Positions 1 through 61,776 of a DNA stretch of 61,776 nt are shown in pieces. The notes beneath the pieces are model-generated. The model was not told the origin of the DNA. It saw nothing but the letters and a program-made list of their open reading frames with translations, and did not search any database. Made by a program: the position numbers and the translations under genes. The stretch spans positions 1-61,776 of the forward strand of contig JAFGWC010000048.1 of the NCBI GenBank assembly GCA_016937695.1, given 5' to 3'. Within the stretch, counting starts at the first letter, position 1. Every line of letters starts with the position of its first letter. This DNA comes from Bacteroidales bacterium. Lineage in GTDB: Bacteria; Bacteroidota; Bacteroidia; Bacteroidales; NBLH01.

Positions 1-941
1 AAACTAAGATATTTGAAACTAATAAACAAATTTCAATTAAAGGAAAAGCAACTGATAATAGCGGCATTTATGAAGTTTTAATAAACGGACTTGATGCAAA
101 TCTTGATAAATATGGAAATTTTGAACAAAATGTAAATCTGGCTATTGGCGAAAATCAAATTACTGTTAAAGCTACAGATATTAAAAATAATTCATCTTAT
201 TATAAATTTTATGTAAACAGACAATCGAATGTAATAGTTCAAACAAATGAAAATATTAAAACTGAAAATGAGAAGAGATTAGCATTAGTAATTGGAAATT
301 CAAATTATGGCGCAGGTCAAACCCTTAAAAATCCGGCAAACGATGCAAATTTAATATCTACAACATTACAATCTCTTGGATTTGAGGTAATTAAGCGAAT
401 TGATGCGAATAAACAATCAATGGAAGAAGCGATTAGAGATTTTAGTAAAAAACTACCAAATTGTAATGTCGCTTTATTTTATTATGCCGGACACGGAGTA
501 CAGGTTGATGGACTAAATTACATTATCCCAACAGATGCAAAACTAAATGATAAAATAGACTGCAAATTTGAAGCTGTTTCAATAAATTTTATAGTTGAAG
601 AATTCGAACATTATCCTGATAATGTAAATATTGTAATTTTAGATGCATGCAGAAATAATCCTTTTAGAAGTTGGGCAAGAGGCGGCGAACGCGGATTTAG
701 AGCTATTTCGCCAACAAGCGGAACAATAATTTCATTTGCAACGTCTGAAGGTTCAACTGCTTCAGACGGAAAAGGAAATAACGGACTTTTTACCGAAGAA
801 TTAGTGAAACAATTGGTAATACCACAAGCAATTGAAAGCGTATTCAAAAAAACCAGAGTTCAAGTTCAGAAACGCAGCAATGGCAGTCAAAGCCCGCAAG
901 AATGGTCCCAATTAACCGGAGATTTTTACTTCAAAAAATAA
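1..941 (+). CDS. Caspase-like (peptidase C14) protein, 5' end outside window
   Basis: The frame is open from base 3 of the window to the stop at 939-941, so the gene starts upstream and only about 312 codons are visible. The first ~60 codons resemble a bacterial Ig-like repeat (ATDNSG ... GENQITVKATD). A caspase p20-like domain follows, opening with RLALVIGNSNY. The catalytic His is in YYAGHG and the catalytic Cys in ILDACRNNPF, and both are present. An ATG at 420 lies inside the caspase domain and is not the true start. In this family the enzyme cleaves after basic or acidic residues; the substrate here is unknown. The Ig-like region suggests a modular, possibly exported protein. Family assignment is firm; function is inferred. 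Confidence 0.85.
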   Translation, partial: TKIFETNKQISIKGKATDNSGIYEVLINGLDANLDKYGNFEQNVNLAIGENQITVKATDIKNNSSYYKFYVNRQSNVIVQTNENIKTENEKRLALVIGNSNYGAGQTLKNPANDANLISTTLQSLGFEVIKRIDANKQSMEEAIRDFSKKLPNCNVALFYYAGHGVQVDGLNYIIPTDAKLNDKIDCKFEAVSINFIVEEFEHYPDNVNIVILDACRNNPFRSWARGGERGFRAISPTSGTIISFATSEGSTASDGKGNNGLFTEELVKQLVIPQAIESVFKKTRVQVQKRSNGSQSPQEWSQLTGDFYFKK

Positions 942-963
942 ACAAATAATTTCTATTCATTTT

Positions 964-1560
964 ATGGAATTTACAATTATTAAATCCCAAAATCTAAAAA
1001 CAAATAATTGGCTTGGCGGAACTACAACTCAGCTTTTTATTTTTCCGCAAAATTCCGATTATCAAAAACGAAATTTTATTTTCAGATTAAGTACTGCAAC
1101 TGTCGAAATCGAAAAATCAGATTTTACTTCTTTGCCCGAAATTTCAAGAAAATTAATGATTTTAGATGGTAAAATAATCATAAAACACGAAAATCAATAC
1201 ACAAAACAGCTAAACAAATTTGATATTGATGAATTTGAAGGCGATTGGAAAACATCTTCAACAGGAATGTGTACAGATTTTAATTTAATGACATTTGGTA
1301 ATATAAAAAGCAAATTAAATTCAAAAATTATAGAAAAAGATCAAAGCTTTAATTATCAAACAGAAAAAAAATGGAATTGGCTTTTTATTTATGTTTACAA
1401 AGGAAAAATCAGCATTGAAATCAACAATAAAACTAATATTCTTAATAATGCTGATTTTATAGCTATAAAAGAGCCAATATCAGCAAACATAAAAATAAAA
1501 GCAATTGAAAAAAGCGAATTAGTTTTTACTGAAATCGAAAATCTTTTATATGAAAAATAA
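964..1560 (+). CDS. HutD/Ves family protein
   Basis: A 198-aa protein with the HutD/Ves hallmarks near the N-terminus: NNWLGGTTTQLFIFP, then FRLSTATVEIEKSDFTSLPE, and a lead-in to a cupin-like barrel (RKLMILDGKIII). HutD proteins are bicupin-like; some sit in histidine-utilisation operons and the E. coli homologue Ves is cold-responsive, but the biochemical role is not settled. No hut genes are nearby, so a role in histidine degradation is not supported here. The gene starts 22 nt after the caspase-like gene and may be co-transcribed with it. Confidence 0.75.
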   Translation: MEFTIIKSQNLKTNNWLGGTTTQLFIFPQNSDYQKRNFIFRLSTATVEIEKSDFTSLPEISRKLMILDGKIIIKHENQYTKQLNKFDIDEFEGDWKTSSTGMCTDFNLMTFGNIKSKLNSKIIEKDQSFNYQTEKKWNWLFIYVYKGKISIEINNKTNILNNADFIAIKEPISANIKIKAIEKSELVFTEIENLLYEK

Positions 1561-1719
1561 AATTTCCTTATTAATCTTAGATTATATTCTAAAATTAAAA
1601 ACTGCAATTTATAAAAGCTAAACACCTCAATCACAGTGCTTAATAAAAAATTCAATTTTAAATAGCTCTACCATGTTTTGTTAATATTTCTATATTTATA
1701 TTTTTTTAACAAAAAATAC

Positions 1720-1767
1720 TTGCAAGTTCAATAAATATTCATTTATCTTTGTTAGTGAATATCCACT
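1720..1767 (+). promoter_or_regulatory. Promoter of the TetR-efflux operon with candidate operator
   Basis: TTG at 1720-1722 and TATCTTTG at 1744-1751 match the Bacteroidota -33 and -7 elements with a 21-nt spacer. The -7 box is flanked by an inverted repeat, ATATTCA (1735-1741) and TGAATAT (1756-1762). An imperfect palindrome AGTGAATATCCACT lies at 1754-1767 around the expected transcription start. This placement fits autorepression by the TetR protein encoded just downstream. Confidence 0.65.
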
Positions 1768-1787
1768 TACCAATTAAAATAAAAAAA

Positions 1788-2375
1788 ATGACTACAGAAT
1801 TGTCAGATAGACAAAACCAAATAATAACAGTTTCTCTTGAAATTATTTCAGAAAGCGGAATTCAAGGATTGACAATAAAAAATCTTGCAAAAAAAATTGG
1901 ATTTTCAGAATCGGCAATATATCGCCACTACGAAAATAAAATCCAAATTCTAATTGCAATTTTAAATTATTTTAAAGAAAACTCTGCAAACCTTTTTAAT
2001 AATGTGCAAAGTTTAGAAACAGATGCGATTTCAAAAATAGAGCATTTGTTTTTAAACTTATTTAAAACATTTACTAATTCGCCTTCATTAGTTGCCGTAA
2101 TTTTTTCTGAAGAATTATTCCGAAATGAAACAGTTTTACTTGAAAAAGTTGCTGAAGTAATGAAAAATAACGCAAAATCTTTAACCCAGATTATAAAAAT
2201 TGGTCAGGAAAATAATGAAATAAGAAAAGATATTACTGCTGCACATTTCTCAATCATTATTTTGGGTTCGTTAAGAATGTTTGTAAAAAATTGGCACATG
2301 ACTAATTATTCGGTTGATTTAACAGAATCCGGCACTGAATTTATAAATTCAATAAAAACATTAATTAAAAATTAA
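1788..2375 (+). CDS. TetR/AcrR family transcriptional regulator
   Basis: From ATG 1788 the protein is 195 aa. The N-terminal helix-turn-helix is typical of TetR: RQNQIITVSLEIISESG, LTIKNLAKKIGFSESAIYRHY. The C-terminal part is a variable ligand-binding helical domain. An in-frame TTG at 1749 would extend the protein, but that codon is part of the -7 promoter element, so ATG 1788 is preferred. The stop is 2 nt before the TolC gene, making this the first gene of a regulator-TolC-MFP-RND operon. It probably represses its own operon and is released by a toxic ligand; the ligand cannot be read from the sequence. Confidence 0.88.
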   Translation: MTTELSDRQNQIITVSLEIISESGIQGLTIKNLAKKIGFSESAIYRHYENKIQILIAILNYFKENSANLFNNVQSLETDAISKIEHLFLNLFKTFTNSPSLVAVIFSEELFRNETVLLEKVAEVMKNNAKSLTQIIKIGQENNEIRKDITAAHFSIIILGSLRMFVKNWHMTNYSVDLTESGTEFINSIKTLIKN

Positions 2376-2377
2376 AA

Positions 2378-3733
2378 ATGGAAAATAAAAAAATTTCGAT
2401 TGTTAAGTTAACAAATATTCACAAACCTAAATTAATATTATTACTTTCTTTATTGACAATAACCTTATTGCCAATAAATGCACAAACGTGGTCGATAAAG
2501 CAATGCATAGACACAGCCCAAATGCACAATAAAAATCTACAAATAAGTAAAAACAATATGAATATTGGCGAACAAAAACAAAAAGAAGCATTATCAAACC
2601 TAATCCCGAAAGTAAATTTGATTGGCGATTATAAATATTTTTTTGATTTGCCAACTCAACTAATGCCAATGTCTGCTTTTGGTGGTCCGGAAGGACAATT
2701 TAATGAAACGCAATTTGGTGTACCACATAATATTAGCGCAAATATACAGGCAACTATGCCTTTATATAATTCACAAATATATGGTGGTATAAGAACTGCT
2801 AAAATAGCTGCTCAAATTACAGAATTGCAGTACAAAAAGACTGAGGAACAAGTTTTCTTCGACATATCGAACTTATATTATAATGCTCAGATTTTGCAAT
2901 ATCAATTAGCTTTTATTGATAGTAATATAGTTAATAATTCAAAACTTCTTGAAAATATGCAACTCTTACATCAACAATTGATGATAAAAGCTACTGATGT
3001 TAGCAAAGTAGAACTGCAATTAGAACAATTAAAAACACAGCGAGATATTATAGCTAACAATATTAAGCAAATTATGAATGCTTTGAAATTCTCAATGGGC
3101 ATTGCAACAAATCAAAACATTGAAATTGAAACTGATATTCAATACAAAAGTAATAATGAATATTCGAATTTGCCAACCATTGATTTACAACTGACAAACA
3201 TGCAAAAAAGTCTTCTAATAAGTGAGCTAAAAACATTAAAAAATTCGAGATTACCTTCTGTTTCATTATATGGAACTTACGGACAAAACGGATTTGGTTA
3301 TGACCAAAAGCCGAATGATTTTCTGAAATTCTTTCCGCTAAGCTTTGTTGGGCTTCAACTATCTTATCCTCTTTTTAACGGAATGGTTACACATAGAAAA
3401 ATCAACCAAAAAAAGATAGAAATTCAAAATAACGATATACTAATTAGCTTAATATCAGATCAAAACAACATGTTAATTGAAAATGCTAACCGCAGTAGAG
3501 CAGTTACACTAAAGACTATTGAAAATACTTTGTCGCAAATAAATTTGTCGAAAATTGTTTATGAACAAACACTTTTACAACAAAAAGAAGGAACTGCAAG
3601 CTTAACAGATGTTTTATTGGCTGACACCAGCTTGCGAGAAGCTCAACAAAGCCATTTATCAGCTATTGTTGAATATTTGAAAGCAGATTTGGAATTAAAA
3701 CAATTAACAGGAAATATTTCAAATAAAAATTAA
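2378..3733 (+). CDS. TolC family outer-membrane efflux protein
   Basis: A 451-aa protein with a signal sequence (hydrophobic core about residues 18-33, likely cleaved after NAQ at about 36). Two OEP-type halves follow, of long alpha-helical hairpins with beta-strand stretches (for example RLPSVSLYGTYGQNGFGYDQ). The ending KEGTASLTDVLLADTSLREA is typical of the second TolC repeat. It should form the trimeric outer-membrane tunnel of a tripartite pump with the next two gene products. It begins 2 nt after the tetR stop. Confidence 0.92.
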   Translation: MENKKISIVKLTNIHKPKLILLLSLLTITLLPINAQTWSIKQCIDTAQMHNKNLQISKNNMNIGEQKQKEALSNLIPKVNLIGDYKYFFDLPTQLMPMSAFGGPEGQFNETQFGVPHNISANIQATMPLYNSQIYGGIRTAKIAAQITELQYKKTEEQVFFDISNLYYNAQILQYQLAFIDSNIVNNSKLLENMQLLHQQLMIKATDVSKVELQLEQLKTQRDIIANNIKQIMNALKFSMGIATNQNIEIETDIQYKSNNEYSNLPTIDLQLTNMQKSLLISELKTLKNSRLPSVSLYGTYGQNGFGYDQKPNDFLKFFPLSFVGLQLSYPLFNGMVTHRKINQKKIEIQNNDILISLISDQNNMLIENANRSRAVTLKTIENTLSQINLSKIVYEQTLLQQKEGTASLTDVLLADTSLREAQQSHLSAIVEYLKADLELKQLTGNISNKN

Positions 3734-3772
3734 AATTTACGATTTACAAATTTCGAATTAAAAAATACACAA

Positions 3773-4828
3773 ATGAAAAAGACAATAATTTATATTGGTG
3801 CAGCGCTTGCTTTAATTGCCATCGTAATTTTTCAATTAAAAAGCAATAAAGAAACTACCGTAAAAAGGGTTTATCAATACAATAAAGAACAGCCGGTTAA
3901 TGTACAAACGCTCAAACTTAAATTTGAAAATATTAAAAATGATATTTCTCACAGTGGAACTTTTGAAGCCAACAAAGAAACAAAACTAAGTTCAGATATC
4001 CAGGGTAAGATTAATTCAGTTTTAGTGGACGTTGGAAGTATCGTAAAAAAAGGAGAACCTTTAATCCAATTAGACAATTCTTTACTGAAACTACAATTGC
4101 AAACAGTTGAAATTCAGATTGAAGGATTGAAAGCTGATGTAAAACGATATACTGTTCTTGCTAAAGCTGATGCAATTCAAGGTGTTCAGTTGGAAAAAAC
4201 CGAACTAGCTCTAAAATCTGCCAAAGTACAGAAAGCTACTTTACTTGAACAAATAAATAAAACAACCATTTTAGCGCCTTTTGGCGGAATTATTACCGCA
4301 AAATTAACTGAAGAAGGTGCTTTTGCTGCTCCGGGCATTCCATTATTACAAATTACAAATATATCTCTTTTAAAATTTACTATTAATGTTCCTGAACAAG
4401 AGCTAAATAAATTTAAAATCGACCAATTGTATGACTTTACAGCTGATGCTTACCCTGAAACAATTTTATCGGGCAAAATTTTTATGACAGGCAGCAAAGC
4501 AAATATGGCAAATAGTTTTCCTGTACAATTTCTAATAAACAATACTGCTGATTTAAAAATAAAATCAGGCATGTTTGGAAAAGTTCAGGTAAAAAACGAC
4601 AGCAAAAACACATACATTATTATTCCTGCTTCTTCAATTATTGGAACAAACATTCAACCTCAGGTTTACAAGGTAAAAGATAACAAAGCCGTCATTCAAA
4701 ATATAACTATCTCTAGCAGATTTCAAAACAAAATAGTTGTTTCAAGTGGTTTAAACGATGGGGATATAATTATAACCAACGGATTTGTTAACCTTTTTGA
4801 GGGAGCAAATGTTTCAATTAGCAATTAA
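3773..4828 (+). CDS. RND efflux periplasmic adaptor (MFP) subunit
   Basis: A 351-aa HlyD/AcrA-like protein. Residues 5-22 form an uncleaved anchor or signal sequence. The lipoyl-type halves are visible at GKINSVLVDVGSIVKKGEPLIQLD and TILAPFGGIITAKLTEEGAF, separated by a helical hairpin, then a beta-barrel and membrane-proximal domain (GLNDGDIIITNGFVNLFEGANV). It bridges the inner-membrane permease and the TolC channel. It lies 39 nt after TolC and 11 nt before the permease gene. Confidence 0.93.
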   Translation: MKKTIIYIGAALALIAIVIFQLKSNKETTVKRVYQYNKEQPVNVQTLKLKFENIKNDISHSGTFEANKETKLSSDIQGKINSVLVDVGSIVKKGEPLIQLDNSLLKLQLQTVEIQIEGLKADVKRYTVLAKADAIQGVQLEKTELALKSAKVQKATLLEQINKTTILAPFGGIITAKLTEEGAFAAPGIPLLQITNISLLKFTINVPEQELNKFKIDQLYDFTADAYPETILSGKIFMTGSKANMANSFPVQFLINNTADLKIKSGMFGKVQVKNDSKNTYIIIPASSIIGTNIQPQVYKVKDNKAVIQNITISSRFQNKIVVSSGLNDGDIIITNGFVNLFEGANVSISN

Positions 4829-4839
4829 AAACAAAAATC

Positions 4840-7800
4840 ATGAATATATCAGAAATATCAATCAAACGCCCATCGCTGATAATCGTACTTTTCAGCGTAA
4901 TAGCCTTGCTGGGGATAATAGGCTTTACAAACCTAGGCTATGAATTATTACCTGATTTTAACCAACCTGTGGTAGTTATCAAAACAATGTACCCAGGCGC
5001 CGAGCCTAACGAAGTAGAAACTTCTATTTCCAGAAAAATAGAAGATGCCTTGTCCAATCTCGAAGGAGTAGATTATCTTGAAACTAAATCGATGCCAAAT
5101 GCCTCAATTATTATAGCCAATCTAAAATACGGCACCAATCTAAACATCGCAATGCAAGATGCACAGCGTTATATAGACAATATACGAAAAGATTTACCTG
5201 CCGAAATTGAAAGCCCGATAATGAGCAAAATTTCGCCAAATGATTTGCCAATTATATCAATAAGTGCAACTAGTAATTTGCCTGCAACAGAATTCTATCA
5301 AAAAATGAAAGACGAATATCTACCACAAATCCAGCAAATTAAAGGTGTGGCAGAAATTACTTTGCTTGGAGGTGAGGAAAGGGAAATTCAAGTAAAAGTC
5401 AATCAGAATAAACTAAAACTTTATAAAATTTCACTTTCTCAGGTAGTTGAATCAATTAACCGCTCAGGTATTGATTTACCTGCAGGCAAAGCGCAAACTG
5501 ACAAAGAAAACAATTCGGTTCGATTAATAGGCAAATTTGCCACCATAGATGACATTATGAATGTGCAGATAGCTATGCAAGCACCCGGAATGCCCGTTTA
5601 TGTAAAAGATGTCGCTTCTGTTATTGATGGAGTAAAAGAAATAAATTCGGTAAGTCGCTATAACGGAGTAAACGGAATAGGCCTTATGCTAAAAAAACAA
5701 GGCGATGCAAATGCGGTAGAAGTTTCAAAATTGGTTCATGCAAAACTAAAACAAATCGAAAGTGTAAACTCAAAATACGATGTAAAATTTATTATTGCTG
5801 ATGATTCTACTGATATGACCATAGCCGCAGTAAATTCAGTAGTCGATGACCTTATATTAGCGGTGATTCTGGTTTCTCTGGTAATGTTCTTGTTTTTAAG
5901 AAGTTACCGAAACTCATTGATTGTGTTAATTGCAATTCCAACTTCACTGATTTCAGCATTTTCAGTGATGTGGCTGATGGGTTTTACCCTAAATTTGATG
6001 ACATTACTTGCCATGTCATTAATTATCGGGATTCTGGTAGATGACGCCATTGTAATTCTGGAAAATATCCAGAGACATTTAGACATGGGAAAAGACAAAG
6101 CATCAGCAGCTTTAGAAGGACGTATGGAAATTGGGTTTTCTGCTATTTCAATTACTTTGGTTGATGTAGTAGTATTTTTGCCAATCTTGTTTTTGCAAGT
6201 ATTTGTGGCAGATATGCTTAAACAATTTTCTATTGTAGTAATAACGTCAACACTTACAAGCTTATTAGTAGGTTTTACACTAGTTCCTTGGCTCGCTTCG
6301 CGAATAGGAAAAAAGGAAGATTTACAACCCACCAACTTCATAAATCGTTTTTTGCTTTGGTTTGAAGAACAGCTAACTACATTTATCAATTGGTACGGAC
6401 ATCAATTAGAATGGGTACTTCGACACAAACTAATTTTTACGGGAATAGTACTTTTGCTGTTGATAATAACAGTTGGAATAATGAAGCAAGGAATTATAGG
6501 CAAAGAAATGATGTCTACAGGCGATCAAGGAAAATTTCGTTTGAATTTAGAATATGATAAAACAACTACCGTTCAGGAAAATAACATCAGAACACAAAAA
6601 GTAGAAAACTTTATTCTACAACAACCAGAAGTAGCAAGCCTTTTTAGCAACATTGCCGGACCTAGTACAGGTATTGGAAGTTTAGGTGTTGGCTCGCCCA
6701 ATATATCTGAATTTACCATTCAGCTTAAGCCGGAAAAAGAAAGAAACATTAAAACGGAGGCTTTTATGAAATCGCTTCGAGAAGAACTAAAAAAAGAGTT
6801 TCCAAGCGTAAACTTTTCGATGGCAGTTCTTGGATTGCTTCCAAAACAAGCTCCAATAAAAATAACATTAAGTGGAAGTAATTTGAATTTAGTAATGAAA
6901 ACAGGAAATGAGCTAAAAGCGATAATAGAACAAATACCAGGTGCCGATAATGTTCAATTATCAGTAGAAGAAGGAAGTCCTGAATACAAGGTAATTCCAG
7001 ATAAAGATAAAATGCAGCGTCTGGGTTTAACAACCGCTTATGTTGGTTTAAATTTGAGAACTGCCTTTACCGGAAACGATGATGCAACACTAACCGAAAA
7101 TGGGACAGAATTCCCCGTTAGAATTTGGCTTGACGATTTTGACCGAAAAAACTATGAAGACGTGCAACGCCTTTCTATAGTAAATCCAATGAATATGCCA
7201 ATAGAAGTATCTCAATTTGCTGTTGTTAGACAAGATAATTCGCCTTCGTTGCTTGAAAGATTAGACAGGCAACCTTCAATAACATTAACTTCAGAATCGT
7301 TTGGTAGGCCATCGGGCACATTAGCCGATGAAGCAATCAGTTTTTTAAAAACTACACCTTTGCCCGAAGGAGTTAAGTTAACATGGGGTGCAGATATCAA
7401 AACACAAAATGAAAGCTTTGGGGCATTAGGCTCAGTTTTGCTTATTTCATTCATCCTTATTTATCTGATTATGATTGCCCTTTACGACAGTTATGTTTAT
7501 CCATTTGTAGCATTATTTGCCATACCAATGGCCGGCATCGGTGCTTTCCTCGCATTGAACTTATCATTAAACGATTTAACCCTGTTTGCACAACTCGGAT
7601 TAATCATGCTAATGGGTTTGGTTACAAAAAATGCAATCTTAATTGTAGATTTCACCAATCAGCTAAAAGCACAGGGAAAGTATTATAAAGAAGCATTAAT
7701 TATTGCAAGCAAGGAAAGAATGCGACCTATTTTAATGACTACTCTAGCTATGGCTATCGGCATGTTACCCATTGCATTAGCAAGTGGAACTGCAGCCGAG

Positions 7801-7935
7801 TGGAAAAATGGCTTGGCTTGGGTTATCATCGGTGGATTATTATCTTCAATGATATTAACGGTGTATTTAGTACCTATGGTTTATTATGTGGTAGATAGTA
7901 TTAAAGAAAAAATCAATAATAAAAAAGAAAAATAA
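4840..7935 (+). CDS. RND efflux permease (AcrB/HAE1-like)
   Basis: A 1031-aa inner-membrane pump with the standard duplicated layout: TM1, a large periplasmic loop, TM2-7, a second loop and TM8-12. The proton-relay Asp pair of TM4 is present in GILVDDAIVILEN, and the TM10 Lys in GLVTKNAILIVDF, so a proton antiporter is expected. Length is normal for AcrB. It is the last gene of the TetR-controlled operon. Base composition is visibly richer in G and C than the flanking AT-rich genes. The substrate is not identifiable by eye. Confidence 0.95.
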   Translation: MNISEISIKRPSLIIVLFSVIALLGIIGFTNLGYELLPDFNQPVVVIKTMYPGAEPNEVETSISRKIEDALSNLEGVDYLETKSMPNASIIIANLKYGTNLNIAMQDAQRYIDNIRKDLPAEIESPIMSKISPNDLPIISISATSNLPATEFYQKMKDEYLPQIQQIKGVAEITLLGGEEREIQVKVNQNKLKLYKISLSQVVESINRSGIDLPAGKAQTDKENNSVRLIGKFATIDDIMNVQIAMQAPGMPVYVKDVASVIDGVKEINSVSRYNGVNGIGLMLKKQGDANAVEVSKLVHAKLKQIESVNSKYDVKFIIADDSTDMTIAAVNSVVDDLILAVILVSLVMFLFLRSYRNSLIVLIAIPTSLISAFSVMWLMGFTLNLMTLLAMSLIIGILVDDAIVILENIQRHLDMGKDKASAALEGRMEIGFSAISITLVDVVVFLPILFLQVFVADMLKQFSIVVITSTLTSLLVGFTLVPWLASRIGKKEDLQPTNFINRFLLWFEEQLTTFINWYGHQLEWVLRHKLIFTGIVLLLLIITVGIMKQGIIGKEMMSTGDQGKFRLNLEYDKTTTVQENNIRTQKVENFILQQPEVASLFSNIAGPSTGIGSLGVGSPNISEFTIQLKPEKERNIKTEAFMKSLREELKKEFPSVNFSMAVLGLLPKQAPIKITLSGSNLNLVMKTGNELKAIIEQIPGADNVQLSVEEGSPEYKVIPDKDKMQRLGLTTAYVGLNLRTAFTGNDDATLTENGTEFPVRIWLDDFDRKNYEDVQRLSIVNPMNMPIEVSQFAVVRQDNSPSLLERLDRQPSITLTSESFGRPSGTLADEAISFLKTTPLPEGVKLTWGADIKTQNESFGALGSVLLISFILIYLIMIALYDSYVYPFVALFAIPMAGIGAFLALNLSLNDLTLFAQLGLIMLMGLVTKNAILIVDFTNQLKAQGKYYKEALIIASKERMRPILMTTLAMAIGMLPIALASGTAAEWKNGLAWVIIGGLLSSMILTVYLVPMVYYVVDSIKEKINNKKEK

Positions 7936-8033
7936 ATGAATATTCAATTTTATTAATATTTTCTACTGATATTAATAATATGAACTAGTAGAGCTAAAAT
8001 CTATTTATTACAAAACAGCAAATACCAACACAA

Positions 8034-8080
8034 ATTATTGACATTCAATAAATTACAACAATTTATTAAATGTCAATAAT
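8034..8080. terminator. Inverted repeat between convergent genes, likely bidirectional terminator
   Basis: Arms 8034-8054 and 8060-8080 pair over 21 positions with one mismatch and a 5-nt loop (ACAAC). It sits between the end of the RND permease (+) and the end of kbl (-). The stem is AT-rich and lacks a clean T-tract on the plus strand, so efficiency is uncertain. Confidence 0.55.
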
Positions 8081-8092
8081 ATTTATTTAAAA

Positions 8093-9280
8093 CTATATAA
8101 CATTCAATTCTTTTCCAATTTTAATAAAAGCAGCAACAGCTTTATCAAGATGGGCTTTTTCATGAGCTGCAGAAAGTTGAATTCTAATTCTTGCTTGTCC
8201 TTTTGCTACAACAGGATAATAAAAGCCAATTACATAAATTCCTTCTTTTAATAATTTGGCTGCAAAATCCTGAGAAAGTTTAGCATCATAAAGCATTAGT
8301 GCAATAATTGCAGAGTCTGAAGGTTTTAAATCAAATCCGGCTTCTTGCATTTTAGTTTTAAAATACTTAGCATTGTCCATTAAACGATCTCTAAGCTCAG
8401 TAGATTCAGCAAGCATGTCAAAAACTTCATGTGCAGCACCAATAATTGCAGGCGATAATGAGTTTGAGAACAAATATGGGCGAGAACGCTGACGAAGCAT
8501 GTCAATAATTTCTTGCTTTCCGGTTGTAAATCCGCCTAAAGCGCCACCAAGTGCTTTTCCTAAAGTGCTTGTTATAATATCAACTCTATTCATAACATTA
8601 TGGTGTTCATGAGTTCCTCTTCCGGTTTTTCCAATAAAACCTGAAGCATGACTATCATCAACCATAACAAGAGCATCATATTTTTCAGCCAAATCACAAA
8701 TTTCATTTAATTTTGCAATATCGCCGTCCATTGAAAATACGCCATCAGTAACAACAATACGAAAACGCTGAGCCTGAGCAAGTTTAAGCTGTTCTTCCAA
8801 ATCAGCCATATCGCCGTGTTTATAACGATAACGAAAAGCTTTTGCCAAACGTACACCGTCAATTATTGAAGCGTGATTTAATTCATCAGAAATAATGGCA
8901 TCTTCCTGCAGAAATAATGGTTCAAAAACGCCGCCGTTAGCATCAAAAGCTGCCGCATACAAAATAGTATCTTCTGTACCAAAAAATTTGGCTATTTTCA
9001 ACTCCAACTCTCTGTGAATGTCTTGCGTGCCGCAAATAAAACGAACTGAGGACATTCCGTAACCGTGTGTATCTAATGTATTTTTTGCAGCACTAATAAC
9101 TCTAGGATGTGAAGACAAGCCCAAATAATTGTTTGCACAAAAATTAAGAACTTTTTCACCAGTATTTAATGTTATTTCGGCACCTTGTGGTGTGCTAATT
9201 ATCCTTTCCCGTTTGTAGAGTCCGGCTTTTTCAATTTCCATCAACTCTTGTTGAAGAAAATCCTTAAGTTTTCCATACAT
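8093..9280 (-). CDS. kbl: Glycine C-acetyltransferase (2-amino-3-ketobutyrate CoA ligase)
   Basis: A 395-aa PLP enzyme of the alpha-oxoamine synthase family, which cleaves 2-amino-3-ketobutyrate with CoA to glycine and acetyl-CoA in threonine breakdown. Diagnostic stretches are [49 protein letters not shown] and the PLP-lysine region [15 protein letters not shown]. Length equals E. coli Kbl. No threonine dehydrogenase gene is adjacent. Serine palmitoyltransferase belongs to the same superfamily, but the whole-length similarity is to Kbl. Confidence 0.93.
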
Positions 9281-9435
9281 AGCTATAAATGATTTATTTA
9301 TAATTTGTTAAATGAATTTTTACAAAAATAATATAAATAAAGCAATGCTAAACATGTTTTTCAAAATAAAACCATGAACAAAATCATATAATATTTAAAT
9401 AGACTAAATTTTATTTTGCTGATATTCAACACATT

Positions 9436-9470
9436 AAATATTTTAGTGTAAATTTTACACTAAAATATTT
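9436..9470. promoter_or_regulatory. 35-bp perfect palindrome, probable NrtR-type operator
   Basis: Bases 9436-9452 are the exact reverse complement of 9454-9470, centred on 9453; the core reads TAGTGTAAAT and its mirror. Its right end overlaps the TTTG (-33) element of the Nudix regulator promoter, so bound repressor would block RNA polymerase. A second, weaker GTGT...ACAC repeat lies at about 9499-9513, near the transcription start. Confidence 0.7.
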
Positions 9471-9499
9471 GGAGTTTAAAAATACATGTAATATCTTTG
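9468..9499 (+). promoter_or_regulatory. Promoter of the Nudix regulator gene
   Basis: TTTG at 9468-9471 and TATCTTTG at 9492-9499, separated by 20 nt, match the Bacteroidota -33/-7 consensus. The predicted start is about 9506, giving a leader of roughly 17 nt before ATG 9523. The -33 element overlaps the palindrome at 9436-9470. Confidence 0.65.
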
Positions 9500-9522
9500 T
9501 GTATGTTTAACACTTTAAGATT

Positions 9523-10224
9523 ATGGAAAAAGAGAATAAATACTGTTACAAATATCCAAGACCTGCAGTTACAACAGATTGTATAATTTTTGGTTTTGAT
9601 GAAAGCGATTTAAAAGTTCTTTTAATAGAAAGAGGCATTGAACCTTTTAAAGGAAAATGGGCTTTGCCGGGTGGATTTGTACATATGGACGAGACTACTG
9701 AAGAAGGCGCAAAAAGAGAATTATTTGAAGAAACAGGCATTAAAGATGTTTATATCGAACAACTTTTCACTTTTAGTGATTTAGAAAGAGATCCGAGAGG
9801 CAGAGTTATTTCTGTTGCATATTTCTCATTAGTTCAACTAAATAAATACGAAGCTAAAGCCGGCGATGACGCAAAAAGAGCAAAGTGGTTTTCGGTTAAA
9901 AATGGTCCAAGTTTGGCTTTTGACCACGAAAAAATATTAAGAATGGCACTTTACCGATTAAAAGGCAAAATTAGATATCAACCAATTGGTTTTGAGTTAC
10001 TTTCTGAAAAATTTACTTTTACCGAACTGCAACATTTGTACGAAGTAATTCTTGAAATGAGCATTGACAAAAGAAATTTCAGAAAAAAAATTCAGAAAAT
10101 GGATTTATTAATCGAGCTTGACGAAAAACAAGAAAATGTAGCACATAAAGCAGCGAAATATTACAAGTTTAACAAAACTAAATATGAAGAATTAAGTTTG
10201 AAAGGATTCAATTTTGAAATATAG
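9523..10224 (+). CDS. NrtR/AraR-type Nudix transcriptional regulator
   Basis: A 233-aa protein. Residues 15-145 are a Nudix domain with a complete Nudix box at about 51-73 (GX5E, then REL, EE, G). The C-terminal ~80 residues match the winged-helix part of Nudix-related regulators ([32 protein letters not shown]). NrtR proteins bind ADP-ribose and repress NAD-synthesis genes; AraR-type relatives in Bacteroidota control arabinose genes. The following nicotinamidase-like gene supports the NAD reading. The intact Nudix box means hydrolase activity cannot be excluded. Confidence 0.85.
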
Positions 10225-10270
10225 CAATACAGAATTAAAAATTAAAAATTTTAACTAAAAAATAATAACC

Positions 10271-11077
10271 ATGAAAAAAAATGCATTATTAATTATCGAT
10301 CCACAAAACGATTTTTGTAATCCAGGGAATGGAAACGGAAAAGGAATTGGTTCACTTTATGTAAACAGCGCAGAAAAAGACATGGATCGTTTAGCCGAAT
10401 GGATAAGAAAAAACAAAGATGAAATTGATTTTATTGGTGTTACAATAGATTCGCACCAACCAAATGATATTTCGCATCCGAATTTTTGGATGGATAAAAA
10501 CGGTAATTTTCCTGCACCATTTACAATTATTACATCAAAAGATGTAGAATCAGGTATTTGGACTCCAAGATTCGACCCCAAAAGATGTCTTGATTATTTA
10601 AAAGACCTCGAAAATCAGGGAGAATATCCACATGTAATTTGGCCTGTTCACTGCGTTATCGGCTCAGAAGGTGCAGCAATTTATAAGCCATTAATGGATG
10701 CGATGATTGATTGGACAGTAAAAGGAAAATTTTATCAAACTGTGGCAAAAGGAACATTTCCGTTTACCGAACATTTTGGAGCTTTCAGAGCACAAATTCC
10801 TGACGCAAACAGACCGGAAACTCAATTAAATCAAGCACTTATAAAAACGCTTGAAACTTATCAGAATATTTATTTGGCCGGCGAAGCTAAATCGCATTGC
10901 GTTGCAAACAGCCTAAAACAAGTACTTGACGAAGCTCCTACTCTAGCAGCAAAATTTATTGTACTCGAAGATACTATGTCGAATGTTGCGGGTTTTGAGA
11001 ATTTAGCCGATCCTATTTACGAAAAAGCAACTAAAATGGGCGTTAGATTTAGTAATACAAAAGATGCTGCTTTATAA
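10271..11077 (+). CDS. Nicotinamidase-like cysteine hydrolase
   Basis: A 268-aa isochorismatase-fold protein. The catalytic triad expected for PncA is visible: Asp10 in LLIIDPQNDFC, Lys160 in VAKGTFPF and Cys210 in AKSHCVANSL. The metal ligands typical of nicotinamidases are also present (Asp60, His62 and His69 in TIDSHQPNDISHP). It would convert nicotinamide to nicotinic acid for NAD salvage. It is longer than E. coli PncA (about 213 aa), mainly through insertions after residue 80. It lies 46 nt after the Nudix regulator and is probably its target. Another amide substrate is possible. Confidence 0.75.
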   Translation: MKKNALLIIDPQNDFCNPGNGNGKGIGSLYVNSAEKDMDRLAEWIRKNKDEIDFIGVTIDSHQPNDISHPNFWMDKNGNFPAPFTIITSKDVESGIWTPRFDPKRCLDYLKDLENQGEYPHVIWPVHCVIGSEGAAIYKPLMDAMIDWTVKGKFYQTVAKGTFPFTEHFGAFRAQIPDANRPETQLNQALIKTLETYQNIYLAGEAKSHCVANSLKQVLDEAPTLAAKFIVLEDTMSNVAGFENLADPIYEKATKMGVRFSNTKDAAL

Positions 11078-11142
11078 AGAACTAATAAATTGCAAGTTAT
11101 AAATAATTAGGATTTATTATTTAACAATAAAAACATATATAC

Positions 11143-11835
11143 ATGAAAAATAATAATTATGACGATCTAAATTTCAATTTAGACTTTGCCAATTTCAATC
11201 CAGATGATATTGAAGTTGATGAAACGATAAATGCAGTTTTCATTATTGACACGTCATCGTCTGTTTATCAGTATGTTAACGAGTTAAATTATGCATTTAA
11301 TGATTTTACTGAATCTATGCAAAAATCTCACATAGCTGATAAGCTTTTTGTTTCGGTTATCGAATTTAACAATAAAATTAATGTTGTAAACGGCTTTATG
11401 CCGATAAGCTCAATCCAAAATATGGATTTTTCGAAAAAGCTTGGTGGCGCAACTGCCTTATATGATGCTGTTTATCATGGTTTAAATAATGCTTTGGATT
11501 ACCGAGAAAACCTTGAAAACTCTGGTGTTAAAACAAAAACTATGGTATTTGTAATTACTGATGGAGAAGATAACAGCTCGAAAAACTCGGCTAATTCGGT
11601 TAAAAATATCATAAAAAAAATAAAAGCTGATGAATTAAGTGCATTTTCGTTTACAACAATTTTATTTGGGCTTGGCGATGAAGCCAATTTTGAAAAAGCG
11701 CGAATTGATATGGGAATTGAGCATCTTGCAAAAATAGGAACAAGCGGCGCAGAAATCAAAAAAATGATTGGATTTATCTCACAATCAATATCTTCTGTTT
11801 CGGCAGGACAACCAACATTTGCGCCTGTTTTTTAA
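11143..11835 (+). CDS. VWA domain protein (TerY-like)
   Basis: A 230-aa soluble von Willebrand A domain protein. The MIDAS metal site is complete: Asp36-x-Ser38-x-Ser40 in IIDTSSSVYQ, Thr104 in GGATALYDAV and Asp140 in VITDGEDNSS. No signal peptide is present, so it is probably cytoplasmic. It is followed by a PP2C-like phosphatase gene and a kinase-like gene in the same direction. That is the arrangement of TerY-P triads described near tellurium-resistance-type stress genes. No terD or other ter genes are in this window. A binding or scaffold role is inferred. Confidence 0.8.
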   Translation: MKNNNYDDLNFNLDFANFNPDDIEVDETINAVFIIDTSSSVYQYVNELNYAFNDFTESMQKSHIADKLFVSVIEFNNKINVVNGFMPISSIQNMDFSKKLGGATALYDAVYHGLNNALDYRENLENSGVKTKTMVFVITDGEDNSSKNSANSVKNIIKKIKADELSAFSFTTILFGLGDEANFEKARIDMGIEHLAKIGTSGAEIKKMIGFISQSISSVSAGQPTFAPVF

Positions 11836-11847
11836 ACTAAGCTCATT

Positions 11848-11874
11848 ATCGTGCCGCGATAATCGTGGCACGAT
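11848..11874 (+). terminator. GC-rich hairpin after the VWA gene
   Basis: ATCGTGCC (11848-11855) pairs perfectly with GGCACGAT (11867-11874). It is unusually GC-rich for this region and lies 12 nt past the VWA stop. No T-tract follows, so it may be an attenuator or RNA-stability hairpin rather than a full terminator. Confidence 0.4.
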
Positions 11875-12023
11875 TTAATAAAATAAATATAAAAAATGTA
11901 GATTTCCGAATCACAAATCAATTAATCATAAATTTTTAGCCGGAATATGATAATCTGAAAAAAAAATTACGATTAACGACTAACGATTTCAGATTTACGA
12001 ATTACAAATTAATAAAATCAAAC

Positions 12024-12761
12024 ATGATAGTTCATAAATTATTAAAACGCGGACTTAATCATCCAAATTTTTGTGAAGATTTTATTTTAGATGAAAAACT
12101 AAATCAAGAATATTCGCTTTTTGGAGTTTTTGATGGTTGCAGTTCTGGCGTAGATTCGCATCTGGCATCAACTCTTATCGCCAAAATAATTAGAGCTGAA
12201 GCTAATAAAATTAATATCGAAAAATTAAGCTTCGATGAAATTTTAGAAAAAATTACTTTCAAAACATTAAAATCGTTAAAAAAAATCAGCAAAAAGTTTT
12301 TTTTATCTAAAAATGAGCTACTTAGCACAATAATTTTATTCTTATACAATCAAAATTCCGACAAAGGAAAAATCATAAGCATTGGCGATGGATTTTTATC
12401 AATAAATAAACATGAAATTGAGATAAATCAAAACAATCAACCTAATTATTTGGCATATAATATTGATGAAATCAGAAATAAAAAAGAATTTAAAATTTGG
12501 TATGATGAAAATGTTGGAAAATATGATGTCGAAAATTTAGAAGATGTAACAATTTCTACTGACGGAATATTTTCTTTCGCAAATGACTATAATTCAGAAA
12601 ATTACAACAATAAAGAAATAAATATTATTGAATACTTAACTCAAGATAAAAATTTATTTTCAAACAAAGCTATGCTTGGAAGAAAATATAATATCTTAAA
12701 AAAAACACATTTTTTACAAAATTTTGATGATTTAGGAATAATTAGAATTATAAAACAATAA
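12024..12761 (+). CDS. PP2C-like protein phosphatase of the VWA/PP2C/kinase triad
   Basis: A 245-aa divergent PP2C-family protein. Metal-binding positions can be read as Asp19 (NFCEDF, for the usual NED), Asp37 (FGVFDGCSSG, for DGMGG), Asp122 (ISIGDGF, for GDSR), Asp180 (TISTDGIFSF, for CSDGL) and Asp235/236 near the end (DDLGII, for DDNIT). All acidic ligands are kept, so it is likely active on Ser/Thr phosphates, presumably those placed by the adjacent kinase. No membrane segment. It starts 188 nt after the VWA gene and ends 36 nt before the kinase gene. Confidence 0.75.
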   Translation: MIVHKLLKRGLNHPNFCEDFILDEKLNQEYSLFGVFDGCSSGVDSHLASTLIAKIIRAEANKINIEKLSFDEILEKITFKTLKSLKKISKKFFLSKNELLSTIILFLYNQNSDKGKIISIGDGFLSINKHEIEINQNNQPNYLAYNIDEIRNKKEFKIWYDENVGKYDVENLEDVTISTDGIFSFANDYNSENYNNKEINIIEYLTQDKNLFSNKAMLGRKYNILKKTHFLQNFDDLGIIRIIKQ

Positions 12762-12797
12762 CATGTAATTATCTCACTAACTGCTAATTATGAAAAC

Positions 12798-14510
12798 ATG
12801 CCAAAATTTAAAGTAAATACAAAAAGCGGAAAAAGTTTTTATTTAAAAGATGAAAACGAAATTCAACGTGGTGGTGAAGGCAGAATTTTACTGCTTGATA
12901 ATGAGCCAAATATGGTAGTCAAAATTTATCATCAAACAAATCATGCTATTTCTGAAGATAAATTCAATTATCTGCAAAAATTAGACTCAAAATTCTTCAT
13001 AAAACCTTTAGAATTAATATTTATCGATAACGAAATTGTTGGATATAAAATGGAATATGCAGGAAATGAGTATTTTCCAATTTCAAGCTTATTCAGTAAA
13101 AACTTTTGCACTAAAAATAAAATAGATTTTAAAACCAAAAAAAAAATTGCAACACAATTAACAAAAGCAATAGAAAAAGCTCATAATCAAGATGTTATAA
13201 TTGGAGATTTAAACCAATTTAACATATTAACCAATATTAAAGGAGAAATAAAACTTATTGATACAGATTCTTACGAAACTCCATTTCACAAACACAACGG
13301 ACTTTTGCTCGATGATATAAGAGACTATTTATATAATGGTTTTATAAGTAAAAACAGCGATTATTTTGCACTTTCGGTAATTTTATTTTATTTATTCACA
13401 TATACTCATCCGTTTAAAGGAATTCATAAAAAAATAAAAAAACTTTCGGATAGAATGATTAATAAAATTCCGATATTTAAAAAAGACAGCGATATAATTA
13501 TTCCAAAATGCTACGAAGCAATCCAAAACAATCAGCTTCAACAAAATTTTGAAAAACTTTACTTTAATGGCGAAAGGTTTTTAATTCCTTTACACATAAT
13601 TGATAAAAAGATTAAATCTAGTAATATTAAATCTAAAATTATATCAAACAAAGTTGAAGAAAATGATGTAATTATAAGTCCGATTGAAATTAGCGAGCAG
13701 ATTGTAAATGTGTATTTTAACAACGAAATTGGATTTATTGAAACAGAAACTAAATTTGTAATTTATTCGGCAAAAAACAGAGCTTATTTAAGCAGAAAAC
13801 ATGTAATTAACAAAAATGTATGCGAAAATGTATTTATTGGCTCAAAAAACATTGTTTTAAAGAAAAAAAACAAGCTTTTTTATATTGATGATAAATCAAA
13901 TATAATAGAAATCACAAATTTTATATTTACCGATAATTCAAAAATATCGCAAAAAGAAAATATTTTAATCGTTATTTCAAATAATCAAATGACTTGGCTT
14001 TATATCGACGAAATTTTAAATACTTCAATTAAAAGTAAAAGAACAGAAGTTTTTGGCCAAGCATTTAATATTAATAACGGATTAATTCAAAACTCAGGCG
14101 GCGTTCAGCGAATTTTTTATAATACAGGAAAAGATATTGCAACTGTAAAAACTCAAAAAAACATAAAACAAATATTTCAAAACAAAAATACAGGAATTGC
14201 CCAAATAATTGACAATAAGATTGTTATGAACTTTTATTTTAAAATAAACGGATTAAATATTGAATTTAATTTACAACCTTCAGAACAATTCAACGAATTT
14301 GCTTTTATGGAATCAGCCAATCAAAACGGATATATTTTTGAAGCTTCAGACAATAAAATAAAAGTTATTAGAACTCAAGATTTTCAAATAGTTTCTGAAA
14401 TAAGCAGTAAATATATTTCGGAACAAACAAGTCTTTTTTACACAAAATCAGGAATTATAGCTTGGGAAAATGACACAGTTCTTTTAATAAACTCGAAAGA
14501 AAAAAAATAG
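12798..14510 (+). CDS. Protein kinase-like protein of the VWA/PP2C/kinase triad, with long C-terminal extension
   Basis: A 570-aa protein. Residues ~20-270 are a eukaryotic-like kinase domain: glycine loop RGGEGRI (25-28), Lys42 in MVVKIYH, catalytic IIGDLNQFNIL (Asp137, Asn142, with IGD replacing HRD) and KLIDTDSYE in place of DFG (Asp155). The core catalytic residues are kept. Residues ~300-570 are rich in beta strands with repeated short hydrophobic-aromatic stretches, and no known domain was recognised there. No membrane segment. It is the last gene of the triad and faces the SpoIIE-type phosphatase gene 29 nt away. Confidence 0.75.
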   Translation: MPKFKVNTKSGKSFYLKDENEIQRGGEGRILLLDNEPNMVVKIYHQTNHAISEDKFNYLQKLDSKFFIKPLELIFIDNEIVGYKMEYAGNEYFPISSLFSKNFCTKNKIDFKTKKKIATQLTKAIEKAHNQDVIIGDLNQFNILTNIKGEIKLIDTDSYETPFHKHNGLLLDDIRDYLYNGFISKNSDYFALSVILFYLFTYTHPFKGIHKKIKKLSDRMINKIPIFKKDSDIIIPKCYEAIQNNQLQQNFEKLYFNGERFLIPLHIIDKKIKSSNIKSKIISNKVEENDVIISPIEISEQIVNVYFNNEIGFIETETKFVIYSAKNRAYLSRKHVINKNVCENVFIGSKNIVLKKKNKLFYIDDKSNIIEITNFIFTDNSKISQKENILIVISNNQMTWLYIDEILNTSIKSKRTEVFGQAFNINNGLIQNSGGVQRIFYNTGKDIATVKTQKNIKQIFQNKNTGIAQIIDNKIVMNFYFKINGLNIEFNLQPSEQFNEFAFMESANQNGYIFEASDNKIKVIRTQDFQIVSEISSKYISEQTSLFYTKSGIIAWENDTVLLINSKEKK

Positions 14511-14539
14511 ATTTATATAAAATACATGTGTAGTAATTT

Positions 14540-16735
14540 CTATGTCTTTAAGCCAATTACAAGAACATCATCAATTTGTTTTTTATCACTTTTCCATCTT
14601 TCAAAAACAGTTGATAATCGTTCTTTTTGTTCGTCCAAAGGCATTGTGTGAATTTTTAAAAGCAATTCTTTAAATCTTTTTTTATAAAATTTCCTTCCTT
14701 CTCCGCCACCAATTTGGTCGAAATAACCATCTGAAAAAATATAAAAAACATCGCCTTCTTCATATTGTACTTTATATGGTTCAAATATTTTTTCTTTACG
14801 TAAAACTCCTCCAATTCCAAAATTTGAACCTCTTAACTCAATCAATTCATTATTCCTAATATAAAACAAAGGATTTCCTGCTCCTGCAAACGAAATTATT
14901 TTCTTTTCTTCGTCAAGAATAATAACGGCTATATCCATTCCGTCTTTCATTGTTCCTGACTCTCTTTGCTTTAAAGTTTCTATTACAAGCTGATCAAGTT
15001 TATACAGAATCTGCTCAGGATCAACAACTTCCTGAATATTAACTATTAAATGCAAAAAATTATTTCCAAGCAATGTCATAAAAGCTCCGGGAACTCCATG
15101 TCCTGTACAATCAGCAGCTATCAATATTTTTAAACTATTCGCTTCGTCAAAATCCCAAGATGATTCTACTTCGCCATACCAATAAAAATCACCGCTAACA
15201 ATATCTTTTGGATTAAAATAAATAAAATGTTCCGGTAGTCTTTCCTTTAAATAATTTTCATCTGGTAATACAGCTTCTTGCAGTCTTTTCGCATAGTTCA
15301 GGCTATCAGTTAAAGCCTTATTCTTCTTATTAATATCTTCACTTTGCTCTTCAAGTATTTCGTTTATTTTACCGATTTCGTTATTTGCAATTTGCAAACT
15401 TTTAGATTTATTGCTTAATTCTTCTTTTTGTGCCTCTACAACTAAAGTTCTTTCCTTTACAAGCTGTTCAAGATTATTATTAACATAATCCAATTCCTGC
15501 GTTAGTTCTTCAGAGTATAAATATGCTTTTGAAAATCGAGACGAAATTAAATAAGATTCAATAAGTATAAATAATACTAATGCATATGGAACAATCTCGT
15601 TAGAAGAGATTAACATTTGCTGATTTAATATATCATAAACTATAGCAGCAGCTAAAACAAAAGCTCCTAACAATGTGTGTTTAGCGCCTTCAACTTGCTT
15701 TACTGATGATTTAATAATCACAAACATCAAATAAACAATTGCAATTACAATAAATAATTCAAAAATAAAAAGTGTGCTCGTAAAAATTAATGGCTTTGTA
15801 AAGATTACAACTAAACTCATTATTCCAATAAATCCATATATAACCCAAACAAATAATTTCGAAGCTTCTTGTTTAAACATTGAAACTATAAAAAGTGCAA
15901 AAAACAGAAATATAAAATAATAAAAAAGAAAGTCTAATCTTAATTGCAAATTCCAGCTTAAATCTTGATAAATTAAATTAATAATTTTAAAATCGCCGCC
16001 AACAGCCAAATGCACTGCTGCTGACAAAGTTAGAAGTGCAAAAAATAATGATGAGTACACATCGCGCCTAAGCATAAAAAGCACTATATGATAAAATCCG
16101 ATAATTAACATTAATCCGAAAAAGAAAAAATCTATCGCCAATCTTTTATTCTCACTTTTTATCAAATTTTCAGACGCTGCTAATTGTATACTTTTTACTA
16201 TTCCACCTTTATTATGACAAAAATTGCTAACTTGAATTACAATTTCAATTTGCTCGCTATAGGTTCTAAAAAAATTTGCAGAAGCAAATCTTATTGGTTT
16301 TGTTTTCTTCTGAGTATCTCCAACAACACCAACTTCTTCTATAATTTTACCATTAACCCAAATTTTATATGCCGAATTAATTTTATTAATTCTTAATCCA
16401 AAAACAGAATCTGTTTTGTGTTTTTTTATAATTAATCTATAGGTTGCAAAATTTATCGGATTTGAATCAAAATCGCTATAATTATTCCACAATTCAGGAA
16501 CAAATTCAAAATTTTTAGTGATTTTTTCTTTTTCAACAAAATCAGCAGGCGTAAACAATTTATTTGGATAAAACTCCCATTGTCCGTTTAAATCATAAAT
16601 TCCATATTTCTCAATCGATTTATCAGAAATATCTAAATGTGCATTATCAAATAAAATAAAATCAATTTTATCTTTACATGATGATGTAAAAAATATAATA
16701 AAAACAATTAATAATATTGTGAAATTTTTATTCAT
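14540..16735 (-). CDS. 7TM (DISM-type) membrane protein with SpoIIE/PP2C phosphatase domain
   Basis: A 731-aa signalling protein. The N-terminus is a lipoprotein-like signal ending at Cys20 (FFTSSCKD). Residues ~40-190 look like an extracytoplasmic jelly-roll domain. About seven transmembrane helices lie at ~200-395, as in 7TMR-DISM receptors, then a coiled coil (~405-480). The SpoIIE phosphatase domain follows, with its acidic motifs (IAADCTGHGVPGAFM, KDGMDIAVIIL, YIFSDGYFDQIGG, QIDDVLVIGL). It probably senses an external signal and dephosphorylates a cytoplasmic partner such as an anti-sigma antagonist. No such partner lies next to it. Confidence 0.88.
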   Translation of the reverse strand: MNKNFTILLIVFIIFFTSSCKDKIDFILFDNAHLDISDKSIEKYGIYDLNGQWEFYPNKLFTPADFVEKEKITKNFEFVPELWNNYSDFDSNPINFATYRLIIKKHKTDSVFGLRINKINSAYKIWVNGKIIEEVGVVGDTQKKTKPIRFASANFFRTYSEQIEIVIQVSNFCHNKGGIVKSIQLAASENLIKSENKRLAIDFFFFGLMLIIGFYHIVLFMLRRDVYSSLFFALLTLSAAVHLAVGGDFKIINLIYQDLSWNLQLRLDFLFYYFIFLFFALFIVSMFKQEASKLFVWVIYGFIGIMSLVVIFTKPLIFTSTLFIFELFIVIAIVYLMFVIIKSSVKQVEGAKHTLLGAFVLAAAIVYDILNQQMLISSNEIVPYALVLFILIESYLISSRFSKAYLYSEELTQELDYVNNNLEQLVKERTLVVEAQKEELSNKSKSLQIANNEIGKINEILEEQSEDINKKNKALTDSLNYAKRLQEAVLPDENYLKERLPEHFIYFNPKDIVSGDFYWYGEVESSWDFDEANSLKILIAADCTGHGVPGAFMTLLGNNFLHLIVNIQEVVDPEQILYKLDQLVIETLKQRESGTMKDGMDIAVIILDEEKKIISFAGAGNPLFYIRNNELIELRGSNFGIGGVLRKEKIFEPYKVQYEEGDVFYIFSDGYFDQIGGGEGRKFYKKRFKELLLKIHTMPLDEQKERLSTVFERWKSDKKQIDDVLVIGLKT

Positions 16736-16796
16736 ATTACTATCAAAAATAACTTTTTATTTCAAATAATAAAACTTTTTAATTCCAATTCAATAA

Positions 16797-16829
16797 AAAA
16801 GAGCCTGCAATTGATTTACAGGCTCTTTT
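16797..16829 (-). terminator. Rho-independent terminator of the atp operon (after atpG)
   Basis: AAAAGAGCCTG (16797-16807) pairs with CAGGCTCTTTT (16819-16829), an 11-bp perfect stem with an 11-nt loop. Read on the minus strand it is followed by a T-tract, 21 nt past the atpG stop. Confidence 0.88.
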
Positions 16830-16849
16830 ATTCTCTAATAAAACTATAT

Positions 16850-17725
16850 TTAACTTTTTAAAGCCTCTGCTCCACTCACAATTTCTAAAATTTCGTTTGT
16901 AATTGAAGCTTGTCTTGCTTTATTGTATTTTAGTTTTAGTTCTCTCAACATATCTGTAGCATTATCAGTTGCCATGTGCATTGCAGTCATTCTTGCGCCA
17001 TGTTCCGATGCATAAGATTCTAAAATTGCTTTATAAAATCTTATTTTTAAAGCGTATGGAACTAATTTATCAGTAATTTCAATTTTGTTTGGTTCAAAAA
17101 TATAATCATGCTGATTTTTTGATTCAGATTTCTCTATTTCTATTGGCAAAAATTTATCGGAAGCAAGTAATTGAACTGCTACATTTTTAAATTCATTATA
17201 AACCAAACGTACTTCATCATAAGTTTTATCTGTAAATCTACCCATTACAGATTTAGCTATTGCAGAACTATTTTCAAAGTTCAAATCATCAAAAATATCA
17301 TCATGCGATTCTAAAACATTGATGTTTTTTGCTTTAAAGATATCTTTTGCCTTTTTTCCAATTGTAATTACATCCAGATTTCCGGTTTCGTATAAATTTC
17401 CATACTTATGATGAATTAATTCAATAGCCTTTTTTACAGCGTTTGAATTAAATGCACCACATAAACCTCTGTTTGAGGAAATTACAACTATCAATACTCT
17501 TTCAACTTTTCTGTTTTGAGCATAAATATTACTTTCTGAAATATCTGTAGAGCTAATAATATCATCTAAAATATTATGAAGTTTATCAGCATAAGGTCTC
17601 ATCTGAATAATTGCATTTTGCGCCTTTCTTAACTTTGCAGCTGCAACCATTTTCATTGCAGATGTTATTTGCCGCGTTGAATTTACAGACGTGATTCTTG
17701 TTCGTATTTCTTTTAAATTAGCCAT
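16850..17725 (-). CDS. atpG: ATP synthase F1 gamma subunit
   Basis: A 291-aa protein starting MANLKEIRTRITSVNSTRQITSAMKMVAAAKLRKAQ, cut here to the family's N-terminal helix signature (ITSAMKMVAAAKL). The C-terminal helix signature NATDMLRELKLKYNKARQ is also present. It forms the central stalk that couples rotation of the c-ring to catalysis. Length is normal. It is the last gene of the atpBEFHA-ACBP-atpG cluster and is followed by a strong terminator. Confidence 0.96.
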   Translation of the reverse strand: MANLKEIRTRITSVNSTRQITSAMKMVAAAKLRKAQNAIIQMRPYADKLHNILDDIISSTDISESNIYAQNRKVERVLIVVISSNRGLCGAFNSNAVKKAIELIHHKYGNLYETGNLDVITIGKKAKDIFKAKNINVLESHDDIFDDLNFENSSAIAKSVMGRFTDKTYDEVRLVYNEFKNVAVQLLASDKFLPIEIEKSESKNQHDYIFEPNKIEITDKLVPYALKIRFYKAILESYASEHGARMTAMHMATDNATDMLRELKLKYNKARQASITNEILEIVSGAEALKS

Positions 17726-17756
17726 AATATAATTAGTGCAGTACTGATATTAAAAT

Positions 17757-18014
17757 TTATTCTTGACTTCTTAAATTTTCAACTAAATCGATATATTCCT
17801 GAGCTGCTAATTCTTTATCTTTTCCCCTCAATTCTGTCCAAGCATCATATTTTGCAGCTCCTTTAAAATCGAAACCACCTGGACGTTCTCCACTTACATC
17901 GCCTTCTGTTGCTTGCTTATACAAACCATATAGTTTTAACAAAATATCGTTTGAAGGTTTTGATTTCAAATTTTTTGAATTTTTCACAGCATTTTCGAAA
18001 GCTTCTACACTCAT
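17757..18014 (-). CDS. Acyl-CoA-binding protein (ACBP) inside the ATP synthase operon
   Basis: An 85-aa single-domain ACBP, the same length as the animal and yeast proteins. The ligand-contacting residues known from bovine/human ACBP are all present and nearly in the same numbering: Tyr29 and Lys33 in LYGLYKQAT, Lys55 in GAAKYDAW and Tyr74 in AAQEYIDL. It binds long-chain acyl-CoA in the cytoplasm. The gene sits between atpA (69 nt upstream) and atpG (31 nt downstream), all on one strand. ACBPs are uncommon in bacteria and not a normal ATP synthase component. The family call is firm; the reason for the location is unknown. Confidence 0.93.
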   Translation of the reverse strand: MSVEAFENAVKNSKNLKSKPSNDILLKLYGLYKQATEGDVSGERPGGFDFKGAAKYDAWTELRGKDKELAAQEYIDLVENLRSQE

Positions 18015-18083
18015 AATATTATTTTTAATTCGTTTAAGTAATTTATTATTAGATATTTAGCAACAAAGTACTAATTTCTAATA

Positions 18084-19661
18084 TTATTTAAAAGATTCTA
18101 CAATTTCTTTAGCAACTGTTTCTAAAGTATTAATTACTTCATCAGTCAATTTACCTTCAGATAAAGATTTCATAAGCTCTTTATGTTTTAACTCTAGATG
18201 TTCGATATATTGAATCTCGAATTCTTTAACTTTTTCAATAGGCACTTTAGACAATAAGCCTTTTGTTCCACAAAAAATAATAGCAATTTGCTGTTCAACT
18301 CTAAAAGGAGCATGCAAACCCTGTTTTAAAATCTCTACGTTTCTTGAACCTTTGTCAATTACAGCTTTTGTTGATGCATCTAAATCGGAACCAAATTTTG
18401 CAAATGCCTCTAATTCACGGAATTGTGCTTGATCTAATTTTAAAGTACCGGCAACTTTTTTCATTGCTTTAATTTGTGCATTTCCTCCAACACGTGATAC
18501 AGAAATACCAACATTAATAGCTGGTCTTACTCCTGAATTAAATAAATCTGATTCTAAGAAAATTTGACCATCAGTAATAGAAATAACATTTGTAGGAATA
18601 TATGCTGAAACATCTCCATCTTGAGTTTCAATAATTGGAAGAGCAGTTAATGAACCGCCTCCTTTTACAAGATGCCTAATAGACTCTGGAATATCATTCA
18701 TTTTTGAAGCAATATCATCAGAGTTGATGATTTTTGCAGCTCTTTCTAATAATCTTGAATGCAGATAAAAAACATCTCCCGGATAAGCCTCACGTCCTGG
18801 TGGACGGCGTAATAATAAAGAAACTTCTCTATATGAAACTGCTTGTTTTGATAAATCGTCATAAACGATTAAAGCAGGACGGCCTGTATCTCTAAAAAAT
18901 TCGCCTATTGCAGCTCCAGCAAAAGGGGCATAATATTGAAGTGCAGCAGGTTCTGAGGCACTAGCTGCAACAATAACAGTATAATCAGAAGCACCATGTT
19001 CTTCAAGTGTTTTTGCAATATTTGCTACCGTTGAGCCTTTTTGCCCAATTGCAACATAAATACAATATACAGGAACTCCTTTATCATAAAATTCTTTTTG
19101 ATTAATTATAGTATCTATTGCAATAGATGTTTTTCCGGTTTGCCTGTCGCCAATTATAAGCTCTCTTTGTCCTCTACCAATTGGAATCATAGCATCAACT
19201 GCTTTAATACCTGTCTGAAGAGGCTCATTTACAGGTTGTCTAAATATAACACCTGGTGCTTTTCTTTCTAATGGCATTTGGTATCTTTCGCCTTTAATTG
19301 GTCCTTTGCCATCAATTGGCTCACCAATAGTGTTTATTACACGACCTAATAATCCTTCACCAACTTCTATTGATGTAATATTATTTGTACGTTTAACAGT
19401 TTCGCCTTCTTTTATGCCTTCTGAAGGGCCTAACAATACTGCACCAACATTATCTTCTTCTAAGTTTAATACAATTCCTTTTGTGCCATTTTCAAACTCA
19501 ATTATTTCGTTTGCTTTTACTTTTGAAAGGCCATAAATTCGAGCAATACCATCACCTACTTGCAAAACAGTTCCAACTTCTTCAAGTTGAACTTCAGTAG
19601 TTATTCCTTCAAGTTGTTTTTTTAAAACTGCGGATACTTCTCCTGGTCTGATTCCTGCCAT
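18084..19661 (-). CDS. atpA: ATP synthase F1 alpha subunit
   Basis: A 525-aa protein with the Walker A motif [14 protein letters not shown], the alpha-specific stretch [21 protein letters not shown] (shortened here: [19 protein letters not shown]) and [19 protein letters not shown] with the arginine finger region. It is the non-catalytic nucleotide-binding subunit of F1. It lies between atpH and the ACBP gene in the minus-strand operon. Confidence 0.97.
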
Positions 19662-19720
19662 TTTTTATATCATTTTACTTTTGATAATTCACACTATCTT
19701 ACTAATAATTAAACAGTTAC

Positions 19721-20260
19721 TTAATTATTTATAAATTCTCTTTTAATTCTTTCTAATTGATTAACAACACTAGCATCATATTGTTCATCATCTATTCTTA
19801 AAACAAAACCTCCAATTAGTTCTGCATCTGTTTTTTCAATCAACTCAACATCAGCCTTATACTGCTTTTCAATAATGTTTTTAATTTCTTGTTTCAGATT
19901 TTCATTAATCAACTCAACACTTGTTAATGTTACAGTTTTTATCCCCAATTTAGCTTTATAAAGATTAATATATTCAAAAGCCATATGTTTTAAATAATTC
20001 TCTCTTCTGTTTTTAGTAATTAGTTTTAAAAACTGTAAACTTAACGTGTTGATCTTTTTCGCAAAAATATTTTCAAAAATTTTAGTTTTTTCATAAAATG
20101 GCACAACAGGATTTTCGAGTAGTCGAACAAAATCATGTTCTGCTTCGCAAATTTCATGAATCAATTTCATATCGTCATACACTTTTGCAAGAACATTTTT
20201 TTCATCTGCAAGTATAAATAAAGCTTTTGAGTATCTTACGGCTATTGCGCTGTAATTCAT
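19721..20260 (-). CDS. atpH: ATP synthase F1 delta subunit
   Basis: A 179-aa protein of the OSCP/delta family. The N-terminal helical bundle begins IAVRYSKALFILADE, and the C-terminal signature is ELIGGFVLRIDDEQYDASVVNQL. It joins F1 to the peripheral stalk. It starts 14 nt after the atpF stop. Confidence 0.94.
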   Translation of the reverse strand: MNYSAIAVRYSKALFILADEKNVLAKVYDDMKLIHEICEAEHDFVRLLENPVVPFYEKTKIFENIFAKKINTLSLQFLKLITKNRRENYLKHMAFEYINLYKAKLGIKTVTLTSVELINENLKQEIKNIIEKQYKADVELIEKTDAELIGGFVLRIDDEQYDASVVNQLERIKREFINN

Positions 20261-20274
20261 TTGATTATATAATA

Positions 20275-20769
20275 TTAATTTAACTTAATATCTTTAATAT
20301 ATTTTTCCATTAAATCTTTTTGCTGCTCAGAACTTTTTAATTGTTGTTTCAATATTTTTTCAGCAATATCAATGGAAATTGTAGCTATATTTTGCTTCAT
20401 TTCATCTAATGCAGCAGTTTTTTCATTTTTAATTGCAAGTTTAGCTGCTTCAATCATTTTATTACCTTCCAGAACAGCTTTTTCCTTTGCTTCATCAATA
20501 ATTTTTTGCTTTATGTCTCTTGCTTCTTTTAAAAGTTCATTCCTTTCTTGTCTTGCTTCGGCAAGAATTTTATCATTATCTTCCTTAAGTTTAGACATTT
20601 CTTCTCTGGCCTTTTCGGCAGATAATAATGCATCTTCTATAGAATCTTCTCTTTCTTTTAATGAATTAAGTATTGGTTTCCAAGCAAATACTTTTAAAAT
20701 CACAAGAACTATTATAAAGACAAATACCATCCAAAACAGTAGTCCAAAATCAGGTATAACTAAGCCCAT
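20275..20769 (-). CDS. atpF: ATP synthase F0 b subunit
   Basis: A 164-aa protein with one N-terminal membrane helix (residues ~5-27, LLFWMVFVFIIVLVIL) and a long charged coiled coil starting WKPILNSLKEREDSIEDAL. That is the standard b-subunit layout; as a dimer it forms the peripheral stalk. It lies 80 nt after atpE, the gap holding a strong hairpin. Confidence 0.95.
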   Translation of the reverse strand: MGLVIPDFGLLFWMVFVFIIVLVILKVFAWKPILNSLKEREDSIEDALLSAEKAREEMSKLKEDNDKILAEARQERNELLKEARDIKQKIIDEAKEKAVLEGNKMIEAAKLAIKNEKTAALDEMKQNIATISIDIAEKILKQQLKSSEQQKDLMEKYIKDIKLN

Positions 20770-20801
20770 GATATTTTTTTTTATTTATTAAAAAATAATT
20801 T

Positions 20802-20840
20802 AACTCCCGCCTATTAACCAAACGTTAATAAACGAGAGTT
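20802..20840 (-). promoter_or_regulatory. mRNA hairpin between atpE and atpF
   Basis: On the minus (coding) strand an 8-bp stem (20833-20840 with 20802-20809) and a 7-bp inner stem (20824-20830 with 20812-20818) enclose a 5-nt loop. One pair is G-U on the minus strand but a mismatch on the plus strand, so the structure favours the sense transcript. Such a hairpin could act as a partial terminator or protect atpE mRNA, raising c-subunit output. Confidence 0.6.
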
Positions 20841-20849
20841 TTTTTTCTT

Positions 20850-21119
<270 letters not shown>

Positions 21120-21180
21120 TTAATGATTAAAAAACATTTTGACTTCCTTACAGAAATCAATAACTTAATTAAAATTTATT

Positions 21181-22281
21181 TTAATGATGTTCTTCTGTAG
21201 CCATACCAAAATATAGTGCCGAAAGCAGAGTAAATACGTATGCTTGTATAAACGCAACAAGCAACTCTAACATCATCATAAATATTGTAAATAAAACTGT
21301 TATTATAGAAATGCCGTAACCGGCAAAAATACTTTTCTCTCCAAAAATGAAAATTAAACTATAAAATCCTAATGCAATTATATGACCTGCTGTAATATTT
21401 GCAAACAAACGAACCATTAAAACAAAAGGCTTAGTAAACATTCCTAATATTTCAACAAATGGCATTAAAGGGATAGGAAATTTTAGCCACCATGGTACTC
21501 CTGGTGCATTAATTATATGTTTCCAATAATTTTTATTTGCAACAAAAGTTGTAATAATAAAAGTAAATACTGCTAAAACTAATGTAATAGATATATTCCC
21601 AGTTAAATTTGTACCACCAGGTAAAAATGGCACTAAACCCAAAAGATTATTCAATAAAATAAAAAAGAAAATAGAGAGTAAAAAGGGCATATATCTCTCC
21701 GGATTTTTTTGTATAGATGTTTTTGCAATATCATCTCGAACAAACATAATCAATGGTTCTAAAAAGGATTGTAGTCCTTTAGGTGCTTTGCCTTTATTTT
21801 TTTTGTATGCTTTTGCAACAGAAACAAAAATCAATATTAGTAAAAATGCACTAAAAAATAAAGCAAATGTATTTTTTGTAATTGAAATATCAATTGGTCT
21901 AACAACTGAACCATCAGCTAAGATTTCAACAATTTTACCTTTATATTCTGACTCTTGATTTGTTTCAATTTTGAATCCTTTAAATTCAACGTGTCCGTGA
22001 TGAAATTTAGAAGACATGAAAAAGTTTAAACCTTTTTCTTTGCTGTAAACTATAACAGGTAAGGGTAAACTTAAATGAAAATTACCAAATGTTGCAATAT
22101 GCCATTCATAAGCATCAGCAATATGATTAAAAATAAATGGCCCAGGTTGAAATTTCTCAGTTTCATGTTGAGTATTATCACCCTGATGCTGCGAATACAA
22201 TTTATTTGGTAAAATAAATAATAAAGCAAATAAAGTAAATATTAATGCTTTTCTTAAACTATGTAATTTTATTATCTTCAT
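21181..22281 (-). CDS. atpB: ATP synthase F0 a subunit with signal peptide and periplasmic N-terminus
   Basis: A 366-aa protein. The C-terminal ~230 residues are the usual a-subunit helices, with the essential Arg291 in FVLMVRLFANITAGH. The first ~30 residues look like a signal peptide (LIFTLFALLFILPNKLYSQ). About 100 extra periplasmic residues follow before the first conserved helix, a form usual in Bacteroidota and much longer than E. coli AtpB. It forms the ion half-channels. It lies 73 nt upstream of atpE. Confidence 0.95.
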   Translation of the reverse strand: MKIIKLHSLRKALIFTLFALLFILPNKLYSQHQGDNTQHETEKFQPGPFIFNHIADAYEWHIATFGNFHLSLPLPVIVYSKEKGLNFFMSSKFHHGHVEFKGFKIETNQESEYKGKIVEILADGSVVRPIDISITKNTFALFFSAFLLILIFVSVAKAYKKNKGKAPKGLQSFLEPLIMFVRDDIAKTSIQKNPERYMPFLLSIFFFILLNNLLGLVPFLPGGTNLTGNISITLVLAVFTFIITTFVANKNYWKHIINAPGVPWWLKFPIPLMPFVEILGMFTKPFVLMVRLFANITAGHIIALGFYSLIFIFGEKSIFAGYGISIITVLFTIFMMMLELLVAFIQAYVFTLLSALYFGMATEEHH

Positions 22282-22367
22282 TAAGATAAAATTTAACTAT
22301 GAGTTATAGATTTTTTTATTGCCTACAAAAATATAAAAATAATCAAGACTTTATAATAATGATATGC

Positions 22368-22745
22368 TTAATTCTCCTCTTTTAAATCATTTAATAAAGA
22401 AAAAGTTTCGAAAAATGTGTATAAAAGATACAAAATAAAGAAGGTAATTAAAAATATAACTGCATTTTCTTTATCTAGTAAAACATACAAAACAATAAAA
22501 ATTAAATAAAGAAATAATTTGGCTGTAGTGGAAGCCATAAAAAAGGTTGAAAATTTTGTAATTTTTTGATTTCCGGCTTTTGTTAGTATATAATGGACTG
22601 CAAAAGTGCTTGTAATAAAAAACAAAATAAGCCAAGGAAAAACATTTAAATAAAATTGTGGAATTACAAAAGAGAATAATAAAAAGAAAATAGTTGATAA
22701 AACTACCGTAAAAATAAGAAGTTTACTGAAATATTTTTTATTCAT
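22368..22745 (-). CDS. Small four-helix membrane protein in the atp operon (AtpI-like position)
   Basis: A 125-aa protein with four predicted membrane helices (about residues 8-28, 33-52, 68-88 and 92-113) and a charged C-terminus (NDLKEEN). It lies upstream of atpB, where AtpI-type assembly proteins are usually encoded. Sequence resemblance to AtpI could not be confirmed by eye. Its start overlaps the end of the preceding gene by 8 nt, suggesting translational coupling. A role in F0 assembly is inferred from position alone. Confidence 0.7.
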   Translation of the reverse strand: MNKKYFSKLLIFTVVLSTIFFLLFSFVIPQFYLNVFPWLILFFITSTFAVHYILTKAGNQKITKFSTFFMASTTAKLFLYLIFIVLYVLLDKENAVIFLITFFILYLLYTFFETFSLLNDLKEEN

Positions 22746-23064
22746 TACTCTTAATATTTATATTGATTAAAAAATAGCTCCAAAACACTCTGACACTACT
22801 TCTATTCATTCCCCAATCAATAATATTTAGAAATTTACATTTACTTTTCAGTTTGATATTTTTCATATCTTTGAAATTTACTGTAAATGTTTCGCCTAAA
22901 GTATTAAAATTTGCTCTTGTATTCGCTTTTAAAATTCCTGGTGTTTCTAAAACAAGCTTCCATTTTAATTTATCAAAAGCAATTAAAGACTTTTGATAAA
23001 ACTCTTCTTTTATTATATCAGAACTAACGATTAATTCAAAACTTGGAGGAAAACCAATTTTCAT
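22738..23064 (-). CDS. Small hypothetical protein in the atp operon
   Basis: A 108-aa soluble protein without signal peptide or membrane helix. Its central part alternates hydrophobic and polar residues as in a beta sheet (TFTVNFKDMKNIKLKSKCKF) and ends with an IDWGMN motif. Short DWG-N motifs of this kind recur in small uncharacterised Bacteroidota proteins, but no named family was recognised. It overlaps the next gene by 8 nt and follows atpZ by 2 nt, so all are translated from one mRNA. Confidence 0.65.
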   Translation of the reverse strand: MKIGFPPSFELIVSSDIIKEEFYQKSLIAFDKLKWKLVLETPGILKANTRANFNTLGETFTVNFKDMKNIKLKSKCKFLNIIDWGMNRSSVRVFWSYFLININIKSNE

Positions 23065-23066
23065 AA

Positions 23067-23315
23067 TTACTTTTTTAAAAAATCTTTAATCACCAACCAA
23101 AGTGCAGCAAATATACCTAACAAAGAAAAAGCTATTGTAAAAATCAAAATTTTAAAATTAAAAAGTTTATCCAATTCAAGTCCACCAAAGAACCCGATTA
23201 GGATTATTGCAATCATTTGAAAAGATAAACTTGAATATTTAATCCAATTATTTGATTTCTTGATTATCTTTTTTTTCTGGTCTTGAAAATGATGTTTGTA
23301 TTGTTTGTTTTCCAT
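23067..23315 (-). CDS. AtpZ/AtpI-family protein
   Basis: An 82-aa protein with a basic N-terminal tail (KKKIIKKSN) and two membrane helices (about 28-48 and 54-77), the second followed by KDFLKK. This is the AtpZ-type layout (G-GxxLD-, here GFFGGLELDKLF). AtpI/AtpZ proteins help assemble the c-ring or form an ion channel next to F0. The start overlaps the end of the bactofilin gene by 68 nt. There is no other Met before the first helix, so a start in this region is required. Confidence 0.78.
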   Translation of the reverse strand: MENKQYKHHFQDQKKKIIKKSNNWIKYSSLSFQMIAIILIGFFGGLELDKLFNFKILIFTIAFSLLGIFAALWLVIKDFLKK

Positions 23316-23685
23316 TCATTTTACATGTTCCTGAAAATACAGCTCCTGGCTCAATAGATAATTTTTGAGTTACCATATCACCTTCGACATTCGCAGAGGC
23401 TTTTAAAGAAAGAAGTTCTGAAACAACAACTTTTCCAATAATTTTTCCGGATACATCGCAATTACTACAAGCAATATCACCTTCAACATGTCCTGTTGGT
23501 CCAATAACTAGTTTGCCTTTAATATCAATATTTCCAGTAAGTTTTCCATCTATTCGTACATCGCCTGATGATTTTATTTCCCCTGTTATTTCAGTACCGT
23601 TAGCAAAAGAATTAATTGCATTTGATGATGGGTTTTCTTGATAATTAGCCATAGTTTCAATATTTTTTTTCTTACTAAATGCCAT
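23248..23685 (-). CDS. Bactofilin (polymer-forming cytoskeletal protein)
   Basis: A 145-aa protein with a short disordered N-terminus and the bactofilin beta-helix core from about residue 30: NGTEITGEIKSSGDVRIDGK, LTGNIDIKGKLVIGPTGHVEGDIACSNCDVSGKI (shown in parts: VIGPTGHVEGDIACS). Bactofilins polymerise into membrane-associated filaments that place cell-wall or envelope machinery. It is encoded between accC and atpZ, and its 3' end overlaps atpZ by 68 nt. Confidence 0.93.
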   Translation of the reverse strand: MAFSKKKNIETMANYQENPSSNAINSFANGTEITGEIKSSGDVRIDGKLTGNIDIKGKLVIGPTGHVEGDIACSNCDVSGKIIGKVVVSELLSLKASANVEGDMVTQKLSIEPGAVFSGTCKMNGKQTIQTSFSRPEKKDNQEIK

Positions 23686-23726
23686 TGTTTACTTTTAGAA
23701 TATATAAAATTTATAAATAATTTTCC

Positions 23727-25055
23727 CTAAAAATCTTCCATGAATTTTGTTGTATAATTTCCTTCAACAAAGCGCTTATCGTCCATAAGTTTAATATGAA
23801 AAGGAATAGTAGTTTTAATACCTTCAACAAATAATTCATTTAAAGCTCTTTTCATTTTGCTGATAGCTTCTTCTCTTGTTCTTGCAACGGTAATAAGTTT
23901 AGCTATCATAGAATCGTAATAAGGCGAAATTGTGTATCCAGCATATATATGAGTATCAACACGTACGCCATGCCCGCCAGGTGTATGTAAAGATGTTATT
24001 TTACCTGGCGAAGGTCTGAAGTTGTTATTATAATCTTCCGCATTAATTCTGCACTCAATTGCATGCATCTGAGGATAATAATTATTTCCTGAAATTTTAA
24101 TACCGGCTGCAACTTTAATTTGTTCTTTAATTAAATCAAAGTTAATAACTTCTTCAGTAATAGGATGTTCTACCTGAATTCGGGTATTCATTTCCATAAA
24201 ATAGAAATTTCGATGTTTATCTACCAGAAACTCAACGGTGCCAACTCCCTCATAATTAATTGATTTGGTCGCAAGGATAGCTGCTTGTCCCATTCTTTCT
24301 CTTAATTCGTCTGTCATAAAAGGAGATGGTGTTTCTTCAAGCAATTTTTGGTGTCTTCTTTGAATTGAGCAGTCTCTTTCAGAAAGATGACAGGCATTTC
24401 CAAACTGGTCTCCAACAATTTGAATTTCAATATGTCTAGGATCTTCTATATATTTTTCCAAATATAAAGCATCATTACCAAAAGCAGCACCTGATTCTTG
24501 TTTTGCAGCATCCCATTGGGTTTCAAATTTTTCTTCTTCCCAAACAATTCTCATACCTTTACCTCCACCTCCGGCAGTAGCTTTTAAAATAATAGGATAT
24601 CCAATTTCTCCAGCTATTTTTTTTCCATCAACGATATTATGAATTAAGCCGTCAGAACCCGGAATTGTTGGAACTCCTGAAGCTTTCATTGTATCCTTTG
24701 CATTGGATTTATCACCCATACGATCAATCATATCGGCAGAAGGTCCAATAAATTTTATATTATTTTCTTCGCAAATTTTAGAAAATTTTGAATTTTCAGA
24801 TAAAAATCCGTATCCGGGATGAATAGCATCTGCATTTGTTATTTCTGCAACAGATAAAATTGCCGGAATATTAAGGTATGAAGCTGAACTGGCAGGCGGG
24901 CCAACACAAACTGCTTCATCTGCAAATCTAACATGTAAACTATCTTTATCGGCAGTTGAATAAATTGCAACTGTTTTAATGCCCATTTCTTTACATGTTC
25001 TAATTATTCTTAAAGCTATTTCACCTCTGTTTGCTATCAGGATTTTTTTAAACAT
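23727..25055 (-). CDS. accC: Acetyl-CoA carboxylase, biotin carboxylase subunit
   Basis: A 442-aa ATP-grasp enzyme starting [20 protein letters not shown]. The nucleotide-binding glycine-rich loop is [14 protein letters not shown], and catalytic-region motifs are [15 protein letters not shown] and [13 protein letters not shown]. It carboxylates the biotin carried by AccB, the first step of malonyl-CoA synthesis. A lipoprotein gene separates it from accB. Confidence 0.96.
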
Positions 25056-25081
25056 ATTTATATTTTAAATTTAAAACCTAA

Positions 25082-25582
25082 TTATTTTTCTCTTACGTAT
25101 TTAATTTCGTCTTTATTGTAAAAGAAACTAAGTTTCATATTTTTTTCAACAAATTTCTTTAATTCTTCAGATGAAGCAAATTTTTCATCTATATTATCAG
25201 TTAATTCATACAAAGTAAACTCATCTCCATTCATATCTATACGATGCAAATAGAAGTCTCCTTCACCGTCTTGTTGCATGTTCATAAATACGTAATCTTC
25301 AATTTTAGTGAAATGAGTTAAATATTTTGTTTGTTTGTATGTAGAATCATTTGACTGATATTCAAATTTCACGATATTGTATTTATAAGTATCTAATTCA
25401 GAAATTTGAAAATATTCAGGATTTTCCTTATCGGCTTCTGAATTTTTCACCCATTTGCCTATTATTGTTTTATCAATTTTTTGATTTGGAACATCAATAG
25501 GAACTTGAGATTGATATGGACAAGCTGTTAAAATAAAAATTACTGCAACAAAAAACGAGATTAAAAATGCGTTAGTTTTCAT
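25082..25582 (-). CDS. Predicted lipoprotein between accB and accC
   Basis: A 166-aa protein with a lipoprotein signal peptide (FFVAVIFILTAC, Cys21). The mature part starts with a proline-rich segment (PYQSQVPIDVPNQKID), then IIGKWVKN and several beta strands, a layout that resembles small lipocalin-like lipoproteins. Function is unknown. It lies between accB (27 nt) and accC (26 nt), which are usually adjacent, so it is almost certainly co-transcribed with them. Confidence 0.75.
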   Translation of the reverse strand: MKTNAFLISFFVAVIFILTACPYQSQVPIDVPNQKIDKTIIGKWVKNSEADKENPEYFQISELDTYKYNIVKFEYQSNDSTYKQTKYLTHFTKIEDYVFMNMQQDGEGDFYLHRIDMNGDEFTLYELTDNIDEKFASSEELKKFVEKNMKLSFFYNKDEIKYVREK

Positions 25583-25609
25583 AATTATAAGTTTTAAGTA
25601 GTAAAAAAA

Positions 25610-26128
25610 TTAGTTAGGATCTACAAGGAATAAAGGTTGATCAAACTCCACAGGTGTTGCGTCATCAACAAGTACTTTAACTATTTTCCCTGAAATTTCT
25701 GCTTCAATTTCATTAAATAATTTCATAGCTTCAATAATACACACAATTTTTCCAGGTTCTATTTCATCACCAACGCTTACATAAGTTGATTTGTCCGGAG
25801 ATGGTTTTCTATAGAAAGTACCAACCATTGGAGCCTTAATTTGTATATAATTATTACTTTCTTCCTTTTTTGTATCGGTTTCAGCAATATTAGTTGTATA
25901 AGGCGGTGTTGTTTGCATTGAAGGTGCCATGTGAATTGGAGGCATTGTTGCTAATTGTGCGCCCATTGGATATTGTTGAATAAGAGTTGTTTCAGTAAGA
26001 GCTTGAGCTGCTTTGCCTCTAGGCGGAGCTTTTACTGTAAGCTTTAAATTATCTGTTTCAATTTTCACTTCTGTTGCTCCAGATTTTGCAATTGTCTTTA
26101 TAAAATCTTGTAATTCTTTAAAGTCCAT
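25610..26128 (-). CDS. accB: Acetyl-CoA carboxylase, biotin carboxyl carrier protein
   Basis: A 172-aa protein. The N-terminal ~35 residues are the AccC-docking region (LQDFIKTIAKSGATEVKIE). A Pro/Thr/Met-rich linker follows (~45-90), then the biotinyl domain with the biotinylated Lys136 in IEAMKLFNEIEAE. It carries carboxybiotin between the carboxylase and the carboxyltransferase. The accA and accD genes are not in the window. Confidence 0.95.
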   Translation of the reverse strand: MDFKELQDFIKTIAKSGATEVKIETDNLKLTVKAPPRGKAAQALTETTLIQQYPMGAQLATMPPIHMAPSMQTTPPYTTNIAETDTKKEESNNYIQIKAPMVGTFYRKPSPDKSTYVSVGDEIEPGKIVCIIEAMKLFNEIEAEISGKIVKVLVDDATPVEFDQPLFLVDPN

Positions 26129-26186
26129 GATTTATTTATTAGAATTAATAATGCTTCGCAATGTAATGAATATTTTTTAATTTACA

Positions 26187-27188
26187 TTAAACTTTCGGGC
26201 TATAAGACCATTTAAGATACATAGCTCCCCAAGTAAATCCTGCTCCAAATGAGGCAATAATTAAATTGTCGCCCTTTTTAAGTTTGTTTTCCCATTCGTT
26301 AAGCAGCAAAGGTATTGTAGCGTCTGTTGTATTACCATATTTTTGGATATTAATCATAACCTTTTCTTTGTCCAATTCCATTCTTCTGGCTGTGGCGTCA
26401 ATAATTCTCAAATTTGCTTGATGAGGAACTAACCAATTTAAATCATTTGAATTTAAATTATTTCGTTTCATTATTTCAACTGCGACATCAGCCATATTTG
26501 ACACTGCAAATTTAAAAACTGCTTGACCTTCCTGATAAATAAAATGCTCTCTTGCATCAATTGTTTCGTGTGATGGTGGTTTTACAGAGCCTCCGGCTTT
26601 TTGATGTAAATGCTTTCTTCCTGAACCATCTACATAATTTTTAAAGTCGATTATGCCATTTTCGTCTTCAGTTGGTTCTAACAAAACAGCTCCTGCACCA
26701 TCGCCAAAAATAGGACATGTTGTTCTATCAGTGTAATCAACAATTGAAGACATTTTATCTGCACCAACAACTATAACTTTTTTATATTTTCCGGTTTCAA
26801 TAAATTGACTTGCTGTAGTTAATCCGTAAAGAAATCCTGAACAGCCAGCATTAATATCAAAACTAAATGCATTTTTTATCCCTGCTTTATCGCTGATAAT
26901 ATTTGCTGTTGCAGGAAATACCATGTCAGGTGTAACAGTAGTACAAATTAAAAGGTCTATTTCGTCTGGTGAAACGCCTGTTTTTTTCAATAAATTTTTA
27001 ACTGCTTCAACTCCTAAATCGGAAGTTCCTTTTCCCTCGCCTTTTAGTATATGTCTTTCTTTTATACCTATTCGAGTCATTATCCATTCATCTGTAGTAT
27101 CTACCATTGTAGATAGTTCTTCATTTGTAAGGATGTAATCCGGAACATAAGCTCCAACTCCTGTTATTGCTGCTTTTGTTTTTGACAT
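26187..27188 (-). CDS. fabH: 3-oxoacyl-ACP synthase III
   Basis: A 333-aa condensing enzyme with the Cys-His-Asn triad visible: Cys116 in [12 protein letters not shown], His in [12 protein letters not shown] and Asn in [12 protein letters not shown]. It starts fatty-acid chains from acetyl- or branched-CoA and malonyl-ACP. It is the first gene of a run to accB and accC. The gene order rpmF then fabH is common in bacteria, but the usual plsX between them is missing. Confidence 0.95.
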
Positions 27189-27211
27189 AATTTAAGTTTT
27201 ATTAAGTAATT

Positions 27212-27229
27212 AGTAATCGCGATATTACT
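27212..27229. promoter_or_regulatory. Inverted repeat upstream of fabH
   Basis: AGTAAT and ATTACT flank the self-complementary core ATCGCGAT, giving a near-perfect 18-bp palindrome 24 nt before the fabH start. It is a candidate operator for a fatty-acid regulator or part of a leader hairpin. No regulator is identified. Confidence 0.4.
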
Positions 27230-27390
27230 ATTAACTTTTTTTGTTCTATTATCAGCTTCCAGGAATTACACTTAACCGGTATTGAATAATATTTGTAAAA
27301 TTTGAATTTATTCTGAAATTGAATAGTTCAATATATTACATTTACAAAACCTACGTCTGGTTGATTATAAATACTGATATACAAACAATT

Positions 27391-27414
27391 ACCCCGAAAA
27401 ATTAATTACGGGGT
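27391..27414 (-). terminator. Hairpin after rpmF
   Basis: ACCCCG (27391-27396) pairs with CGGGGT (27409-27414). It lies about 45 nt past the rpmF stop on the minus strand, in the 269-nt gap before fabH. The following T-tract is poor, so termination is probably partial. Confidence 0.45.
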
Positions 27415-27457
27415 TTAAACATCTTTAATTTAAAAGTTGCCAAATTTAATTTTTCCA

Positions 27458-27643
27458 CTAAAGAGCTTCTTGTTTTTCTATTGCAAGTTTTCCTCTATAA
27501 TGACCACATTCTGGACATACTCTGTGATATTGATGAGTTGCACCACAATTAGTACACACTGCTAAAGTTTTTGCTGTTGCTTTGTAATGAGTTCTTCTTT
27601 TGTCTCTTCTTTGTTTTGAAATCTTTCTCTTTGGATGTGCCAT
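27458..27643 (-). CDS. rpmF: 50S ribosomal protein L32
   Basis: A 61-aa basic protein with the L32 N-terminus (MAHPKRKISKQRRDKRRTHY) and an intact zinc ribbon, CTNCG then CPECGHYRG, so this is the zinc-binding form. It follows the DUF177 gene by 35 nt, the usual pairing. Confidence 0.97.
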   Translation of the reverse strand: MAHPKRKISKQRRDKRRTHYKATAKTLAVCTNCGATHQYHRVCPECGHYRGKLAIEKQEAL

Positions 27644-27678
27644 TTTAATATTTATTATTCAGTTAAAAAAATAATTTT

Positions 27679-28209
27679 CTAATTATGTAAATTTTTTAAT
27701 TTATCCCATCTAGGATCTGTACTTTCTTTTTTATAATTATTTTGTATTTGGTTAATTCTTTCTAGCATTTCAATATTACATGTACTTTTTCCTTTTTTAT
27801 CATCAGGGTGTACAATTTTTATTGGTATTTGTAAAATTATATAATCATAAAAATGTTTAGCCAAATTAATAGTGTCTTCTGTTCTTGCTAATATCATTGT
27901 GTCATCAATATCAGTAATATCAGAAGTTTTGTCGCCAAAATTTACATAAAACATTGTTTTATAATCTATTGGCAAATCAAAATAGTCTAAACATCTATCA
28001 CATTGAACATTTACAGTTCCTAAAAAAACAAACTCAAATATTAAATTTCTGCTTGTTTTTTGCATTATTACATCAACTGAAATATCAATATCATTTATAT
28101 CAGCATATTGAAAATTTTCAAGAAAATTTTTATTTATACTGAAATTAAAATTGTGGGTTCCTTCTTTTAAACCCGAGAATGCAATATTATAATAACTAAT
28201 TTTACTCAC
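27679..28209 (-). CDS. DUF177 (YceD family) protein
   Basis: A 176-aa protein with the YceD/DUF177 signature CDRCLDYFDLPIDY and an acidic stretch after it. Homologues in bacteria and chloroplasts are linked to 23S rRNA processing and are usually encoded before rpmF, as here. TACTTTTG on the minus strand at 28233-28240 is a likely -7 promoter element, giving a short leader. Confidence 0.85.
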   Translation of the reverse strand: MSKISYYNIAFSGLKEGTHNFNFSINKNFLENFQYADINDIDISVDVIMQKTSRNLIFEFVFLGTVNVQCDRCLDYFDLPIDYKTMFYVNFGDKTSDITDIDDTMILARTEDTINLAKHFYDYIILQIPIKIVHPDDKKGKSTCNIEMLERINQIQNNYKKESTDPRWDKLKNLHN

Positions 28210-28386
28210 AGCTTTTCACACAAAATAATTTGCAAAAGTAAATATTAATCTTAAAATAAAAAATTTATGACGATTTGCTTTATTTAAAATATAAATTAAA
28301 ATAATGAAAATATAATGAACTATTTGAAAAACAGTACTTTTAATTATTTTAGAAATATAAAGTTTATAGTTTTATTTTTTAATAAT

Positions 28387-29388
28387 TTATGGCCGATATT
28401 TTGCTTTGTTTATAATTTTCTGATAATCATCATTATACATTAAATCGTGTAATGAAACTTCAGGATTTTCATCCATATATGAATTAATTATTTTTCTACC
28501 TATAAATGCTCCTATTCTTGGTGCTGAATTATTTGTAAACATTGGTGTAAAAGGTCCATCGCCTATTAGTTTTTTTATAAGTAATGCATCGGTATTAAAT
28601 AAAAGTTTATTCTCGAGAAAATATGACCAAACTAGTTCTTCGTTTTTTTCTGCCCAATTAAATTGATTTTCTGTGTATGCAAATTTCAAAGTATCAGGCA
28701 CTTTGGGCAAAATTACATCTAAAAAATATGCTATTTTACCTTCATAAACAATGTTGCTTAATAAATTATCGATAGAATCATTATATGCAAATTCCATTAA
28801 TGCATATGCTTTCATGCAATCTACCGGTATCATTTCTTTTGTCATTTTTAGAACTAAATATCTGTCCCAGGCTAATTGTTTATAGAACTCACAATCTTTT
28901 CCAAGATATTTATCTAAAGCTATTCCAATAATTCCGCTATCTGTAACAATTGACTGATTAAAAGCAGAAATAAAAGTATAAATATCTGGAATATTTTTAT
29001 CTGGAAAATAATATTTAAAATGTTTGAATGCTAAAGTTAGCTCTTTTTTTTGTTCTTCAATATTTGGAAATGCTTTTTCAACTTTTTCAACTATTCCGTT
29101 TTCGTAACAATATTCATTAAATTTAATAAGTGACGGAATAAATTCTTTTTGATTATAATTTCCAATTTTTAATACACCTTGAGTATATAAATTAAAAAAA
29201 GTTCCATATTCTTTCATCAAATTTATTACATTCGGTGTGTCCGGATAATTTTTAATTAAGTCTTTATTGAGTTGCTTAAAATTTATTTCAACATCTATTT
29301 TACTTATATCAATGTCTGATTTACTATTAGAACATGAAATAATAAACACTAATGATAAAGATAAAATAACTTTAACTATTTTCCTCAT
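28387..29388 (-). CDS. gldB: GldB-family gliding motility lipoprotein
   Basis: A 333-aa protein with a lipoprotein signal peptide (SLVFIISCSNS, Cys19). The body matches the GldB family by the stretches YYFPDKNIPDIYTFISAFNQ and GIALDKYLGKDCEFYK. GldB is needed for gliding and type IX secretion in Flavobacterium johnsoniae. It lies 20 nt after the Ser/Thr kinase gene and is probably co-transcribed with kinase and phosphatase. The family call is good; gliding by this organism is not shown. Confidence 0.78.
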   Translation of the reverse strand: MRKIVKVILSLSLVFIISCSNSKSDIDISKIDVEINFKQLNKDLIKNYPDTPNVINLMKEYGTFFNLYTQGVLKIGNYNQKEFIPSLIKFNEYCYENGIVEKVEKAFPNIEEQKKELTLAFKHFKYYFPDKNIPDIYTFISAFNQSIVTDSGIIGIALDKYLGKDCEFYKQLAWDRYLVLKMTKEMIPVDCMKAYALMEFAYNDSIDNLLSNIVYEGKIAYFLDVILPKVPDTLKFAYTENQFNWAEKNEELVWSYFLENKLLFNTDALLIKKLIGDGPFTPMFTNNSAPRIGAFIGRKIINSYMDENPEVSLHDLMYNDDYQKIINKAKYRP

Positions 29389-29408
29389 TTACAATAAGTT
29401 AATTTGTT

Positions 29409-31151
29409 TTAAAATGTAGGTTGTTCAAAATATGTTACTAAATTTTCCTCTAAATTTAACAGAAAAACTACAGTTTGTCCTGTTTTTTCTTTGTACAATA
29501 ATAATCCATCGTGTGGTAAATATTCGTATTTATTTGTTTTAATAAAGCTGAAAGTTTTTGTTTGTTTAGTAAGCTCGTGTCCTAAATACCATGCTCCGCC
29601 TTTTGTTCCTTTTTTTAATGTTTTTATTTTAATATTTTCATAAAAACTAAATGCGATTGGTTTATTTGAATTATCTAGAAAAAATAATAATTTTTTTTCT
29701 TTGTTCAAATTATTTTTCAAAACACAAACAAAGTCTTCTACTTCATTATTATTAAAATCGGCTTTAGCTATAAAATTAAATTCAAATTCTTTTTTATCTA
29801 AAGCAGATAGTTTCCACTCTATATTAACTCTGTTATACAATTTATTATTTACAAAATATTTTCTGAGTTGTTTTTTATAAAAAACAGGGGTTAATTTTTG
29901 AGCATCATTATTATCAAAAATTATATTTATTTGTTCATAGATTTTTGGTTTTTCAATATTTTCGGTTTCAACAAATCCAGAATTTCCTCTTAAACTAACA
30001 ACTTTTAACCATTTTGAAGTTTCTTTTAACTTTTCTGAGTTTAAAGAAATTACTTTTACGGTTTCGCCAAATTTTAATTTTTCAATTATTTTTGAATTTT
30101 CATTCTCTTTTTTAAATAGAATTTGCTCATTAGCAATTACATGCCGATTGTCGCTTTTAATTAAAAAATAAAAACCAACACCAATTGCAGCAACGAATAA
30201 GGTAGTTAAAACCAGTAGAATTAGATTTCTCCAAAATATTCTATTTAAAACCGGCGGTTTGTTTTCGTTTTCATTGGCAATATCAAATATTTTGGTTTTC
30301 ATTGAAAGCGGTATTTGAATTTTAGTATTCTTACTTATTCCAAGCAGAGCTTTACTAAATTCTTCGCACGACTGATACCTGTCTAAAGGCCTTTTTGATG
30401 TAGCTTTTTGAATTATTTTATGCATTTCTTCTGACACACCAACATAAAATTCTTTTGGATTTGGAAATGGTTCATTTACTATAAGATTATATAAATCATA
30501 TTCTGTATCGTTCTCATCATAAGGTAGTTGTCCTGTAACCATTTGAAATAATGTTACGCCTAAAGAATAAATATCTGTTCTTCGGTCTAAAACCTGTCCT
30601 CTAACTTGTTGAGGACTCATAAACAAAGTAGTGCCTACTTTTGTTCCGGTTTGAGTTAAGCTTTTACTAAGCGCATCAATTGATTTTGCAATTCCAAAAT
30701 CGAGAATTTTAATATTATAGTCTTTATCAATAATAAAATTTGCAGGTTTAATATCTCTATGAATTATATTTTTTTCGTGAGCATAATTAACTGCGTCTAA
30801 AATTTTTAAAAACAAGGAAATAGTTCTTGTTTCAGGAATAGGACCAGTTGTTGTTTCGATATATTCGGCCAAACTTTCACCATCAACATACTCCATTATT
30901 ATGTAATTAGCTTCATTGTTTTCAACATAATCATATAATGTAATTATGTTTGGGTGCTGAAGCTTAGATAATATAAGTGCCTCATTTTTAAAGCGTTCTA
31001 TTATTTCTTTTCGATTTCTCAACAGTGGATTAAGCACTTTTATTGCAACTTTGCGTGGCAAAAATTTATGAATGCCTAAATAAATGCTGCCCATTCCGCC
31101 TTCATCTATTAGCTCTTTAATTTCATAATTTTGTATTAATGTGCCAATCAT
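29409..31151 (-). CDS. Membrane Ser/Thr protein kinase with C-terminal SH3-like domain
   Basis: A 580-aa protein. Residues 9-270 are a complete Hanks-type kinase: GGMGSIYLG loop, Lys38, HRDIKPANFI (Asp133), DFG at 151 and a threonine-rich activation loop (SLTQTGTKVGTTLFMSP). One membrane helix lies at about 308-328. The extracytoplasmic part has an SH3b-like stretch (~350-400, KLKFGETVKVISL and NSGFVETENI) and a C-terminal beta-rich region. It is encoded between a PP2C phosphatase with LysM domains and GldB. Confidence 0.9.
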   Translation of the reverse strand: MIGTLIQNYEIKELIDEGGMGSIYLGIHKFLPRKVAIKVLNPLLRNRKEIIERFKNEALILSKLQHPNIITLYDYVENNEANYIIMEYVDGESLAEYIETTTGPIPETRTISLFLKILDAVNYAHEKNIIHRDIKPANFIIDKDYNIKILDFGIAKSIDALSKSLTQTGTKVGTTLFMSPQQVRGQVLDRRTDIYSLGVTLFQMVTGQLPYDENDTEYDLYNLIVNEPFPNPKEFYVGVSEEMHKIIQKATSKRPLDRYQSCEEFSKALLGISKNTKIQIPLSMKTKIFDIANENENKPPVLNRIFWRNLILLVLTTLFVAAIGVGFYFLIKSDNRHVIANEQILFKKENENSKIIEKLKFGETVKVISLNSEKLKETSKWLKVVSLRGNSGFVETENIEKPKIYEQINIIFDNNDAQKLTPVFYKKQLRKYFVNNKLYNRVNIEWKLSALDKKEFEFNFIAKADFNNNEVEDFVCVLKNNLNKEKKLLFFLDNSNKPIAFSFYENIKIKTLKKGTKGGAWYLGHELTKQTKTFSFIKTNKYEYLPHDGLLLYKEKTGQTVVFLLNLEENLVTYFEQPTF

Positions 31152-31214
31152 ATTATAATTATTGTATTATTCTAGTTTTTATGAATCTAATAAGTATTTC
31201 TGTTAAATATGTAT

Positions 31215-32474
31215 TTATTTATTGATTGGAATTATTAGTTCCTGTCCAATATTTATTTTCTGATTGCAAAAATCATTCGCTTTCATCAATTCTATTGCTC
31301 TAATATTATACTTTTCTAATATTATATCTAAATCATCGCCACTTTTTACTGTATAAAAATCTTTTATTAAAATTTTAAAATGAATTCCTTCTTTAATTTC
31401 TGTAATATTCGGATTTAATTCTTTTAATATAGATGTTTCAATATTAAATTTTTCTGATAATAATTCAAATGAATCTCCTTTTTTTAAACTATAAGCATAT
31501 ACAATAGGCTGATTTTTAATAATTTCTAAGATTATTTCAGATTTTTTTTCATTGTTTTCCTTGTGCTTTAGTTCTTCATTTTTTTGATTTATAATAATGG
31601 AGATAATTAAAATTAAAACAAGAATTAAAATAGAAAGGATTATCGTTTTATTAGATTTAATAAAAAGAGAAAATATCTTAAAAAACTTACTCTTTTTAAT
31701 ATTTTTTTCTTCGTCATCACTTATATTAAAAAATTTAACTATTTGAACAGAAATATTATCATCTCCTCCTTTTTTATTTGCTAAATTAATTAATTCTGTT
31801 GCTGCATCAATTATTGGTTGCTTTTTTTTGAGTTCACTTTCAATTTTTTTGTCACTTACCATATTGTTAAGTCCGTCTGAACACAGAAATAACAAATCGT
31901 CGTTATTAGGAATTATTGCAGAAGGCGACACATCCGGTTCAATAAAAGGCTCTAAACCTAAAGCTTGAGATAATTGATTTTTCTGAGGATGATTTACAGC
32001 GTCTTCTTTTGTTATAATTCCCTCATCAACAAGACTTTGAACAAATGAATGATCTTTTGTTATTTGTTTAAGCTTATTTTTTGTAAAATAATAAATTCTG
32101 CTATCGCCAATATGTCCATAATAGATTCTATTATCTCTAATTAAAGCTAAAACTATAGTGGTTCCCATTCCATTAAAATCAGGATGAGAATTAGATTTTT
32201 CATAAACTTCGAAATTTGCCGATTTTAAAGCTTTTTCAACTGCATCAAAAGGGTTTTTGAAATATTTATTATTTAAAAAAACACCAACAGTTTCTACAGC
32301 AAGTTCAGATGCATACTCTCCGGCATTGTGTCCGCCCATTCCATCGCATAACACAAAAACATGCCCGTTTAAAGTATCAAAATAAGCCAAAAAATCCTCG
32401 TTTTTTTCTCTTAGCAAACCTTTGTCTGTTAAATTTGCAAAATCAAAGTTTTTTAAACTTACTGTTTTAGTCAT
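31215..32474 (-). CDS. PP2C protein phosphatase with transmembrane helix and two LysM domains
   Basis: A 419-aa protein. Residues ~8-240 are a full PP2C domain: KNEDFLAYF, CDGMGGHNAGE, GHIGDSRIYYF, CSDGLNNMV and GGDDNISVQIV. A membrane helix follows at about 273-293, then two LysM repeats ([18 protein letters not shown] and YTVKSGDDLDIILEKYNI). LysM binds peptidoglycan, so the cytoplasmic phosphatase appears tied to cell-wall sensing. It heads the operon with the kinase and gldB and is preceded by a consensus promoter. Confidence 0.9.
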   Translation of the reverse strand: MTKTVSLKNFDFANLTDKGLLREKNEDFLAYFDTLNGHVFVLCDGMGGHNAGEYASELAVETVGVFLNNKYFKNPFDAVEKALKSANFEVYEKSNSHPDFNGMGTTIVLALIRDNRIYYGHIGDSRIYYFTKNKLKQITKDHSFVQSLVDEGIITKEDAVNHPQKNQLSQALGLEPFIEPDVSPSAIIPNNDDLLFLCSDGLNNMVSDKKIESELKKKQPIIDAATELINLANKKGGDDNISVQIVKFFNISDDEEKNIKKSKFFKIFSLFIKSNKTIILSILILVLILIISIIINQKNEELKHKENNEKKSEIILEIIKNQPIVYAYSLKKGDSFELLSEKFNIETSILKELNPNITEIKEGIHFKILIKDFYTVKSGDDLDIILEKYNIRAIELMKANDFCNQKINIGQELIIPINK

Positions 32475-32538
32475 AATTAATTTAAATATTTATTCTTTTT
32501 CAAAAAAATCAAAATAAGAAATTATTCAATTATAGTCG

Positions 32539-32569
32539 CAAATTTAAACTAAGTTTTTATGTCGACAAA
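32539..32569 (-). promoter_or_regulatory. Promoter of the PP2C-kinase-gldB operon
   Basis: On the minus strand TTTG (32566-32569) and TAAATTTG (32539-32546) are separated by 19 nt, a good match to the Bacteroidota -33/-7 consensus. The predicted leader is about 60 nt. Confidence 0.65.
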
Positions 32570-32647
32570 ATATTAGTTTTTTTCTATGATATTAATAAAT
32601 ATAAATAAAATTTTAATTTTACCATTACTAATTTTAATTATAAATAA

Positions 32648-33835
32648 ATGTCAAAATCAGAAAAAATTGAATTATTTGCAAAACAATTAAATGAAAATTA
32701 TCAACTATTTAATGAAAAAAGTATTGCAAAAAGACGATTTAAGCATAAAGATATTGAATTAATAATCAACAAATTACACAATAATAATTTATTTATCGTA
32801 AATGTAATTGGCAAATCTATTCAAGAGCGAAATATTTACTCTATTAAAATTGGAACAGGAAAAACAAAAGTGCTTTTATGGTCGCAAATGCATGGTAATG
32901 AGCCTACTGCAACTCAAGCAATAATGGATATTTTTAATTTTTTTTCACAAAAAAGCACATTTGAAAAAGAAAAGAAAAGTATTTTAGAAAATTTGACTTT
33001 ATTTTTTGTTCCAATGTTAAATCCTGATGGCACTGAAGTTTTTAAACGACGAAATTTTTTAGATATTGATTTAAATAGAGATGCTTTAAGACTTTCGACA
33101 ATAGAAACACAAATTCTAAAAAACTTAAGAGACGAAATAAAAGCCGATTACGGTTTTAATTTACACGATCAGGAAATTTATTATTCTGCTGGAAATACAA
33201 AACATCCGGCAACAATATCATTTCTTGCACCCGCTTTCAATTTAGAAAAAACAATAGATGAAGGCAGAAAAAAATCAATGAGAACAATTGTTTTAATGAA
33301 CAGAATTTTACAAAATTTCATTCCTAATCAAATTGGAAAGTACAAAGATGATTTTATGCCAAATGCATTTGGTGATAATATGCAAAAATGGGGAACCGAT
33401 ACAATTCTAATAGAATCAGGAGCTTACGAAAACGATAGAGAAAAACAGAAAGTAAGAAAGTTTAATTTCATTGCTATTTTAAGTGCATTTTTAGGAATAT
33501 CAGAAAATACAATTCAAAATTTTGATTTCGAGGATTATTTTAAAATTCCGGACAATAAAAAAGACAATCTTTTTGATATTTTAATTCGAAATTTAAAACT
33601 TAAGAAGAATGGAATTTATTACAAAGTGGATATAGGAATTAAAACTATAGAAATTGAAAATAGAGATTTTACTGATTTTGAATTGAAAAACACAATTTCA
33701 GAAATTGGAGATCTTTCACAAAATTTTGGTTATAAAGAAGTTGATGGGAATGAATTTGTTTTTGAAATAGAAAATGAAAATAAATTTTTAATTGGCGCAG
33801 ATGCTGATTTTATATTTCAAAACCTTATTCGCTAA
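32648..33835 (+). CDS. M14 family zinc carboxypeptidase
   Basis: A 395-aa protein with M14 motifs: the zinc pair His-x-x-Glu in SQMHGNEPTATQ, the arginine/asparagine region RRNFLDIDLNRDA, a third zinc His in GFNLHDQE and the catalytic Glu in LIESGAYEND. It has no signal peptide, so it is probably cytoplasmic. It would remove C-terminal residues from peptides or act on a modified amino acid. The C-terminal ~100 residues are outside the catalytic core. Confidence 0.82.
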   Translation: MSKSEKIELFAKQLNENYQLFNEKSIAKRRFKHKDIELIINKLHNNNLFIVNVIGKSIQERNIYSIKIGTGKTKVLLWSQMHGNEPTATQAIMDIFNFFSQKSTFEKEKKSILENLTLFFVPMLNPDGTEVFKRRNFLDIDLNRDALRLSTIETQILKNLRDEIKADYGFNLHDQEIYYSAGNTKHPATISFLAPAFNLEKTIDEGRKKSMRTIVLMNRILQNFIPNQIGKYKDDFMPNAFGDNMQKWGTDTILIESGAYENDREKQKVRKFNFIAILSAFLGISENTIQNFDFEDYFKIPDNKKDNLFDILIRNLKLKKNGIYYKVDIGIKTIEIENRDFTDFELKNTISEIGDLSQNFGYKEVDGNEFVFEIENENKFLIGADADFIFQNLIR

Positions 33836-33910
33836 GCTCAAAAATTGAGTGTTTTGAATATAAATTAAAATTTAATGAAAAAATTTTTAAGAAAAAAAAT
33901 GCAATAAAAA

Positions 33911-33944
33911 AACCCTTTGTATATCATTTGATAAACAAAGGGTT
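33911..33944 (-). terminator. Terminator after tRNA-Gln
   Basis: AACCCTTTGT (33911-33920) pairs with ACAAAGGGTT (33935-33944). Read on the minus strand a T-tract follows, so it ends the tRNA transcript. It may also stop the convergent M14 gene transcript. Confidence 0.8.
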
Positions 33945-33955
33945 AGTGTTTTTTG

Positions 33956-34028
33956 TTGTCCCGCTAAGGCTCGAACTTAGACTCTTCTGAACCAAAATCA
34001 GATGTGTTGCCAATTACACCACAGGACA
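33956..34028 (-). tRNA. tRNA-Gln (anticodon TTG)
   Basis: Read on the minus strand the sequence folds as a cloverleaf: acceptor 5' TGTCCTG with 3' CGGGACA, anticodon stem TCTGA/TCAGA with loop TTTTGGT (anticodon TTG), and T-loop GTTCGAGCC. CCA is not encoded. It is a single tRNA followed by a terminator. Confidence 0.93.
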
Positions 34029-34193
34029 ATCAATTTTATTTTCGAGCTGCAAAATTATAAAAAATTTTAATCCTACAAATATTTTTTTGAATAAAATTTT
34101 TAATTTTAACTTAGATTATAAAAAAAATGTATTTTTGCCATTATTTTATTTAAATACATTTTGTATTTGCACTAATTAAATTAAATTTATTTT

Positions 34194-37100
34194 ATGGAGC
34201 AAACAGATAATAAACTAACAAAATTTACAGACTTAAGTTATAGAAAAATTAATAATATTACAGGTTGGGTTGTTTTTCTAATAGCATCTTTTACTTTTCT
34301 TTCAACCATTGAACCTACAACAAGCTTTTGGGATTGCGGTGAATTTATTGCTTCCGCGTTTAAGCTGGAAGTTGGACATCCTCCGGGCGCACCTTTTTTC
34401 ATGATTTTAGCTCGCATTATTTCTTTATTATCTTTTGAGCACGTTGAAAATGTTGCAATGCTAATTAATTCATTATCAGCTCTTGCCAGTGCTTTTACAA
34501 TTTTATTCCTTTTCTGGACTATTACTTATTTTGCATTAAAAATTGTTAACAAAGAAATATCAGAATTAAATCTTTCAAATGTAATTGGAATTATGGCAAG
34601 TGGCGTTGTTGGTGCTCTTGCTTATTCTTTTTCTGACACATTCTGGTTTTCAGCTGTTGAGGGCGAAGTTTATGCTCTTTCTTCATTATTTACGGCAATC
34701 GTTTTTTGGGCAATTATTAAATGGGAACGTGTTGCTGATGAAAAATATGCAAATAGATGGATAATATTTATTGCATACATGATGGGATTATCAATTGGAG
34801 TTCACCTTCTTAACTTATTAGCTATTCCGGCAATTGTTTTTGTTTACTATTTCAAAAAATATAAACCTTCAAAATCAGGAATTATATATGCAACTATTAT
34901 TTCTATTGTTATACTTGGAACTATAATGTATGGAATAATTCCGGGAATTGTAAAATTAGCTTCTAAATTTGAATTACTGTTTGTAAATGAAATGGGATTA
35001 CCATATAATACAGGGGTTTTAGTTTATGTTATTATTCTTGCAACTGCTGTTGTTTATGGCATTTATTATTCGGCAAAAAATTCAAAAGTTCTTTTAAATA
35101 CTATTTTACTTTCTTTTTCTGTAATAATGATTGGTTATTCATCATTTACAATGATAGTTATTCGCTCTATTGCAAAACCACCAATGAACGAAAATCAACC
35201 CGACAATGTTTTTGCTCTATTATCGTACTTAAACAGAGAACAATACGGAGACAGACCTTTGGTTTATGGACAAAATTTTAATGCTCCAATTATCGATCAA
35301 GAAACAAAATATACATATATCCCATTAAATGGAAAATATGAAAAAATACCAATGACTAATCCTGATTATGTGTACGACCCTGAATTCAGCACATTTTTTC
35401 CAAGAATGTACAGTCATCAAGATAATCACGAAAGTGGATATATAAGTTGGACAAATATAAAAGACCCAAAAAAGAAACCTTCTTTTGCAAAAAACCTTGA
35501 ATTTTTATTCAAATATCAAATTGGGCATATGTATTTAAGATACTTTATGTGGAATTTTGCAGGAAGACAAAATGATATTCAAGGTTATGGCGATTATATT
35601 AAAGGAAATTGGATAAGCGGAATTCCTTTTCTTGATGAAATGAGATTAGGACCACAAGATAAATTACCTGAAAGTATGACAGATAATAAATCGATGAACA
35701 AATATTATATGCTGCCTTTAATACTTGGATTTTTAGGTATGATTTTTATGTATCAGCGCAGACCAAAACAATTTATAATTGTATTGTTATTGTTTGTTTT
35801 AACAGGCTTAGCTATTGTAATTTATCTTAATCAAACTCCCTATCAACCACGCGAAAGAGATTATGCTTATGCAGGATCTTTTTATGCATTTGCTATTTGG
35901 ATTGGAATAGGTGTTCTTGGTATTTCAAATTTCCTTAAAAAATATATTTCAGGAAATTCGTCTGCAATTATTGCTGCAACAATAAGCCTACTTTTGGTTC
36001 CCGGAGTTTTATTATCAGAAAACTGGGCCGACCACGACCGTTCTGGAAGATATACAGCAAGAGATTTAGCTAAAAATTATCTGAATTCATGTGCACCAAA
36101 CTCAATATTATTCACTTATGGCGATAATGATACTTTCCCTCTTTGGTATGTGCAAGAAGTTGAAGGTTACAGAACTGACGTTAGAGTTGTTAATTTAAGC
36201 CTGCTTGGAACCGATTGGTATATTAATCAAATGAGACAAAGAGCTTATAAATCTGCGCCTGTTCCTTTTTCGTTTTCACCTGAAAAATATGTGCAAGGAA
36301 CAAGAGATATTTTACCTGTTTTAGATAAAATAAATAAAGCTGTTTTATTAAAAGATGTAATGAATTTTGTTGCTTCTGATGATCCACAAACAAGAGTACA
36401 AGCTGGAGATGGTGAATTTTTAGACTTTATTCCTGTTAAATCGGTTGTAATTCCAGTAGACTCGCTAAAAGTTTTACGAAATGGTTTTATTTTAGAAAAA
36501 GATACAGCAAAACTTCTTAAAGAAATTAACTTTTCTATTACAAAAAATTATGTTTCGAAAAGCGACATGATGGTTTTAGATCTTCTTGCTAATTTTAATT
36601 GGGATGTAAATATATATTTCGCATCAAGCGTTGGAGATGATAATTATTTCAATTTACAGGATTATTTCCAGCTCGAAGGTTTTGCATATAAACTGGTTCC
36701 TTTTAAAACCAAAAACGAAAATGGCGACATTGGTAACATCAATACTGATATTCTTTATGAAAACCTAATGAAAAAGTTTGTTTGGGGAAGAATGAATGAA
36801 GATGATGTTTTAATTGAAAACTATAACAAAAGAGTTCTTTCAATAATGAAAGTTAGAGAAGTTTTTGTTAGATTAGCTAATGCTTTATATAATGAAAACA
36901 AAAAAAATAAAGCAATTGAAGTTTTAGATAAAATTGTTGAATTAACTCCCCACAAACAAGTTCCTTATGATTATTTTATGGTTCCGGTAGCAGAATCTTA
37001 TTATAATCTTGGAGAAATAGAAAAAGCAAATAAAATTGTTGAAAAACTTGCTTATATTTATAAAAACGATTTAAATTATTATTTAAATCTTGATGAAAAT

Positions 37101-37268
37101 ATAATTTCATCTGTTAATTATGAAATAAGAATTTCGATGAGTGTAATGCAAGAACTTGTTAATTTAACTGAATTGTATAAGCAAGATGATCTTAACAAAG
37201 CTATAAATACTGATTTTGAGTCTCTTTTCCAATTATATATCAGTAAAGAGCAAAATAAACCTCAATAA
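34194..37268 (+). CDS. DUF2723 membrane protein with C-terminal TPR region
   Basis: A 1024-aa protein. The N-terminal part has about a dozen membrane helices and the DUF2723 signature FWDCGEFIASAFKLEVGHPPGAPFF. This resembles the first loop of protein O-mannosyltransferases (GT-C type), in which the acidic residue is catalytic. After ~600 residues there is an extracytoplasmic region (GDNDTFPLWYVQEVEGYRTD) and a C-terminal helical repeat stretch (~900-1000, KKNKAIEVLDKIVELTP). It is a probable lipid-linked sugar transferase. TATTTTTG at 34130-34137 may be its -7 element. Confidence 0.88.
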   Translation: MEQTDNKLTKFTDLSYRKINNITGWVVFLIASFTFLSTIEPTTSFWDCGEFIASAFKLEVGHPPGAPFFMILARIISLLSFEHVENVAMLINSLSALASAFTILFLFWTITYFALKIVNKEISELNLSNVIGIMASGVVGALAYSFSDTFWFSAVEGEVYALSSLFTAIVFWAIIKWERVADEKYANRWIIFIAYMMGLSIGVHLLNLLAIPAIVFVYYFKKYKPSKSGIIYATIISIVILGTIMYGIIPGIVKLASKFELLFVNEMGLPYNTGVLVYVIILATAVVYGIYYSAKNSKVLLNTILLSFSVIMIGYSSFTMIVIRSIAKPPMNENQPDNVFALLSYLNREQYGDRPLVYGQNFNAPIIDQETKYTYIPLNGKYEKIPMTNPDYVYDPEFSTFFPRMYSHQDNHESGYISWTNIKDPKKKPSFAKNLEFLFKYQIGHMYLRYFMWNFAGRQNDIQGYGDYIKGNWISGIPFLDEMRLGPQDKLPESMTDNKSMNKYYMLPLILGFLGMIFMYQRRPKQFIIVLLLFVLTGLAIVIYLNQTPYQPRERDYAYAGSFYAFAIWIGIGVLGISNFLKKYISGNSSAIIAATISLLLVPGVLLSENWADHDRSGRYTARDLAKNYLNSCAPNSILFTYGDNDTFPLWYVQEVEGYRTDVRVVNLSLLGTDWYINQMRQRAYKSAPVPFSFSPEKYVQGTRDILPVLDKINKAVLLKDVMNFVASDDPQTRVQAGDGEFLDFIPVKSVVIPVDSLKVLRNGFILEKDTAKLLKEINFSITKNYVSKSDMMVLDLLANFNWDVNIYFASSVGDDNYFNLQDYFQLEGFAYKLVPFKTKNENGDIGNINTDILYENLMKKFVWGRMNEDDVLIENYNKRVLSIMKVREVFVRLANALYNENKKNKAIEVLDKIVELTPHKQVPYDYFMVPVAESYYNLGEIEKANKIVEKLAYIYKNDLNYYLNLDENIISSVNYEIRISMSVMQELVNLTELYKQDDLNKAINTDFESLFQLYISKEQNKPQ

Positions 37269-37276
37269 TTTATTAT

Positions 37277-37322
37277 TAACGATTTTAGATTTATGATTTA
37301 AATTATAAATCTAAAATCGTTA
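37277..37322 (+). terminator. Terminator-like hairpin after the DUF2723 gene
   Basis: Arms 37277-37294 and 37305-37322 pair perfectly over 18 bp around a 10-nt AT-rich centre, 8 nt past the stop. The sequence resembles the ATTTACGA-like intergenic repeats seen elsewhere in the window. Confidence 0.6.
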
Positions 37323-37386
37323 CTTTTAAATCTACATTCTTAAAATTAAAATCTGTTTTAAGGTTATTTCTATATAAAACAAATAA

Positions 37387-38112
37387 ATGTCCTTAGAAAA
37401 CTATAATAATGTAATAATAATTGATGAAGAGTCTAAATTTTCAGCAGATTTAGAAATTAAGTTAAAAAAATTGGGCTACACCGTTTTAGGAATAATTTGC
37501 AATTACAACGATATTATAAATTCTTTTGTTGAAAAAAATATAAATATTGCCTTAATTAACAATAATTTTAAAAAAGAAAAAACTGTTTCGGAAATAACAA
37601 ATATCATAATTAAAAAATTCAATATTCCGGTTATCATAATTGCAGATGAAAAAACTGATAATACAAATATTGAAGAAATAGAATCTAAATTACTTTTCTT
37701 TTTAGAAAAATCATTTAAAGATTCAGATTTATGCCGTAAAATTCAAATTGCACAAAACTATTCTACAGATTTGGCGCAAAAAACTCTCAAAAAGCCTATT
37801 AAAAATAAAGGAGTATTTGTAAAAGAAAAAGGAAGTTATATAAAAATTAATATCGAAGATATTAATTGGCTTGAAGCTATGGATAACTACACTGTAATTC
37901 ATTCAATTACTGGAAAATATCTTAGTCACACTTTTTTAAAAGATATTCTAGAAAAGTTGGGAAATAATTTCCTAAGAATACACAGATCACATGCAGTTGC
38001 ATTAAATAAAATAACTTCTTTAGAAGCAAACACCGTTTTTTTAGGTGAAAAATATTTAGTTGTTGGTAAAAATTATCGAAACGAATTATTAAACAAAATG
38101 AAAATTTTGTAA
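37387..38112 (+). CDS. LytTR-type regulator with degenerate receiver domain
   Basis: A 241-aa protein. Residues ~8-115 have the fold of a response-regulator receiver: acidic pair Asp13-Glu14 and Lys108 are present, but the phosphoacceptor position in NIALINNNF is Asn58, not Asp. Residues ~140-241 are a LytTR DNA-binding domain (IEDINWLEAMDNYTVIHS, FLRIHRSHAVALNKI). It binds DNA and probably works without receiver phosphorylation. There is no histidine kinase next to it. Confidence 0.88.
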   Translation: MSLENYNNVIIIDEESKFSADLEIKLKKLGYTVLGIICNYNDIINSFVEKNINIALINNNFKKEKTVSEITNIIIKKFNIPVIIIADEKTDNTNIEEIESKLLFFLEKSFKDSDLCRKIQIAQNYSTDLAQKTLKKPIKNKGVFVKEKGSYIKINIEDINWLEAMDNYTVIHSITGKYLSHTFLKDILEKLGNNFLRIHRSHAVALNKITSLEANTVFLGEKYLVVGKNYRNELLNKMKIL

Positions 38113-38321
38113 AGTTAAAAAATAAGTGCCAATATATTTTTTGTTCATCACTCACATTTTCAATCTGCCATTTAAAAACAATAGTTTACCCATAATAAAT
38201 AAAGTTCTGCCAATTCAATGCTAAATTAGTAAAATAATTTTGTAAGTTTGAGTATAGTCTTTGACTATGAATTTTAAAAGTCTCATTTTTTTTAAAATTT
38301 ACAAACCTTTAATAACTACAC

Positions 38322-39872
38322 ATGAAAAAACTCAGCAGATTAACATTATTTAGCTTGATTATTTTTCTATATTCAAGTCAAGCATTATTTTTAAAAGCCC
38401 AAACAGATTTAGAAGCTGGAAAAGGATATTTTTTCACCTCATTTAAACCAGACGGATTTAAAAAAGAAGTAAATGTGGGCAACGAACTGTATGTTAGAAT
38501 GAATCTTGGTAAAACCATGTTTGAACTTGCACAAGAAAAAGGGCTAGAATCAAGTTTTACCGCTTACGGATTTGTAACTGTATATATTAACGGAAATAAA
38601 GCATTTACAAGCAATCAATTAAGTTTCGCAAGCAACTACTCGAAAGTTTGGACATCTTTTGATATACCGTTAAATATCAATCCTGATTTTATCGCAAAAA
38701 TATCATCAGACCAATCAATGCTTGAAACAAGCCAAAACATCTGGGTTTTTCAGCAACTATTTCAAGAAAAAAGCATTCCTAAAATGTATGCAGCATCAGC
38801 AATGACAAGCATGACTTCAGGAAAATACGAAGTAAAAGTAGATTTCGGATTAGGAAACAGCTCATCATCCGAACCTGTTGCAACAGTTTGTTCAGGAACA
38901 GTTTCTGTAATAGTTGATGAAGCAGGAAGCGAAGAAATTGCACTAAACGGACCAAAACATCTTCGTCCGTTAAAAGCTGATGAAAAAGGAAAATTCGTAT
39001 TCAGTAGTCAATCATTCACACCAGGAAAAGATAAGTTAACTGTTAATTTAGAATTACCACAGTCACCAAAATACTACAATATAAAATGGTGCAAAGCAAA
39101 TACTTGCGACTACGATCATGGTTCATTACTTTTCTATGCATCTTTAGACGGGAAATTTTTAGCATCATGGAGTACTGTTTTTTGGGGTGCAGACTATGAT
39201 TCAAAAAAAGATTTTGACATGGTGATATTACCATTAACTGATGCCGGTTATGAAAATAGCGATGCGCCATTCAATAAATCAATTTTACATAAATCAGCAG
39301 AAAATCCTGTAGTTTATGCATTATTGGATATGCTTTATGGAGGACAATTACTTGTAGGAAACCATAAACTAACAATAAAAACATATTCCGGGGAATGCGT
39401 TCCTTATGACGTTAGTTTTGAAAATTCTCACAACTATTTTATCAAATGGCCTTCAATAGCAGAAAACACAGTTGATATTAATGTAACTCAAGAAGGATTG
39501 ACTAAACTTTCAAACAGCAGTTCGGCAAAAAAACTCACACATGCAGCTGGCGAATGGGTTGCAGTAGATAAAGCTTTATTTGCTGAAAATTCAAAAAATC
39601 CTGACTTTCAACTTATTGATATATCAACTACCAGCCAATGGAAAATAACTAAAAACTCATTAGGTGTTATTCTATATAGAGAGTGTAGAGCAGACGTAAT
39701 TTACAAATCAAAATTTGGATATCGCTTTACCGAAAATCTTGTTATAAAAGAGGATTATAGCGGCGGCGGAAAATATACAAGTCCACATTTAGTAAGCGGA
39801 ATAGGTGTTCTTATTACTCCTGCGGAATTAAGTTCTATGCATCGTCCGGTTCCTGGAATTAAAGTTAAATAG
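38322..39872 (+). CDS. Secreted protein of unknown function
   Basis: A 516-aa protein with a signal peptide (cleavage likely after KAQ, about residue 27). The rest is beta-rich and soluble, with repeated FxxPxxF-type stretches and a CxxxxC-like pair (KWCKANTCDYDHG) around residues 250-265. There is no lipobox and no T9SS C-terminal sorting domain. No family was recognised. Base use is richer in G and C than its neighbours, as for a well-expressed gene. TAATTTTG at 38235-38242 may be a -7 element; no good -33 was seen. Confidence 0.7.
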   Translation: MKKLSRLTLFSLIIFLYSSQALFLKAQTDLEAGKGYFFTSFKPDGFKKEVNVGNELYVRMNLGKTMFELAQEKGLESSFTAYGFVTVYINGNKAFTSNQLSFASNYSKVWTSFDIPLNINPDFIAKISSDQSMLETSQNIWVFQQLFQEKSIPKMYAASAMTSMTSGKYEVKVDFGLGNSSSSEPVATVCSGTVSVIVDEAGSEEIALNGPKHLRPLKADEKGKFVFSSQSFTPGKDKLTVNLELPQSPKYYNIKWCKANTCDYDHGSLLFYASLDGKFLASWSTVFWGADYDSKKDFDMVILPLTDAGYENSDAPFNKSILHKSAENPVVYALLDMLYGGQLLVGNHKLTIKTYSGECVPYDVSFENSHNYFIKWPSIAENTVDINVTQEGLTKLSNSSSAKKLTHAAGEWVAVDKALFAENSKNPDFQLIDISTTSQWKITKNSLGVILYRECRADVIYKSKFGYRFTENLVIKEDYSGGGKYTSPHLVSGIGVLITPAELSSMHRPVPGIKVK

Positions 39873-39885
39873 ATACTTTTTTTAT

Positions 39886-39931
39886 GTAAGCTACAGATTA
39901 ACAAATGTTTAAATGTTAATCTGTAACTTGC
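39886..39931. terminator. Hairpin between convergent genes
   Basis: CTACAGATTAACA and TGTTAATCTGTAA pair across the 80-nt space between the secreted-protein gene and the YgjP-like gene. T-rich sequence follows on the plus strand. Confidence 0.6.
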
Positions 39932-39953
39932 AATTTTTATTATTAAAAAATCT

Positions 39954-40673
39954 TCAATAAATTCTGGCATTATAATTTCGCAATTCTTTATTTAAACCTT
40001 TAGAATCTCCGCTAACTTTTTCCAATAAATTCCAAAATCCTTTTCCATGATTTTTTTCAATTGTATGGCAAAGCTCATGTAAAATAACATAATCGATTAA
40101 ATATGCAGGTAATCTCATTAAATGAAGGCTTAAACTAATATCATTATCTGAAGAACAACTTCCCCATCTGCTTTTAGTATTTCTTATATTTACATTTTTA
40201 TATTTGAAATTAAATTTTTTTGCAATTTCTGATACTCTAAAAGGCATATAATTTTCAGCCTCTGTTTTCAATACGTTTTCTATAATTTTCCTAAAAGTAT
40301 TTTGTAACTTTTCATCTCTAACATGCAAATCATCAGGATATTTAATTAATAGTTCATTACTCTTTTTTAAGATACTAATTCTCTTTCCACTAAAACTATT
40401 AAATCTAATTACATGATTATTAGTATTATAAACTGTATTTTCGGTAAATACTGTTTTCTTATCTTCAATATTTTCAATTTTAGATAAATTTTTTAGTATC
40501 CAGTCTTTTTTTTCATCAACAAAAGTTTCTGCATTTTTGTATGAAAATAAAAAAGGAATAGTAACAACAACTCCTGTAAATGGTTTAATTCTTATTGTTA
40601 AGCGTTTAGCTCTTTTATTTTTTATCAGCTTAATTTCACCAATTTCTTTTATGTAAATTATTTTTTCAGACAT
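39954..40673 (-). CDS. YgjP-type (M48/DUF45) metallopeptidase
   Basis: A 239-aa protein with the family signature KSRWGSCSSDNDISLSL and the zinc motif HELCH (His199, Glu200, His203) followed by His209 in EKNHGKGFW. No signal peptide. YgjP-like proteins are often placed beside restriction or DNA-linked genes, but here the neighbours give no hint of substrate. Confidence 0.88.
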   Translation of the reverse strand: MSEKIIYIKEIGEIKLIKNKRAKRLTIRIKPFTGVVVTIPFLFSYKNAETFVDEKKDWILKNLSKIENIEDKKTVFTENTVYNTNNHVIRFNSFSGKRISILKKSNELLIKYPDDLHVRDEKLQNTFRKIIENVLKTEAENYMPFRVSEIAKKFNFKYKNVNIRNTKSRWGSCSSDNDISLSLHLMRLPAYLIDYVILHELCHTIEKNHGKGFWNLLEKVSGDSKGLNKELRNYNARIY

Positions 40674-40767
40674 TTATCAATTTTAAAACTACAAATTAAA
40701 TAAAAATGTTTACTACAATTCTTAACTTTATAAAAAATTGTATATTAATCTACAAAATTAAAATAAT

Positions 40768-41757
40768 ATGAAAACATCAAAGAAATTTATTTTTTTTATG
40801 CTTTTTTTTATCAGCACCTTCATAAATATTAACGCACAAAAAAAATATGCTATAGTAATTCATGGCGGAGCCGGATATATGACAAAAGAAAATTTAAGCG
40901 AAACAAAAGAAGCTGCATATATAGAAAAATTAAACGAAGCCTTATTAACAGGAAAAAAAATACTTGAAAATGGCGGCACAAGTATTGAAACAGTTATTGA
41001 AGTGATTAAAGTTTTAGAAAATTCGCCATTGTTTAATGCAGGAAAAGGAGCAGTTTTTACACACGAAGGAAAAAACGAACTCGATGCTTCAATTATGGAT
41101 GGTAAAACTTTAAATGCCGGAGCTGTTTCTGGTGTTTCAAATATTAAAAATCCTATCGAACTTGCAAATAAAATAATGACAAATTCCAAACACGTAATAC
41201 TTTCAGGCACAGGTGCTTCTGAATTTGCAAAACAACAAAATTTAGAAACTGTTGATCCTGAATATTTTTTTACAGAAGACAGATGGAATAGCCTTCAAAA
41301 CATATTAAAAGAAGAAAAAAAATCTGAACTTAATGAAAAAGAAAAACACGGAACTGTTGGTTGTGTTGTTTTAGATACTTATGGAAACCTTGCTGCAGGA
41401 ACATCTACAGGTGGAATGACAAATAAAGAATTTGGTAGAATTGGCGATTCTCCTATAATTGGTGCAGGAACATATGCAAATAATAATACTTGCGCTGTTT
41501 CCTGCACCGGACATGGCGAATTCTTTATCAGATATGTTGTTGCTCACAGCATTTCGGCACTTATGGAGTATAAAAACTTAAGTCTGCAAGAATCTGCAAG
41601 TCTTATAATTAATAAAACATTGAAAGAAGCCGGTGGAGATGGTGGTCTTATAGCTGTTGATAAAAATGGAAATATCGCTTTGGAATTTAACACACAAGGA
41701 ATGTTTCGTGGATATATTAAGTCAAATGGTGAAAAAACCGTTTTAATATATAAGTAA
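40768..41757 (+). CDS. Isoaspartyl peptidase / plant-type asparaginase
   Basis: A 329-aa Ntn-hydrolase with a signal peptide (about residues 1-23, ININA), so the enzyme is exported. The start of the mature domain is KYAIVIHGGAGYM, and the self-cleavage and catalytic Thr196 lies in KHGTVGCVVLD. The substrate-binding stretch is STGGMTNKEFGRIGDSP. It splits isoaspartyl dipeptides and can hydrolyse L-asparagine. It stands alone on the plus strand, diverging from the YgjP-like gene. Confidence 0.92.
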   Translation: MKTSKKFIFFMLFFISTFININAQKKYAIVIHGGAGYMTKENLSETKEAAYIEKLNEALLTGKKILENGGTSIETVIEVIKVLENSPLFNAGKGAVFTHEGKNELDASIMDGKTLNAGAVSGVSNIKNPIELANKIMTNSKHVILSGTGASEFAKQQNLETVDPEYFFTEDRWNSLQNILKEEKKSELNEKEKHGTVGCVVLDTYGNLAAGTSTGGMTNKEFGRIGDSPIIGAGTYANNNTCAVSCTGHGEFFIRYVVAHSISALMEYKNLSLQESASLIINKTLKEAGGDGGLIAVDKNGNIALEFNTQGMFRGYIKSNGEKTVLIYK

Positions 41758-41908
41758 TTTTTACCGATTATGAGCTTAAAACGACCACTTACAAATTCAA
41801 AGCTATCATACACAAATTAGAACTATTTTTTTGGAAATTTAAATTTACATTTGATAGCAGATTTGAAATTACAAAAAAGTCTAACATTATATATCCCTAA
41901 AATAAAAC

Positions 41909-42004
41909 AAAACTATTCAATCTGTGAAGATGTGCGAGACATAATTTCCTTTCATCAGCCCTCTTTATGTTCTAATTCGCCATCTTCTCAGACTGAATAG
42001 TTTT
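41909..42004. ncRNA. Long hairpin element, candidate small RNA or MITE-like palindrome
   Basis: Arms 41909-41937 and 41977-42004 pair over 26 bp with two mismatches and one bulge. The stem then continues inward (AGACATAA with TTATGTTCT). Only about 20 nt remain as the apical loop. The sequence is unrelated to the flanking intergenic DNA and is followed 43 nt later by a strong plus-strand terminator. It could be a structured RNA or a miniature inverted-repeat element; no clear target-site duplication was seen. Confidence 0.5.
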
Positions 42005-42046
42005 TATAAGTTCAATAAGTAGTTTTTTTTTCATACATGTAAATTT

Positions 42047-42071
42047 AAAAAGCGGCTAAAAGCCGCTTTTT
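42047..42071 (+). terminator. Rho-independent terminator
   Basis: AAAAAGCGGCT (42047-42057) and AGCCGCTTTTT (42061-42071) form an 11-bp perfect stem with a 3-nt loop and a T-run. The same AAGCGGCT hairpin recurs at 42849. Confidence 0.88.
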
Positions 42072-42164
42072 CATCATAAAATTCTATCATTTCATCATAA
42101 TATTTTACACTCATAAAGCATTTTTTCATAGATTTATTGTTAAAACTAATTTAAAATATGTCCT

Positions 42165-42827
42165 ATGAAAAAAAATAAAATTATTCCATTAGCAATTCTA
42201 TTTGTATTGTTTTTATTCAGTTGTAATAAAGATGATGAAAAAGTTAGCAAAGTTGATGAAAATGGTCTTACAGAAGAAATTAACAACTTAGTTCCGGCCT
42301 CAGTTCTTGAAGAAATTGAAAGTCTTGGAATGCCTATTAACGGAGGAGATAATCCACCCAACATGGAAAAATCTTACTTAGCATCTCCTTTTATTTTAAA
42401 GGCCAGTAATCGTGAATCTGATTATATTGGATTGCAATTTGCCGACTATTACTTCCAATTTTACGATCAAGATAATGATAATCTTACTATTAAGTTAAGT
42501 TATTTAAATGGTCCTGAAAGTGGAGATGGCATTGGTGGATTTATTGTTGGTGATGACAATAAATTTACTGTTTTTGCTGAAATTCAAGCTGTAGCTTATG
42601 AAGAAACGGTTCAAATGGTGCATATAATTTCCGGAACATTAGCAACTGATGGTATTGATAATTTATATTTTGCAAATTTCATGTTAGATAATAATGGAAA
42701 TCCTAATGGATATTGGATTGAAGATGGTGAAGGCAGAGTTATTTATGATTCTGATGGATTTTCAGAAGAAGTTACTTCTTTTAAATCTAAAGTCGAAATT
42801 GAGATTAAAAGTGCAAGCATGAAATAG
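42165..42827 (+). CDS. Predicted lipoprotein, unknown function
   Basis: A 220-aa protein with a lipoprotein signal peptide (FVLFLFSCNKDDEK, Cys20). The mature part has an acidic start, a proline stretch (GGDNPPN) and beta strands with acidic loops (DQDNDNLTIKL, GDDNKF). No family was recognised. It is bracketed by two near-identical terminators, at 42047 and 42849, so it is its own transcription unit. Confidence 0.7.
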   Translation: MKKNKIIPLAILFVLFLFSCNKDDEKVSKVDENGLTEEINNLVPASVLEEIESLGMPINGGDNPPNMEKSYLASPFILKASNRESDYIGLQFADYYFQFYDQDNDNLTIKLSYLNGPESGDGIGGFIVGDDNKFTVFAEIQAVAYEETVQMVHIISGTLATDGIDNLYFANFMLDNNGNPNGYWIEDGEGRVIYDSDGFSEEVTSFKSKVEIEIKSASMK

Positions 42828-42848
42828 AAAAAATTTAGATTTATAATT

Positions 42849-42873
42849 AAGCGGCTAAAAAGCCGCTTTTTTA
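42849..42873 (+). terminator. Rho-independent terminator of the lipoprotein gene
   Basis: AAGCGGCT (42849-42856) and AGCCGCTT (42861-42868) pair perfectly around AAAA and are followed by TTTTT, 22 nt past the stop. Confidence 0.9.
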
Positions 42874-42955
42874 TTTATTAATTTTTAAGATAAAATATAT
42901 TCCTGGAAATTATTATATTTGTTATTATAACAATTTTTTATTTAATTTCTTAATC

Positions 42956-43717
42956 ATGAAAAAACTAACTTTCCTAATATTATTATTATTTGTAACCTCC
43001 GTTATATATTCTCAGCACAGAAAAAAAAGAGGTTCTGAAGTTAAATGGCTAAGTATTGCTGCTAAAGCCGGATATGGTAATTCAATATTGATTAATAGCA
43101 ATGTTATGGGAGATAATAATATAACAATGGATTTTTTAAGTCCAGCTTATTCTTTTGGCGGAAGATTTGGCGTAACTTATGGTGATAATTTCGGTTTAGC
43201 ATTTGAGGTTTTATCATCAGGTTTTAGTCAAAAATATGATATTAATGATGGGAATAATACTTACTCCAAAACACAAAAATTTACAAGTCTCGATTATCTT
43301 ATAATGTTCAGGTATACAAGTGATTACGGTTTTTATTTTGAAGCTGGTCCTAAATTCAGCAATTTAAAATCTGCATCTATCGAAAATCCATCAGATTTTA
43401 ATTTTACAGATAATGAAACTGATTATATTGCAAATTTTAAAGAAAAATATAACAGCATTGCAATAGGAATGGGTTTTGCCATTTTTAGAGGCGAAAGAAT
43501 TAACTTCAATCTTGGTTTACGAGGCAGTTATGCTATTACTGATATTGTTGAAAATCCTAATTTTTATGTTCTTGATGATGGAGTTTATTTACCTGAAATT
43601 ACTACGCTGGCAAAAACTAATCCTTTTAGCCTAAAATTAATGTTTGAAATAAATTATTTCTTCGGATTTTGGGGTGATGCTTCTTGTGGAAAAGGTAGAA
43701 TTATGTTTTTCCAATAA
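42956..43717 (+). CDS. Outer-membrane beta-barrel protein, unknown function
   Basis: A 253-aa protein with a signal peptide ending about residue 20 (VIYSQ). Alternating hydrophobic strands fill the body (SFGGRFGVTYGDNFGLAFEV, FNLGLRGSYAITDIVEN), typical of small outer-membrane barrels, and the last residue is an aromatic-rich end (GRIMFFQ). No specific family is evident. TATATTTG at 42914-42921 is a likely -7 element. Confidence 0.7.
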   Translation: MKKLTFLILLLFVTSVIYSQHRKKRGSEVKWLSIAAKAGYGNSILINSNVMGDNNITMDFLSPAYSFGGRFGVTYGDNFGLAFEVLSSGFSQKYDINDGNNTYSKTQKFTSLDYLIMFRYTSDYGFYFEAGPKFSNLKSASIENPSDFNFTDNETDYIANFKEKYNSIAIGMGFAIFRGERINFNLGLRGSYAITDIVENPNFYVLDDGVYLPEITTLAKTNPFSLKLMFEINYFFGFWGDASCGKGRIMFFQ

Positions 43718-43743
43718 TTTTTAAATATCTGAAATTAAGACTA

Positions 43744-43783
43744 TTAAAAAGCTAATGCTTATAAAAAAACAATAGCTTTTTAA
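43744..43783. terminator. Terminator between convergent genes
   Basis: TTAAAAAGCTA (43744-43754) pairs with TAGCTTTTTAA (43773-43783). It overlaps the stop of the minus-strand polyprenyl synthase gene and ends the plus-strand barrel gene, so it may serve both directions. Confidence 0.65.
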
Positions 43784-44754
43784 TTATTCCTATTCATTAG
43801 ATTTGATGCAAAATTAAAAAGTATTTCTTTTTTTGAAGCTTCTACATTTACTAAATCAAATGAATTTAATGCCTTTTTATAAAAATAATCCATTTTATTT
43901 TTAGCTAAATAGCTTATTTCTAATTTGTTATAAATATCTACAATTGATTTTATTTTAAAATTTTTATCAAATTCTTTCAAATTCAAAATTTCGTTTATTT
44001 TAAGTTTTGTTTCAATATCAGCTATTTCTAATGCCTTTATAAGCATAAATGTTTTTTTATTAGCAATTATATCGCCTCCAATTTTTTTCCCAAAAGTATT
44101 AACATCTCCATAAACATCAAGAAAATCATCTTGTAACTGAAAAGCCAAGCCTAAATTTAAACCAAAATCGTATAAATTTTGAGCATCGTTTTCATTAGCG
44201 CCACCTACAATTGCACCAATTTTTAAACTTGTAGCCAATAATACTGAAGTTTTAAGTTTTATCATTTCTAAATACTCATCTTCCGAAACATCGTTTTTTT
44301 CTTCAAAATTCATATCAAATTGCTGACCTTCACATATTTGAATCGCCATTTTATTAAATATTTTCAATACCGATTTTAAATGATTTTCTTCCGTATCGCT
44401 CAGCAATTCATATGCTTTTATCGACATTGCATCGCCGGATAAAATAGCTATATTTTCGTTCCATTTTTCATGAACAGTTGCGCTGTTTCTTCTTAATTCA
44501 GCTTTATCCATAATATCATCATGCAATAATGTAAAATTATGAAAAACTTCGAGCGCCAAAGCCGGTTTTATTGATTTTTCTATATCTTCAGAAAATAAAT
44601 TACAGGCCGCCAAAGTTAAGGTTGGTCTTACACGTTTTCCACCGGCAGATAATGTATATTTTATCGGTTCATATAATTCGATTGGACTAATATCTAAATC
44701 AATTTTAGATAAATTATCCTCAATTATATTTTGTAATTCTTTAAAAGTATACAT
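43780..44754 (-). CDS. Polyprenyl diphosphate synthase
   Basis: A 324-aa trans-prenyltransferase with both aspartate-rich motifs: DDIMD at residues 79-83 (LLHDDIMDKAELRR) and DDFLD (LQDDFLDVYGD). The Lys-Arg diphosphate-binding region is AGGKRVRPTL. It would make farnesyl, geranylgeranyl or a longer diphosphate; chain length cannot be fixed by eye. It lies 37 nt after the MMPL gene on the minus strand. Confidence 0.9.
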   Translation of the reverse strand: MYTFKELQNIIEDNLSKIDLDISPIELYEPIKYTLSAGGKRVRPTLTLAACNLFSEDIEKSIKPALALEVFHNFTLLHDDIMDKAELRRNSATVHEKWNENIAILSGDAMSIKAYELLSDTEENHLKSVLKIFNKMAIQICEGQQFDMNFEEKNDVSEDEYLEMIKLKTSVLLATSLKIGAIVGGANENDAQNLYDFGLNLGLAFQLQDDFLDVYGDVNTFGKKIGGDIIANKKTFMLIKALEIADIETKLKINEILNLKEFDKNFKIKSIVDIYNKLEISYLAKNKMDYFYKKALNSFDLVNVEASKKEILFNFASNLMNRNN

Positions 44755-44791
44755 TTATTAAGTCAAATTTAATCGCTTTAAGCTCTTTTTA

Positions 44792-47173
44792 TTACTTACA
44801 ATTAGCAAAATCGTTATTATCATTCGCTTCCAATTCTTCAAATTCATTTTTAAAAGATTCTGTGAAAGATTTTGTTGTTGAGTGTTTTAGTGTAAGCAAT
44901 AAAGATGGTAATAAAATTAAATTAGAAAGCATTGCAACCAGTAGAGTTATTGAAACAAGAAGTCCTAAAGCTTGAGTTCCGCCAAATTTAGAAATTGTAA
45001 ATATTCCAAATCCGAAAAATAATATTCCGGCAGTATAAATAATACTTACTCCTGTTTCTCTAAGTGCCACAATAGCAGCCAGTTTTATATTTCCACCTGC
45101 AACAAAAAGCTCCTGTCTGTATTTTGCTAAAAAATGAATTGCGTTATCAACCGAAATACCAAATGCTATACTAAAAACCAATACTGTTGATGGTTTTATG
45201 GGTATATGAAAATATCCCATTATTGATGCTGTAAATAAAAGAGGTATAAAATTTGGAATTAGTGATATTATTATCATCCGTAAAGAAGTAAACATTGTTG
45301 CCATAAAAAAGGCAATTAATGCAATTGCTAGTGTTAAACTTGTAAATAAATTTTTAACCAAAAAGCTTGTTCCTTGAGTAAAAACAATGCTAGAACCAGT
45401 AACTGTAACTTTATATTTTTCATCAGAAAAAATTCGTCCAGCTTCAGCAGCAATACTGTCAGCAATTTCTTTATTTTTTATTGTACCTACATCATTTAGC
45501 CTGTAACTAATTCTAGCAACACTTGCTGTACTATCAACAAAAGATTCTAAAATATTAAAATTTGAATTACTGCTTTTATCAGGTAAATATGGCATTATAA
45601 ATGTTAATTCTTGTTTTGAGGGAAGTTTATAACTTTTTTCTCTTCCATTAAAATATGCTTGCCTCGAGAATTTTAATGCATCAATAATTGATGTTGATTT
45701 TGATAAATCTTTATATTTTTCTAAAGATTTAATGAATTGATCCATTTTTTTAAGAGTAGAATATTTATATACGCCTTTTTTCTTTTTTGTATCAATCGTA
45801 ATTTCAAGTGGCATAACTCCGCCGATATTATTCTCTAAAAATTTTAAATCTACATAAATAGGTTCATCATGAGGAATATCGTCAACAATAAAACCTTCAG
45901 TTTTTATAAGAGTAGTACCAAAAATACTTATTAATACAACTGATATAACAATTGCGTAAACAGCTTTTCTTCGATTATTAACAATACAAACTAATCTTTC
46001 GATAAAAGCATTAACATACTTATAATCAAGATGTTTTATGTGTCTTTCTTTAGGTGGAGATAAATAGCTGAAAAATATTGGAATTAATGTTATTGATAGA
46101 ATAAAAACGCCCATGATATTTAAAGATGCTACAATACCAAATTCAACTAAAAATCGGTTTCCTGTAATTACAAAAGTAGCAAAACCAAGTGCAGTAGTTA
46201 AATTTGTTAAAAAAGTAGCATTTCCAACCTTTCTAATTATTCTATATAAAGCTTTAATTTTATTGGAATGCTTTTTATATTCAGAATGATATTTATTTAA
46301 CAAATAGACGCTATTTGGGATTCCAATAACAATAATTAAAGGCGGAATCATTCCTGTTAAAATTGTAATTTTATATCCAAATAATGCTATTGAACCCATT
46401 GCCCAAATTACTCCAATTCCTACAATAAGCATTGAAAACATTACAACTTTAAACGAACGGAAAAACAAAAATAATATTGAAGCTGTTACAAGCATCGCTA
46501 AAAAAATAAACATATAAAGTTCATTTCTTATTAAAAGGGAAATTTTTGTTCTTGAATAAGGTAAGCCTGAATAGTGAACTTTTAGATTATATTTCTGTCC
46601 AAATTTATCTGACTCATTTTCAAGGTCTTCAATCATTTTTTCTCTGGCTTTACTATTTATAATTTCCTTATTCATAGTAATTGCCATTAAAATAACTCCG
46701 TTTGAATCGTTATATATTAAGCCATCATAAAAAGGTTTTGACTTAAATACTTTCGCTAAACTATCAAGCTCAGTTTGGGTTTTAACTTTCTCGGGAAAAA
46801 TATTTATAATTTCAAATTTCTTTGATGTTTGATTTTTATATATATCTATAGAACTTGATATTGACAATACATGCTCAACTCCTTTAATTTGAGTTAATTT
46901 TTTTTGTAATTTTAACCAATCATTAAATTTATCAAGCTCGAAAAAATTCTTATCCTGAATACCAATTATTGAAATATTTGCATCCTCGCCAAAAATCTGT
47001 TTAAATTTATCAAACTCAATATAATTTGTATCAGTTTTTGGCAACAGAGCTGCATAATTATAATCAAGTTCAATGTTTTTAGCATTATATGCCATATAAA
47101 CAGTAACAACAGAAATTAAAATCAAAATCAAGATTCTATATCTCAAAATAATATTTGCAAATATTTTCCACAT
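44792..47173 (-). CDS. MMPL/RND-family transporter
   Basis: A 793-aa membrane protein with the duplicated half-layout of MMPL/HpnN exporters: TM1, a periplasmic domain, five TMs, then the same again. TM helices such as LITATFVLFLFFRS-like segments and FLTNLTTALGFATFVITGNR occur in each half. It resembles lipid or hopanoid exporters rather than drug pumps. It is encoded just upstream of the polyprenyl synthase, and the two may share an isoprenoid-linked role. Confidence 0.85.
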   Translation of the reverse strand: MWKIFANIILRYRILILILISVVTVYMAYNAKNIELDYNYAALLPKTDTNYIEFDKFKQIFGEDANISIIGIQDKNFFELDKFNDWLKLQKKLTQIKGVEHVLSISSSIDIYKNQTSKKFEIINIFPEKVKTQTELDSLAKVFKSKPFYDGLIYNDSNGVILMAITMNKEIINSKAREKMIEDLENESDKFGQKYNLKVHYSGLPYSRTKISLLIRNELYMFIFLAMLVTASILFLFFRSFKVVMFSMLIVGIGVIWAMGSIALFGYKITILTGMIPPLIIVIGIPNSVYLLNKYHSEYKKHSNKIKALYRIIRKVGNATFLTNLTTALGFATFVITGNRFLVEFGIVASLNIMGVFILSITLIPIFFSYLSPPKERHIKHLDYKYVNAFIERLVCIVNNRRKAVYAIVISVVLISIFGTTLIKTEGFIVDDIPHDEPIYVDLKFLENNIGGVMPLEITIDTKKKKGVYKYSTLKKMDQFIKSLEKYKDLSKSTSIIDALKFSRQAYFNGREKSYKLPSKQELTFIMPYLPDKSSNSNFNILESFVDSTASVARISYRLNDVGTIKNKEIADSIAAEAGRIFSDEKYKVTVTGSSIVFTQGTSFLVKNLFTSLTLAIALIAFFMATMFTSLRMIIISLIPNFIPLLFTASIMGYFHIPIKPSTVLVFSIAFGISVDNAIHFLAKYRQELFVAGGNIKLAAIVALRETGVSIIYTAGILFFGFGIFTISKFGGTQALGLLVSITLLVAMLSNLILLPSLLLTLKHSTTKSFTESFKNEFEELEANDNNDFANCK

Positions 47174-47401
47174 ACGCTAATAAATAAGCTTATTTTAATC
47201 GGCTAAAGTAATACATAAAAAAGAAATGGCAAAAAGGCTAACTATATTTTAAAAAATGAATTAATTAATAATGCCCAAAAGTATAAATATAGCTAAACTT
47301 GAGTAATAAATTAAATTTATGTAATTATTAATTATATTCATTTTTTTTATTAATCAGAAACAAACTATTTTTGCAAAAACTTACGAAATTTAAAACAAAA
47401 G

Positions 47402-48316
47402 ATGGATTATCAAAAAATAATTGAAAAAATATATGATGAAGTAAAACCTTTGATTGAAAAAGGAATTGTTGCTGATTATATTCCTGCATTGGCAAAAACT
47501 CCTGCTAATAAATTTGCAATGACTGTTTCAACCGTAAATGGAGAAGAATTTTGTGTTGGCGATGTGGATGATAATTTTTCTATTCAAAGTATTTCAAAAG
47601 TTTTTACATTAACAATTGCCATGAATATGATTGGCGATGATTTATGGAAACGTGTTGGAAGAGAGCCTTCAGGAAATAGTTTTAATTCGCTTGTTCAACT
47701 CGAATATGAAAATGGTATTCCACGAAATCCTTTTATTAATGCGGGAGCAATTGTAGTTTCAGATGCAATTTTTGAAGGCAGAGGAAAAACTAAAAACAAA
47801 ATTTTACAATTTGTTAGAGAAATATCCGGAAATAACACTTTAAGTTTTGATGAAGAAGTTGCCGAATCGGAAAGAATTTTTGGAAACAAAAACAGAGCTA
47901 TGGCTAATTTTATTAAAAGTTTTAATAATTTAAATAATTTAGCCGATGATGTTTTAGATATTTATTTTCACCAATGTTCTATTTGCATGAATACCAAAGA
48001 TTTAGCTCATTCTTTTTTGTTTCTTGCAAACAAAGGAATAAATCCTAAAACTGGAGATATTATTCTTGGCACCAGAAAAACAAAACGTATGAACTCTTTA
48101 ATGCTTACTTGTGGTTTATACGATGCGGTTGGTGATTTTGCATATAGAGTCGGGCTTCCTGGAAAAAGCGGAGTTGGCGGTGGAATTGTTGCTGTTGTTC
48201 CGGGCGAATTATCTGTGGCTGTTTGGTCGCCGGGTTTAAACAAATACGGAAACTCTCTTGCCGGAACTAAAGCTCTTGAACTTTTTACAACGTATGCTAA
48301 TAATTCTATTTTTTAA
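47402..48316 (+). CDS. glsA: Glutaminase
   Basis: A 304-aa enzyme of the serine-dependent beta-lactamase fold, converting glutamine to glutamate and ammonia. The Ser-x-x-Lys pair is Ser63/Lys66 in FSIQSISKVF. Further family motifs are GREPSGNSFNS, NPFINAGAI and GLPGKSGVGGGI. Length equals E. coli GlsA. TATTTTTG at 47366-47373 may be its -7 element. Confidence 0.96.
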   Translation: MDYQKIIEKIYDEVKPLIEKGIVADYIPALAKTPANKFAMTVSTVNGEEFCVGDVDDNFSIQSISKVFTLTIAMNMIGDDLWKRVGREPSGNSFNSLVQLEYENGIPRNPFINAGAIVVSDAIFEGRGKTKNKILQFVREISGNNTLSFDEEVAESERIFGNKNRAMANFIKSFNNLNNLADDVLDIYFHQCSICMNTKDLAHSFLFLANKGINPKTGDIILGTRKTKRMNSLMLTCGLYDAVGDFAYRVGLPGKSGVGGGIVAVVPGELSVAVWSPGLNKYGNSLAGTKALELFTTYANNSIF

Positions 48317-48449
48317 TAATTTTATACATATAAAGCTAATCAACTAAATATCAGTACAATAAATAAATTTAATTAAGCTTAAAAACTTATAAAATATTTT
48401 TTATAACAATATGCTCAAAATTTCGTTTTTTAATAAAAATCTAACTTAA

Positions 48450-49214
48450 ATGTTTTATATAAAAAATATATTATTACTATTTACTTTTATTATTTGTAAT
48501 TCGTATGCTTCTAATTCTCAGAACATTACAAACAAACCTTTTAAAGAAGGCGAAAATTTAAAATACGAAATGTCTTATGGCTGGATAACCGGCGGAATTG
48601 CCAGTCTTGATCTTTCAAAAGTTGATTATAAAGGAAAAAAAGTTTTTTTTGTTAAAGCTCTTGGAAAAACCACAGGAATTGCAAATTCAATTTATAATGT
48701 TAAAGATTATTACGAAAGTTATTTCGATATAATTACCGGAAAACCTTATAAATCGAAAATGAGCCTTAAAGAAGGGAAATACAGAAATTACAACGAAGTT
48801 TTTTATAATCATTCAAACAATACAGTTTACAGCCTTAAATCCGGCCAACACAATGTAAATGAAAATATTTTTGATATTATTTCTGCTTTTTATCATTTAC
48901 GCGAAAGTTTAAATAATTTAAATATCGATGATATAGTTACAATTCACACATATTTTCATGATGAACCTTGGGATTTAGTTGTGCGTTTTAAAGGCTACGA
49001 AACTATTAAAATCGGACTTGGAAAAATAAACTGCATGAAATTTAAACCTGTTGTTGAAAAAGGAACTTTTGAGGATGAAAATGCGCTTGACATTTGGATT
49101 TCGAACGATAAAAACAGAATTCCGGTAAGAGTTAAAATGAAATTCTTTGTCGGCTCTTTTAAAACTGATTTAATTGAATACTCCGGACTTGTTAACGAAA
49201 TTAATTTTCAATAA
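48450..49214 (+). CDS. DUF3108 family exported protein
   Basis: A 254-aa protein with a signal peptide (ending about residue 22, SYASNSQ). The body is a beta-rich DUF3108-like domain: GENLKYEMSYGWITGGIASL, VKDYYESYFDIITGKPYKS and VEKGTFEDENALDIWISND. Members of this family are exported and often tied to lipid or envelope handling; no function is proven. Confidence 0.8.
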   Translation: MFYIKNILLLFTFIICNSYASNSQNITNKPFKEGENLKYEMSYGWITGGIASLDLSKVDYKGKKVFFVKALGKTTGIANSIYNVKDYYESYFDIITGKPYKSKMSLKEGKYRNYNEVFYNHSNNTVYSLKSGQHNVNENIFDIISAFYHLRESLNNLNIDDIVTIHTYFHDEPWDLVVRFKGYETIKIGLGKINCMKFKPVVEKGTFEDENALDIWISNDKNRIPVRVKMKFFVGSFKTDLIEYSGLVNEINFQ

Positions 49215-49268
49215 CAACAATATATAATTTTAACAATCGTTTCTAAAATTAAAATCACATAAACAATT

Positions 49269-50348
49269 ATGAAGTTAAAACTCCTTTTTTTATTAACAAT
49301 CTCATTTTCAATATTTTCATGCGATAAATTATTACTTGAAACAAATCCTGAAACATCTGACAAAATAATTCAAACAGAATTTTATATTGATTTACCAAGC
49401 TCAATAAGCCACATTGATAACAATAAAAATATTTCGGGAAATGAAATTAGCTTATATACAAGAAATTTTATTTTTTATGCCGATGATATGAGTAGAATAG
49501 TTGAAAAATCTTATAATAGAATTTCTTCATTTCAAAAAACAGGCTTAATGGATTTTTCTTATACAGGAGTTGATGAAAAAACAAAACACGTTGCTATTGT
49601 TAAAAACTATAGTTTTGAAAATAAAATCTGGGATTATTTTATGGAAGTTTCAAACAATAATTATTCCGATATTGCTTTACAATCGTATTGGAATATAAAT
49701 AATAATGAACAAATCATAATTTTCAAACCTAACACATTAAACAACAATGAGTTAATTGAAAGTCCTAACGCAATGGTTCGGATTGAATATAATTATTCAA
49801 TTAATTCTACAGAATACGAAAAAACATATTTTGTTGGAATCAGTAATTTAAATATTAGCGAAAACTTTCAATACATTCCTGATAACATAAACTTATTTGT
49901 TGGCGAAAAATTAGGAATTTATGATATAATAGCTTCTTCAAACAATCCGAATGCTAATTTATTTAATCAAAATACTTTTGTACAAAGAAACTGGACAATT
50001 GCAGCAAAAGTTGATAATAACCAAAACATCGCATTTGTTAATATTGCCATTCCTATTAATTCTTTAACAGATATTACTGATATTTGGGAAAACTATTCTG
50101 TCAAAAATGTGTTTTACGATGAATTATTGAATATTTACACAGAATATTCAGCACTTAGCCAAGAAGATTTTTTTAATGAATTAGATATTGATATAAACAG
50201 TCTAAATTCACAAATATATTTTAATTCTGAAGGAATATATTACACTGGCACAAACATACCAAATGAATATTCTCACTTAGTTAACATATCTGAACTTGAG
50301 CCGTTTACACCTTTTGAAATAAAAAATTACACTGTAGAATTTGAATAA
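49269..50348 (+). CDS. Predicted lipoprotein, unknown function
   Basis: A 359-aa protein with a lipoprotein signal peptide (ISFSIFSCDKLL, Cys18). It is rich in Asn, Ile and Tyr, and predicted beta. No family was recognised. It follows the DUF3108 gene by 54 nt and may be co-transcribed. Confidence 0.65.
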   Translation: MKLKLLFLLTISFSIFSCDKLLLETNPETSDKIIQTEFYIDLPSSISHIDNNKNISGNEISLYTRNFIFYADDMSRIVEKSYNRISSFQKTGLMDFSYTGVDEKTKHVAIVKNYSFENKIWDYFMEVSNNNYSDIALQSYWNINNNEQIIIFKPNTLNNNELIESPNAMVRIEYNYSINSTEYEKTYFVGISNLNISENFQYIPDNINLFVGEKLGIYDIIASSNNPNANLFNQNTFVQRNWTIAAKVDNNQNIAFVNIAIPINSLTDITDIWENYSVKNVFYDELLNIYTEYSALSQEDFFNELDIDINSLNSQIYFNSEGIYYTGTNIPNEYSHLVNISELEPFTPFEIKNYTVEFE

Positions 50349-50353
50349 TAAAA

Positions 50354-50379
50354 AAAGAGCCGAAAAAAATCGGCTCTTT
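50354..50379 (-). terminator. Terminator of atpD-atpC
   Basis: AAAGAGCCGA (50354-50363) pairs with TCGGCTCTTT (50370-50379). On the minus strand a T-tract follows, 25 nt past the atpC stop. It also separates the convergent lipoprotein gene. Confidence 0.85.
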
Positions 50380-50403
50380 AAAAAATATATCGTTTTTAAT
50401 CAT

Positions 50404-50646
50404 TTAAATCGAAGAAAGCAAAACAGTAATTTTATTATTTAATACCTCAACAACTCCATCGTTAATATCAAAAAATTTAATATCATTATTTGTATCAATT
50501 ACTTTAATTTCGCCTTTTTCAAGTGTTGAAATTAAAGCTGCGTGATTTTTTAATATCTCAAAAGAACCACCTGTTCCAGGTAATTTAACTAATTTAATTT
50601 CACCGGAATAAATTTTTTTATCTGGTGTTACTATTTCAATTTCCAT
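50404..50646 (-). CDS. atpC: ATP synthase F1 epsilon subunit (short form)
   Basis: An 80-aa protein with the epsilon beta-sandwich: IEIVTPDKKIYSGEIKLVKLPGTGGSFEIL and GVVEVLNNKITVLL (given in parts). The C-terminal helical pair of the ~130-aa E. coli protein is absent, so ATP-dependent inhibition by that domain is not expected. A short epsilon is common in Bacteroidota. It follows atpD by 50 nt. Confidence 0.92.
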   Translation of the reverse strand: MEIEIVTPDKKIYSGEIKLVKLPGTGGSFEILKNHAALISTLEKGEIKVIDTNNDIKFFDINDGVVEVLNNKITVLLSSI

Positions 50647-50696
50647 ATCTTATTAATATTCAATATTTTAAAAGCAAATTTCAATTTCTGAAACTG

Positions 50697-52217
<1,521 letters not shown>

Positions 52218-52378
52218 TCATTTAAATTTTTCAAAATTTTTAATCAAATGCAAAAGTAATATTTTTTCTTAATCATACTATATCATTATTGAATTTTTAG
52301 TTGAATTTCCAAAATAATAATCATTAATTTAACTATAATTGTATTTTATTTAAAATTTAAGATTCAATTTTTAAACAG

Positions 52379-52954
52379 ATGAAATTAGTTTTTGCAACAA
52401 ATAACGAAAATAAATTAAGAGAAATAAGTCAAATATTAAACTCTGATTTTCAACTCCTTAGTCTAAATGATATAAGTTGTTTTGAGGATATTCCTGAAAC
52501 TAGTCCTACAATTGAAGAAAATTCTCTTGAAAAAGCAAAATATGTATATGAAAAATATAATGTAAATTGCTTTGCTGATGATACAGGACTTGAAATTGAA
52601 GCTCTTAATGGAAAACCAGGAGTTTATTCGGCCAGATATGCAGGCAATGAAAAAAACATGGATAAAAATATTGAAAAAGTACTTGAAGAATTAAAAAACT
52701 CTAAAAACAGAAATGCTCAATTCAAAACAGTTATTTCGCTGATTATCAATGGAGAACAATATCAGTTTGAAGGAATAATTAAAGGTAAAATTATTAAGCA
52801 AAAAAGAGGAAAAGAAGGATTTGGATACGATCCTGTTTTTTTACCGGATGGATACGACATTACTTTTGCAGAAATGCCTTATGAATTAAAAAATTTAATA
52901 AGCCACAGAGCAATTGCTTTTGAAAAATTAATGGATTTTTTAACAAATATTTAA
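52379..52954 (+). CDS. rdgB: Non-canonical purine NTP pyrophosphatase
   Basis: A 191-aa Ham1/RdgB protein with [44 protein letters not shown] and the terminal [10 protein letters not shown]. It hydrolyses dITP, XTP and ITP to keep them out of DNA and RNA. It diverges from atpD. Confidence 0.95.
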
Positions 52955-53088
52955 ATAAATTTCAGATTTAGATTTTATTCTAGCAATTTTAAGTTTTTTT
53001 ATGCAAAAAGGATTAGTTAAATTATCTTTTTCATATATCGAACTCAGGTTATTATAATAAATTCACATTTTCTAATTAATTTTGTTTA

Positions 53089-55407
53089 ATGCATTTTTCA
53101 AAACTTATATCAATTCTATTAATTTCATTAATATACTTTTCAGATATTATTAATGCTCAAATTCCTATTGGAGCTTGGCGCGATCATTTAGCTTATTCAA
53201 ATACTACAAATGTTATAAAAGCAAATAATAAAATTTGGTGTTCAAGTCCTTATGCTTTATTTTATTTCGATAAAAATGATAATAGTATTGGCAAACTCTC
53301 AAAAGCAAATGGTTTATCCGATTTTGGAATAAGCTCAATCAATTATAATTCTGATAATGAAGCACTTGTCGTTGCTTACAATAATGCAAATATCGATATC
53401 ATTTATAATAATTCTATTAAAAACATTAATTATATAAAACAAGCTCAAATACAAGGAAATAAAAACATTTACAAAATTGTTTTTCAAAATAACATTGCAT
53501 ATTTGGCCTGTGGATTTGGAATTGTTGTTTTAGATATTGAAAACCTTGAAATAAAAGAAACTTACTACATTGGCAATAATGCCGCTGCAATTGAAGTTTA
53601 CGATATCTGTTTTGATGAAAATTACATTTATGCAGCTACAGAAGAAGGAATATATTTTGCAGATAAAAACAGCAATAATTTAATAGACTATAATTATTGG
53701 TCTAAAATAAGTTCAATTCCAAATCCTGACCAAAAATTTACTTCAATAATAAATTTCAACAATAATATTCTTGCAAATTATTATAATTCTACCGAAAATG
53801 CTTCATATATATACAAAAAAGAAGGCGAAAACTGGGTTTTATTTTACAATTCCGAAAATCTCATTAAAAAAATAAGTTATAATGACAATTATCTTTCAAT
53901 AACTGAAGACAGTAAAATAAGCATTTACAGTAACAATCTGATTATAAAAGAGATAATAAGCAATTATAATCTTTGTTGCTTTAAACCAAACGATTGTTAT
54001 ATTGATGAAAATTATAATATTTACATTGGCGATAGAGAAATTGGATTAGTAAAACGAGAATCAAATCTGGCTTTTCAGAGTTTTTATCCGAATGGACCTT
54101 TTGAAAACAGTGTTGTTGATATTTCTGAAGAAAATAATAATGTTTGGGTTGCTGCCGGCGGAAGAACTTCTTTTTGGGGAAATTTATACAAATATGCAGA
54201 AGCTTTTCATTTTGAGAATGAAACATGGCGCTCAAAAGTTCTTTGGGAGTCAAATGCCAGAGATTTTGTGAAAATATTAGTTAATTCACATAACAGTAGT
54301 CAGGTTTTTGCAGGCGCTTGGGGAACCGGAGTTTTTGAATTTATTAACGGTGATTTACAAAACGCTTATAATGAGCAAAATAGCAGTTTACAAAGCATTT
54401 TGCCCGGCGGCGAATTTATCAGAATTGGCGGATTAGCTATTGATGAAAATCAAAACTTGTGGGTAACAAATTCAGGAGTAAACTATCCAATTTCAGTAAA
54501 AACAGCAAATAACGAATGGCAAAGTTTAGAATATCCCGAAATTAGCGGACAAAGCGATGTTGGTGAAATTATTATTTGCAGCAATAATAACAAATGGGTG
54601 CAATTAGCACGTGGTGGAGGTTTATTTGCTTTTAACCACAACAATACACCTACTGATTATAGCGACGACGACCACAAAAAATTTAGCATTACTGATGAAA
54701 ACGGAATTATTATAACAAACGACGTATACTCTATTGCGGTAGATCAAGATGATGTTGTTTGGGTTGGAACAGATAAAGGTGTAATCACATATTTTAATGC
54801 ATCAAATGTTTTTGATGGAAATAATTTTTATGCCGACAGAATAAAACTTGTTGATAAAAATTACGACAGCATTGTTCAATATCTACTTGGAAATGAAAAG
54901 ATTACATCAATTGAAATTGATGGTGCAAATCGAAAATGGTTTGGAACTGAAAATTCCGGAGTTTTTTTAATGTCGGCAGATGGACAAAAAGAAATTTTTA
55001 ATTTCAATTCAGAAAACAGTCCGCTTTTTTCAAATAATATTACTGATATTAAAGTAAATAGTGTAACAGGAGAAGTTTTTTTCGGAACAGATTTAGGACT
55101 GATTTCATACAAAGGAACTGCAACAAAAGGCGATAATGCATACAAAAACGCATATATTTATCCAAATCCGGTTAGAGAAAACTACGAAGGTGAAATTACT
55201 ATTACAGGAATTGCAAAAAATGCAAACGTTAAAATAACAAATATCAGCGGAAAGCTTGTTTACGAAACTACAGCCTTTGGCGGACAAGCAATCTGGAATG
55301 GTCGCGATTTTTCAGGACAAAAAGTTTACACAGGCGTTTATTTAGTTTTTTGTACAGATAGCGAAGGAAAATATAAAAAAGTATTAAAATTGCTTATTAT
55401 AAACTAA
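53089..55407 (+). CDS. porZ: PorZ-like type IX secretion protein
   Basis: A 772-aa protein with a signal peptide (ending ADI..NAQ, about residue 24) and the PorZ start IPIGAWRDHLAYSNTT. Two beta-propeller-like regions follow, with repeats such as NNVWVAAGGRTSFWG and DDVVWVGTDKGVITYF. The C-terminal domain has the type A sorting pattern (YPNPVRENYEGEITI, GVYLVFC, KVLKLLI). PorZ works with PorU, PorV and PorQ in the attachment complex on the outer membrane. It lies 7 nt before recO. Confidence 0.85.
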   Translation: MHFSKLISILLISLIYFSDIINAQIPIGAWRDHLAYSNTTNVIKANNKIWCSSPYALFYFDKNDNSIGKLSKANGLSDFGISSINYNSDNEALVVAYNNANIDIIYNNSIKNINYIKQAQIQGNKNIYKIVFQNNIAYLACGFGIVVLDIENLEIKETYYIGNNAAAIEVYDICFDENYIYAATEEGIYFADKNSNNLIDYNYWSKISSIPNPDQKFTSIINFNNNILANYYNSTENASYIYKKEGENWVLFYNSENLIKKISYNDNYLSITEDSKISIYSNNLIIKEIISNYNLCCFKPNDCYIDENYNIYIGDREIGLVKRESNLAFQSFYPNGPFENSVVDISEENNNVWVAAGGRTSFWGNLYKYAEAFHFENETWRSKVLWESNARDFVKILVNSHNSSQVFAGAWGTGVFEFINGDLQNAYNEQNSSLQSILPGGEFIRIGGLAIDENQNLWVTNSGVNYPISVKTANNEWQSLEYPEISGQSDVGEIIICSNNNKWVQLARGGGLFAFNHNNTPTDYSDDDHKKFSITDENGIIITNDVYSIAVDQDDVVWVGTDKGVITYFNASNVFDGNNFYADRIKLVDKNYDSIVQYLLGNEKITSIEIDGANRKWFGTENSGVFLMSADGQKEIFNFNSENSPLFSNNITDIKVNSVTGEVFFGTDLGLISYKGTATKGDNAYKNAYIYPNPVRENYEGEITITGIAKNANVKITNISGKLVYETTAFGGQAIWNGRDFSGQKVYTGVYLVFCTDSEGKYKKVLKLLIIN

Positions 55408-55414
55408 TAAGAAA

Positions 55415-56140
55415 ATGCTTGAACAAACAAGAGGCATATTTCTAAAACAAACTAAATATTCTGACAGTCAGATTATTGCAGAAATATTTACCGAAAAATT
55501 TGGGAAACAAGCTTTTATTTTAAGGCATTCGTCAAAAAGCAAAACTTTACCAAAAAAAAATATTTTACAACCACTTTTCTTATTAGACTTACAAGTCTAT
55601 TACAAGCAAAACCGAGAAATTCAAAGGATAAAAGAAATCAGCCACAATCCGGTTTTGTCTGATTTGCCTTTTAACATAAGCAAAACTTCTATTGCTATAT
55701 TTGTGTCAGAAATTTTATATAAAGTAATTAAAGAAGAAGAAGAAAATAGCCATTTATTTGAGTTTTTGTACAATTCTATACTTTTACTCGATAATATTGA
55801 AAGCGGAATTGGTAATTATCACATAATTTTCTTATACGAACTTTGTAAATTTTTAGGATTTTATCCTAAAAATAATTTTAGCAGCGAAAAAAAATTTTTC
55901 AATCTTATTGAAGGAAAATTTTACAGTATACAAGCCGATTCAAGATATTATTTAGATGAAGAAACAAGCAAATTAATTAGCATTTTGCATTCTAAAGGAT
56001 TTTCGAATATAGAAAATTTCAGCTTTTCTAAAAATCAAAAAAAAACAATTTTAGATTCAATTATAGAATATTACAAATTTCACATCCCAAACATGGGAAA
56101 AATTAAATCTTTAGAAATTTTGCAGGAAATTTTTTCGTGA
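55415..56140 (+). CDS. recO: DNA repair protein RecO
   Basis: A 241-aa protein with the N-terminal OB-fold stretch TRGIFLKQTKYSDSQIIAEIF and the helical RecO C-terminal domain (FLYELCKFLGFYP). It loads RecA onto SSB-coated DNA together with RecR. The zinc-binding cysteines of some RecO proteins are not obvious here. It follows porZ by 7 nt and ends 2 nt from the convergent exosortase gene. Confidence 0.9.
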   Translation: MLEQTRGIFLKQTKYSDSQIIAEIFTEKFGKQAFILRHSSKSKTLPKKNILQPLFLLDLQVYYKQNREIQRIKEISHNPVLSDLPFNISKTSIAIFVSEILYKVIKEEEENSHLFEFLYNSILLLDNIESGIGNYHIIFLYELCKFLGFYPKNNFSSEKKFFNLIEGKFYSIQADSRYYLDEETSKLISILHSKGFSNIENFSFSKNQKKTILDSIIEYYKFHIPNMGKIKSLEILQEIFS

Positions 56141-56142
56141 AA

Positions 56143-56694
56143 TTAATTGGAATTTTTAACAGCTCTAACATTTATCTTTTGTATCCACCAAAACCACAAT
56201 AAAAATATAACAGTATAAACAGCGTATTTAAAAATTAAATGATGATTAATATCCATATGCTCCGGACAACAAAGAGCAATATATGCTAAACCGCAGATTC
56301 TAAGAACATTAACAAAATTTATAATTAATAATCCTAAAGGAATAAACCATAATTTCTTTTTTATTATTCCTGGATATGCAATTACAAACCCGGCAAATAA
56401 ACCCATTACATTTCTTCCAAGGCATCCTCTATCTAAATAAACACCGCCTGTTCCAACAATTCTTATTGTTTTACCAAACATTTCAGTTTCAAAACCAAAT
56501 ACATTCAACAATAATTCGCTAAAATAAAGAAGATAATATGTTAATTGCCCTGTAGATTTTTCATAAATATTATTCACAAAACCAGAATATCTAAAAAACT
56601 TGTAAAAAATAAACCATAATAAAAAAAGAAACACGCCATTTACTATAAATTTAACTATAGGATGAAATGCTTTATACTTTTCTATAAGAATCAT
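56143..56694 (-). CDS. Exosortase family protein (XrtX-like)
   Basis: A 183-aa integral membrane protein with about six helices and the exosortase catalytic residues: Cys91 in LDRGCLGRNVMG, Arg132 in NVLRICGLAYI and His151/152 in INHHLIFKY. It is a bare exosortase domain without the longer N-terminus of EpsH types. It should recognise a C-terminal sorting tail and process it. The gene immediately upstream in the operon encodes just such a tail (26 nt gap). Confidence 0.88.
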   Translation of the reverse strand: MILIEKYKAFHPIVKFIVNGVFLFLLWFIFYKFFRYSGFVNNIYEKSTGQLTYYLLYFSELLLNVFGFETEMFGKTIRIVGTGGVYLDRGCLGRNVMGLFAGFVIAYPGIIKKKLWFIPLGLLIINFVNVLRICGLAYIALCCPEHMDINHHLIFKYAVYTVIFLLWFWWIQKINVRAVKNSN

Positions 56695-56720
56695 TAAAAA
56701 AATTTACTGAGTTTTTTAAT

Positions 56721-56921
56721 TTATTTTTCCGGATTTTCTCTTTGAGAATAAAGCTTTTTAGCAGCATATCCTATTCCAGCAGCAAGCAAAAATCCTAATC
56801 CTCCATCAATAGGAATATCAGTAGGACCAGGTGGTGGTGGTTGTGCTATAGCCGTTTGAACAAATACAGGAGTAATTATAAACAGTATTAAAAAAATTAA
56901 AATTGTTAAAGCTTTGTTCAT
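56721..56921 (-). CDS. Very small PID-CTERM-like protein, probable exosortase substrate
   Basis: A 66-aa protein from ATG 56921. A signal peptide (residues ~1-27, ending TAIAQ) is followed by PPPPGPTDIPIDGG, then a hydrophobic helix (LGFLLAAGIGYAA, ~42-54) and a basic tail (KKLYSQRENPEK). That is a complete sorting tail (PID motif, helix, Arg/Lys) with almost no mature domain. A longer in-frame reading from TTG 57005 is unlikely, since a consensus promoter lies between. The next gene is the exosortase. Confidence 0.8.
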   Translation of the reverse strand: MNKALTILIFLILFIITPVFVQTAIAQPPPPGPTDIPIDGGLGFLLAAGIGYAAKKLYSQRENPEK

Positions 56922-56965
56922 ATAAACATTATTTTTTATTAAAGTAAAAATGTTTCCATCAATCT

Positions 56966-56998
56966 CAAAATTATCTTTACTTATATACATATTTTCAA
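56966..56998 (-). promoter_or_regulatory. Promoter of the PID-CTERM / exosortase operon
   Basis: On the minus strand TTG (56996-56998) and TAATTTTG (56966-56973) are spaced by 22 nt, matching the Bacteroidota consensus. The predicted leader before ATG 56921 is about 40 nt, which supports that start. Confidence 0.6.
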
Positions 56999-57401
56999 TT
57001 TGCAAATTTTATACCCTAAATTAATAAAATAGAATAATCTCTTAATATCTTATACGTAAAATTCTCTATTTTGTTTCATGTAATATATTTAATTTGCAGA
57101 CTAATGTTTGTGTTTAGAGGTTGCTTTATATTTAAATCTAGAACGACAAAGAAATAATAAAAGTGTGCTTTTTTTGTTTTTTTTTTATCAATAACCAAAT
57201 TTCTTTGACTAAAACCAGATTTATATATTTTAATCGCCATAAAATTTTGCCAAAAGTAATAAAAACGATTTAAAAAAGAAATTTTGTAACTTTTTTATAT
57301 GCCCAAACGACATACAATAAACAAAAATTTAATTTTAATTAACATTTTATTAATAGTCAATATTATATAATTGAAAATTATTGACACAAAAATAATAAAC
57401 T
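56999..57401. other. About 400-nt intergenic region between divergent genes
   Basis: AT-rich DNA between the PID-CTERM gene and the coiled-coil barrel gene. No ORF, tRNA or strong hairpin was seen. A run of T at 57172-57188 is the only simple-sequence feature noted. Confidence 0.5.
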
Positions 57402-58541
57402 ATGAAAAGGATTTTATTAATTACATTAGGTCTATTTTGGGGAATGACCATATTTTCGCAAGAAAAAGACACCACAAAGATTAAACTGGGTGATACAAAA
57501 ATTATTATTATCGAAAAAGCTAAGAAAAATAAAGACAAGGAAGAGAAACTAAAAAACTTAGAAAGTGGTTTAAAAGATTTTGAACAACTGTTGAAAGAAA
57601 AAGAAGAACAGTTAGCTACTCAGGCAAAACTTTTTGAAGAAATTGAGAAAAAAGTTGAAGAAGAACAAGAAGAAGAGCTAAAAATCCAACAAGAACTTTT
57701 GTTAAAACAAGAAGATACAAAAATGAAAGAACTTGAAAAAGAAGTTGAGGCTCTTGAAAAAGGAATTGATGATATTCAGGCTAAAATTGAGGATTGGAAT
57801 GAAAATGATGAAATTGAAGAAAAAGATGAAAACGATGTTTATGACTGGGATTGGGAAAAAGAGTGGCCTCGCGATTGGAATAATATTTCGCCATTTGGTA
57901 AAAATAAAAAATTTAAAGGACATTGGGCCGGATTTGAACTTGGGTTAAACAATTATGTTAACAAAAATTATTCTACAGTTCTCGATGGCGATGATGCTTT
58001 ATTTGAATTAAATCCCGAAATTTCTTGGTCTTTTAGCCTTAATTTTATGGAATTTAATATTCCTTTTGGTAAAGGTGTTGGTTTAACAACAGGAATGGGA
58101 ACTACTTGGAATAATTATCATTTCAGAAATAATGTTAATATTTTTGAAAACGATTTAAATGTTATTTCTGCAGAAATTGACACAATAAACTCATACTCTA
58201 AAAACTCGATAAATTTATGGTATTTAACTATTCCTTTAATTTTTGAATTTCAGATTCCTGTGGCTCAAGAAAGACCAGGAATACATGTTGGAATGGGCGT
58301 TGTTGGAAGTCTAAAACTAAGCTCAAAAAGAAAAGCAGAATATTCTGATAACATAAACGAATACGAAATTAAAAACAAATCTGATTTTCAAATTCCTGCT
58401 CTTAAATATGGCTTAACTTTTAGAATTGGATATAAATTTATCAGCCTTTATGCTATTTACGACATGGTTCCTTTATTTAATAAAGACAGAGGACCGGAAG
58501 TTTATCCTATTTCAGTAGGCATTGTGTTACTTGATTTCTAA
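57402..58541 (+). CDS. Outer-membrane beta-barrel with N-terminal coiled coil
   Basis: A 379-aa protein with a signal peptide (about residues 1-19, GMTIFSQ). Residues ~35-145 are a very charged coiled coil of Glu and Lys heptads (KDFEQLLKEKEEQLATQ). Then comes a tryptophan-rich acidic linker (DVYDWDWEKEWPRDWNN) and a C-terminal barrel of PorT/OmpA-like type (~170-379, FKGHWAGFELGLNNYV). The coiled coil probably reaches into the periplasm. The family name is uncertain. Confidence 0.72.
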   Translation: MKRILLITLGLFWGMTIFSQEKDTTKIKLGDTKIIIIEKAKKNKDKEEKLKNLESGLKDFEQLLKEKEEQLATQAKLFEEIEKKVEEEQEEELKIQQELLLKQEDTKMKELEKEVEALEKGIDDIQAKIEDWNENDEIEEKDENDVYDWDWEKEWPRDWNNISPFGKNKKFKGHWAGFELGLNNYVNKNYSTVLDGDDALFELNPEISWSFSLNFMEFNIPFGKGVGLTTGMGTTWNNYHFRNNVNIFENDLNVISAEIDTINSYSKNSINLWYLTIPLIFEFQIPVAQERPGIHVGMGVVGSLKLSSKRKAEYSDNINEYEIKNKSDFQIPALKYGLTFRIGYKFISLYAIYDMVPLFNKDRGPEVYPISVGIVLLDF

Positions 58542-58564
58542 ACATTTCACTAAATTTTATTATT

Positions 58565-58617
58565 AAACTTTTGATTGTGATATAGTTAACACTATTTATC
58601 AATCAAAAGTTTTTTTA
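58565..58617 (+). terminator. Strong Rho-independent terminator
   Basis: AAACTTTTGATTG (58565-58577) pairs perfectly with CAATCAAAAGTTT (58600-58612); the inner loop also folds, and a T-tract follows. It ends the coiled-coil barrel gene. Confidence 0.9.
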
Positions 58618-58632
58618 TTTTAACAAATTTAT

Positions 58633-58661
58633 TTGCTGATACTTAATAATATTTATTTTTG
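58633..58661 (+). promoter_or_regulatory. Promoter of the 58693 gene
   Basis: TTG (58633-58635, part of TTTG) and TATTTTTG (58654-58661) are spaced by 18 nt. The predicted leader is about 25 nt before ATG 58693. Confidence 0.6.
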
Positions 58662-58692
58662 TTATCTTGCTAAAAAAAAGAACATATAGAAA

Positions 58693-60258
58693 ATGGCTTA
58701 TTCAAAAAAAAAAACATTAATTATTCTAATTATTTTTTTATTAATAAAGCTCAATACATTTTCTCAGCAATTAAATTACAATTTAGAAAATTCAAATTTT
58801 CAAAATCTGAATTTTAATATTCAAAATTCTGAAAAAATAATTCTTTCCGGGTTTAAGCCAATTATTCAATTAGATCTATCTTTAGAATTAAAAACTGATA
58901 GCTTAATTTCAAGTAAAAATTGGTTTTACAGAAAACTTTTTTTAGAAGATTTTGTAATTATAGAATCCAACAATTTTAATTTTAAAATTAATCCAATATT
59001 AAATTTAGAGCTTAAAAAAGACTTAAAATCTAAAGAAAATTATTTTATAAATACCAGAGGAATTGAGTTTAAAGGCGATATTGGCAAAAATTTTTCATTT
59101 TATTCATCGTTTTATGAAAATCAGGCAAAATATGAACCTTATATTACTGATATTATAAGACAAAGCCTAGTGGTTCCGGGACAAGGCGCAGCTAAATTTT
59201 CAGAAAATAATAAACTCGATTTTTCAAGAGTTGAGGCTTACATTTCTTACAGTCCAAATTCAAATTTTAATTTTCAGGCCGGACATTCAAAACATTTTAT
59301 TGGCGAAGGATATCGCTCATTATTATTATCTGATAATGCATTTATTTATCCATTTATAAAAATAAGTTCCACATTTGGCAAATTCAAATATATTGTCTTA
59401 TGGTCTCAATATCAATCTTTTACAACTGCATATTATAATTATCATTACAGAAAATATAGTGCAATAAACTATTTAAGTTATGTGTTAAAACCCGGATTTG
59501 AGATTTCGATTTTCGAAAATATAATTTGGCCTTCAAATACAAATTCTGATACAAATTTTGATTTAAATTTTTTTAACCCAATTCTATTTTTCAAAAGTGT
59601 ACAATATGAATTAAATAATGAAAAAAACGTACTTATTGGTTTAAATTCAAAAATAAAAACAAGTAAATTTAGCCAATTATATACTCAATTAGCTATTGAC
59701 GATGCTGATATTGAAAAACTTAACGAAAGCAAATATGCTTTTCAATTTGGATTTAAATATTTTGATTTATTCCATAATAATTTTAAAAATCAAACACTCT
59801 TTTTAAATGCAGAATATAATCAAATAGCAAATTACACTTACGCTTATGAAAATTCCGCACAAAATTATTCAAATTATAATCAGGCAATTGCACATCCTGC
59901 AGGCGCAGGACTTAAGGAGATTGTTGGCATTTTAAATTATAATTTTAAAAAATTTGGTTTTGATATTAAATTTAATCAAATAATTAAAAGTTCTGATACA
60001 ACAAATACAAATTTTGGTTCAAATATATTTTTATCAGACAATAATATTATAAAAAACCATGAAATTGCAAAAAATTTAAAAACAACAATTCAAAATTTAA
60101 ATTTTACGTTTAAATACATAATAAATCCGATAAGCAATTTACAGATATTTGCTAGTTTATATAAGAGAACATACAAAAACGAATTGGAAAATACTTATAA
60201 TTTATTTTATTCGTTTGGAATTAGAACTAATATAAATAATTATTATTACGATTATTAA
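58693..60258 (+). CDS. RemB/Wzi-like outer-membrane protein
   Basis: A 521-aa protein with a signal peptide (ending FSQ, about residue 25), Asn-rich beta strands and a central conserved stretch QAGHSKHFIGEGYRSLLLSD. That stretch resembles the RemB gliding-related family and Wzi-type capsule barrels. It probably sits in the outer membrane. The assignment to RemB rests on this one motif and on length. Confidence 0.6.
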   Translation: MAYSKKKTLIILIIFLLIKLNTFSQQLNYNLENSNFQNLNFNIQNSEKIILSGFKPIIQLDLSLELKTDSLISSKNWFYRKLFLEDFVIIESNNFNFKINPILNLELKKDLKSKENYFINTRGIEFKGDIGKNFSFYSSFYENQAKYEPYITDIIRQSLVVPGQGAAKFSENNKLDFSRVEAYISYSPNSNFNFQAGHSKHFIGEGYRSLLLSDNAFIYPFIKISSTFGKFKYIVLWSQYQSFTTAYYNYHYRKYSAINYLSYVLKPGFEISIFENIIWPSNTNSDTNFDLNFFNPILFFKSVQYELNNEKNVLIGLNSKIKTSKFSQLYTQLAIDDADIEKLNESKYAFQFGFKYFDLFHNNFKNQTLFLNAEYNQIANYTYAYENSAQNYSNYNQAIAHPAGAGLKEIVGILNYNFKKFGFDIKFNQIIKSSDTTNTNFGSNIFLSDNNIIKNHEIAKNLKTTIQNLNFTFKYIINPISNLQIFASLYKRTYKNELENTYNLFYSFGIRTNINNYYYDY

Positions 60259-60262
60259 CATT

Positions 60263-61423
60263 ATGATTTTAAGAACATTAAAAAATAAATGGAAAGTATT
60301 ATTTGTGATTTTTGCAATTGTAATTTCAGTTGGATTTTTATGGTACTCAAACGAGCTTGTTACAAATATATCAATTGAAGAACATAAAAAAATTGAACTT
60401 TGGGCAGAAACAACAAAAGAGCTTCAAGAAATTCCATTAACAGGCGAAGTTCCACTTTTCATGTTTAAAATTTTACAAGAAAATAAAACAATTCCAAGGA
60501 TTTTACTCGATAATTCAGGAAAAATTATTAACTCTATGAATCTTGATTCTTCAAAATCAAATAACGAAAATTATTTGAGAAATGAATTGGAAATAATGAA
60601 ATCGCAACACAAACCAATAGTTATTGTTGTTGATAACATCAAAAATTATATTTATTACAAAGATTCTGATTTATTAAGCAAACTTAATTATTATCCTTAT
60701 TTACAGTTCTTTATAATTGGATTATTTTTAATTGTAGTGTTTTTTGCTGTTACAATTTCACAAAATATTGAACAAAATAAATTATGGGTTGGCATGTCGA
60801 AAGAAACTGCACATCAATTAGGAACGCCAATTTCATCTTTACTTGCCTGGATTGAACTTACAAAATCGAAAAAAGAAAAAGACCCATATGTTTTAGAACT
60901 TGAAAAAGATGTTCAGCGCCTTGAAAAAATAACAGAACGATTTTCCAGAATTGGCTCTAAACCGGTTCTTACAGAAGCAAATATTCCAATTGTTGTAAAT
61001 AATGCATTAGATTATTTAAGAACAAGAACATCATCAAGAGTAATTTTTGTTCAAAATTTTTCAATTTCAGATGAAATTATAGCACCTATAAACATTGCCC
61101 TTTTCGAATGGGTTATCGAAAATTTGTGGAAAAATGCTTTAGATGCTATGAATAATTTAGGTGAAATTAAGATAGGAATTAAACAAACCGGACATTATGC
61201 TTTTATTGATGTTACAGATACCGGAAAAGGTATTCCAAAATCGAAATTTAAAACTGTTTTTAAACCCGGTTTTACAACAAAAATACGTGGTTGGGGATTA
61301 GGTTTATCGCTTGCCAAAAGAATAATTGAAACATACCATAAAGGAAAAATATACGTCCGCCATTCAGAAATTGACAGAGGAGCTACTTTTAGAATTGTAT
61401 TAAAAAAACAACTTGAAAAATAA
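60263..61423 (+). CDS. Sensor histidine kinase
   Basis: A 386-aa protein. Membrane helices at ~12-30 and ~147-167 enclose a periplasmic domain of about 115 residues. The DHp region has the phosphoacceptor His184 in SKETAHQLGTPISSLL. The ATPase domain has the N box (IENLWKNALDAMN), G1 (DVTDTGKGIP) and G2 (GWGLGLSLAKRII). It starts 4 nt after the RemB-like gene. No response regulator is adjacent. Confidence 0.93.
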   Translation: MILRTLKNKWKVLFVIFAIVISVGFLWYSNELVTNISIEEHKKIELWAETTKELQEIPLTGEVPLFMFKILQENKTIPRILLDNSGKIINSMNLDSSKSNNENYLRNELEIMKSQHKPIVIVVDNIKNYIYYKDSDLLSKLNYYPYLQFFIIGLFLIVVFFAVTISQNIEQNKLWVGMSKETAHQLGTPISSLLAWIELTKSKKEKDPYVLELEKDVQRLEKITERFSRIGSKPVLTEANIPIVVNNALDYLRTRTSSRVIFVQNFSISDEIIAPINIALFEWVIENLWKNALDAMNNLGEIKIGIKQTGHYAFIDVTDTGKGIPKSKFKTVFKPGFTTKIRGWGLGLSLAKRIIETYHKGKIYVRHSEIDRGATFRIVLKKQLEK

Positions 61424-61472
61424 AGATTTAAATATCTGTAAAGTATTTCTATTTTTGTAAAAAAATAATAAA

Positions 61473-61776
61473 ATGATATTTAGTAAAAATCCACACAAAA
61501 GAGCAAAAAGTATTTTTAATTTAATTGCGCCAATATACTCATCTTTAGACTCTTACGTGAAAAAAGGTTATAAAAGAGCAATAAATAATATTCAAGAAGA
61601 AATAGATTTAAAAGGAAAATCGGTATTAGATATTGGCTCGGGACCAGGAGCATGGGCTGCACTTTTTAAAGAAAACGGTGCAGAAAAAGTACATGGCGTA
61701 GATTTCGCTAAAAACATGGTAAATAAAGCAAAAAAAAGATATTCGCCTCAAATTTCTTTTAGTGTTGGAGATGCCG
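61473..61776 (+). CDS. Class I SAM-dependent methyltransferase, 3' end outside window
   Basis: An ORF from ATG 61473 runs open to the end of the window (about 101 codons). It has the SAM-binding motif I VLDIGSGPGAWAALF and motif II region HGVDFAKNMVNKAKKR. The N-terminus (NPHKRAKSIFNLIAPIYSSLD) is UbiE/BioC-like. TATTTTTG at 61450-61457 may be its -7 element. The substrate is unknown. Confidence 0.8.
   Translation, partial: MIFSKNPHKRAKSIFNLIAPIYSSLDSYVKKGYKRAINNIQEEIDLKGKSVLDIGSGPGAWAALFKENGAEKVHGVDFAKNMVNKAKKRYSPQISFSVGDA

Follow-up and report, generated by a model that had tools for sequence, protein, structure and literature searches.

An exosortase with a mini-protein partner in a Bacteroidales genome, and a possible link of such pairs to type IX surface attachment

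An exosortase and a mini-protein with almost no cargo

The window (the whole stretch of 61,776 nucleotides of Bacteroidales DNA that was analysed) carries on its reverse strand a gene for a 66-aa protein and, downstream across a gap of 26 bp between the two open reading frames, a gene for an exosortase (Table 1). The enzyme scored above the cut-offs of the exosortase/archaeosortase superfamily model TIGR04178 (47.9 bits, cut-off 23) and of PF09721 (34.3 bits, cut-off 25.7). The best specific model was XrtX (NF046081), at 126.7 bits below its cut-off of 170; scores were likewise below the cut-offs of XrtF (TIGR04128, 70.9 bits, cut-off 90) and XrtY (82.1 bits), and the enzyme is therefore named XrtX-like only. 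In an alignment of 25 exosortase relatives C91 and R132 were invariant and H151 was present in at least 90%; we take these three residues to be the exosortase catalytic triad. The AlphaFold model was confident (mean pLDDT 90.6). No solved structure matched it by fold at E≤0.001, a PDB search with the sequence gave nothing significant (best E 0.46), and viral contigs searched with the window exosortase yielded no relative.

Table 1. Coordinates of the exosortase pair and of PorZ in the window.
Feature	Position	Strand	Remarks
PorZ (T9SS attachment complex), convergent neighbour past recO	53089..55407	+	NF052228 642 bits; context, outside the pair
Exosortase, XrtX-like group, 183 aa	56143..56694	-	Putative catalytic C91, R132, H151
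PID-CTERM mini-protein, 66 aa, predicted sole substrate	56721..56921 (stop codon included)	-	NF046080 match
Signal peptide, residues 1-26 (MNK...AIA)	56844..56921	-	By eye; family pattern A-x-A/Q (slash, cleavage site)
Mature cargo QPPPPGPTD, 9 residues before IPID	56817..56843	-	
Sorting tail, residues 36-66: IPIDGG motif, small-residue-rich helix, basic end	56724..56816	-	

The small protein matched the PID-CTERM model NF046080 with 43.8 bits (cut-off 26) over residues 37–58. In a scan of the whole genome this match had an E value of 9.5e-11 and is therefore not a chance one, and on the same value a chance pairing of the two genes was rejected. Thus the exosortase and sorting-tail protein that the initial annotation had described from the sequence are both real, each above the cut-offs of its family models (TIGR04178 and PF09721, NF046080). 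The protein reads, in order, as a signal peptide, QPPPPGPTD, IPIDGG, a helix and a basic tail; its N-terminus was judged by eye, as a hydrophobic stretch with an A-x-A/Q site, the rule script described below having been applied to the relatives only. Cleavage there would leave 9 residues before IPID, or 13 through its D, which agrees with the earlier view that almost no cargo remains. At E≤1 PID_CTERM was the only family that matched, with no T9SS (type IX secretion system) sorting domain of type A, B or C and no PEP-CTERM match; the mini-protein can therefore be a partner of T9SS at most, and no cargo of it.

We place the start of the small gene at the ATG at the 56921 end, although an in-frame TTG lies farther upstream at 57005; if so, the end first given for the gene, 56998, was about 80 bp too far. 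A genome of the same genus (G455) has the same pair, and the likeness of the small gene runs from this ATG onward. There the cargo reads QPPPPPPVD instead of QPPPPGPTD, and over 58 codons (28 the same, 13 with silent differences, 17 with residue changes) dN was 0.19 against a dS of 0.71, so that the small frame, whose conservation had been in question, is conserved. The exosortase was found in two of the seven genomes of the genus, the window's own and G455, and three of the five negative ones are less than 90% complete.

The window's own genome (3.95 Mb, 99.6% complete) had one exosortase match and a single PID tail even at E≤10, a loose level at which NF046080 also matches 9 of 14 control genomes, none of them above cut-off. 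Larger proteins bearing the tail, which the annotation had named as a finding that would speak against it, were thus rejected for this genome. The exosortase has no detectable partner but this mini-protein, which carries next to no cargo, as befits the earlier proposal of something other than a typical surface protein.

The pair is directly flanked by recO, which is convergent and lies past the exosortase, and by a gene for an outer membrane barrel protein; with 52–61.8 kb of the window inspected, no polysaccharide gene adjoins it. The porZ-recO neighbours (53089–56140) also occur in G455, G477 and a genome inferred to be Flavobacterium johnsoniae. Since recO and porZ adjoin in this last genome with the exosortase far away, closeness to porZ is weak evidence, and we rejected it as proof of a link to T9SS. 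A sensor histidine kinase gene (60263–61423), 3.3 kb from the small gene, shows no sign of belonging to the pair.

Tiny cargo is the rule in the PID-CTERM family

PID tails above cut-off were present in 59 of the 395 genomes of a phylum sample and in none of the 14 control genomes. We examined 146 of the 150 PID rows listed for this sample, from 56 genomes, the window itself and contig ends being among the rows left out. A rule script, which prefers A/Q sites, placed a signal-peptide site in 134 of the 146 proteins (52 genomes). Between the cleavage site and the PID motif these 134 have a median of 13 residues (quartiles 11 and 19, longest 83). Residue +1 was Gln in 116 of them, followed by Pro in 73, a count that leans to Q through the preference of the script. 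Tiny cargo is thus the rule for the PID-CTERM family and not a peculiarity of the window locus.

The commonest class, with 47 proteins, has an 11-residue peptide of consensus QPGLPxxPxQA. Mean identity within it was 72% for the mature peptide across 21 genomes, against 25% at the signal peptide end, and 84% over the start of the tail (its first 20 residues). The mature peptide is therefore conserved by itself and looks like a product, not a leftover. Near-identical mature peptides occur in different genera, and a genome may hold up to nine PID matches (among the matches listed).

One long frame stood out among the 150 listed rows, a 995-aa frame in G166 (L162) that ends in a PID-like tail with a helix. 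It is perhaps a substrate of another exosortase; as one row of 150, it was rejected as a typical large substrate.

These figures bear on what becomes of the mini-protein. If it stayed uncut in the inner membrane, as a single-helix subunit or regulator of either the exosortase or the T9SS motor, this would account for the strong conservation of its helix (the 84% of the 11-residue class), the small residues suited to helix packing and the single copy in the window genome. A subunit or regulator agrees poorly with up to nine copies per genome (among the matches listed), which mostly follow different cargo genes, with the full sorting-signal build and with the catalytic residues kept in the partner enzyme, and we regard it as quite unlikely. 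Release of the peptide as a signal, or pheromone, has in its favour that the peptide is short and proline-rich with a protected N-terminus, and that the histidine kinase gene lies 3.3 kb away, though not adjoining; near-identical peptides across genera and the many copies in a genome are more what one would expect of a structural component than of a private signal, the direct neighbours of the pair are recO and the barrel gene, and such a role seems extremely improbable.

Enzyme and predicted substrate occur together

Co-occurrence is given here as raw counts in which the kinship of the genomes is ignored. In the phylum sample an XrtX-type enzyme was present in all 57 PID genomes listed (of the 59), and PID in 43 of the 45 genomes with XrtX above cut-off. 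The order sample of 198 genomes, where all 81 matching genomes were below the XrtX cut-off of 170, gave an XrtX-type match in 37 of 42 PID genomes. Its five exceptions (G407, G463, G469, G526 and G571) have PID above cut-off and no XrtX-type match at E≤1e-5; three are less than 93% complete and two are 97–99% complete, and either assembly gaps or another enzyme would account for them.

The pair was also sought as such in other Bacteroidota, as the initial annotation had proposed, and was found there: PID lay directly upstream of XrtX on the same strand at 15 of the 45 XrtX sites inspected in the order (four of these adjacencies resting on a PID match below cut-off) and at 6 of the 22 inspected in the phylum sample, the window included in both counts. 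Behind XrtX in G045 (L230:912-1451) and G273 (L007:480-938) there is a membrane protein that matches NF046082 below cut-off.

Dispersed PID genes mostly lie behind T9SS cargo genes

PID genes away from an exosortase sit behind genes of large secreted proteins. In the phylum sample 126 of the 146 PID genes had an upstream neighbour on the same strand (the other 20 had one on the opposite strand, 17, or none found, 3), and of the 124 distinct neighbours left after two duplicates were dropped, 109 contained the T9SS type A sorting domain (TIGR04183, E≤0.01). Two more were T9SS outer membrane proteins of the PorV family, and further ones were fumarase, methionine adenosyltransferase, isoprenyl diphosphate synthase and XrtX itself. 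The mini-genes behind a PorV-family gene are in G388 (L198) and G328 (L231), where the C-terminal 100 residues by themselves score above the PorV_fam cut-off. In the order sample, for which 69 of 88 PID rows from 36 genomes were examined (the window, contig ends and others being left out), TIGR04183 was found in 46 of 57 same-strand upstream neighbours.

Downstream the picture differs. With a home-made model built from the upstream set, which recovers 116 of the 126 upstream neighbours, a sorting domain was detected in only 10 of 131 downstream neighbours. The eight genomes listed have 35–112 T9SS sorting domains each, the window's own 35, so that by our estimate about one gene in 35–110 carries one, far below the rate upstream of PID genes. 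That PID genes away from the exosortase are mostly directly downstream of T9SS cargo genes is new here.

In two genomes, G115 (L186) and G033 (L229), all three elements are consecutive on one strand, in the order T9SS cargo, PID, exosortase. The ends of these cargos score 34.6 and 38.6 bits, respectively, with TIGR04183 (cut-off 23), and that of G033 scores 22.4 with the Pfam sorting model, below its cut-off of 27. The nine cargos that we scanned were varied, with ice-binding, kelch, FG-GAP, lamin-tail, Ig-like and laminin-G-like domains, and some had the sorting domain alone.

SprA was present in every one of the 57 listed PID genomes and of the 115 XrtX genomes, compared with 303 of the 395 genomes as a whole. 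This comparison depends in part on phylogeny, since a single family (f19) contributes 14 of the 20 listed genomes that lack SprA. Only a small minority of T9SS cargo genes lie next to a PID gene. In multi-copy genomes at most nine PID genes (among the matches listed) face 61–112 sorting domains, about 12% at most, and the lone PID gene of the window genome does not adjoin a cargo gene.

Across the phylum, this link of the relatives of the pair to T9SS suggests that the trimmed peptide helps to fix secreted proteins to the cell surface. The link is the strongest clue to the function of the pair, and it lies beyond the stretch covered by the initial annotation, which had the minimal pair right and missed the T9SS link, the tiny cargo of the whole family and the names that NCBIfam already gives it.

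The XrtF system of Flavobacterium johnsoniae

Published phenotypes concern XrtF, not XrtX. In Flavobacterium genomes XrtX-family matches reach about 100 bits (among the matches listed), and there is one mini-gene of the same build, often beside ribE. The list obtained at a loose threshold holds chance matches (22 of 23 genomes at E≤1, only 4 above cut-off), some of them plainly not mini-substrates by eye, for example that in G206 and one in G154. A profile of 18 Flavobacterium mini-proteins found a match in 115 of the 368 genomes of the genus (E≤0.001), and the mini-gene is therefore patchy, or too variable for one profile. The tail profiles of the PID and Flavobacterium mini-proteins align (hhalign probability 95.3, E 2.1e-8), in a comparison that had no control and in which helices align easily.

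The exosortase of the inferred F. johnsoniae genome (G732) is XrtF, with 241 bits against a cut-off of 90. Its mini-gene (710501–710743; L350:501-743) encodes 80 aa, lies beside ribE and away from the exosortase, and the protein matched no NCBIfam family at E≤1. In this genome porZ is 2283 bp long and the gene behind xrtF 447 bp, the lengths of the complementation fragments given for Fjoh_0707 and Fjoh_1449 in the accessible parts of PMC10936215. In the same source Fjoh_0651 is given as hypothetical and has no COG; the fragment used to complement it measured 434 bp, promoter included. Fjoh_0651 stands 56 tags before Fjoh_0707 (porZ), and between the mini-gene and porZ we counted 55 ORFs of at least 100 aa (56 at 80 aa, 60 at 60 aa). 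The mini-gene thus sits where the tag count expects Fjoh_0651, and by eye it is the fitting ORF near that place among those of at least 60 aa. From position and size we infer that Fjoh_0651 is the XrtF mini-substrate; a literature search found no paper naming the locus tags that adjoin it.

Table 2 of that study (PMC10936215, as far as accessible) has identical rows for deletions of Fjoh_0651, xrtF, Fjoh_1449, porU, porZ and Fjoh_0334. In all of them sand colonisation is less, biofilm much less and zorbs abolished, with B. cereus expansion at the wild-type level; sprA and porV deletions differ from this row in the B. cereus column. These phenotypes are coarse. The rows group the exosortase system with the attachment steps PorU and PorZ. 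In the passages seen and in the discussion the authors do not draw a link between XrtF and T9SS attachment, and they leave exosortase substrates to future work.

The common row also bears on two other explanations. The processed peptide may be a small surface lipopeptide or glycopeptide in its own right, merely co-regulated with T9SS cargo. It is conserved by itself, and gene order points to co-expression, not contact; a phenotype row equal to those of porU and porZ (PMC10936215, accessible parts) and SprA in all 115 XrtX genomes argue the other way, and we find such a peptide very unlikely. Alternatively, exosortase and mini-protein may serve the assembly of surface polysaccharide or LPS, T9SS attachment failing secondarily where PorU needs that LPS as its acceptor. 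Exosortases mostly occur with exopolysaccharide gene clusters, and Fjoh_0334 in the common row is a surface polysaccharide cluster gene for a DegT/DnrJ/EryC1/StrS family aminotransferase, so that surface polysaccharide could be the common cause (PMC10936215, same parts). A role in polysaccharide assembly leaves unexplained why dispersed PID genes stand directly behind T9SS cargo genes, and the window pair, between recO and the barrel gene, has no polysaccharide gene directly beside it (52–61.8 kb of the window); we judge it unlikely.

A possible route from exosortase to surface attachment

The reading that we prefer, and lean towards as somewhat probable, is that the exosortase makes a conjugated peptide which is used in T9SS surface attachment, perhaps as an acceptor for PorU. 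To judge from the sequence, the mini-protein would cross the inner membrane and be cut by signal peptidase to leave QPPPPGPTD-IPID-helix-basic tail. By family analogy, the exosortase (C91, R132, H151) would then cut near IPID and transfer the resulting C-terminus to a lipid or glycan of the envelope. Gene neighbourhood, co-occurrence and the published F. johnsoniae phenotype common to both systems point to a third step, in which this peptide conjugate would serve T9SS surface attachment. Processing, transfer and a role in attachment, taken jointly, seem to us on balance credible.

A fourth step is more tentative. The conjugate may be the acceptor itself, PorU joining its free N-terminus to the C-terminus of the cleaved T9SS cargo. 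A linker of peptide and lipid, or of peptide and glycan, would then hold the cargo, much as the seryl-sugar of A-LPS does in Porphyromonas gingivalis; we rate this use of the conjugate as possible, though not probable. A genetically encoded peptide, tethered through its C-terminus, would be a natural variation on the seryl-sugar amine as acceptor. One objection is that an N-terminal Gln can form pyroglutamate by cyclisation and would then be blocked as an acceptor. As described in the accessible parts of PMC10202324, PorU can take short peptides as acceptors. The full sequence of two sortases, in which an XrtX/XrtF-type enzyme makes a gene-encoded peptide conjugate and PorU joins cargo to the N-terminus of the peptide, is a conjecture that we hold a shade more doubtfully still. 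If true, many Bacteroidota would fix T9SS proteins by a peptide linker that replaces, or adds to, the amino-acid-bearing sugar of P. gingivalis, and a cargo gene accompanied by a PID gene would come with a linker supply of its own. Among the roles first guessed at for the mini-protein, that of an anchor or acceptor thus draws the most support, and those of peptide signal and enzyme regulator have the low probabilities given above.

Literature searches for PID-CTERM returned no paper, and no biochemistry of a PID protein or of its cleavage; those combining exosortase with T9SS, Flavobacterium or small protein, with bioRxiv and most subscription journals outside their scope, gave no title announcing a link. 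A kindred idea comes from the other side: PMC7468200, in its accessible parts, raises the speculation that an amino-acid-modified sugar for the exosortase system may be the product of VimA-related proteins in bacteria that have an exosortase. The portions available of PMC12618676 and PMC8545088 give background on T9SS attachment and have nothing on exosortases. Both exosortase substrates in Bacteroidota and T9SS surface fixation outside P. gingivalis are poorly known; the link drawn here names a likely XrtF substrate and predicts that exosortase and T9SS attachment form one pathway.

Comparison with known systems

The pair belongs to families already catalogued in NCBIfam (XrtX-like and PID-CTERM), and its tail already has a name. 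XrtX/PID-CTERM (NF046081, NF046080) has the same tail family and is the nearest enzyme family, from which the locus differs in that its enzyme falls below the XrtX cut-off and has recO past it instead of the XrtX-associated membrane protein NF046082. The XrtF system of Flavobacterium (TIGR04128, TIGR04127) likewise pairs, in a genome that has T9SS, an exosortase and a mini-protein made of a signal peptide, a proline-rich spacer, a P-I-D/N motif, a helix and a KK end; in F. johnsoniae the mini-gene lies away from the enzyme, whereas that of the window is next to its exosortase.

EpsH/PEP-CTERM systems have a C-terminal motif, a helix and a basic tail, and an enzyme with conserved Cys, Arg and His, as does the window pair. 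Unlike them, the window has one mini-substrate and not many substrates with cargo domains, and a link to T9SS in place of an exopolysaccharide cluster (52–61.8 kb of the window). Finally, in the PorU/PorZ system of P. gingivalis cargo is linked by a transpeptidase to an acceptor that carries an amine, the seryl group on a sugar of A-LPS (PMC10202324, accessible parts), whereas here, on our hypothesis, an exosortase would make the acceptor, a peptide encoded by a gene.
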